IMG/VR virus record: IMGVR_UViG_3300044796_000055
Coordinates: 1-39,103 of that record
Direction: 5' to 3' (one strand)
Origin: a virus
DNA length: 39,103 nt
Made by a program: the position numbers and the translations under genes. Shown here one piece after another: positions 1-39,103 of this stretch (within the stretch, counting starts at the first letter, position 1; each line of letters opens with the position of its first letter). The notes under the pieces were generated by a model that worked only from the letters and a program-made list of their open reading frames with translations, ran no database searches and had not been told where the DNA came from.

Positions 1-6745: not shown

Positions 6746-7249
6746 TCAGCCGAGCAGCGCTTCATACCCCTCGTCGGGCAGGATCGAGTAGATGTCGGGC
6801 CACTCGTGCAGCCACCCGGCGTAGCGCAGGGCCTCGCAGGCCAGGGCCGCACACTGCCAGCTCGGCTTGCGCGCGCTGCGGAAGCTCGGCACCCAGTCCC
6901 AGGTGACGATGTCGATCGCCATCGCCACGTCGGTGAGGAAGCCGTATTCGATCCCCACCTGCGCCTTGGCGAACTCGAGCAGCTTCGCGACGTCGCACTC
7001 GGGCGGTGGCGGCATGGTGACGGCGACGCCGCCCGGCGCCACCTCGTCGAGCCGGCAGGTCTCAGTGACGCCCTCCATCGTGGCCTGGATGACGAAGGGC
7101 ATCCCGTCGACGTCGACCAGGTCCGAGACGATGAACTTGTGGTTCCAGCGCGCGGTGCGGAACTTCAGCCACTCGCCGAGGCGGATGAGGCGCCCCATGA
7201 TCCCCGTGGTCCGCGCGAAGCCGATGTCGCCCGGATCGGCCGGGTTCAC
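6746..7249 (-). CDS. Permuted NlpC/P60 (YiiX-like) cysteine hydrolase
   Basis: 167 residues from GTG 7249 (GTGA overlap). The order of motifs fits the circularly permuted C40/YiiX class: GDIGF at 7-11, the His in WNHKFIVSDL (His37), then the Cys in SWQCAALACEAL (Cys133), the reverse of normal NlpC/P60. Such proteins cleave amide bonds in peptidoglycan or lipids. It follows the C39-like gene. It may be a wall hydrolase carried on the virion or an accessory lysin; the catalytic pair is a motif assignment by eye. Confidence 0.6.
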   Translation of the reverse strand: MNPADPGDIGFARTTGIMGRLIRLGEWLKFRTARWNHKFIVSDLVDVDGMPFVIQATMEGVTETCRLDEVAPGGVAVTMPPPPECDVAKLLEFAKAQVGIEYGFLTDVAMAIDIVTWDWVPSFRSARKPSWQCAALACEALRYAGWLHEWPDIYSILPDEGYEALLG

Positions 7250-8289
7250 AGCAGCCCGTGCGTGTACACCCGCAGGGCGTCCGCGATCAGTTCCTCGATG
7301 ACGTCGATGGCCTCGTGCTCCATCGCGGCGTCCGCCACCTTGTGCAGCCCGTGGAGGAAGCCCTTGATGTGATCGGGGACGGCCTCTATTTCGGCCTTGA
7401 GCTCCTCCCAGAGCGATTCGGCGGTGCTGGTGCCCGTCGGCGCCGCAGGAGCCGGAACGGGCGCAGGAGGCGTCGCTGCGGGCCGTATGGTGCCGTGCAC
7501 CGCGAGGAGCGCCGCGTCCATGGCCGCCCAGTTGATGTTCGGGTCTCCCCGCTTGCCGAAGACCCAGGCGTCGGTGACGTTGCGGTTCCGGTACTGGAGC
7601 ACGAAGGGCTGCGTGCCGCCCCAGGTGACCAGGACTCCGCCGCCCTCCCCGTCGCCGGCGACGACCAGCGTGTCGTGGCCTTCGCTCGGGTCCGGTCGGT
7701 CCCCCGGCCGCGATCCCCACGGGACGCGAGGGCTGGCCTCGAAGTCCGCCTCCGCGTCGTCGTCGAGGAGCTGGCCGATCGCGGCGACCTCGAACAGGTT
7801 CGCGTAGTAGTCGAGGCTCTTGATCGGGATCTCGGCGTACCAGTCGATCGCCCCGATCTTGTAGAGCCAGGCGAAGAGCGTGGCGTTGTCGACCCCCTGG
7901 TCCGGCTCATTGGCCGGCGCCGGCGGCGTGCCCGTCTCGCCGTTCGCGATGCCGTAGGCCCAGTAGGCCTCGGGGACGCTCCATCCGAAGGCGGCGAAGT
8001 ACGCACCGATCGCCTGTTCGAAGTCGCTGAGGACCTGGCCGCCGTGGTCGATCATGGCGATGCCGCAGTCGCCCATCCCGTCGGGGAATGCGGGCGGGTT
8101 CGTCGGGTCGGGCCCGTTGTTGTCCATGCCCCAGCTCGTGCGGCCGCCGGAGTGGTCGAACTTGAGGAAGGCGGTGGTGACGTCCTTCTTGCGGTCGTCG
8201 TGGATCAGATTCTCGATCGCGAGGCGCGGCTCGTGGCTCTCGCGAAAGATGCCTCGGCGCCCTGCGCTGCGGGTGGTCTCATCGGTCAT
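7246..8289 (-). CDS. C39/papain-like cysteine peptidase-type protein
   Basis: 347 residues, ATG 8289 with AGAGGAG upstream. The segment SWGMDNNG...MGDCGIAMIDH (Cys75) and the later GHDTLVVAGDGEGGGVLVTWG (His205, strand, Trp) follow the layout of a phage protein family with a papain/C39-like core. After a Pro/Ala linker (about 270-290) comes a helical C-terminal domain (SLWEELKAEIEAVPDHIKGF...). The family is found near lysis and tail genes in soil and actinobacterial phages. A peptidoglycan peptidase is the best guess; no substrate can be read from sequence. Confidence 0.55.
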   Translation of the reverse strand: MTDETTRSAGRRGIFRESHEPRLAIENLIHDDRKKDVTTAFLKFDHSGGRTSWGMDNNGPDPTNPPAFPDGMGDCGIAMIDHGGQVLSDFEQAIGAYFAAFGWSVPEAYWAYGIANGETGTPPAPANEPDQGVDNATLFAWLYKIGAIDWYAEIPIKSLDYYANLFEVAAIGQLLDDDAEADFEASPRVPWGSRPGDRPDPSEGHDTLVVAGDGEGGGVLVTWGGTQPFVLQYRNRNVTDAWVFGKRGDPNINWAAMDAALLAVHGTIRPAATPPAPVPAPAAPTGTSTAESLWEELKAEIEAVPDHIKGFLHGLHKVADAAMEHEAIDVIEELIADALRVYTHGLL

Positions 8290-8299
8290 GGGTGCTCCT

Positions 8300-8746
8300 C
8301 TAGGCGGATTGCGGGATCAGACTTACGACCGCCAAGGTTAACGCCACGGCGAGCAGCAGGGTGAGATAGACGCTGACGTAGCCGGCCAGTCCTCGGCGCT
8401 TGGTCCAGCCGATCCACCCGGCGACGGCCGCGCAGCCCCAGGCCGCGATGAACAGCGCCGGAGCCTTGGCGAAGAAGAAGAACGGCCAGATCGGGACCAG
8501 GGATCCGATGAGCGTGGCCACGAGCATCGTGCCGGCGACGGCGAGCCGCTCGCGCCAGGGTCCGTTGCCCTTCTCGTACTCGCCGGTCCCCATTGACACG
8601 CAGGCCGAGACGGCTGCGCCCAGTCCACCGACGGCGATCGCGCTCTCGGGCGAGTGGTGCAGCAGCAGCCCGAAGATCAGGCCGGTGATCGAGACCGTGC
8701 CGTCCCAGATTCCGAACACGCGCTCCTGGCGCTGCTCAGCCTTCAT
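8300..8746 (-). CDS. VIT1/CCC1-like five-helix membrane protein lacking the metal-binding loop
   Basis: 148 residues from ATG 8746. The head FGIWDGTVSITGLIFG and the segment AVGGLGAAVSACVSMGTGEY (SMGTGEY at 51-57) match the first two helices of the VIT1/CCC1 family of Fe/Mn vacuolar transporters, where SMgxGEY is conserved. Three further helices follow (about 69-91, 95-112, 120-145). Family members are usually about 230 residues with a cytosolic metal-binding domain between helices 2 and 3; here only about 12 residues (EKGNGPWRERLA) join them. It sits between lysin-type genes, where a holin is expected, so a repurposed holin or a reduced transporter are both possible. Confidence 0.6.
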   Translation of the reverse strand: MKAEQRQERVFGIWDGTVSITGLIFGLLLHHSPESAIAVGGLGAAVSACVSMGTGEYEKGNGPWRERLAVAGTMLVATLIGSLVPIWPFFFFAKAPALFIAAWGCAAVAGWIGWTKRRGLAGYVSVYLTLLLAVALTLAVVSLIPQSA

Positions 8747-9275
8747 GGGTCTGGTCGTGGCGCCCGATGGCGTCGAGAAGTTCGACCTTCGATCCCTCGG
8801 TGACGTGGGCGAGCTCTCTCGCGTCCTTGTCGAGCGCCAGCTTCACGTCAGTGCCGGCGATGACGATGTTCTGGATCATGGTGTGGATCTCGCCGACCTG
8901 CGACTCGGTACGCCGTGAGATCCCCAGCGCCTCGGCCGCGATGCCCTCGGTGCGCCTCGAGGTGCCGTTGGCCTCGTCCATGCGCTTTTCGAGGACGGCC
9001 TGGCCCCTGCTCACCCCGGCAACCTCAGAGGCCATGGCCCGCGTGGCGAGCTCGACGTCGTGCAGCTTCTCGGGCGCACCCACGACGACGCTGCCGTCGA
9101 TCTGCTTGCCGCCGTCGATCCAGAAGTCCACCGCGCGCCGGCGCTCGAGACGCTCTGCGTCGGCCTTGGCTCGCTCCTTGCGCTCCGGGTGGATGATCGC
9201 GCCGTAGATGCCGCCGGCCGTTCCGATGGCGGAGCTGACGACGCCGACCGCTATCCACAGGCCATCGGTGTTCAC
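8736..9275 (-). CDS. N-anchored coiled-coil protein (DUF2746-like, holin/lysis-region type)
   Basis: 179 residues from GTG 9275 (one-base overlap with the lysin stop). The N-terminal membrane segment LWIAVGVVSSAIGTAGGIYGAII is followed by a charged helical stalk (ERKERAKADAERLERRR) and a long coiled coil to the end. The layout resembles DUF2746 proteins next to endolysins in actinobacteriophages. It could help lysis (holin-like or spanin-like) or be a minor virion protein. It overlaps the VIT-like gene by 11 bases, so the two are co-translated. Confidence 0.6.
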   Translation of the reverse strand: MNTDGLWIAVGVVSSAIGTAGGIYGAIIHPERKERAKADAERLERRRAVDFWIDGGKQIDGSVVVGAPEKLHDVELATRAMASEVAGVSRGQAVLEKRMDEANGTSRRTEGIAAEALGISRRTESQVGEIHTMIQNIVIAGTDVKLALDKDARELAHVTEGSKVELLDAIGRHDQTHEG

Positions 9276-9880
9276 TATGGCCTCGGGTTCGGGTAGTCCG
9301 CGTCGGCGTATTCGGTCGGGTTCGCAGGGTGCGAAGCGGGCGCGGGCTCGAACTGCGTGCCGGTCCAGATGAAGATCGGCCAGCCGTTGTTGATCGCCAT
9401 CGTCGCCTCAGCCGGGTTGAGCAGTTTTACGAGCTTGGCGCGCTCGAGCTGCAGCGGCGTCGGGAACTGCGTGGCGATCGGAAGCGCCAGCGACGGCCTC
9501 GTGCGGAACTCCCAGGCATCGGTATTGAAGGGCTTGAGCCCGATCAGCGTCCCGGTCTCCTCGGCTTCGAAGACCCAGCCGGGCTTCGCGTACATCATGA
9601 CGTGGCCGGGGTTCGCCTCGCTCGGATCGCCCTGGATGAAGAGCCCGTCGCCCGGCTCATTGGGCAGCGCGCGGTCGTCGCAGGGCCACTCGCGGTACGT
9701 CGTCTCGGTCGGTCGGATCAGCGTCACGCCGACGTGCGCCCAGGCCGCGACGAAGAGCCCGTCGCAGTCGGCTCCCCCGCTCTGCGGCCACGTGCCGCCC
9801 CAGACGTAGGGCTTGCCGGTGAGGGTCGTTTCCGCCCAGGCCAAAGCCGCGGCGCCAGCATTCTCACGAGTGAAGGTCAC
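9275..9880 (-). CDS. NlpC/P60 endopeptidase (endolysin candidate)
   Basis: 201 residues from GTG 9880. Classical NlpC/P60 order: KPYVWGGTWPQSGGADCDGL with nucleophile Cys39, then NPGHVMMY with His93, then GWVFEAEETG as the third strand. These enzymes cut D-Glu-meso-DAP type bonds in peptidoglycan stems. The C-terminal 60 residues (QLERAKLVKLLNPAEATMAINNGWPIFIWTG...) may be a small wall-binding tail. Its place between tail-tip genes and membrane proteins makes it the most likely endolysin, although a virion-carried hydrolase is possible. The best AGGAG lies unusually far upstream. Confidence 0.75.
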   Translation of the reverse strand: MTFTRENAGAAALAWAETTLTGKPYVWGGTWPQSGGADCDGLFVAAWAHVGVTLIRPTETTYREWPCDDRALPNEPGDGLFIQGDPSEANPGHVMMYAKPGWVFEAEETGTLIGLKPFNTDAWEFRTRPSLALPIATQFPTPLQLERAKLVKLLNPAEATMAINNGWPIFIWTGTQFEPAPASHPANPTEYADADYPNPRP

Positions 9881-9918
9881 GGTTTCAGGTTAGTGCTCCT
9901 GATCGGACGCCTCGCGGA

Positions 9919-10806
9919 CTAGGCCATCATTGCGAATTGCATAGAGGCCACGGCGCCGAAGGCGAGCGCGTAGTAGAGGCCGCTTGCGGGCAGCGTCGTC
10001 GGGTGCCAGGTGATCCCGTCGTAGGAGTAGGCGGCCGCCGTCGAGGGGTCGGTGTTGACCGCGACGTAGACGCCGTCGCCCCAAGTGACGGTCTGCCAGG
10101 ACCCGCTCGGCATTGATCGCAGCGTCCACGTGACGCCATCGGGCGAGGTCATGGCGTACCCGGCGCCGGACGGGCTCACGGCCACGAACTGCCCGTCGGC
10201 GAACACGACGGAGGTCCAGTCGTGCCCCGGGCACGTCTGCGGCGTCCAGGTGGTCCCGTCGGGGGAGGTCGCAGCGACGCCGTTGCTCACGAGCACGAAC
10301 GTCCCAGCCCCCCAGGCAACGTCCTGCGCGGGCGAGGTAGTGACCGCCAGCGTCCACGTGACGCCATCGGGCGAGTAGGCGGCTTGAGCGCTGCCGAGGA
10401 CGGCCACGAACACGCTCCCGTTGTACGTCGCTGCTCCGCTGGAGAAGATTCCACCCGGCAGCGTGGCGGTGGTCCACGTCACGCCATCGGGTGAAGTGAA
10501 CACCATCCCCGGTCCGACATGAGTGTCTGTTTCGCCGTAGACGACGAAGTAGCCGTCCGAGAATTTCACCGACCCCCAGTAGTTGGCGACCGGAAGATTG
10601 TGCGTGCTCCACGTCACGCCGTCGGGTGAAGTGAAATAGAGAGTCCCCTTCCCGGGGCCAAGCGCCAACCACAGCCCAGCGCCGAAGGCGAGGTAGTAGA
10701 TGTTCGTGGCAGGTGACAGATCAGCGGTCCAGGTGATCCCGTCCGGCGAGGTGGCGGCGTCGGAAGACCCGTTCGCAATGGCGAGGAACTGCGTCGGAGT
10801 TGGCAT
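9919..10806 (-). CDS. Seven-bladed Asp-box beta-propeller tail protein
   Basis: 295 residues from ATG 10806 (TAATG overlap). The Asp-box motif SPDG(V/I/T)TWT occurs six times with a seventh variant (SYDGITWHP), spaced about 35-45 residues apart. Each is preceded by strands of the type G.FVAV. This predicts a seven-bladed sialidase/BNR-like propeller, but no sialidase catalytic residues are evident. Sugar or receptor binding at the tail tip is the likely role. The DNA around each motif (gtgacgccatcgggcga) is also repeated, suggesting growth by blade duplication. Confidence 0.75.
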   Translation of the reverse strand: MPTPTQFLAIANGSSDAATSPDGITWTADLSPATNIYYLAFGAGLWLALGPGKGTLYFTSPDGVTWSTHNLPVANYWGSVKFSDGYFVVYGETDTHVGPGMVFTSPDGVTWTTATLPGGIFSSGAATYNGSVFVAVLGSAQAAYSPDGVTWTLAVTTSPAQDVAWGAGTFVLVSNGVAATSPDGTTWTPQTCPGHDWTSVVFADGQFVAVSPSGAGYAMTSPDGVTWTLRSMPSGSWQTVTWGDGVYVAVNTDPSTAAAYSYDGITWHPTTLPASGLYYALAFGAVASMQFAMMA

Positions 10807-11240
10807 TACGGCGAACTATCCAGCGCGATGTCGAAGCTCAGGTCGCCGGTCCCCGAGGGCGAGCTGAGGACCACCGCGATCTCGTCCAGGTCGGCAAGGT
10901 CGAACGTCCCCGAGGGCAGCACCCATCCGGTGCTGGTCGGCGACAGGCTGATCGATCCAAGGCCCGGGACTCCGGTGCCGTTCAGCGTCACCTCAGCGGT
11001 TACGGTGCCGCTGCTCACAGATCCCACGACGCCGTAGAGCTGGAGCAGGGCACCCGGCGCGACCGCGACGCGGAACAGTGGCAACGTGTACGCCGCTAGT
11101 GGTCCTATGAGGTCGTAGGTCTTGGTGTAGCGACGGAAGATCCCGCCTCCGGCGTCTGCCCACACGCCGGCGTCGCTGCCGTCTCCCTTGGAGGTGTAGA
11201 CCCTCCCGGCCTGGTTCGTGCGCGGTGGGAAGTTGCCCAT
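10806..11240 (-). CDS. Minor tail protein, beta-rich
   Basis: 144 residues. ATG 11240 is chosen because AGGAGCTGAG precedes it and the upstream gene ends one base away. The head MGNFPPRTNQAGRVYTSKGD and a jelly-roll-like body with GTVTAEVTLNGTG and DLADLDEIAVVLSS suggest a virion beta-sandwich. It sits between the large tail-tip protein and the propeller, so it may be the adaptor linking them. Confidence 0.6.
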   Translation of the reverse strand: MGNFPPRTNQAGRVYTSKGDGSDAGVWADAGGGIFRRYTKTYDLIGPLAAYTLPLFRVAVAPGALLQLYGVVGSVSSGTVTAEVTLNGTGVPGLGSISLSPTSTGWVLPSGTFDLADLDEIAVVLSSPSGTGDLSFDIALDSSP

Positions 11241-11241
11241 C

Positions 11242-13437
11242 TCAGCTCCTGATCGGATACGGGTCGAGGCCGAAGCTGGTGCGCCAGGTGCCGGCGGCCA
11301 TGGAGTACTCGTGCGCGATCGACTCGATGACCATGTCCGTGTCGATGATGCCGACCTCGCTCGGGTAGGTCCCCGACGTCGAGGCGCCGGGCGGCGTGTT
11401 CTTGAAGGTGACCGGATCGGCGATCGCCGCGCCCAGCATGGCCGTGAGGTTGATCCCGTTGGACGCCTCAGCGCGCAGTTCGACGTTGTCCACGCGCGGC
11501 AGGGGGTCGCGGTAGAGGTGGCCGAGGAACTTGGCGGTCTGCAGCGCCGCGAGGAGGTTCTGGTGCAGCGTGTCGGACTTCTCGAGCGTCGTGTAGCCCC
11601 AGCGCGCCTCGGCTGCGGTGTTGTTGTAGATCTGCTCGACGCCGGCCTGCGGGGTGATCTTGACGCTCGTCCAGATGTCCGCGTCGTCGCGTGGCGCCTG
11701 CAGGCTCGGGCCGTAGTACGGGTAGTCCGAGGTGCCGTCATCGGTCCACACGTGGTCCCCGGTCGGCGTCGTGTAGCTCGGCGTCCAGGTCTCGGCGACC
11801 GGGTCCCAGGTGCCGAAGTAGTTCTGGTTGAGGAAGCCGACCGTGCCGTCGGGGCGCTGGTAGAAGAGCCCGATGTCGGTGTCGGTGATCTCCAGGATCA
11901 GGTCGAGCGCGGCCGAGTCGATCACCGGCGTGTCCCAGTACCAGGGCTCGACGTCGAGGAAGCCGTTGCCGCTCGCGGCGTTCACCCAGGGCGTCGAGGA
12001 GTTGTTGATGTAGTACCAGTCGGCATTGAGCACGATCGCGCCGGCGCTGATCGTCCCGAAGCCCGCGAGGCAGAGAATCTCAGCGATCCGGTCGCCTGAG
12101 AGCACGGGCGATTGCTGCGTGTTGGTCGGTCCCTGCAGGAGGTGCCCGGCGATCCACCTGTTCAGGACCATGTCGGCGGTGATGGCCGAGGAGGAGGTCA
12201 CGACCTCGTCGATCATCAGCGCCGCCGGGTTGAGCTCGCCCTGCACCCCGAGGTAGGCCGGGGACATCGTGATCGCGGTGAGGTCGTCCTCGAGCGCGAA
12301 GAAGTGCCCGTCGACGTAGCCCTTGAGGTAGGTGCCGTCCTTGACGACGCCGACGTGGTGCCAGTAGCCGTCGTCGACCTTGATCCCCGAGGTGGCCGCC
12401 CCCGAGGTCGTCGCGACCTCGAGCACGCCGTTGGCGTTGACGTCCATCCACAGGGCCGTCGCCTCGAGGATGGCAATGGTGGCGAGGCTGCTCCCCGCGG
12501 CCTGGGCCATGCCCTGGCCGAGGATCCAGAAGTCGATCGCGCTCGCCGTGATGCTGCCGCTCTCGGGGACCACGAGCGACCCGGTCGGCGTCGAGCCCCC
12601 GTTGCAGAGGTCCACACAGCCGTCGGTGTCGTAGATCATCGCGCCGTACTGCGGGAACGACACGGCGCCTTCGAAGTAGCCGCCGGCGCTGCCCACCAGG
12701 TCGGTCATGGCGGTGCGGTAGGCGCTGCCGGTCCCCGAGCTCACGCCGACCGTGGCGTTGGTCACCGTGAAGCCGGTATAGGCACCCGGGGATCCGATCA
12801 TGGACGCGATCGCGACGTGCTCGAAGTTCAGCGCGGATCCCGAGCTCGCGGTCAGCCCGAGGATGGTCACGGCGTCGCCGACGCTGAAGTTGCCCAGCGC
12901 CTGGTAGGTCACGGTCGTGCCGTTGCCCACCGCCGAGGTCACGATCGCGGTCTGGCTCTGGCTGCAGCGGTACCAGTGCGTGGTCGCGGCGTTGTTGGCG
13001 TAGCTCTCCCAGAAGCCCGAGCTCGCCATCTTGTGCAGGCTGAGCTGCTTGAGGAAGTCCGAGGCGTTGACCTTGATCTCCCAGCTGCTCTGGGCCTTGA
13101 TGACCGGGACGGCCGAGTCGATGATGCCGTAGAAGACCGGGTAGGTGATCGTCAGCCAGGTGGCCGTGACCTTGATCGGAAGCCGGGCCTGGATGACGTA
13201 GCCGCTGGCGTTGCCCGGGCTGGCGCCCCCGTTGTAGAAGAAGCCGGTGCGCCCGTTCACGCTCATCTCGAGCGTGCCCGCCTCCACCCGATCGAGGAAA
13301 TGCTGCTTGCCGGACTTGGTCTTGAAGTCCAGGACGTGCTGGCTGCATTCGGTCCAGGTCTGGCTCAGGTCGTAGAGGCTCGAGGGGTTGAAGGCGATCT
13401 CCACCGAGAGCGCCGGCAGGGTCGGGACGAGGGTCAA
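11242..13437 (-). CDS. Large tail-tip/baseplate protein with LamG-like domain
   Basis: 731 residues from TTG 13437 (TTGA overlap with the small upstream gene). The N-terminal part (FNPSSLYDLSQTWTECS..., GRTGFFYNGGASPGNASGYV) and the C-terminal part (TFKNTPPG...VIESIAHEYSMAAGTWRT) look like the split hub domain of siphovirus tail-tip proteins. Inserted are a beta module at about 160-240 (similar to E1-FCCH-like phage inserts) and a LamG/concanavalin-like domain at about 290-420 (DDGYWHHVGVVKDGTYLKGY, VDGHFFALEDD). The latter probably binds carbohydrate. It follows the tape-measure gene directly. Confidence 0.7.
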   Translation of the reverse strand: MTLVPTLPALSVEIAFNPSSLYDLSQTWTECSQHVLDFKTKSGKQHFLDRVEAGTLEMSVNGRTGFFYNGGASPGNASGYVIQARLPIKVTATWLTITYPVFYGIIDSAVPVIKAQSSWEIKVNASDFLKQLSLHKMASSGFWESYANNAATTHWYRCSQSQTAIVTSAVGNGTTVTYQALGNFSVGDAVTILGLTASSGSALNFEHVAIASMIGSPGAYTGFTVTNATVGVSSGTGSAYRTAMTDLVGSAGGYFEGAVSFPQYGAMIYDTDGCVDLCNGGSTPTGSLVVPESGSITASAIDFWILGQGMAQAAGSSLATIAILEATALWMDVNANGVLEVATTSGAATSGIKVDDGYWHHVGVVKDGTYLKGYVDGHFFALEDDLTAITMSPAYLGVQGELNPAALMIDEVVTSSSAITADMVLNRWIAGHLLQGPTNTQQSPVLSGDRIAEILCLAGFGTISAGAIVLNADWYYINNSSTPWVNAASGNGFLDVEPWYWDTPVIDSAALDLILEITDTDIGLFYQRPDGTVGFLNQNYFGTWDPVAETWTPSYTTPTGDHVWTDDGTSDYPYYGPSLQAPRDDADIWTSVKITPQAGVEQIYNNTAAEARWGYTTLEKSDTLHQNLLAALQTAKFLGHLYRDPLPRVDNVELRAEASNGINLTAMLGAAIADPVTFKNTPPGASTSGTYPSEVGIIDTDMVIESIAHEYSMAAGTWRTSFGLDPYPIRS

Positions 13438-13658
13438 AACACCCTCTGGTTCGGGACGACGCGGGGCTTGGGGCGCTGCGCGTACTTGCCGTAGCGATTC
13501 CCGGTGGCGCGCGCGGCGCGCACCTCGGCGTCGCGGACGGCCAGCGCGATCGCCGCGATGATCGCGGGGTTGTCCAGGAGCCCTTCGCCGAGTATCTGGC
13601 TGGAGATCTCGATCTCGATGGCGAGGTCCTGCTCGAGCCCGTTGTCGCCCGTGTTCAT
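13434..13658 (-). CDS. Small tail protein, unknown
   Basis: 74 residues from ATG 13658 (ATGA overlap with the tape measure). An acidic helical head (LEQDLAIEIEISSQILGEGLLDNPAIIAAIALAVRDAEVRA) precedes a basic tail (NRYGKYAQRPKPR). Position between tape measure and tail tip suggests a distal-tail accessory; no homologous family is recognised. Confidence 0.6.
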   Translation of the reverse strand: MNTGDNGLEQDLAIEIEISSQILGEGLLDNPAIIAAIALAVRDAEVRAARATGNRYGKYAQRPKPRVVPNQRVF

Positions 13659-15397
13659 CGCGTCACCTTGACGTGCCAGGTGCTCGTCCCTCCGGGCCGG
13701 GTCGGGCCATAGACCTCGCCCCCGTGCTTCTCCTTGAGGATCTGCTCATTGCGCTTGCTCAGTGCGGCCGTGTCGGCGCCGGTGCTCGGATGAACGATCT
13801 TGCCCGTGAGCTCGTCGATCGCGGTGGCCAGGTCGTTGATCGGGTTCAGGTCGCCCCCGCTGGTGAGGACGTTGCCGACCTTCTTGCCGATCGCGGTTCG
13901 CAGCAGCAGGGAGGCACCTTCGAAGGCCACGACGCCGGCAGCGAATATCCCGACCGAGGCTCCGAGCGATGCGCCGCCGGCCAGCCCGGCCTCGCCGGCG
14001 AGTGCTCCTTCTCCGGCGACGCCCACGCCGCCCTCAGTCGCGGTGGCAGCGGTATTCGCGGCGATCTGGGCGAGCAGCCCGGTCTGGACCTTGGCATTGA
14101 GCGAGCCCCAGATCGAGGCCACGGTCGTGTAGAGCTTGTAGCCGACCGCGGTGGCGAAGAGCGCGCCGGCGCCGGCCATGAGGGCCTTCATGGCGTCGGG
14201 GTGCTTGTCGAGGTAGTTCATCGCCCCGATCAGGTCGTTGGCGCCCTCCTTCATGTACGGCAGGAGCTTCAGCCCGAAGCTGATCGCGGCGTTCTTGAGC
14301 CGCTCCTCGATGATCTTCATCTCATTGTCGAGCTGCTCCGCGGCCCTCGAGGCGGCCGTGTTCAGCCCGGACCCGCTGGCGTTGTTGGCCTTGGTGATCG
14401 TATCGCTCACGGAGTTGATGTTCTTGATCAGCGCCATGCCCGCGCCCACGCCGGTGGCGCCGAAGATCGCGGTGAGGTAGCGCTGGAGCTGCGGCAGGCT
14501 GCCGTCGGCCGTGGCCTTGAGGTACTTGAGCCCGTTCACCAGCCCGTCGGGCCCGGTGAAGGCGGCCTTGGTCTTGTCCGCGTTGAGTCCCACGCTCTCA
14601 AGGGAGAGCACCCAGGACGCGGTCTCGAGCGTGTTGCCCTTGGTGCTCGCCTTCAGGGTCTCCATCGGTCCCTGCAGGGTGCCGAGCTTGTTGACGAAGG
14701 TGGCGATCTGGCGGGTCTGGGTGATGCCGGCCATGGAGAACTCATTGGCCACCGCGACGGCCTCGCCGGCGCTCTGGTGGTAGGCGGCGAAGGCGGCGCC
14801 CACCTTGCCCTGCAGGAGGCTCACGACGCCGCTCAGGCCGCTCTCATTGCCCTTCAGCGCGATGGTCAGCAGGTCGGCGACCTTGGCGGCGCTCATGCCG
14901 GTGGTGATGCCCAGGTTCTGGGCGGCGATCAGCGACTGCGTGTTGTCGACGTCGGCGCCGCCGGCGATCAGGGTGAGCTTGGCCGCGGCCGCGACCGCGG
15001 CGTCCGCGCGGGCCCTCGAGTACCCGGCCGCCTCCACCGCGCCGTAGGCGGCGACGATGTCCTCGGCGCTCTGGCCGGTCTGGTCCGAGATCTGCAGGGA
15101 GGTGGTGCCGATGTGCTTGAGCATCGAATCGGTGACGTTGGTCGTGTTGCGGACCTTGTCCAGTGCCTCTTGGTACTTGAGCGCGAAGTCCGCTGAGATC
15201 GCGGTGATCGCCAGCCCGACGCCGATGACGGCCGTGGATGCCTTGGAGGCGAAGGAGCTGAAGCCGCCGCCGCTCTTGTCGGCGACGCCGCTGAGCTCCT
15301 CCATCTTCACGCCGGCCTCGTCGATCGAGGCGTTGAACTCCTTGGAGTCGGCCAGCAGGCTCACCACGACGGGCGGGAAGAAGGAGTCGAAGGCCAC
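13655..15397 (-). CDS. Tape-measure protein
   Basis: 580 residues from GTG 15397 (TAGTG overlap). Residues about 50-330 match the TP901-1-type tape-measure core: FALKYQEALDKVRNTTNVTD, ADDIV-like QSAEDIVAAYGAVEAAGYS, TGMSAAKVADLLTIALK, and the TAIFGATGVGAGMALIKNI segment. Hydrophobic Ala/Gly-rich stretches follow (about 410-500), usual for the part that enters the membrane. At roughly 0.15 nm per residue the tail would be about 85-90 nm, short for a siphovirus. It is chaperoned by the products of 15899-16578. Confidence 0.87.
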   Translation of the reverse strand: MAFDSFFPPVVVSLLADSKEFNASIDEAGVKMEELSGVADKSGGGFSSFASKASTAVIGVGLAITAISADFALKYQEALDKVRNTTNVTDSMLKHIGTTSLQISDQTGQSAEDIVAAYGAVEAAGYSRARADAAVAAAAKLTLIAGGADVDNTQSLIAAQNLGITTGMSAAKVADLLTIALKGNESGLSGVVSLLQGKVGAAFAAYHQSAGEAVAVANEFSMAGITQTRQIATFVNKLGTLQGPMETLKASTKGNTLETASWVLSLESVGLNADKTKAAFTGPDGLVNGLKYLKATADGSLPQLQRYLTAIFGATGVGAGMALIKNINSVSDTITKANNASGSGLNTAASRAAEQLDNEMKIIEERLKNAAISFGLKLLPYMKEGANDLIGAMNYLDKHPDAMKALMAGAGALFATAVGYKLYTTVASIWGSLNAKVQTGLLAQIAANTAATATEGGVGVAGEGALAGEAGLAGGASLGASVGIFAAGVVAFEGASLLLRTAIGKKVGNVLTSGGDLNPINDLATAIDELTGKIVHPSTGADTAALSKRNEQILKEKHGGEVYGPTRPGGTSTWHVKVTR

Positions 15398-15909
15398 TAG
15401 CCCAGCGCCTCGCCGTAGGTGGTCTTGACGATCTCGCCGATCTCGGCCATGGAGTCCTTCATGCCCTCCTCGAGGTAGGGGAACGGCCGGCGGTTATGCC
15501 CGCGTCCCGCACCGGGCTGCGGCGATCCGGTGCCCGGCGGGTCGCTGCCCTGGGCTACGTACTTGCCGTGGATGATCGTCGGGCCCACCATGGCCATCGC
15601 GCCGCTCAGGCCGACGACGTCGGTCTCGAAGCCGATGTGCGCCACCAGGGATCCCGATCGCGACGTCGGGTCGGGCGGCACGGGCGCGTAGGCGCCGGTC
15701 TCGCGGTACCAGGGATTGCCGGTCTGCTTGGAGATGACCATGTCGCCGCCGAGGCGCGGGCGGAAGCGCTTCTTGGTGTTTCGCACCACGACGAGGGCGG
15801 CGTCGTTGACGATCTTCATGTTGGCCTCGGCGACCTTGAGCTTGGTCTTTTCGAACGCCGCGCGCAGGTCGTCGACGCCGGTCACCTCGAACTTGATCTC
15901 AATGCCCAT
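15397..15909 (-). CDS. HK97 gp10-like tail-joining protein
   Basis: 170 residues; ATG 15909 follows AGAGGA and overlaps the chaperone frame by 11 bases. The head GIEIKFEVTGVDDLRAAFEKTKLKVAEA and the segment VVVRNTKKRFRPR match HK97 gp10-like proteins, as does the C-terminal RPFPYLEEGMKDS. These join head and tail or complete the tail tube. Its place after the tail chaperones instead of before the tube gene is unusual; it could be a tail-length or tail-tip protein built on the same fold. Confidence 0.65.
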   Translation of the reverse strand: MGIEIKFEVTGVDDLRAAFEKTKLKVAEANMKIVNDAALVVVRNTKKRFRPRLGGDMVISKQTGNPWYRETGAYAPVPPDPTSRSGSLVAHIGFETDVVGLSGAMAMVGPTIIHGKYVAQGSDPPGTGSPQPGAGRGHNRRPFPYLEEGMKDSMAEIGEIVKTTYGEALG

Positions 15910-16578
15910 TGCGGATCCTCTGAACGATCGAGTCGATTCTGAGCATCCATTCGATGGTCTCGATCGGCTCGCCGAGATATTCCTCATGGCTCATCCTAAA
16001 CCGGGTGCGGTAGGTGTACTCGTCTATGCGCTCCAGCATCTCGGGTTCGAGGTCCGGTCCCTCGGCACCGAGGCGGAGCGCCGCCTCTAGCCGCTTGAGG
16101 ACGTAGTAGCCGCTTTTGGGTCCGTCGCCCCGTCGACGCTCGTGTCGACCACGTTCTCCCACTCCTCATTGGCGACCAGGCAGAGCGCGGCGTAGGTCGC
16201 CTCCTCGAGCTCGAGCGCCTCGTCGGCGGTGATGGGGACGCCGTAGCTCCACTCGCGCACCATGGTGGCCACCAGGACCGGCTGGTAGGCCTCGAGCTGG
16301 TCGAGCTGCTTGTCGCTCAGGGTGGCGTAGGCGTCGAGGTTGGCGTCGTTGCGGATCGCGCGGATCTTCTTCTGGTCCTCCTCGCTGTAGGTGCCCATCA
16401 GCCTCTCGGGATCGAAGCCGGCCGCCTCGAGGGAGGTGTTGATGGCGTCGCGCACCGGCTTGGTGGCCGCCAGCATCGGGACGTAGAGCCGGTTCAGCGT
16501 GCGGGCCTCGCGTGCGGTGACCGTGGAGCGCGCCCTGATGTCCGCCCAGCCGCCGTCGGGTAGTTCGTGCCGTGTCAT
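15899..16578 (-). CDS. Tail assembly chaperone, frameshifted GT-like fusion
   Basis: The -1 frame from 16162 to 15899 has no good start of its own and is entered from the upstream frame at the slippery heptamer C-CCA-AAA (16120 down to 16114). The fusion reads ...DGATDPK then SGYYVLKRLEAALRLGAEGP... and would have 226 residues. The T-like part carries YEYLGEPIE-type helices (MSHEEYLGEPIETIEWMLRI). In lambda and many siphoviruses a fixed ratio of short and frameshifted chaperones is needed for tail assembly on the tape measure. Confidence 0.75.
16087..16578 (-). CDS. Tail assembly chaperone, short (G-like) form
   Basis: 163 residues from ATG 16578, with AAAGGGGA just upstream. The protein is alpha-helical (TAREARTLNRLYVPMLAATK, DEALELEEATYAALCLVANE) and acidic at the end, as G-like chaperones are. 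It terminates at TAG 16087 in the zero frame, 27 bases beyond the slippery site. It lies between the tube gene and the tape measure, the invariant place of this gene pair. Confidence 0.75.
   Translation of the reverse strand: MTRHELPDGGWADIRARSTVTAREARTLNRLYVPMLAATKPVRDAINTSLEAAGFDPERLMGTYSEEDQKKIRAIRNDANLDAYATLSDKQLDQLEAYQPVLVATMVREWSYGVPITADEALELEEATYAALCLVANEEWENVVDTSVDGATDPKAATTSSSG
16114..16120 (-). other. Programmed -1 ribosomal frameshift site CCCAAAA
   Basis: The heptamer is in the canonical X-XXY-YYZ phase relative to the short chaperone frame, and the -1 frame runs on to a full T-like domain. About 27 bases later is the zero-frame stop. I did not identify a clear downstream pseudoknot by eye. 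Confidence 0.75.
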
Positions 16579-16601
16579 TATTCCCCTTTGTGTTGTTGGA
16601 A

Positions 16602-17615
16602 CTACGAGCCGACGTAGGCCGTGGCCACTGCGTTCGTGGCGATGGTCTTGATCGGCGACCAGCCCGTGGCGATGGCGTCGGTCGTGTTGGCGATCGCGGT
16701 GTAGTCCGCCGAGACCTCGAGGTGCTTCTTGCCCCGCTCGATGACGGGGTTCTTGAACTGGACTGCGCTCATCTGCAGTTCGAGCGAGTGGCCCAGGTTC
16801 GGGTCGGTGAACACGATCGTCACCGGGAGCGGGAGGCGCACGAGGCCGGCGCCGGGCGTGGCGAGGTTCCACTCGGAGCCGCCGATGGTCAGCGGGTCGT
16901 CGATCTGGTCGACCACGAGGGTGATCTTGCCGGTCACGTCGACCGGGCCCGCGAAGACGTCGTAGGGATCGGCGCTGCCGCCGGCGTGGATGACCTCCGC
17001 CTTGCGGTCGATCTTGCAGGTGAAGGCCACCAGGGTCGTGACCGTGACGTCGTTGATCGTGGTCACGGTGTCCCAGGCCGGCACCAGCGGCTCGGTGCTG
17101 AAGGACGGCGTCGGCACGTCGGGATTCGTCGCCACGTCGCCCATGGCCTTGGCCGTGTAGGTCAGGGCCGCGTCGATCGCCCAGGTCAGCTCGAGGCTGT
17201 CGAGCTGCGCGCCGGTGATGAGGTTCGTGATCGCGCCGGTGAAGTCCCAGAGGCTCAGCGACAGCGGCTGGCTGCCCACGGTGTAGTCGTTGAGCAGCCC
17301 CTGCGTGTGCCCGTAGGGTCCGTCGCCGGCGATGGCGTCCGCGCCGCCCAGGGCCGCCTGGAGCAGGATCGGGAAGGTGTCCATCTGGACGTTGCCCTTG
17401 AGGTCGAACTCGCCGTGGCGCACGCCCTGGACCGAGTCGTAGGTCGCGACCATGGAGCCGCGCAGGGAGTCGTCGTCGAGCCAGGTGATGATCGCGGCGT
17501 ACTTCGGCTCCTTGGCCGGGGTGTAGATCGGATCGGCCGCGGCCGTCCCACGCACCGCTTCGAGGGCGAGGCCCAGGAAGCCATTGGATACTGCGTAGCC
17601 CAGGGTCGTGGTCAT
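16602..17615 (-). CDS. Major tail tube protein
   Basis: 337 residues, AAGGAGAGACC before ATG 17615. The pattern matches siphovirus tube proteins: head GYAVSNGFLGLALEAVRGTA, GEFDLKGNVQMDTFPILLQA, and GHTQGLLNDYTVGSQPLSLS, then DSLELTWAIDAALTYTAKAM. Residues 1-310 form the tube fold; the tail ...VGS is unstructured. It precedes the chaperones and tape measure as expected. Confidence 0.82.
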   Translation of the reverse strand: MTTTLGYAVSNGFLGLALEAVRGTAAADPIYTPAKEPKYAAIITWLDDDSLRGSMVATYDSVQGVRHGEFDLKGNVQMDTFPILLQAALGGADAIAGDGPYGHTQGLLNDYTVGSQPLSLSLWDFTGAITNLITGAQLDSLELTWAIDAALTYTAKAMGDVATNPDVPTPSFSTEPLVPAWDTVTTINDVTVTTLVAFTCKIDRKAEVIHAGGSADPYDVFAGPVDVTGKITLVVDQIDDPLTIGGSEWNLATPGAGLVRLPLPVTIVFTDPNLGHSLELQMSAVQFKNPVIERGKKHLEVSADYTAIANTTDAIATGWSPIKTIATNAVATAYVGS

Positions 17616-17624
17616 GGTCTCTCC

Positions 17625-18098
17625 TTAGAGGGGTGGTTCGGGTGCGCCGCCGATGCCGAGGTCACCGATCAGCTTCTCGGCTTCGGCTTCGGCGTCCTTG
17701 AGCAACTTCTCGCCTTCGGCCTCCGCCTCGCCGATCAGCTTCTCGGCTTCGGTCTTGACGTCGCTCAGGACGCCCCCCGTGCCCGCTGCGGGCGTCGCGG
17801 GCGTCTCGGCGGTCTCCTCGGGTACCGCGGCCGTCTGTGGCGGCTCTGAGGGCTCTGAGGGCTCGCCCGTGGCAGTCTCCGCGCCGTTGCCGGCGGTGTC
17901 CAGGCCTGCGGTCTGCTCATTCACCACGGGCGATGGGGTCTCGGCAGCACCGGGGCTGTAGAGCTCGAAGTGCGCGTCCTTGGGATCGGCGGTGAAGTCG
18001 TAGACCTTGCCCGGTTCGGCCTTGACGGTCGTGCCGTTGCGGTTTTTCAGCGTCGGGAAGATCCGCTCGTCGGTTCCGGTGTAGCGGTATAGGGCCAT
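17625..18098 (-). CDS. Structural protein with Ala/Glu coiled-coil tail
   Basis: 157 residues from ATG 18098 (AGGAGTCGCC). Residues 1-55 form a compact beta domain (MALYRYTGTDERIFPTLKNR...VYDFTADPKD) of a type common in phage head-tail regions. A Pro/Glu/Thr linker follows (55-105), then repeats EAEKLIGEAEAEGEKLLKDA at 117-145. It may be a tube or collar accessory. The linker composition suggests it is exposed. Confidence 0.55.
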   Translation of the reverse strand: MALYRYTGTDERIFPTLKNRNGTTVKAEPGKVYDFTADPKDAHFELYSPGAAETPSPVVNEQTAGLDTAGNGAETATGEPSEPSEPPQTAAVPEETAETPATPAAGTGGVLSDVKTEAEKLIGEAEAEGEKLLKDAEAEAEKLIGDLGIGGAPEPPL

Positions 18099-18108
18099 GG
18101 CGACTCCT

Positions 18109-18891
18109 CTAGGTGCTGATCAGTTCGATCACTGCGATTGTAACCTCTGTGTAGACCTGGGTCGCGGACAGGCCCTCGCTCAGCAGCGTCGGGTAACTCG
18201 GGCTCACTTCGATGTCGATCGCGGATCCGAGCGGTCCCTCGCCCCACTGGAAGATCGTGCCGCTGCCGTCCCCGTCCGGGGAGGCCGGTGGCGAGCCGGT
18301 GCCGGCGGTGCGGTCGGCCTCGATCGCGGCGATCAGGGCGTCGAGGAAGGCGTCGTTGTCGACGTCGGCGTCCTCGGCCAGGTCCGAGCTCGAGCGCAGG
18401 TAGCAGTTGAGGGTCAGCGTGTAGGCCGAGCTCTTGGTCCCGCTGTGCGCGCCGCCGATCGCCATTCGGCCCCGACGGCTCTTGCCCAGGAACATGAAGA
18501 TGACCGCGCCGGAGTCGAAGGAGCTGGACACGTAGCCCCCGCTCGAGGCGTCCGTGGTCGTGTTCGGGTAGGTGAAGGTCGCGGGCCCGGTGACTGTGAT
18601 GGCGACGCTGCTTGCGTCGTAGCCCGGGACCGAGCAGCCGGCGATCGTGACGGCCATGCCGGTCTGCAATCCGTGGGCCGAGACCGTGGTCGCGGTGGCC
18701 GTGGTGCCGTCGCCGGTGGTTGAGTCGATGTTCGTGTCCTCGATGTTGGCGAAGGCCTCGTCCAGGGACTGCTTCTCGGGGTGCTCTACGACGCCGACCA
18801 GCAGCGGGATCGAGTTGTCGCCCCCGTTGGAGAAGGCCGACTTGCTCGTGAGGTAGGTGGCGAGGGCGTCGCGGACACTCGCCCGGCCCAT
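18109..18891 (-). CDS. Tail terminator-like protein with inserted beta domain
   Basis: 260 residues; ATG 18891 abuts the upstream stop. The outer parts (VRDALATYLTSKS...PLLVGVVEHPEK and the later YTLTLNCYLRSSSDLAEDAD ... AFLDALIAAIEADR ... IFQWGEGPLG ... EVTIAVIEL) resemble tail terminator/completion proteins. Residues about 57-121 are an added beta module (TATATTVSAHGLQTGMAVTI, FTYPNTTTDASSGGYV) of the kind often inserted in phage structural proteins. Assignment rests on gene order between head-tail adaptor and tube. Confidence 0.55.
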   Translation of the reverse strand: MGRASVRDALATYLTSKSAFSNGGDNSIPLLVGVVEHPEKQSLDEAFANIEDTNIDSTTGDGTTATATTVSAHGLQTGMAVTIAGCSVPGYDASSVAITVTGPATFTYPNTTTDASSGGYVSSSFDSGAVIFMFLGKSRRGRMAIGGAHSGTKSSAYTLTLNCYLRSSSDLAEDADVDNDAFLDALIAAIEADRTAGTGSPPASPDGDGSGTIFQWGEGPLGSAIDIEVSPSYPTLLSEGLSATQVYTEVTIAVIELIST

Positions 18892-19812
18892 CTAGGCCCG
18901 TCCCCAGGTCTTGCGGAAGGAGTCGAGCAGATCGTAGCCGTGGCCGTCCTCCTCGCGATGGCCGCCGCTCGTGCTCGGCGTCTTGGCCTTGCTCTGGCCC
19001 TGCTCCTGCAGGACGAAGCCGCCGACGCCGCGCTCCTTCATCTGGCCGACCACGAAGTGGATCGCGGCCTGGGTGATCTGGCGCGGGATCGCCGAGTAGC
19101 GGACGCCGGCCGCGTGGTCGTAGAGCAGTTCTGCGGCCAGGGGCACGCTGAGGCTCACGCCGTCCCAGGTGTCGGCGACCGTGACGTTCTCGAGCTGCAG
19201 GCCGTCGTAGATCGGGACGGTCTCGCCGATGAAGAGCCCGATCGTGTTGTCGACCTCGATCTCGCTGGCGCCGGCGGCCGCCGCTGCGGTGAGGAAGGCG
19301 TTGAAGAAGCCGTTCGTGTAGGTCCAGGTGCAGAAGAGCCGGCTCTGGGCGCGAAATCCCCCGAGCACCTGGCTGAGGCTGCCGATCGAGAGGCCGTTGC
19401 CGATGCCCTGGGTGATCTTGAAGCTGTCGCGCTCGATCCACACGTTCTGCGCGGTGCAGGGCACGCTGGTCTGGTCCCCGAGCTGCAGGCCGTAGTTGAA
19501 GGTGTTCACCGCGAGCACCGGCCAGAACTCGGGCTTGATGGCGATCAGACCGTCGCGGCCGATCGTGTACTCGCCGTTCTCGGTGTTGATGCTGCCGCCC
19601 ATCGTGCCCAACGGCCCGACGCAGTAGTCGTCGACCTTCTCCGAGGCCAGGGCCAGCATGTCGGTGAGGACCAGGAGCTGGTCGTCGGTGCTGCCGCCCT
19701 TGACGAGCTTGGTGAAGTCCACCGCCGACGTGGCGACGTTGATCTTCACCTCCGCGGTCGTGGCGTAGGGGCGTCGGACGCCCTCCTGGGTCAGGAACGG
19801 GGCGATCGCCAT
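18892..19812 (-). CDS. Head-tail adaptor protein with inserted FCCH-like domain
   Basis: 306 residues from ATG 19812 (TGATG overlap). The N-terminal helices (TDDQLLVLTDMLALASEKVD followed by DYCVGPLG) and C-terminal helix (PRQITQAAIHFVVGQMKERG) match the gp6/connector type that binds under the portal. An inserted module at about 185-250 (GASEIEVDNTIGLFIGETVP followed by IYDG...LENVTVAD) is the E1-FCCH-like beta domain. It follows the capsid gene in the usual order. Confidence 0.6.
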   Translation of the reverse strand: MAIAPFLTQEGVRRPYATTAEVKINVATSAVDFTKLVKGGSTDDQLLVLTDMLALASEKVDDYCVGPLGTMGGSINTENGEYTIGRDGLIAIKPEFWPVLAVNTFNYGLQLGDQTSVPCTAQNVWIERDSFKITQGIGNGLSIGSLSQVLGGFRAQSRLFCTWTYTNGFFNAFLTAAAAAGASEIEVDNTIGLFIGETVPIYDGLQLENVTVADTWDGVSLSVPLAAELLYDHAAGVRYSAIPRQITQAAIHFVVGQMKERGVGGFVLQEQGQSKAKTPSTSGGHREEDGHGYDLLDSFRKTWGRA

Positions 19813-20081
19813 CAGGCCATCTCGCTCTCGAGGATCGTGTCCTGGGACCCGCAGCGCCCGCACGTGGCGAACATCGCCATGAACTTGCATCGCGGGCACC
19901 AGTGGCCCTCGGCTTCGACCTTGCGGAGCGTCATGCCGGCCACAGCGAAGTCGCCGGTGGACTTGAGTCGTCGCGCCAGCTCCCCGTCGACGTGGAAGGC
20001 GCCGTCCTTCTGGCGCGTGAGCCGGAAGCCGTCGATGTCGATCTGCTTCATGCCCATGTCAGGTGCGAGCAGCTTGGTCAT
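19812..20081 (-). CDS. Small zinc-ribbon protein after the capsid gene
   Basis: 89 residues from ATG 20081, chosen for the AAAGGGGAATGC site. The C-terminal half holds two CxxC knuckles (HWCPRCKF and TCGRCGSQ), a rubredoxin-type zinc ribbon. The N-terminal half (IDIDGFRLTRQKDGAFHVDG) is beta. Its place between major capsid and adaptor suggests a capsid accessory or decoration protein, which is unusual for a zinc ribbon. Confidence 0.6.
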   Translation of the reverse strand: MTKLLAPDMGMKQIDIDGFRLTRQKDGAFHVDGELARRLKSTGDFAVAGMTLRKVEAEGHWCPRCKFMAMFATCGRCGSQDTILESEMA

Positions 20082-20107
20082 TGCATTCCCCTTTCTAGCC
20101 CAGGGCA

Positions 20108-20144
20108 CCCAGGGCGCCGGCGGGGAATGTGCCGGCGCCCTGGG
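20108..20144 (-). terminator. Perfect 14-bp hairpin after the major capsid gene
   Basis: CCCAGGGCGCCGGC pairs with GCCGGCGCCCTGGG across a 9-base loop, 16 bases past the capsid stop (20160). There is no U-tract, so it may be an attenuator or a 3' stabiliser that sets capsid mRNA apart from downstream genes rather than a full terminator. Confidence 0.5.
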
Positions 20145-20159
20145 TCTGGGCTCGTCGCC

Positions 20160-21824
20160 TTAGTTGGTGACGATGTTGGTGATGGCGCCCGACCAGGCCG
20201 GTGCGGGGAACTCCACCGTGCCGTACTGGTAGGTGCTCAGGTCGTAGCTGAGCTGCATGACCGGCCACTCGAGGACCAGGAGGTCCTGGACGTTGACGAC
20301 GCGCGCCGTCTGGGTCACGCCCGAGTCCGCGAACGGCAGCGTCAGGCTGTGCGCGAGCACGACGCCGAGCGGGTAGTAGGGGTGAACGATGATGTCCAGG
20401 AACTTGTCCGTGGTCTCGTTCTGGATCCCCACGACCGCACCGCCGACCGTGATGCCGTCGGCGCCCGTCTGGTACTCGAAGCGGTAGCCGTTCGGCGTGC
20501 CCTGGGCCTGGACCTGCTTGGCAAGAGCCCTGCGAACGCCGCCCGCCATGTACAGCACGTCGGGGTTCGCCTGGTTGATGCCGTACATGGTGCCGAAGAG
20601 CTCCTGGAAGTCCGCGCCCACTTCGCTGTCGCTGAGGACGGCGTTGAGGTCGAGGACCGTGGAGAGCGTCGGGTCCGTGAACGTCGAGATGAAGCCGTCG
20701 TAGCTCGTCGCCGAGTACGAGGCGTCAGCGGCAGGAACACCTGCAGCCCACACCACGAAGCTCGTCGGGCTCGCTGCGCCGGCACCCGTCGCGATGGCCG
20801 TGAAGCCTCGATACGTGGTCCCGGACTTCGTGACGTAGACGGCGATGCCGAGCGCCCCGACGGGCTGGTTGCCCGTGTAGGTGACGGCGACGCCTTCGCC
20901 GGCGGTCGTGTCCAGTGAGGCCTCCGCCGAGATCGCGTCCGTCTCGCCCATGGAGCTCGCGAACGTGTAGTGGATCGCGGCGCCCGTCAGGGAGGGGAGT
21001 CCGGATCCCGTGACGCTGGAGTCCACGCTGGCCGCGCTGCCGCTGACGCCGCTGACGTCGAGGGCGGTGGAACGGGCGTTGGCCAGTTCCCTCTCCTCGC
21101 CGAGCAGGTGCGCCCACATCGCTGCGGTGTGGCTGAGCTGGCGGATGTCGACGAAGCCCTGGCCGGCGAACTGCGCCTGCATGCTGGCCGAGTCCGAGAT
21201 GCCCATCTCCACGAAGGACTTCACGACGCGGTCGGCCGCGTAGCCGATCTTCTTCGGCCGGTTCAGCGTGACGGACCCGAAGGTGTCGCTCACGGTGGCC
21301 GAGGAGAAGGAGATCGAGCGGTTCGCCACGCCGCCGGTGCCGGAGTTGGTCACTCCGAGGATCCGGCGGTATTCGTGGGCCTCGCCCTGGCTCGTGATGC
21401 GGGCCGTGGAGTTGCGGTGGATCAGGGACCGCGGGACCAGCATCGCGAGTGCCGGGTCGAGCGAGTAGGGCACGAGGCCCATTTCGCCGTAGGGCACCGT
21501 GTTCAGCGGGTTCGTGATCGTCCAGTCCTTCTGGATCTGCTCCACTTGCTGGAGGGCCTGGATGACGCCGGCGACCTGGTCACCGGAGTAGCCCTTGCTC
21601 AGGCGGCTGACGAGCGCGTTGGCCATCGCGGCCGGGCTCTCCATGCGCGTGAGCACCTTGCCCTGCCCGCCTGCGCGGGCGCCGAACTGGATCTCACCTC
21701 GGGCGACGCCTTCGCGCGCGTCCTTGATGCAGTCGGCCATGACGGTCTTGTAGAGGTCGAATCGAGCTTCGCGCTCGTCCTGGCTCTGCAGCCCGTCAAA
21801 AAGTTCGTTGAGAACGCCTTTCAT
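20160..21824 (-). CDS. HK97-fold major capsid protein with Ig/FN3-like insertion
   Basis: 554 residues from ATG 21824 (GAAAGGGGCAACGCC). The helical N-terminus is scaffold-like, followed by LVPYSLDPALAMLVPRSLIH, the E-loop-like region, and a C-terminal domain with LADPTLS-type helix (FTDPTLSTVLDLNAVLSDSE), YGINQANPDVLYMAGGVRRA, and VVNVQDLLVLEWPVMQLSYD. Residues about 265-380 look like an inserted Ig/FN3-type domain (IHYTFASSMGETDAISAEAS, GALGIAVYVTKSGTTYRGF), which usually projects from the capsid surface. It follows the protease gene as expected; family assignment is by order and pattern. Confidence 0.8.
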   Translation of the reverse strand: MKGVLNELFDGLQSQDEREARFDLYKTVMADCIKDAREGVARGEIQFGARAGGQGKVLTRMESPAAMANALVSRLSKGYSGDQVAGVIQALQQVEQIQKDWTITNPLNTVPYGEMGLVPYSLDPALAMLVPRSLIHRNSTARITSQGEAHEYRRILGVTNSGTGGVANRSISFSSATVSDTFGSVTLNRPKKIGYAADRVVKSFVEMGISDSASMQAQFAGQGFVDIRQLSHTAAMWAHLLGEERELANARSTALDVSGVSGSAASVDSSVTGSGLPSLTGAAIHYTFASSMGETDAISAEASLDTTAGEGVAVTYTGNQPVGALGIAVYVTKSGTTYRGFTAIATGAGAASPTSFVVWAAGVPAADASYSATSYDGFISTFTDPTLSTVLDLNAVLSDSEVGADFQELFGTMYGINQANPDVLYMAGGVRRALAKQVQAQGTPNGYRFEYQTGADGITVGGAVVGIQNETTDKFLDIIVHPYYPLGVVLAHSLTLPFADSGVTQTARVVNVQDLLVLEWPVMQLSYDLSTYQYGTVEFPAPAWSGAITNIVTN

Positions 21825-21863
21825 GGCGTTGCCCCTTTCGATTGGTTGATGGTTGGTGGTGTC

Positions 21864-23615
21864 TTAGACGCGTTCCAGCGCGTCCGCGTCTCGGCTTGCC
21901 TTGGCGGCCTTTCCGATGTAGTAGCGCTTGCGCTCAGGGTCCTCCAGCACGTTGGCTGCGTCCATGAACTTCTGCGCCTCGACGCGGAGCTTGTCAGCTT
22001 CGTCGGACTTCATTTTCTGGGCAGCGGTGGACCGGAGTGCCGGCCCCCCAGGTGCGGACATCTCCTCGACCGTCGCAAGGCGAGCCTCTAGCGCCGTGGC
22101 GCCCTCTGTCGCTTGCTTCAGCAGAGCGGTGAGCTCCACTACCTCCCCAAGGCCCAGCGCCTTGACGATCTCTGTGCGCGCTTCGCTGCGCTGCTCGTCG
22201 GTGGCACCCTCGTCACCGGCAATCTTCAGGAGCTCGGGCTTGACACCGAGGCCTACGAATACGTTCATTTCTTCTCCTTCATCGGGCTTGTCAAAAGGTC
22301 CGGGCGTCTCGCCCTCCCAGGCCTCGTGCTGCCACCAGCTCGTGAAGATGCTGATGCAGTTCATGAGGTCCTCGATGTCCCAGCGCTCGTCCTCGCCGCT
22401 GGCCATCTCCTCGAGCTCCTGGCTCGCGCAACTGATCAGGCCCGACAGGATCGCCTGCAGGCAGGTCGGGTCGTGCATCCACTCGTCGGGCGTCGCGCCC
22501 TTGGTGACTACGCGCATGGCCGTGAGGGCCTCGGCGAGCTTGACGAGCTCGGGCGTGCCGGCCTTCCAGTCGTCGGGGATCAGGTTCGAGCACCCGAGCG
22601 CCTTGGCGCGGGCCTTGATGTGCTTCTTGGCGGCCGCGGGGTCCTTCGCCCGGCCGATCGACTGGATGGCGTTCTTGACGTCCTCCTCGTCCTTGATCGG
22701 GAAGCCGCCGTTGGGGAGTGCCAGGCCCTGGGCGGCCATGTCCTTGCGCTCAGCGTCGGAGTACTTCTTCTTCTCGATGTCGGGGAACAGCGCCTTCTGC
22801 AGGTCGCTCCAGGTCGCCTTCTCCTCGAGTGTCCAGCCGAACTCGTCGGCGACGTCGATCTTCGCGGCCACCGTGCCGGTGCCGTCGCAGTCCGGGCATT
22901 TCGTCGAATTGCCCTTGATCTTGCCCGTCCCGTCGCAGGTCGCGCAGTCCTTCTTGGCGGCCTTGGCCACGAGGCCGGTCCCGCCACAGGAGGTGCAGGC
23001 CTCGTCGTTCGCGATCCCGGCCGAGCAGTCCGGGCACGGCTGCGCGGTCTCGACGACCGGAGGCTCCACGGCCGGGTCGGTCACGGGGTTCGCGCCGATG
23101 ACGTCCAGGCCATCGGGCGCGCCGGCCTTGGTCACCAGGCCCAGCACGTCGATGCCGTCGACGGTGGTCATCTTGCAGATGTCCATGAGCGCGGTCGGGT
23201 TGGCCGGCCGGTCCACGAGGCTGACTTCGACGATGTCGCCCTTGATGATCCGCCCGCCCGGCGCCGAGGCGTCCTTGACGACCACGGCGTTGGCGATCCC
23301 GATCGAGTAGCCCTTGTAGACGCGCTTCTGGCACTTGAGGATGGAGTCGGCGTCGACGATGTTGGACTTGAGCCACCAGCTCTGGTCGACGTCCTCGAGC
23401 TCGAAGCCGATGCCGGCCGCGATCGGCTGGTGCATGGCGCGGACGTTGCCGGCGGACTTGAGCCACGCGGGCATCGCCTCGGCGAGCCAGTCGGGATCGC
23501 AGATCTGCTGATCGAGGTCCAGGTCGGGTCCGGTCGCCTTGCCCCACACGTCGATCGTGCCGTCGTCGCGGCTCTTGATGAGGATGTCCCCGACGTACTT
23601 GTGGATCAGCTCCAT
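21864..23615 (-). CDS. Prohead protease fused to zinc-finger, DUF6582-like and scaffold parts
   Basis: 583 residues from ATG 23615. Residues 1-145 are an S78/XkdF-type prohead protease: LDLDQQICDPDWLAEAMPAW, His62 in AMHQPIAAGIG, Ser104 in GYSIGIANAV, and the family strand EVSLVDRPANP (130-140). Residues 193-250 carry four CxxC motifs (194/197, 207/210, 224/227, 240/243) with CxxCxGxG spacing like DnaJ. About 280-350 match the DUF6582-like phage module (YSDAERKDMAAQGLALPNGG ... AIQSIGRAKDP). The last 130 residues are helical and scaffold-like. It probably scaffolds and then cleaves the prohead. Confidence 0.75.
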   Translation of the reverse strand: MELIHKYVGDILIKSRDDGTIDVWGKATGPDLDLDQQICDPDWLAEAMPAWLKSAGNVRAMHQPIAAGIGFELEDVDQSWWLKSNIVDADSILKCQKRVYKGYSIGIANAVVVKDASAPGGRIIKGDIVEVSLVDRPANPTALMDICKMTTVDGIDVLGLVTKAGAPDGLDVIGANPVTDPAVEPPVVETAQPCPDCSAGIANDEACTSCGGTGLVAKAAKKDCATCDGTGKIKGNSTKCPDCDGTGTVAAKIDVADEFGWTLEEKATWSDLQKALFPDIEKKKYSDAERKDMAAQGLALPNGGFPIKDEEDVKNAIQSIGRAKDPAAAKKHIKARAKALGCSNLIPDDWKAGTPELVKLAEALTAMRVVTKGATPDEWMHDPTCLQAILSGLISCASQELEEMASGEDERWDIEDLMNCISIFTSWWQHEAWEGETPGPFDKPDEGEEMNVFVGLGVKPELLKIAGDEGATDEQRSEARTEIVKALGLGEVVELTALLKQATEGATALEARLATVEEMSAPGGPALRSTAAQKMKSDEADKLRVEAQKFMDAANVLEDPERKRYYIGKAAKASRDADALERV

Positions 23616-23672
23616 CGCATGGCCTTTCGTCCCGCTCGAAACTGCTCCTCGCGGTGAATGATAGTTGGTCGG

Positions 23673-26552
23673 CTACGACGTGACGGGCATTACCAGGCAC
23701 CGGCAGTTCGGGTGCCCGGGGGGAACGTCGTCGCTGAAGTCGTGCGGGTTCGCCGCGGTCTCGTCCTCACAGTCGTCGCAGGCCTCGGCGTAGTCGTCCC
23801 AGTCCCACGCCGTGGCGCCGGCGCTCTGGTACTGGTCGACGCTCGCGGTGTTGCAGCCTCGGGTGGTCTCGGTCACGGCGATCGTGGCCGCGCGGGTCGC
23901 TGCCGCGATGCCCTCCTGCGGTGCGCCGGCCTCGCCGAGGAGCTCAACGATCCTGGCGCGCGCCTCCTTGTCGCCCAGGCCCTCGCTCATGGACTGCGCG
24001 ATCGCGTCGGCCATCCGGTCCTGGGTCGTGGCGTCGATGCCCTTGATGGTCATGCCGGCGTGCTCGAGGAGCGCGCGCATCCCCCCGCCGGCCACCTTGA
24101 GCGCGGCTGCGGGATCGCCCGGCGTCCAGGAGTCCCAGAAGTCCGAGCTGTAGCCGGCGACCACCTGGCCGATGCCGGCCGCGACGTAGGCCGCGTCGCC
24201 CATCTGCTCGATGCCGGCACGGGTGCCCTGCAGGCTGGCGTCGCCGTAGAGGTTCGTGAGGAGGTCCTGGAGGGGCTGGGGGTCGCTCGAGACGTGCTGG
24301 CTGATGGCCTGGCGGGCGAGCTTCTTGTTCGCGTCCTCGAGCGCGCCCTTGGTGACCTGCTTGTCCGGGTGCGCCAGGGCCTCGTGAACCGCGCCGTCGA
24401 TCCCGGTGTACATCTCGGCGATCGCCTTCTTGATCAGCGGCGCGTAGTGGTTCTCGATCTGCTTTCGCATCGCCTCGAAGGGATGCGCGGCCGCCTTAGT
24501 AGCTGAATTCCCTCGGCCTTTTGGGTCGTCGCTGACCGGCGCACCTGCTTCCACTCGGGCGGCCTTGTTGAGCTCGCCGGCCATCCGGGCGTTGACGTAG
24601 CTGAACTGGAAGTCGCGCCAGGTGGACTTCTTGTTGGTCCGGAGGCGCTTGAGCTCCTTGGCGCGGTAGCGCTCGAACTGGTTGAGCTCATTGAACGCCG
24701 CGGCCATCTTGGCGGCCTCGTCGCCTACTCCGCCAGCTTTCGGCGGCCCGCCTTCACCGGGATCCGCTTGGTTGCCAGGTGGGCCGTCTTGGTCCCCTTC
24801 GCCTTCGGTGCTGCCTTCTTCTTGCTCACTGGGCTCTCCTTTGGTGCCGGTGGGATCGCCGGCCTCATTCAGCGCAAGCATGCCCTGCAGGAACTGCGCC
24901 GGGCTCGGGCTGACGATCATGGGCGAGTCGGCCTCGGGGAACTCGTAGGGCGTGCGCCCGGCGTCGTCGCGCTGCTCATTGAGGGTGATGAAGCCGCTGT
25001 TCACCGCGATCTGGTCGGCCTGGTTCTGGGCCAGCTCGTCCTTGACCGAGTCGTTGTCGCTGAGGATGCAGGTCACGTTGACCGTGCCGTCGAGGTAGCG
25101 ACGGTTGAGCGAGTTGATGACGTCCTGGAAGAACTCGAGGTCCGGGATCTGGCTCACGACCTCGGCGCTCTGGGCCTCGCCGTCGCTCATGTTCTTGCCG
25201 CCCAGGCCGCTCTTGGGCGTCACGTTCAGCGCCGTCGGGGTGACGCCGAAGGGTGCCGAGAGCCGCTTGATCAGGAACTCGTCCCAGTCCGTCTTGTACT
25301 TCTCCGCCTCTTGCTGCATCTGCTCGGGCTCGAATCCCGCCGGCAGGAGCTTGACGTTGTTGCGCTCGCGGTTCTGGCCCCGGAGCTGGTCGTTGAACAT
25401 GCGCTCCCACTGGGCCATCTTGAACGGGTCGTCGCCGCCCTCGAGGCTGGTTTTCATGAAGGTCTTGGGCGTGGCGCCCAGGCGGTACTGGTCGAGGAGC
25501 CACTTCTGGCGCTCGAGGTAGATCGCGGCCCAGGGCAGGCACATCTCCACGGCGCTGTAGCCGTAGAGGCTGTCGGTGGACCTGTTCTGGACGAAGTAGC
25601 TGAGCTGGTCCTTGATGTAGTCGCCGGGGATGTTCCTGATGCCCTCGTAGAAGACGCCGTCGTCGACCGGGCTGGCCTGGTACTCGCCGCGCGGGAAGCC
25701 CCAGAGGATTTGCTGATAGGCGGGGAAGGGCGGCTTGGGGATGTCGCCGCGATTGTCGAGCAGGCACTTGATCGTCGGGCTGTCGATGATCTCGAAGCCG
25801 ATGACCTTCTTGGCGAGGTTGTAGCGCGGGTAGACGGGGACGCCGTCGTAGCGGTAGTGCTGGTTGCCGAACTCGGTCACCCACTCCGAGAAGCCCCGGT
25901 CGCTCTGCGGGTAGGGGTTCTCCCAGAAGTCCGTGAGGCGCTGGATCTCGAGGGCGAACTCCTCGCGGCCGAGGCGTGCGGCCTTGGCCCTCGAGCACTT
26001 CTCGCGCTGCATGATGTCGCTGATCGCCCGCTTGGAGACCGAGAAGGTGAGTTCCATCTTGACGAGCTCGCCGATCCGGATCTGGATGCAGCGCGCGATG
26101 ACGTCGCACTGGATCGCCAGCGAGCGCAGCACCGACCAGGGCGTCTGGCGGGCGGTGAGGTTGAGGTTCGTCCCGACCTCGTATTGCTGCTTGCGCGGGA
26201 GCGCCCGTCCGGTGGCCGGGTCGACGACGTCGATCGGCGCCGGCAGGAAGGGGTCGGCCGGCCCGAGCGGATCGTTGAACATCTCGTCCACGCGCGGCAG
26301 GGGCAGGTAGAAGAAGCCGGTCTGGGCCTGGCTCGCGCCGATCGAGGTCTTGGGCGCCGGCGTCACCACTGGCACGTTCACTACGGCTGTCGGAACCGAG
26401 GATCCGGCCAGTGGCGTGCCGGCAAGGCTTGGGCCCTTAAGCGCGTCCGCGTGGCCGCTCTTGTAGGCCGCGATGATCGCCTCGGCGAGGTCGCCGGTGC
26501 TCGGCGCGTCGTCGTGGAGCCCGTAGGGAGGCGGTGGTCCGTGCAGCGCCAT
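23673..26552 (-). CDS. Portal protein fused to a MuF-type head domain
   Basis: 959 residues from ATG 26552. Residues about 130-560 are portal-like: a clip/wing region with VLRSLAIQCDVIARCIQIRI, SLYGYSAVEMCLPWAAIYLE, and KRLSAPFGVTPTALNVTP. An acidic Gly/Glu linker (about 590-635) leads to a long helical region and a C-terminal MuF/phage-Mu-F-like motif: TETTRGCNTASVDQY, then EACDDCEDETAANPHDF and PPGHPNCRCLVMPV, with the Cys/His pattern seen in this domain. Portal and MuF are normally separate neighbouring genes. MuF is injected or scaffolds the head in other phages. Confidence 0.85.
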   Translation of the reverse strand: MALHGPPPPYGLHDDAPSTGDLAEAIIAAYKSGHADALKGPSLAGTPLAGSSVPTAVVNVPVVTPAPKTSIGASQAQTGFFYLPLPRVDEMFNDPLGPADPFLPAPIDVVDPATGRALPRKQQYEVGTNLNLTARQTPWSVLRSLAIQCDVIARCIQIRIGELVKMELTFSVSKRAISDIMQREKCSRAKAARLGREEFALEIQRLTDFWENPYPQSDRGFSEWVTEFGNQHYRYDGVPVYPRYNLAKKVIGFEIIDSPTIKCLLDNRGDIPKPPFPAYQQILWGFPRGEYQASPVDDGVFYEGIRNIPGDYIKDQLSYFVQNRSTDSLYGYSAVEMCLPWAAIYLERQKWLLDQYRLGATPKTFMKTSLEGGDDPFKMAQWERMFNDQLRGQNRERNNVKLLPAGFEPEQMQQEAEKYKTDWDEFLIKRLSAPFGVTPTALNVTPKSGLGGKNMSDGEAQSAEVVSQIPDLEFFQDVINSLNRRYLDGTVNVTCILSDNDSVKDELAQNQADQIAVNSGFITLNEQRDDAGRTPYEFPEADSPMIVSPSPAQFLQGMLALNEAGDPTGTKGEPSEQEEGSTEGEGDQDGPPGNQADPGEGGPPKAGGVGDEAAKMAAAFNELNQFERYRAKELKRLRTNKKSTWRDFQFSYVNARMAGELNKAARVEAGAPVSDDPKGRGNSATKAAAHPFEAMRKQIENHYAPLIKKAIAEMYTGIDGAVHEALAHPDKQVTKGALEDANKKLARQAISQHVSSDPQPLQDLLTNLYGDASLQGTRAGIEQMGDAAYVAAGIGQVVAGYSSDFWDSWTPGDPAAALKVAGGGMRALLEHAGMTIKGIDATTQDRMADAIAQSMSEGLGDKEARARIVELLGEAGAPQEGIAAATRAATIAVTETTRGCNTASVDQYQSAGATAWDWDDYAEACDDCEDETAANPHDFSDDVPPGHPNCRCLVMPVTS

Positions 26553-26693
26553 TTAGGCTACCGTCGATCCGTGGCCTGCGAGTCCTTCACTGAGCATTCG
26601 TGGCGTGTCACTCATGAGGGCATCTTCACCTGTTCAGATTGTGGACTTTCGGACTTCAGTGTAACTCGCGTCATCCACGAACTCCGCGACTGC
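26553..26693. other. Low-GC gap between terminase and portal with tiny ORFs on both strands
   Basis: These 141 bases are visibly lower in GC than the rest. On the minus strand, a 20-codon ORF (MTRVTLKSESPQSEQVKMPS) begins seven bases after GGAG. It overlaps by ATGA a second 20-codon ORF (MSDTPRMLSEGLAGHGSTVA) that ends directly before the portal ATG. On the plus strand a GTG frame reads VACESFTEHSWRVTHEGIFT followed by CSDCGLSDF, a C..H.W...C..C pattern common in phage mini zinc ribbons. Which strand, if either, is coded is undecided. Confidence 0.35.
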
Positions 26694-28196
26694 TCAGATC
26701 GGCTGCTCGGCATCGAGGGCCTCGAGGGAGGGCTCGAGTGCACCGCCGCAGTACGCGCAGACGGTCGCGTTGTTCGGATTCGGGTTGTGGCAGGCCGGGC
26801 AGTCCGGGGCCAGCAGGGCGAAGTACTTTTCCGCGCCGCTCCCGCGATTGACGTTGAGTTTGACGACGGCGTGCACCAGCGCGTCGACCCGGTCAGGTGA
26901 CTTGGGCGTGACGTCGGGCACCCACTGGAACATCTGGAGCTCGAGTTCGTTGAGCTCCCCGAAGTGGCTCACGCGCCCCTGCTCGTAGAGCCCCACGACC
27001 GGGCCCGCGCGGAGCTGCTTGCCGCGCATGGCGTCGACGCCCTCGAGGTGGAGCGTCGTGTCGACGTTGCGGATGTTCTCCAGGACCAGGTCGTAGGCGC
27101 CGGTTTTCTCCGCCACCAGCCAGTCGGCCTTCCATCGGTGGTAGGCGTTGACGGCGATGTTGGCCCACTGCAGGGGCGTGTAGCGGCCGCTGAGGTCCTC
27201 CATGACGTAGACGCGCCAGTCCTCGCCCAGCCCCACCACGATGATCCCGGTGAGGTCGCTGTCGGGCCCTGAGGTGAAGGCAGGGTCGACGCCGACCACG
27301 ATCTTTCGCATGGTCGGCAGCTTCTTGACGCGGTAGGGCTCGACCATCGTCCGGTTCCAGAGCGCCCCTTCCACCAGCTCGAGGACCTGGCCGTAGAGCT
27401 CTTGCTGCTCGAGGGCGGTGCCGGCGTAGGTGATCCGCATCTCCTCGAGGGCGGCGGGGTCGAGGTTGCGCGCGTTGTCGAAGATCGAGCCGCGGGTGAT
27501 GTGGATCCCGCGGTCGGTGCGCTTGTTCCACTCGATGATCATCTTGATCGGCTTGGGCGTCGTGGTCACCACGGCTCGCGGCCGGTGCGGCTTGGGCAGG
27601 ACCGCGCGCAGCGCCGGGAAGAGCCCCTCGTGCCAGGTCTCCCACGGGTAGGGCCACTTGGCGATCTCGTCGGCCCAGAGCCCGGAGAAGGTGAACGACC
27701 GGCCGGCGTCCTTGTTGTCGGCGCCCAGCATGTGGATCTTCTGGCCGGTGCCGAAGAGCAGGTACCACTTGGACTTGTTGTAGAGGTATTCCTTCTCGCC
27801 CGGATCGTTGGTGACTTCTGTGTAGCCCAGGCGCTCGAGCACCCGCAGGATGCCGGCGGGCCCTTCCACGCAGGCCGTCCTGGTCTCGTCGAACTTGCGC
27901 GCGATGATGCCCCACTCGGTCGGTGCCCCGTCGCGATCGACCGGGATCTTGATCACCTGGTCGATCAGCCATTCGGCCGCGGCCCTGGTCTTGCCGAAGC
28001 CGCGGCCGGTGAGGATCAGCCACACCAGCCAGGAGCCGATCGGCTCGAACTGCTCGGGGCGTCCGACGAACCACCACGGCTTGGCGGCGAGCTGCTCGAG
28101 GGCGGCCGTCCCGAGGTCGAGCTCGACCTGGCTGATCCACGCAGCGATCTCCTCGGGCGTCTTGAGAGCGACGCGCTCGGCTAGGGACAGGCTCAC
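26694..28196 (-). CDS. terL: Large terminase subunit with C-terminal zinc ribbon
   Basis: 500 residues from GTG 28196. ATPase: Walker A GRGFGKT (64-70), Walker B FSGLWADE (acidic pair at 176-177), coupling motif TTTP (211-214). Nuclease: VGVDPAFTSG (Asp304) and DRVDALVHAV near the end. This is the packaging motor that cuts concatemeric DNA. The last 40 residues add CPAC (466-469) and CAYC (480-483), a zinc ribbon not standard in TerL. A palindrome lies 20 bases before the start. Confidence 0.93.
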   Translation of the reverse strand: MSLSLAERVALKTPEEIAAWISQVELDLGTAALEQLAAKPWWFVGRPEQFEPIGSWLVWLILTGRGFGKTRAAAEWLIDQVIKIPVDRDGAPTEWGIIARKFDETRTACVEGPAGILRVLERLGYTEVTNDPGEKEYLYNKSKWYLLFGTGQKIHMLGADNKDAGRSFTFSGLWADEIAKWPYPWETWHEGLFPALRAVLPKPHRPRAVVTTTPKPIKMIIEWNKRTDRGIHITRGSIFDNARNLDPAALEEMRITYAGTALEQQELYGQVLELVEGALWNRTMVEPYRVKKLPTMRKIVVGVDPAFTSGPDSDLTGIIVVGLGEDWRVYVMEDLSGRYTPLQWANIAVNAYHRWKADWLVAEKTGAYDLVLENIRNVDTTLHLEGVDAMRGKQLRAGPVVGLYEQGRVSHFGELNELELQMFQWVPDVTPKSPDRVDALVHAVVKLNVNRGSGAEKYFALLAPDCPACHNPNPNNATVCAYCGGALEPSLEALDAEQPI

Positions 28197-28200
28197 GCTG

Positions 28201-28488
28201 TCAGATTACGCGAGGCGTCCCGTCTCGGGACACTTCCATGCGCCGCACCGTGATCGTGCTCGGGATTCCCATCACCGTCAGCGTGTGGCCGATCTTCTCG
28301 TAGCCGACGCCGGCCTTTCCGTGGTGGGTCACCCACCACTCGGCGGTGGCGAAGTCCACGCAGACGGCCGTGACCAGCCCGGTCGTGATCTCCTGGACGG
28401 TGACGAGGGTCGGCAGGTCGGGCGTGACCTCCCGGTTGGTGCCGCTGGGGAACCGGCGGATAGTGGTCTCCGTGATCTCCTCAGCCAT
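28201..28488 (-). CDS. Unknown 95-residue protein before the terminase
   Basis: ATG 28488 overlaps the upstream stop by eight bases and the gene ends just before TerL. The protein is beta-rich (PTLVTVQEITTGLVTAVCVD, AEWWVTHHGKAGVGYEKIGH, TLTVMGIPSTITVRRMEV), perhaps a small SH3-like or OB-like fold. No family is recognised. Its last codons contain a palindrome matching the operator consensus. Confidence 0.6.
   Translation of the reverse strand: MAEEITETTIRRFPSGTNREVTPDLPTLVTVQEITTGLVTAVCVDFATAEWWVTHHGKAGVGYEKIGHTLTVMGIPSTITVRRMEVSRDGTPRVI
28217..28231 (-). promoter_or_regulatory. Operator-like palindrome before terminase (S6)
   Basis: GTCCCGAGACGGGAC is a 15-bp palindrome with the same length and outer bases (GTCCC...GGGAC) as the promoter operators, 20 bases upstream of the TerL start but within the end of the previous gene. 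No -35/-10 pair is seen at the usual spacing, so it is a weaker member. Confidence 0.35.
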
Positions 28489-28996
28489 GGCGCTCCTCCA
28501 GGTGCTCGATTACGGGACTGAGGCGCGGGTCGCGGTAGCTCATCGGGCGGTCCAGGAGCGAGACCTGGGTCACTCGGCCGTCGGTGATCCGGCCGCTGTG
28601 CGCCACCTCGTCGGTGATGTCGACCTTGGCGTTCTGGATCCCGATGCCCAGGCCAGCGTAGATGCCCGAGGTGATCGCCTTGCGGGCCTTCTCGGTCAGC
28701 GCCACGACGGTGCCCTCGGCGCCACGCTCGTCGTAGGTGATCTTCGAGCACTGGGCCTCGGGATCTCCACGGAAGTCGATCGTGACGTAGCCGCCGCCGG
28801 CCATCCACCTGTCGAGCTCTCGCTTGAGCCACTCGGGATCCACGCGCTGGTTGTCGAGGTCGACGCCGTACTCGGCGATGTAGGCGGTCAGCTGGACGTA
28901 CTCGGCGTCCTGGTCGCCTCCCACGCCGCCAGGGCGCTGAGCAGTGAGCTCGGGCTCGTCGCTGCCCTTAGCGCGTTTCCGGTTCCCCATCATCAT
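28481..28996 (-). CDS. Degenerate prohead-protease paralogue (catalytic residues lost)
   Basis: 171 residues if the first of three ATG codons is used; the third (28990) gives better spacing to AAAGGGGA. It aligns with the protease at 21864: GVDLDNQRVDPEWLKRELDR matches DLDLDQQICDPDWLAEAMPA, GIYAGLGIGIQNAKV matches VYKGYSIGIANAVV, and GRVTQVSLLDRPM matches GDIVEVSLVDRPA. The protease His62 lines up with Phe75 and Ser104 with Gly117, so it should be inactive. It lies between TerS and TerL and may be a structural or regulatory partner in packaging or prohead assembly. Confidence 0.65.
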   Translation of the reverse strand: MMMGNRKRAKGSDEPELTAQRPGGVGGDQDAEYVQLTAYIAEYGVDLDNQRVDPEWLKRELDRWMAGGGYVTIDFRGDPEAQCSKITYDERGAEGTVVALTEKARKAITSGIYAGLGIGIQNAKVDITDEVAHSGRITDGRVTQVSLLDRPMSYRDPRLSPVIEHLEERHG

Positions 28997-29501
28997 TCCC
29001 CTTTGCTTGGTCGGTCTCTTTGATCCCGTCGGCCTCGAGCTGGTCGCCCAGTTCCCCGAGGAAGCCCAGCACTGCGGCGCGCGGGTCGATCGCGATCGCC
29101 GTCGGCTTGCCCTCGGCGTCGTAGGGCCCGGTGAGCTGCGTGCGCCGGCCCCAGCGGTGCGGCTTGGAGCGTTCGAGGTACCAGGCCTTGGCCTGCCAGC
29201 TCGGGTCCGCGCTAATCGCTCGCAGCGCCACGATCTCGGCTTGGCCCTGTGCCTTTTCTACGGACTCGGCAAATTGGGTGAGACGCTGGCGCTTTAGATT
29301 GTCGTCGACCGACATCAATTCGAAGTCGCTCTCGTCCATCTCGTCGTACTGGCGAGCCTGGCTCAGCCAGTCGTAGTAGGTCGATTCGTGTATCCCGACG
29401 TAGCTGCAGACCGTCACGACGTAGTGCCCCTCGCTGAGGAGCGCGCAGATGGTGTTGGTCAGTTCCGTGGTCAGGATGCTGTGGCGTCCGCGCTTAGCCA
29501 T
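28968..29501 (-). CDS. terS: Small terminase subunit
   Basis: 177 residues from ATG 29501. An N-terminal HTH (ICALLSEGHYVVTVCSYVGI then HESTYYDWLSQAR, about 18-50) and the segment ADPSWQAKAWYLERSKPHRW are typical of TerS-like proteins, which recognise the packaging site and feed DNA to TerL. The gene lies two genes before TerL. The C-terminus is acidic. A neighbouring pac/cos site is expected nearby but not recognised. Confidence 0.75.
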   Translation of the reverse strand: MAKRGRHSILTTELTNTICALLSEGHYVVTVCSYVGIHESTYYDWLSQARQYDEMDESDFELMSVDDNLKRQRLTQFAESVEKAQGQAEIVALRAISADPSWQAKAWYLERSKPHRWGRRTQLTGPYDAEGKPTAIAIDPRAAVLGFLGELGDQLEADGIKETDQAKGNDDGEPETR

Positions 29502-29928
29502 TGGCTGGTCCTTTCTGGGCGTCGATCGTGCCGATGCTGATCTCGAGGATGTCCGCCTCGTCGATCACCAGGGCGCCGTCCTCGTCGTAGTGGTTCTTCT
29601 TCACGTTCAGTCTCATCTCCACGCCCGGTGCCGTCGGAAGCGTGATCTCGTAGGGTGGCGTGTGGTTCGCCTCGTCCTCGCGTCGAAGACGCTCAAAGCG
29701 GGCCCTGATCGCCGGCGGCGTCTTCTCGGGGTCGAGGGGGAAGTCGAGGGGCTTGACGATCTCCATCGCTGCGTGGCTCAGCACCCAGACCTCGTCCTTG
29801 CCGCACTGGCCGCAGGTCACGCACAGCTCGCTCAGTGAGATGATCGGCCAGCTGTACCAGTCGTGGCGCCCGAGCACGCAGGAATCCACGACCGTCGGCC
29901 AGACGATCAGCTCGTGCTCGTCGCTCAT
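29494..29928 (-). CDS. Unknown protein with one Cys cluster
   Basis: 144 residues from ATG 29928 (ATGA overlap), ending in an eight-base overlap with TerS. Cys17 and the CVTCGQCG cluster at 36-43 may bind zinc or a nucleic acid. The rest is mixed (MEIVKPLDFPLDPEKTPPAI, APGVEMRLNVKKNHYDEDGA). Not recognised. Confidence 0.6.
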   Translation of the reverse strand: MSDEHELIVWPTVVDSCVLGRHDWYSWPIISLSELCVTCGQCGKDEVWVLSHAAMEIVKPLDFPLDPEKTPPAIRARFERLRREDEANHTPPYEITLPTAPGVEMRLNVKKNHYDEDGALVIDEADILEISIGTIDAQKGPANG

Positions 29929-30140
29929 AGCTCCTCCAGCGGGTTCAGGATCATGGCGTGCGCCCAGTGCAGGGCCTCGGCGCTGGTGGCGTAGCCCTCG
30001 CGGACCACGCTGCCGTCGACCATCACGTCGTAGGTGCCGGCGCCCGTCTTGACGACCGAGTAGTTCTTGTGGGTCCAGAACTCGCTCTCCCCGTGGATCG
30101 CGTGGTTCCAGGCCAGCGGCTTATTGGTCATGTGTGCCAT
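29925..30140 (-). CDS. Unknown 71-residue protein
   Basis: ATG 30140 follows AAAGGA; an inner ATG three codons later is possible. A beta hairpin with TYDVMVDGSVVREGYATSAE and a helix (ALHWAHAMIL) suggest a small double-stranded-beta domain. The start region overlaps the end of the methyltransferase. Function unknown. Confidence 0.6.
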   Translation of the reverse strand: MAHMTNKPLAWNHAIHGESEFWTHKNYSVVKTGAGTYDVMVDGSVVREGYATSAEALHWAHAMILNPLEEL

Positions 30141-31405
30141 CGGTGTCCTTTCTTGGGACAGCGTACTGCGCCCGCTCGCCGGTCAGGTTCTCCCAGCGTG
30201 CGACGACGACGTCGACGTACTTCGGGTCGCTCTCGATCAGCCGGGCCGAGGCGCCCAGGAGCTCGCAGGCCACCATCGTGGATCCCGATCCCGCGAAGGG
30301 GTCGAGCACGATGTCCGCGACGCCGACGTTGTTCTCGAGGGTCCGGGCGATCAGGCGCACGGGCTTCATGGTCGGGTGCTCGGCAGAACGCGCCGGCTTG
30401 TCCTCGCGAACGACCGAGCTGGTGGCGCGCATCTCCTCGAGGATCTCCACGAGCTCCTCCTTCTTGAACTTGGCGAACGCGGTCTCGTCGTCGAGCACGG
30501 TGGCCCTGGTGCGTGGGCCGTGCCAGGTGTGGGCCGCGCCCGGGCGCCAGCCATACAGGATCGGCTCGTGCTGCCAGTGGTAGTCCTGGCGGCCGAGCAC
30601 GAAGGTGTTCTTCACCCAGACCAGGCACTGCTTGAGAAGCCAGCCCTCCTCGGTCATGGTTCGCCGGAAGACGCCCCCCCCCCGTATCGGAGTGACAGAC
30701 GTAGATCGCGCCGCCCAGCTTGGTCCAGCGCAGGGTGTTGGCGAAGAACCTGCGCAGGAACGCCTCAAAGGCCGCGGTGCTCTGGTTGTCGCCGGCGATC
30801 GTCAGGGCGTCCTCGGTGCCCCCGACGTAGTTCACGTTGTAAGGCGGATCGGTCCAGACGGCGTCGGCGTTGTCGCCCTGCATCAGGGCGGCGTAGGTCG
30901 CGGGGTCGGTGGCGTCGCCGCAGATGATCCGGTGGCGTCCGAGGGTGACGACGTCGCCCAGCACGGTGGTGGGGAGCGCCGGCAGGGGCGGGACGTCGTC
31001 GGGGTCGGCCAGCAGGACGTCGGGCGGTGGTCGCAGCTCGTCGAAGCCGAACTGGACCGTGTCCCAGCCGTTCGCCTCGAGCTCCCAGCGGGTGGCCTCG
31101 AGCTGGGGCAGGAGCCATTCGCTGAGTTCGGCGGTCTTGTTGTCGGCCAGCGCGAAGGCGCGGGCCCGGTCGTAGTCCCAGTCCTCGGGGACGCGCACGA
31201 TCCACAGGCTCTCCATGCCCAGCTCGCGTGCGGCGATCAGGGTGCCGTTGCCGGCCACCACGACGTTCGGGCCCCAGACGACGATCGGCTTGACCTGGCC
31301 GAAGGCCTCGAGCGATCGCATGAGCTCGGGGATTCCCAGCTCGTGGCCGCGAGCGTTGTTCGGGTCCAGGGTGAGGTCGTGGATGCTGATCGGCTCTGGG
31401 ATCAC
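30121..31405 (-). pseudogene. ParB-domain/beta-class DNA methyltransferase fusion, frameshifted at G10
   Basis: From GTG 31405 the zero frame gives a ParB/Srx-type N-domain (about 1-75: IPELMRSLEAFGQVKPIVVW, VVAGNGTLIAAREL) and then the start of a methyltransferase with motif IV DPPY (186-189). It runs to HSDT (residue 241) and breaks at ten G residues. The +1 frame continues VFRRTMTEEGWLLKQCLVWV ... PTMKPVRLIARTLE ... DPFAGSGSTMVACELLG and ends at 30121, which restores motif I. DPPY before FAGSGS is the beta-class order (N4-cytosine or N6-adenine). Removing one G gives an intact 427-residue enzyme, so this may be a sequencing indel or a phase switch rather than a dead gene. Confidence 0.8.
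30674..30683 (-). repeat. G10 homopolymer tract inside the methyltransferase
   Basis: On the minus strand ten G residues interrupt the gene exactly between the two reading frames; nine would join them in frame. Poly-G tracts of this length are classic contingency loci and also classic sequencing-error sites. Confidence 0.9.
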
Positions 31406-31773
31406 GAGGCGAACTTGTGCGCGACGCAGACCGGGCAGGTGCGCGCGGTGCCGAGCTCGTGCGGCTCGTCACCGATCAGGTTCGGGCAGGTCTCCTTCTC
31501 GGGTGCCAGGTCCGGGGCGGCGTAGTAGGCGTCCGCGGCCACGCGCATGCGGTCCATCGCCCGGTTGACGATGTTCTGGGCCTGGTCGAAGAGCAGGAAC
31601 TCGTCGGTGTTCTCGGTGAGCAGGTAGCCGCGGGTGGCGGCCGCGAGGATCGGGCCGCAGAGCGCCATGATCCGGCAGACGTCCTGGCTGGCCGAGCTGA
31701 TCTCGGCCTGGGCCTCCTGAAAGGCGACCGACGCGGTGGCCTCGGCGATCTCCTGGTCTAGCTGGTCACTCAT
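31402..31773 (-). CDS. Unknown helical protein with C-terminal Cys pair
   Basis: 123 residues from ATG 31773, with AAGGAGGCACC and an ATGA overlap. Long amphipathic helices (QEIAEATASVAFQEAQAEIS, FDQAQNIVNRAMDRMRVAAD) are followed by a short module with CPNLIGDEP...TARTCPVCVAHKF that may bind zinc. It is coupled to the methyltransferase (GTGA). Not recognised. Confidence 0.6.
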   Translation of the reverse strand: MSDQLDQEIAEATASVAFQEAQAEISSASQDVCRIMALCGPILAAATRGYLLTENTDEFLLFDQAQNIVNRAMDRMRVAADAYYAAPDLAPEKETCPNLIGDEPHELGTARTCPVCVAHKFAS

Positions 31774-32219
31774 GGTGCCTCCTTGGGGCAGTCGGCCGAG
31801 TCGTTGGCGGTGTGCAGCCAGCGCGGCGTGGATCGGCATTCGCAGGCCCTATCGTTGCACACGTCGTCGTTGAGACGCGTCTCTGCGCCGCAGGCGGGAC
31901 ACGGCTGCGTGGTCTCCCGTGTGGTTGCCTTCGCCTTCGCGGCCAGGTGGATCTTGGTCTCCACCTCGCCGCGGGTCAGGGTGCAGACGACCGTGCTGTC
32001 CTTCCAGGTGGCCATCTCCTCGTCGGTCATCCGGAGCGTCCAGTGCTCGGCGGGTGGTCGGCCGCAGTCGGGGCACTGATCGGTCGCGAGGACGAACTGC
32101 GCGCACGGGCAGTCGTCGCAGCCGTAGGGCGCTCGGGCGTGCCAGTGGCGGACGCCTCCGCAGGTGCAGCGATCGAGCTCGGGGCTCGGGCCCGTCGGGT
32201 AGTCGGGGTGCGCGGTCAT
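31770..32219 (-). CDS. Cysteine-rich multi-zinc-ribbon protein
   Basis: 149 residues from ATG 32219. Several Cys pairs are visible: CTCGG, CDDCPC, CPDCG, CPACG, and C..RACEC. This suggests three or four zinc knuckles separated by a helical segment (RGEVETKIHLAAKAKATTRE). It could be a nucleic-acid-binding or host-takeover protein, but no family is recognised. It is co-translated with its neighbours. Confidence 0.6.
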   Translation of the reverse strand: MTAHPDYPTGPSPELDRCTCGGVRHWHARAPYGCDDCPCAQFVLATDQCPDCGRPPAEHWTLRMTDEEMATWKDSTVVCTLTRGEVETKIHLAAKAKATTRETTQPCPACGAETRLNDDVCNDRACECRSTPRWLHTANDSADCPKEAP

Positions 32220-32302
32220 GGCCGCAGCTCCACGATGGCGTAGACGACGGTGCCCCAGGCCGCGATCGCCATCAGGGCCAGGACGATCGTGAGGCGGCTC
32301 AT
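32216..32302 (-). CDS. 28-residue membrane peptide
   Basis: ATG 32302 and the stop both overlap neighbouring genes as ATGA, which is good evidence for translation of so short a frame. The product MSRLTIVLALMAIAAWGTVV then YAIVELRP is a single membrane helix. Function unknown. Confidence 0.5.
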   Translation of the reverse strand: MSRLTIVLALMAIAAWGTVVYAIVELRP

Positions 32303-32475
32303 AGGGCGCTCGAGATCGGGCTGGCGCTCAACGTCGCGTGGACCTGGGCCTTCGCGACGTCCAGTGTCGCGAGCGCGATCCGCTCCTCGTCGGTCCAGTG
32401 ACCGTCGCGGGTCATGAACCAGTCAGCGTGCTTGAGAAGGCGCTCCGCCTCATCGTGGTGCTCGTGAATCTTCAT
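32299..32475 (-). CDS. Unknown 58-residue protein
   Basis: ATG 32475 overlaps the ATPase stop (ATGA) and its own stop overlaps the next ATG. The product is helical (EHHDEAERLLKHADWFMTRD, DEERIALATLDVAKAQVHAT), the size and style of small accessory proteins following SbcC/RecF-type ATPases. Role unknown. Confidence 0.6.
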   Translation of the reverse strand: MKIHEHHDEAERLLKHADWFMTRDGHWTDEERIALATLDVAKAQVHATLSASPISSAL

Positions 32476-33674
32476 GCCTTCACCTCGCCGTCCTCGATCG
32501 TGAAGCCCACGGCGCCGCTCTCGTCGACGCGCTCGAGCCACACCTGGAAATCCTGGTCCTTGGCCATCTCGGCAATCACGGCCATGTTCTCGCTGTCGAG
32601 CAGGCTGCCGTCCGAGACGCGGATGATCCGGATCGTCGGGTTCAGCGCCATGGCCATCGCCAGGGAGACCCGGAGCTGCTCGGCGCCCGAGCACTGCTTG
32701 AACGGGATCCCCTGGTAGGTCACGCCCTCCTCGTCGAAGCCCAGGCCGTCGATCGGCAGGGCGGCCTCGGCGATCGCTGCCTGCTTGGTCTGGTCCAGGA
32801 CCTCGATCGAGGCCGTGGCGGCCGCGGCCTGGTTCAGGCAGTGGTTCCGGCGATCGGTGGCGGCGTAGCGCAGCTTCTTCGTCCGCACGAAGGCGTTGAC
32901 GGAGCTGATCCTGGCCAGTTCCGCGGTCGTGTCGATCGGCTCGGGGATGGTCTCGGGGATCTCCTGGGCCAGGCTCGCCAGCAGCTCGTCGAAGGACGCG
33001 ATCTGGGCCAGGCACTGCTCCCTCGCTGCCTGCGTGGCCTCGATGCGGTCCCTGAGGGCCCCCAGGCGGCTCAGTTCGGTGAAGTTGGCGTCCTGGGCGG
33101 CGATGAGCGCCGCGGGCGAAATCTCCTCATCTGGCGTGTCCTCCGGGACGTCTGGCAGCCCTGCCAGCACTCCCTCGGCGTCGCGCAGCTGGCGGTTGGT
33201 CTCGGTGCGCTGGTCGAACAGGGCCGCGCGCTTGCGGTCGAGCTCGTCGATGTCGATCCCAACGTCGACCGCCTCGAGCAGGACCCGGCGCTGCTCACGC
33301 GGCGCCATGCCGGCGAAGGCCAGCGGGTCGAAGGAGAGGGCGCCGAGCTTCTCGTCGAGGAACTTCTGGGGCGAGTTGTACTTCGCGCCGTCCTTGCTCA
33401 CGACGCTCAGGGTGCTCTTGTCCTCCTCCCAGACGCGCTTGATCGTGAAATCCCCGAGGTCGAGGGTCACCGTCGCGCGGTGCTCGCCGTCCCTGATGGG
33501 CTTGGTGGTCTCTCGTGCCGCGGCCGCGCCGCCCAGGGCGAACCAGATCGCGTCGAGCACGCTGGTCTTTCCCTGGCCGTTGCGCCCGCTGATCACGACG
33601 ACGTTCGTGTCCGGCTCGATCTCCACCGCCCGCAGGCGCTTGAGGTTCTCGGCCGTTAATTTGATGACTTTCAT
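32472..33674 (-). CDS. RecF/SbcC-like ABC-type ATPase
   Basis: 400 residues from ATG 33674 with AAGCGAGGAG upstream. Walker A GRNGQGKTS (30-38), the ABC signature CSGAEQLRVSLA near residue 330, and Walker B region IIRVSDGSLLDSE near 350 frame a short coiled coil (about 150-290). This is the compact phage form of SMC/RecF-family proteins with a much reduced arm. It is probably a DNA-end or replication/repair clamp. No partner nuclease of the SbcD type is adjacent; the exonuclease is two operons upstream. It heads the unit under promoter P4. Confidence 0.8.
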   Translation of the reverse strand: MKVIKLTAENLKRLRAVEIEPDTNVVVISGRNGQGKTSVLDAIWFALGGAAAARETTKPIRDGEHRATVTLDLGDFTIKRVWEEDKSTLSVVSKDGAKYNSPQKFLDEKLGALSFDPLAFAGMAPREQRRVLLEAVDVGIDIDELDRKRAALFDQRTETNRQLRDAEGVLAGLPDVPEDTPDEEISPAALIAAQDANFTELSRLGALRDRIEATQAAREQCLAQIASFDELLASLAQEIPETIPEPIDTTAELARISSVNAFVRTKKLRYAATDRRNHCLNQAAAATASIEVLDQTKQAAIAEAALPIDGLGFDEEGVTYQGIPFKQCSGAEQLRVSLAMAMALNPTIRIIRVSDGSLLDSENMAVIAEMAKDQDFQVWLERVDESGAVGFTIEDGEVKA

Positions 33675-33707
33675 GTTGCTCCTCGCTTCGGTACTGCCTT
33701 GTCGGTG

Positions 33708-33736
33708 ATCCTAGTCCCAGTCTGGGACACACGCAA
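33708..33736 (-). promoter_or_regulatory. Promoter with embedded palindromic operator (P4)
   Basis: Minus strand: TTGCGT, 17-bp spacer, TAGGAT. The spacer holds GTCCCAGACTGGGAC (33714-33728). It matches P1 at 334-362 from the -35 through the base after the -10, including AGTTGCG and GACTAGG. The start codon is at 33674, giving a leader of about 27 bases with AAGCGAGGAG. Confidence 0.65.
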
Positions 33737-35035
33737 CTATCCGAGGGCCTGCTTCTCCACCTCGCTCAGGACGTAGCCCTGGCTCTCGAGGAAGATCAGG
33801 TAGTCCTTGTCCGCGGCGCTCAGGCGCCGGCCGTCGATGGTGTCCTCATGCTCGTCGATGAGCCGCTCGAGCAGGGCGCAGAAGGCCTTGTCGACGCTGA
33901 GGTCCTTCGCCGTCGATCGGCCCTCGCTGTAGAGGCCGTTGTCCAGGATGTCGACCAGGACGAACCTCTTCGCCGCGGCGTCGAGCCTGTGCCTGGCGTG
34001 TTGGCGGGCCCACTCGTAGCGGACGGAGGTCGCCGCCTCCCAGGCCTCGGCTCGCGCCGCCTCGAGCGCCCGGTTCGCCGCCTCGGCGGCTGTGTCGACC
34101 TTCACGGGCTCCTCGCGAAGGTGCCGGCTGAAGGTTCGCTCCGGCTTCGCGCTCAGTTTGTGCCCGTTGGCCTTCCAGTTGGTGCACCAGTACTGGGCCG
34201 TCGGCGCGTTGGAGCTCCAGGACGCCGCGGTGATCATGGCCGCGTGGCCGGGACACGTCTTGTGCGTCGCCAGCGTGAGCTTCTTGCCCGCCGAGGTCGT
34301 GAGGTTGACGATCGGCTCGTGCTCGATCGGCGGCCCGTGCCAGTCGAAGTTCTTGAGGATCGGGGTCGCGCCGAGCCTCTCCTTGATCTCCTTCATCTGG
34401 CGCTCGCGCTTGTGGCGCAGTTCGATCTCGGCGATCGCGTGATCCAGCCGGGCGGGCTGGTACTGCAGGGTGTACTCGATCGTCGCGAGGTCCTTCTTGA
34501 CGTCGGCGTAGGTGGCGAGGGCGGCTTGCTGGATGATCGTCAGCGGGTGCTGGTCGGCCAACTTTTTGGCCTTGGTCCGGATCTCCTTCGGGGCCGCGCT
34601 CAGGGCCTTGGCGGCCTTCACCTCGTGGTCCCTGATCGAGAGGGCCTTGGCGATCTCCTCGTCGCTCACCTCGAGCCCCGCTAGGCGCCCGACCGCGTCC
34701 GCGAGGTCGCTCGGGGTCAGGTCGACGCGGCTCGTGTTCTCCGCCAGTCCCTGGAGGGCCTCGTGCGCCTCGGAGGAGGTGCTGGCGACGATCGCCCCGA
34801 TGGACGTCCACCCGAGGCCTTCGGCGGCCGCCAAGCGTCGGTGGCCGCTGATCAGCAGGTAGTTCTCGGATCCCTCGAGCTGGCGCACCAGGATCGGCAC
34901 GAGCTGGCCCAGGCGCTCGAAGCTCTCGGCGAGCTCGTCGACGCGGGTCATGACCTTCCGGGCGTCGAGCGGATTGACCTTGATCAGGCCGACCGCGATG
35001 TCCTGGACGGAGCCCAGGGTGGTGATGGTGCTCAT
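33737..35035 (-). CDS. parB: ParB-family DNA-binding protein
   Basis: 432 residues from ATG 35035 (ATGA overlap, AAGGGGGAATC). The N-domain has the ParB boxes LISGHRRLAAAEGLGW and ENTSRVDLTPSDLADAV, followed by a helix-turn-helix (VSDEEIAKALSIRDHEVKAA). The C-terminal half adds a Cys/His cluster (KTCPGHAAM...YWCTNW) and long helices instead of the usual dimer domain. No ParA gene is present, so plasmid-type partition is doubtful. The protein may bind the 15-bp palindromes of this genome, as a centromere-like or regulatory site. Confidence 0.8.
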   Translation of the reverse strand: MSTITTLGSVQDIAVGLIKVNPLDARKVMTRVDELAESFERLGQLVPILVRQLEGSENYLLISGHRRLAAAEGLGWTSIGAIVASTSSEAHEALQGLAENTSRVDLTPSDLADAVGRLAGLEVSDEEIAKALSIRDHEVKAAKALSAAPKEIRTKAKKLADQHPLTIIQQAALATYADVKKDLATIEYTLQYQPARLDHAIAEIELRHKRERQMKEIKERLGATPILKNFDWHGPPIEHEPIVNLTTSAGKKLTLATHKTCPGHAAMITAASWSSNAPTAQYWCTNWKANGHKLSAKPERTFSRHLREEPVKVDTAAEAANRALEAARAEAWEAATSVRYEWARQHARHRLDAAAKRFVLVDILDNGLYSEGRSTAKDLSVDKAFCALLERLIDEHEDTIDGRRLSAADKDYLIFLESQGYVLSEVEKQALG

Positions 35036-35364
35036 GATTCCCCCTTCTCTGACGGCACGATCTGCGCTCGTCGTCGATCTATCGCGCCGACCCAGGCGCA
35101 GAGAACGGCCTGGCACTGGATCAGCTCGGCGCGCAGGAGGCCATCGTCCGCCTCGGCCAGGGCTTCAAAATACTCCTCGGTCAGGATCTTCTCCCAGGTG
35201 GTGGTGCCGTCGAGCTCGGAGGCCTGGCAACGGAGCCGGGAGTACTCGCGCATGGCGAAGAACTCAGGGGCGCCGGTGCCGTCGGGCCAGTCTTGCTGCC
35301 CCCACTTCTCGTCCTGGCGCCGGCGCTCGGCACGGACCTCCTCGAGGATCGTCTCGTCGCTCAC
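35032..35364 (-). CDS. MazG-like helical phage protein
   Basis: 110 residues from GTG 35364 (GTGA overlap). The pattern ERRRQDEKWGQQDWPDGTG, then TTWEKILTEEYFEALAEADD and LRAELIQCQAVLCAWVGAI then DRR, is that of a widespread small phage family related to all-alpha NTP pyrophosphatases (ExxE pairs). A nucleotide-pool or (p)ppGpp-type role is inferred from the fold only. It lies between exonuclease and ParB. Confidence 0.6.
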   Translation of the reverse strand: MSDETILEEVRAERRRQDEKWGQQDWPDGTGAPEFFAMREYSRLRCQASELDGTTTWEKILTEEYFEALAEADDGLLRAELIQCQAVLCAWVGAIDRRRAQIVPSEKGES

Positions 35365-36434
35365 TCGACGATCTCCCTCTTGGCCTTGTCCAGCATCATC
35401 CGGTGGCCCGACTTCTGGATCTCGTACTGCTCCTTGAGCTCGGGGTGGTCGGCCAGCAGCGCCTTGGTGTCCACGCTCACGCCGTCCTTGGTTTTCTTGT
35501 AGGTGACCAGGGTCTTGCCGTTCCAGGTCAGCGCCTCCGCCTCCCCGACCATCAGCGCGAGCTTGGCGTAGAGCTTCTTGGCGATCGCGTCGGTCTCGTC
35601 GCTGAGCGCCTTGGCCTCGTGCCAGTCGTAGTAGACGCTGAGCTCCTCGCGCGTCATGGCGATCGACTTGCCCTCCACGCTGTTCGGGTACATCGCCTTG
35701 AGCGCCGCGAAGGTGGCCGGCGAGCCGTCGGGCTCGGGCGGCTCGTCGCGCTCGACGAATTCCCAGAAGGAGAATTCCTTCTCCTCGAGCTCGGCGACAT
35801 CAGTCTCGTCGTAGATGCGGTGGCGCACCACCAGGCCGGCGTCGTCGCGCTCGATGTCGGTGCCGCCGATGAGCGCCGCGAAGACGACGTTGTCGATGCC
35901 GGTCACGGCGCAGTAGTGCAGGCCCTGCAGGGCGTAGTTGTACGGCACCCCGTCGTCCTCCCACTCGTAGGTCGAGCCGCGGCTGGTGATCGCGCCGGTC
36001 TTGATCTCGAGGATCGACACGACGTTCGGCGGTGGCGTCTCCTCGAGCCAGTCGGTGACGCAGCCCACACCGAGCGGGTCGATGCAGATGACGAAGTCCA
36101 GGTTCGCCAGCATGAAGGTGAACGCGGTGCTGCGAAGCATCACCGGCCAGTTGTAGACGGCGACGCCGTAGGCCTCGGCGTAGGCCTCGGCGATGGTGCG
36201 CTCGAGGCGGTGCCCCCAGTTCGTGGCCCTCGTCGATCGGTCGCTGCGCTCGCGGCCGGTCTTTTCCGCCCAGAGGCTGAAGCGGCTCTTGTACCTCGAG
36301 GTCTCCATGATCGCGGCGACGTCGCTGCCGCCGATGCCCTTGGCGCGCATCTCGTGCCAGCGCTCGAGTTCGGCGTCGTCCTCGAGCACGGTGTCGGTTC
36401 GTCCGACCACCTCGCAGTGTTCACTCAGGTCCAT
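35361..36434 (-). CDS. YqaJ/lambda-exonuclease-family nuclease
   Basis: 357 residues from ATG 36434 (CGAGGAGCAGAC). GIGGSDVAAIM (33-43) and TNWGHRLERTIAEAYAE (71-87) are the family's N-terminal motifs. The catalytic D-ExK is Asp113 (NLDFVI) with Glu143/Lys145 (ILEIKTG). This enzyme resects one strand so that the ERF protein at 3014-3742 can anneal the other. The two partners sit in different transcription units, joined across the genome ends. A palindrome (36452-36466) precedes the gene. Confidence 0.88.
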   Translation of the reverse strand: MDLSEHCEVVGRTDTVLEDDAELERWHEMRAKGIGGSDVAAIMETSRYKSRFSLWAEKTGRERSDRSTRATNWGHRLERTIAEAYAEAYGVAVYNWPVMLRSTAFTFMLANLDFVICIDPLGVGCVTDWLEETPPPNVVSILEIKTGAITSRGSTYEWEDDGVPYNYALQGLHYCAVTGIDNVVFAALIGGTDIERDDAGLVVRHRIYDETDVAELEEKEFSFWEFVERDEPPEPDGSPATFAALKAMYPNSVEGKSIAMTREELSVYYDWHEAKALSDETDAIAKKLYAKLALMVGEAEALTWNGKTLVTYKKTKDGVSVDTKALLADHPELKEQYEIQKSGHRMMLDKAKREIVE

Positions 36435-36451
36435 GTCTGCTCCTCGCTTGT

Positions 36452-36466
36452 GTCCCTCGCTGGGAC
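36452..36466 (-). promoter_or_regulatory. Operator-like palindrome before the exonuclease (S5)
   Basis: Minus strand GTCCCAGCGAGGGAC, 17 bases before the exonuclease ATG. It matches the promoter operators in length and ends, but no -10 hexamer lies at the usual place. It marks the boundary between the Rpf-like gene and the exonuclease, where a new transcription unit could start. Confidence 0.4.
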
Positions 36467-36470
36467 ACTA

Positions 36471-36890
36471 TCAGCAGCCGTCGTAGCGCGTCCACTGGCC
36501 GAAGCCGTCCGCGCGCCAGATGGCGGCCGCCACCAGCTCCTGCTCGTGCGGGGTGGCCTGCCAGACGTGGATCCGGGCCGGGACGTGCGCCGCGGCCTGG
36601 TGCGCCGCCCAGGTCGCCTGCTCGATCTGGAAGATCCCGCTCGAGGCGCCGGGCCGCGCGTCGTTGTCCTTCAGGTTCAGGTGCGCCCATGTCGATCGGC
36701 TCTCCGCCCAGATGATGCAGGTGAAGGTCTCGATCGCTGCCACGGGCAGGTTCATGATCGGGTTAGGTCCGCCGGCTGGCCCGTTGAGCTTCCAGGTGGT
36801 CGTGGTGGTCTTTCCGGATCCCAGGGCCGGCGTGGCGGCCAGGGCGATCAGTGCTGCGATGGTGATGGTGGTGAGGCACTTCGTGAGCAT
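36471..36890 (-). CDS. Secreted Rpf/lysozyme-like protein
   Basis: 139 residues from ATG 36890 (TGGAG upstream). A longer TTG start at 36920 is less likely because it would put ten charged residues before the signal peptide. The signal peptide is MLTKCLTTITIAALIALAAT with a site near ALG-SGK. The mature part has the lysozyme-like core of resuscitation-promoting factors/transglycosylases: CIIWAESRSTW with Glu63, ASSGIFQIEQATW, and the final FGQWTRYDGC. It would cut peptidoglycan glycan strands outside the cell. It is in the early/accessory part, far from the lysis genes, so host-wall remodelling is as likely as lysis. Confidence 0.7.
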   Translation of the reverse strand: MLTKCLTTITIAALIALAATPALGSGKTTTTTWKLNGPAGGPNPIMNLPVAAIETFTCIIWAESRSTWAHLNLKDNDARPGASSGIFQIEQATWAAHQAAAHVPARIHVWQATPHEQELVAAAIWRADGFGQWTRYDGC

Positions 36891-36936
36891 TTTGCTCCAG
36901 TCGTCGACGGCTAGGCACAAGCGGACTGCGTGTCGG

Positions 36937-37191
36937 TCATGGCCTCACCTCCCCTCGCGGCGATCGGTGATGAAGAAGGAAGTCGAGAAGCGGGCCGTAG
37001 CCAGTCCAGAGGGGACTCTCTGGCTCGTGGCGCAGGTGGTCGAGGGCGAGCTGCGCGTCCTCGCGGATCGCTCCCTGGGCGCGGCCGTCGGGGTGCAGGA
37101 ACCAGCCTTGGAACTCGATCGAGGGCCTAAAGGTCGATCCCTCCATGACGCCGATGGCGTCCGGGCATGCTGGCCAGGTCTTGGCGCTCAC
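36937..37191 (-). CDS. Unknown 84-residue protein
   Basis: GTG 37191 overlaps the upstream stop (GTGA). The sequence (EGSTFRPSIEFQGWFLHPDG...DAQLALDHLRHEPESPLWTG) is mixed alpha/beta with no known motif. At its end an ATGA overlap opens a nine-codon frame (MTDTQSACA, 36911-36940), which may only couple translation to the Rpf-like gene. Confidence 0.55.
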   Translation of the reverse strand: MSAKTWPACPDAIGVMEGSTFRPSIEFQGWFLHPDGRAQGAIREDAQLALDHLRHEPESPLWTGYGPLLDFLLHHRSPRGEVRP

Positions 37192-37460
37192 CCCGTGAAG
37201 TCTCCCACGGCTCGCCGGTCCTGCAACGAACCGCGGTCCCGATACAGGATCCGATTGGGATCTGCGGGGTCGCTCTCAGCGTCGTAGGCCGTGATGACCG
37301 CCTCGGCTTGGAGGGTCAGCAGTCGGGCGTTGGCCGCTCGGCGGACTTCGCCGGCGGCTCCCGTACGCGCCTTGACGGTCGCGCGCAGGTTCTCGATCGC
37401 CTGCTCGAGGCTGGTCACCTCGGGCGCCGGGCGCCGGTGGTAATTCCCGTAGCCAGTCAT
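37188..37460 (-). CDS. Unknown 90-residue helical protein
   Basis: ATG 37460 is chosen because AGAGAG precedes it and it follows the zinc-protein stop by one base; frames further upstream overlap that gene. The protein is helical (TSLEQAIENLRATVKARTGA followed by AGEVRRAANARLLTLQAEAV). No family is recognised. Confidence 0.55.
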   Translation of the reverse strand: MTGYGNYHRRPAPEVTSLEQAIENLRATVKARTGAAGEVRRAANARLLTLQAEAVITAYDAESDPADPNRILYRDRGSLQDRRAVGDFTG

Positions 37461-37461
37461 C

Positions 37462-37479
37462 TCAACTCTCTTTCTGGTC
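37462..37479 (-). repeat. 18-bp direct repeat: end of gene plus ribosome site, copy 1
   Basis: On the minus strand, gaccagaaagagagttga codes DQKES-stop and carries the AGAGAG used by the next gene. An identical copy is at 37645-37662. Confidence 0.8.
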
Positions 37480-37641
37480 GGGGGCGATTGGCATGTGATA
37501 CTCCCACACGAGGTCGCCACTGTCGTCAACGGAACAGGTACGAGCGAGTAGACATCGTTTGCACTGCTCCTTCGGCGGCTCACCCGGTCCTCGTAGCGAC
37601 TTCCAACGATGCTTCACTTGTTCAACCTTTTTACACTTCAC
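37462..37641 (-). CDS. Small Cys-rich (zinc-type) protein
   Basis: 59 residues from GTG 37641. Cys3, His11, then CKRC (27-30) form a C...H.W...C..C pattern: MKCKKVEQVKHRWKSLRGPG, EPPKEQCKRCLLART. It was missed by frame length alone but has an AGAGAG ribosome site. It ends in DQKES, encoded by the same 18 bases that end the upstream small gene. Confidence 0.6.
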   Translation of the reverse strand: MKCKKVEQVKHRWKSLRGPGEPPKEQCKRCLLARTCSVDDSGDLVWEYHMPIAPDQKES

Positions 37642-37644
37642 TGG

Positions 37645-37662
37645 TCAACTCTCTTTCTGGTC
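37645..37662 (-). repeat. 18-bp direct repeat: end of gene plus ribosome site, copy 2
   Basis: Identical to 37462-37479. Here it ends the 44-residue gene and provides the ribosome site for the Cys-rich gene at 37641. It suggests gene gain by insertion or duplication at this cassette. Confidence 0.8.
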
Positions 37663-37779
37663 CATGCCACGCTCGCACCATGTCGCGGACCTCATTGTGC
37701 TTGGCGATTGGAGATACCACCCATTCGGAGGACGTAAGACGCTCACCCATTGAGTGCCCCGCTCACTGATCAGCACCAT
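37645..37779 (-). CDS. Unknown 44-residue protein
   Basis: ATG 37779 lies inside the end of the hexapeptide gene A (17-base overlap). The product begins MVLISERGTQWVSVLRPPNG and ends WCERGMDQKES. It has no strong ribosome site of its own, so coupling would be needed. The shared 3' end with the next gene supports it as real. Confidence 0.45.
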   Translation of the reverse strand: MVLISERGTQWVSVLRPPNGWYLQSPSTMRSATWCERGMDQKES

Positions 37780-38548
37780 CAAGGACGGCCCCGCCGCATT
37801 TCCGGCAGAACGGTCCCGGCTCGTCACCGTGGCATGGAGACGTAGAGACTTGAATCTCGGGCTCTGCTTCCGGCTCTGTCAATCCGGTGTGCTTCCCCTC
37901 GTAGACCCGAGCGTTGCCGGAGACCCAAGCGTTGCCGGAGACCCAAGCGTTGCCGGAGACCCAAGCGGTGCCGGAGACCCGAGCGTCGTCGTAGACCTGA
38001 GCGGTGCCGTAGACCTGAGCGGTGCCGCCGACCCGAGCGTTGCCGCCGACCCGAGCGGTGCCGTAGACCCGAGCGTTGCCGCCGACCCAAGCGTCGCCGA
38101 AGACCCAAGCGTCGTCGTAGACCCGAGCGTCGCCGGAGACCCGAGCGTTGCCGGAGACCCAAGCGTCGCCGTAGACCTGAGCGTCGTCGTAGACCCAAGC
38201 GGTGCCGTAGACCTGAGCGTTGCCGGAGACCCGAGCGTCGCCGGAGACCCGAGCGGTGCCGCAGACCCAAGCGGTGCCGGAGACCCGAGCGGTGCCGCAG
38301 ACCCAAGCGGCGCCGAAGACCCGAGCGTTGCCGCCGACCCAAGCGGTGCCGCAGACCTGAGCGGTGCCGTAGACCTGAGCGTTGCCGCCGACCCGAGCGG
38401 TGCCGGAGACCCAAGCGGTGCTCTCGACGGTCGCCGTCTCCGCGACCCATCCGCCTTCGCTCTTGTCGGGGTTGACGTGACGATGAGCCGGGACGGGTCC
38501 GTTCCCGTCCTCGAAGTCGAATGTCAGGTGCGTGTCCAGTTTCTTCAT
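37763..38548 (-). CDS. Hexapeptide-repeat beta-helix protein, copy A
   Basis: 261 residues from ATG 38548, which overlaps the stop of copy B (ATGA). A 40-residue head (DFEDGNGPVPAHRHVNPDKS, GGWVAETATVE) leads into 29 hexapeptides (AWVSGT, ARVGGN, AQVYGT...), about ten turns of a left-handed parallel beta-helix at 18 residues per turn. A C-terminal tail follows (HTGLTEPEAEPEIQVSTSPC then HGDEPGPFCRKCGG) with a possible zinc knuckle. Copies A and B share head and tail almost exactly and differ in the repeat order, consistent with duplication and unequal exchange. The role is unknown. No signal peptide is present. Confidence 0.85.
   Translation of the reverse strand: MKKLDTHLTFDFEDGNGPVPAHRHVNPDKSEGGWVAETATVESTAWVSGTARVGGNAQVYGTAQVCGTAWVGGNARVFGAAWVCGTARVSGTAWVCGTARVSGDARVSGNAQVYGTAWVYDDAQVYGDAWVSGNARVSGDARVYDDAWVFGDAWVGGNARVYGTARVGGNARVGGTAQVYGTAQVYDDARVSGTAWVSGNAWVSGNAWVSGNARVYEGKHTGLTEPEAEPEIQVSTSPCHGDEPGPFCRKCGGAVLDGADQ
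37900..38421. repeat. 18-bp degenerate tandem array in copy A
   Basis: Twenty-nine 18-bp units coding hexapeptides. The segment around 38170-38290 matches the segment at 38985-39103 of copy B unit for unit, so the two arrays can recombine. Confidence 0.9.
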
Positions 38549-39103
38549 TTCTCTCCTTCGTTGGTTGGATCAAGGACGGCCCCGCCGCATTTCCGGCAGA
38601 ACGGTCCGGGCTCGTCACCGTGGCATGGAGACGTAGAGACTTGAATCTCGGGCTCTGCTTCCGGCTCTGTCAATCCGGTGTGCTTCCCCTCGTAGACCCG
38701 AGCGTCGCCGGAGACCCAAGCGTTGCCGGAGACCCAAGCGTCGCCGTAGACCCAAGCGGTGCCGGAGACCCGAGCGTCGTCGTAGACCTGAGCGGTGCCG
38801 AAGACCCGAGCGTTGCCGCCGACCCAAGCGTCGCCGAAGACCCAAGCGTCGTCGTAGACCCGAGCGGTGCCGGAGACCTGAGCGTCGTCGTAGACCCAAG
38901 CGTTGCCGTAGACCCGAGCGTCGCCGGAGACCCGAGCGTTGCCGGAGACCCAAGCGTCGCCGGAGACCCAAGCGTCGCCGGAGACCCAAGCGTCGCCGTA
39001 GACCTGAGCGTCGTCGTAGACCCAAGCGGTGCCGTAGACCTGAGCGTTGCCGGAGACCCGAGCGTCGCCGGAGACCCGAGCGGTGCCGCAGACCCAAGCG
39101 GTG
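38545..39103 (-). CDS. Hexapeptide-repeat beta-helix protein, copy B, 3' part (runs off right edge)
   Basis: This is the 3' part of the gene begun at 1-308. The stop is at 38547-38545, and the frame is open to 39103 with one base left over that completes the codon begun by bases 2-1. The tail reads VYEGKHTGLTEPEAEPEIQV ... PFCRKCGGAVLDPTNEGEK, matching copy A. The joined product is 288 residues. The gene just downstream is copy A. Confidence 0.85.
   Translation of the reverse strand, partial: TAWVCGTARVSGDARVSGNAQVYGTAWVYDDAQVYGDAWVSGDAWVSGDAWVSGNARVSGDARVYGNAWVYDDAQVSGTARVYDDAWVFGDAWVGGNARVFGTAQVYDDARVSGTAWVYGDAWVSGNAWVSGDARVYEGKHTGLTEPEAEPEIQVSTSPCHGDEPGPFCRKCGGAVLDPTNEGEK
38691..39103. 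repeat. 18-bp degenerate tandem array in copy B, right part
   Basis: This array continues the one at 1-178 across the window ends with no phase break. Copy number in such arrays may be misassembled. Confidence 0.9.

Follow-up and report, generated by a model that had tools for sequence, protein, structure and literature searches.

How a protein resembling iron and manganese transporters comes to lie among the lysis genes of a virus is the question raised by a small gene at positions 8300-8746 (minus strand) of IMG/VR record IMGVR_UViG_3300044796_000055, all 39,103 nucleotides of which were analyzed and are referred to here as the window. A preliminary description had placed a VIT1/CCC1-like membrane protein there, at the position expected of a holin. 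The membrane step of lysis is poorly understood in actinobacterial phages; lysis takes at least two holin-like proteins, whose individual roles are open, according to the excerpted text of PMC13056207.

The gene starts with ATG and encodes 148 amino acids with five transmembrane (TM) helices. The relationship to VIT/CCC1 was borne out by a profile search, in which the protein matched Pfam VIT1 (PF01988) with an E-value of 2.3e-10 and 41.1 bits, the cut-off being 28.1. The match consists of two stretches of the 214-position profile, 4-53 (helices 1-2) and 134-201 (helices 3-5), and the profile positions between 53 and 134, which represent the cytosolic metal-binding domain (MBD), are absent from the protein. 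The SMGTGEY signature previously noted in helices 1-2 occupies residues 51-57. Matches to NCBIfam were weak and below cut-off (TIGR00267, the iron exporter MbfA and one more model), and phmmer against PDB sequences returned VIT1 (6iu3, E 0.87), one unrelated entry and nothing else. PHROG held no family for this protein, for its relatives L006, L043 and L085, or for the full-length VIT L008.

Selection on the gene was assessed with two relatives of similar identity: L043, found by scanning IMG/VR with the VIT protein (record 3300038412_000078, 61% identical), and L006, from an actinobacterial genome (60% identical over 148 residues and equally short). Identity at codon positions 1, 2 and 3 was 70, 73 and 48% to L006, and 70, 74 and 48% to L043; across all three genes, the third positions are 44-48% identical and the first two 70-74%. 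The preservation of first and second positions over third indicates that 8300-8746 is a selected protein and not a chance frame.

The AlphaFold2 model, built from an alignment of 48 VIT domains (A5), had a pLDDT of 92.9 and a pTM of 0.85; an earlier three-row alignment gave a pLDDT of 50.2 and was discarded. Its helices span residues 3-29, 34-59, 64-86, 94-115 and 120-143. Helix 2 thus ends at residue 59 and helix 3 begins at 64, and the MBD is cleanly missing between them, as had been proposed. In Foldseek the top two PDB entries were VIT1 structures, 6iu3 and 6iu4 (E 5.9e-3 and 6.6e-3; TM-score on the query 0.80-0.81), with nothing in the PDB reaching E 0.001. VIA-align superposed the model on 6iu4 with Z 18.8 and an rmsd of 2.0 Å over 146 of 148 residues, and on 6iu3 with Z 18.5 and 2.0 Å over 145 residues; the next row had Z 9.5. 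Rows for photosystem I PsaL (Z 7.7-9.5) and MgtE (Z 7.8) were taken as a common helix arrangement. The Pfam score, the model and the fold match together rule out a chance similarity, and the 8300-8746 product is a true VIT1-family protein.

Lysine and arginine residues are concentrated at the N-terminus and in the loops between helices 2-3 and 4-5 (three each), with none in loop 1-2, one in loop 3-4 and none at the C-terminus. This distribution predicts an N-in/C-out topology, as in VIT1. The C-terminal tail (LIPQSA) is uncharged.

The structural alignment, which pairs residues 3..148 of the window protein with 31..251 of EgVIT1 (6iu3/6iu4) at an offset of 28, and the phmmer alignment both place D15 on D43 and M52 on M80, the TM metal ligands; the structure prediction with metal sites that had been recommended for this gene yielded a VIT1 fold with both ligands in place. 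G12, D15 and M52 are the three columns that never vary across the 48 rows of A5, the diverged viral copy L085 among them. The proton-relay residue E72 is not kept, A44 taking its place. That column is non-acidic in 48/48 rows (G 24, A 16, T 5, V 1, N 1, M 1), so these bacterial and viral relatives commonly lack E72. The acidic sites at the mouth (E32/D36 in EgVIT1) correspond to E4/E8 in the window protein and in L006, D4/E8 in L043 and G/Q in L085. In EgVIT1, D43, M80 and E72 are essential, and in MtVTL8 so is D59, the equivalent of D43, as given in the consulted part of PMC10794610. The retention of D15 and M52 speaks for a metal site that has probably been kept.

The window protein accordingly shares with EgVIT1 the five-TM fold and both ligands, and differs from it in having no MBD, in A44, and in its location in a viral lysis cassette. 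Two attributes of a VIT proper (plant group I type), an MBD with its Glu/Met ligands and E72, are absent from it. It does fit the VTL-like definition drawn from PMC10794610 in excerpt, of VIT helices with the Asp/Met ligands and no MBD. MtVTL8 and the nodulin-21-like VTLs have no MBD, keep equivalents of Asp59 and Met96, and have Gly, Ala or some other residue that cannot be charged in place of E72; they transport iron in yeast tests (PMC10794610, same excerpt). They are plant proteins, and the acidic pair E4/E8 of the window protein is not found in them. Virus-encoded proteins with a minimal VIT-like fold and no MBD also occur in giant viruses: BFVD A0A5J6VL61 (145 aa, Megaviridae) matched with TM-scores of 0.81/0.83 and A0A0N9QR04 (152 aa, CeV-01B) with 0.65/0.63, and PMC7162819, a source seen here in part, mentions a VIT1 tree in a legend. 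These are viruses of eukaryotes, with no phage lysis cassette. Minimal VIT-like proteins of giant viruses are thus already known by fold; for a VIT in a phage lysis cassette, no report was found in the limited literature collection searched.

The closest bacterial counterpart, L006, was the single close relative obtained from one genome scan, and lies on an 8,653-base contig of the actinobacterial MAG UBA9676. From frames judged by eye, we take its neighbors on one side to be nitronate monooxygenase-like, luciferase-like oxidoreductase and PP2C-like genes, and those on the other to be acyl-CoA dehydrogenases and a thiolase. VITs of this type are rare: a BLAST-level search of 394 genomes of the class found one only in the genome that carries L006. 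Profile searches matched 79 of 396 genomes of the phylum, all but L006 weakly and most in helices 1-2 only, and 42 of 150 genomes of the family in the same manner, a region in which full-length VITs match too. Bacterial groups without an MBD were nevertheless present among the matches: L044, twelve proteins of a roughly 180-residue type, and VITs with an N-terminal extension that is ferritin-like by eye. Like the window protein, L006, L044, the roughly 180-residue group and the ferritin-VIT fusions resembling MbfA have a short loop between helices 2 and 3 and the same invariant residues; L006 differs in lying outside a lysis cassette, and the MbfA-like proteins in their extension. Judged from these sequences, phages did not create the short form, which is widespread. 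L006, L044 and the other short bacterial VITs rule out loss of the MBD as a phage specialization; with them and the plant VTLs in view, the earlier suggestion of a transporter converted to another use finds no support in that form.

Searches of phage records gave little. In tblastn against 50,697 of them, no match was found for the VITs of the window (E 0.01), L006 (E 1), L043 (E 1) or L085 (E 0.1), and the full-length L008 had three matches, of which two are to Acinetobacter phage MD-2021a and carry the annotation 'VIT family'; VIT as a common phage gene is ruled out by these results. A plasmid search with the window VIT found no match. In the tree, the window, L043 and L006 proteins group together (96/96) and L044 joins them (97/90). 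A clade of window, L043 and L085 gave p 0.035 in the AU test without L006 and p 0.178 with it. The branches of L085 and L044 are long and drew a warning of false joins from the program; when the window group was removed, L085 had no starred place, its nearest neighbor being the full-length VIT L031. A viral clade of the three without L006 is therefore disfavored, with long branches in play; we claim neither one nor several acquisitions by viruses, nor a direction of transfer between phage and the L006 lineage.

The surroundings of the gene were then considered, all on the minus strand. The first gene of the cassette (9275..9880) encodes an NlpC/P60 hydrolase (Pfam NLPC_P60, 5.8e-12), the endolysin candidate, with 55% and 47% identical genes in the related viruses L002 and L003. 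It is followed by a gene (8736..9275) for a 179-residue protein with one N-terminal hydrophobic stretch, a basic region and a charged tail (38% DEKRH); no lysine or arginine precedes the TM segment and eight lie in the 20 residues after it, and an N-out/C-in topology is predicted. This protein is 37% identical to the product of the gene directly after the GH25 gene in L078. Next comes the VIT gene, which begins within 8736-9275 and overlaps its last 11 nt (4 nt in L043), so that the reported overlap with an N-anchored gene was correct. No ribosome-binding site was seen by eye before the VIT gene; the following gene starts after GAGGAG. Translation of the VIT may thus be coupled to that of the single-TM protein. 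The following gene (7246..8289) encodes a conserved, unnamed protein with the motif ESHEPRL (alignments A2/A4; 12 viral loci), C39-peptidase-like in appearance by eye only; Pfam gave nothing above its cut-off for it, and PHROG had no family. The gene after it (6746..7255, start approximate) has no Pfam hit and keeps the same place in L002. A hydropathy scan found the VIT to be the only multi-TM gene of the window's late region. Holins are usually small, with one to four TMs and a charged tail, and the VIT protein, with five helices and an uncharged tail, does not follow that pattern.

Searching through the ESHEPRL gene gave twelve viral loci and one further record, L099. Among whole related records, Pfam VIT1 was found in 3 of 15 distinct ones (window, L043, L085), as tallied over three sets: one of three (L002 and L003 without it), two of thirteen (L002 and L003 repeated) and none of one. 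The records may be fragments, L074 and L075 are alike in the stretch read, and all three VIT viruses are metagenomic. The L085 match (32.8 bits) and that of L043 are over the Pfam cut-off, and the L085 and window VITs share 28 of 140 aligned residues. No VIT was found outside the lysis-type slot in the 15 records.

The window, L002, L003, L043, L078, L079 and L085 have a common gene order: hydrolase, charged-tail single-TM protein, membrane slot, ESHEPRL gene. In L079 two short frames replace the charged-tail gene, and in L003 the gene in the ESHEPRL place has diverged and was placed by position only. By Pfam, the hydrolase is NlpC/P60 in the window, L002, L003 and L079 and a GH25 lysozyme in L078; the genes at this position in L043 and L085 had no Pfam hit. 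The swap of NlpC/P60 for GH25 at the first position supports the hydrolase as the likely endolysin. The slot itself holds a VIT in the window and L043, and a single-TM protein alone in L002, L003, L078 and L079; the L078 frame continues open from the slot protein into the ESHEPRL gene. In L085 the slot (5252-6001), directly before the ESHEPRL gene, is one 249-residue frame that encodes first a VIT domain and then the slot's single-TM protein. BLASTP of this tail matched slot proteins of L079 (2e-6) and L074 (2e-7), and the wider network of matches agrees with a fusion. A gene of 61-73 residues with one or two predicted TMs precedes the slot in L002, L079 and L085. L085 has a two-TM gene and a single-TM gene besides its VIT, which makes the VIT there an addition and not a replacement. 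The slots of the window and L043 have no two-TM partner; another membrane-like frame (10123-10719) lies a few genes farther downstream in L043. Adjacent to the endolysin candidate and among late-type genes, with synteny in L043 and L085, the VIT gene has a lysis-cassette placement that this cross-virus comparison supports, in agreement with the original assignment of the membrane-protein slot.

The remaining loci vary. L074, L075 and L081 have a single-TM protein before the ESHEPRL gene and no hydrolase seen upstream, L081 being cut by the contig end, and in L080 and L082-L084 the ESHEPRL gene has other surroundings. Proteins of 165-173 residues with four predicted TMs lie about 0.8 kb before the ESHEPRL gene in L082 (4735-5232), L083 (4727-5224) and L084 (4754-5275); they are possibly four-TM holin-like proteins, and that of L082 had no Pfam hit. 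A C-terminal module of about 50 residues (LVxLT...A..NGWP...W.G..F...YA) was recognized by eye in the window hydrolase (9275-9880), in L043 at 6842-7597 and inside the L043 ESHEPRL protein (8481-9674). The string KGNGP, at residues 59-63 of the window VIT protein and in the L002 and L003 single-TM proteins, was taken as chance. A prophage search with the ESHEPRL alignment in the 396 phylum genomes gave one weak hit, and the host is not proven.

The closest described arrangement is that of two F1 mycobacteriophages, in which an N-out/C-in one-TM protein, LysF1b, and a two-TM protein, LysF1a, are jointly needed for efficient lysis; in many M. smegmatis phages a LysF1b-like protein is accompanied by a two-TM or four-TM one (PMC13056207, in the portion available). 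The likeness lies in a one-TM protein of this topology and a multi-TM protein beside the endolysin. The 8736-9275 product has the single N-terminal TM, the N-out/C-in topology and the 30-50% charged tail given for LysF1b-like proteins, and is longer than their 92-150 residues; for it and the slot proteins the resemblance is one of topology and charge. It is a candidate LysF1b-like lysis protein. The multi-TM partners have two or four TMs and are not described as VIT-like in that portion of PMC13056207. No clear holin was found elsewhere in the window, as the earlier holin proposal would require; the overlapping single-TM protein is itself a holin-like candidate.

Family, fold, kept TM ligands, cassette position in three viruses and fusion in one lead us to suggest, with a little less than even confidence, that the lysis cassette has taken up an MBD-less VIT-type metal transporter to serve as its multi-TM membrane partner. 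The protein would belong to the MBD-less VIT/CCC1 branch shared with bacteria. Its start codon inside the single-TM gene, without a ribosome-binding site of its own by eye, suggests that it is made late and together with that protein. It would form a VIT-like dimer in the host membrane, where it may still bind, and probably move, Fe2+ or Mn2+, perhaps against protons, the kept ligands arguing that metal still matters. At lysis it would act as partner of the N-out/C-in single-TM protein, standing where other actinobacterial phages use a two-TM or four-TM holin-like protein. The uncharged tail, the occurrence in only three viruses, one of them with a strongly diverged copy, the status of the L085 VIT as an addition and the L006 relative outside lysis all count against this reading. 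The protein could instead be a metal-homeostasis moron, a working Fe2+/Mn2+ exporter acquired from a bacterium and placed in the lysis operon so as to be expressed late, but uninvolved in lysis itself. Both TM ligands are kept in all viral copies, the 60%-identical L006 sits among metabolic genes of a chromosome, plant MBD-less VTLs transport iron (PMC10794610 and PMC7540006, in the parts consulted), and infection by phage WC1 alters host metal genes including a host VIT (PMC10986025, likewise in part). All three viral VITs nevertheless occupy the same lysis-type slot, one of them fused to the slot's own protein, and none lies elsewhere in the 15 records, and we regard a moron as rather unlikely.

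If the VIT scaffold merely oligomerized and permeabilized the membrane, without transport, it would be a holin in the ordinary sense, as its cassette position, its being the only multi-TM gene of the late region, and the missing two-TM partner in the slots of the window and L043 might suggest. The ligands have persisted amid wide change (two of the three invariant columns over 48 rows, against the low identity of the window and L085 proteins), the fold remains closely VIT1-like and there is no charged tail, which make a scaffold-only holin improbable. The rarity of the gene among related records and the great difference of L085 would suit a recently acquired host gene, without effect and kept by chance; purifying selection between window, L043 and L006, the same place in two viruses and the fused domain in a third make such a passenger most improbable. 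The lysis-partner reading can be extended to propose that a divalent-metal transporter was recruited for lysis by phages on more than one occasion, that a VIT with an intact metal site works with, or fused to, a LysF1b-like protein, and that lysis is timed or triggered in part by a flux of metal, or of metal and protons, through this defined transporter instead of by a nonspecific hole. We consider this extension unlikely, more so than the moron.

A soil-type phage would in either case carry a stripped-down iron/manganese exporter with a metal-binding site among its host-bursting genes. A lysis role, if true, would be the recruitment of a solute transporter for lysis, and a cassette protein with a transporter fold and metal site would offer a template for the multi-TM partner, with D15 and M52 as targets for mutation. 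If its role were confined to metal export, the gene would serve metal homeostasis while being carried by a phage, and the literature searched contains no phage report of that kind.

Several other window genes, all on the minus strand, are of separate interest. A 149-residue protein (36471-36920) has an N-terminal hydrophobic stretch and, by eye, a lysozyme/transglycosylase-like SGIFQIEQATW; it had no Pfam hit. Two ParB-like genes lie at 30128-31405 and 33737-35116, one of which matches a DNA methyltransferase PHROG over its N-terminal half. An Erf-like annealing protein (3014-3742) and a RecE/YqaJ-like exonuclease (35361-36434) are encoded near opposite ends of the record. The 959-residue portal protein (23673-26552) has a C-terminal head-morphogenesis (MuF-like) domain, as in Arthrobacter phage Sonali, and the product of 37763-38548 combines YdcK beta-solenoid repeats with a bactofilin-like match.
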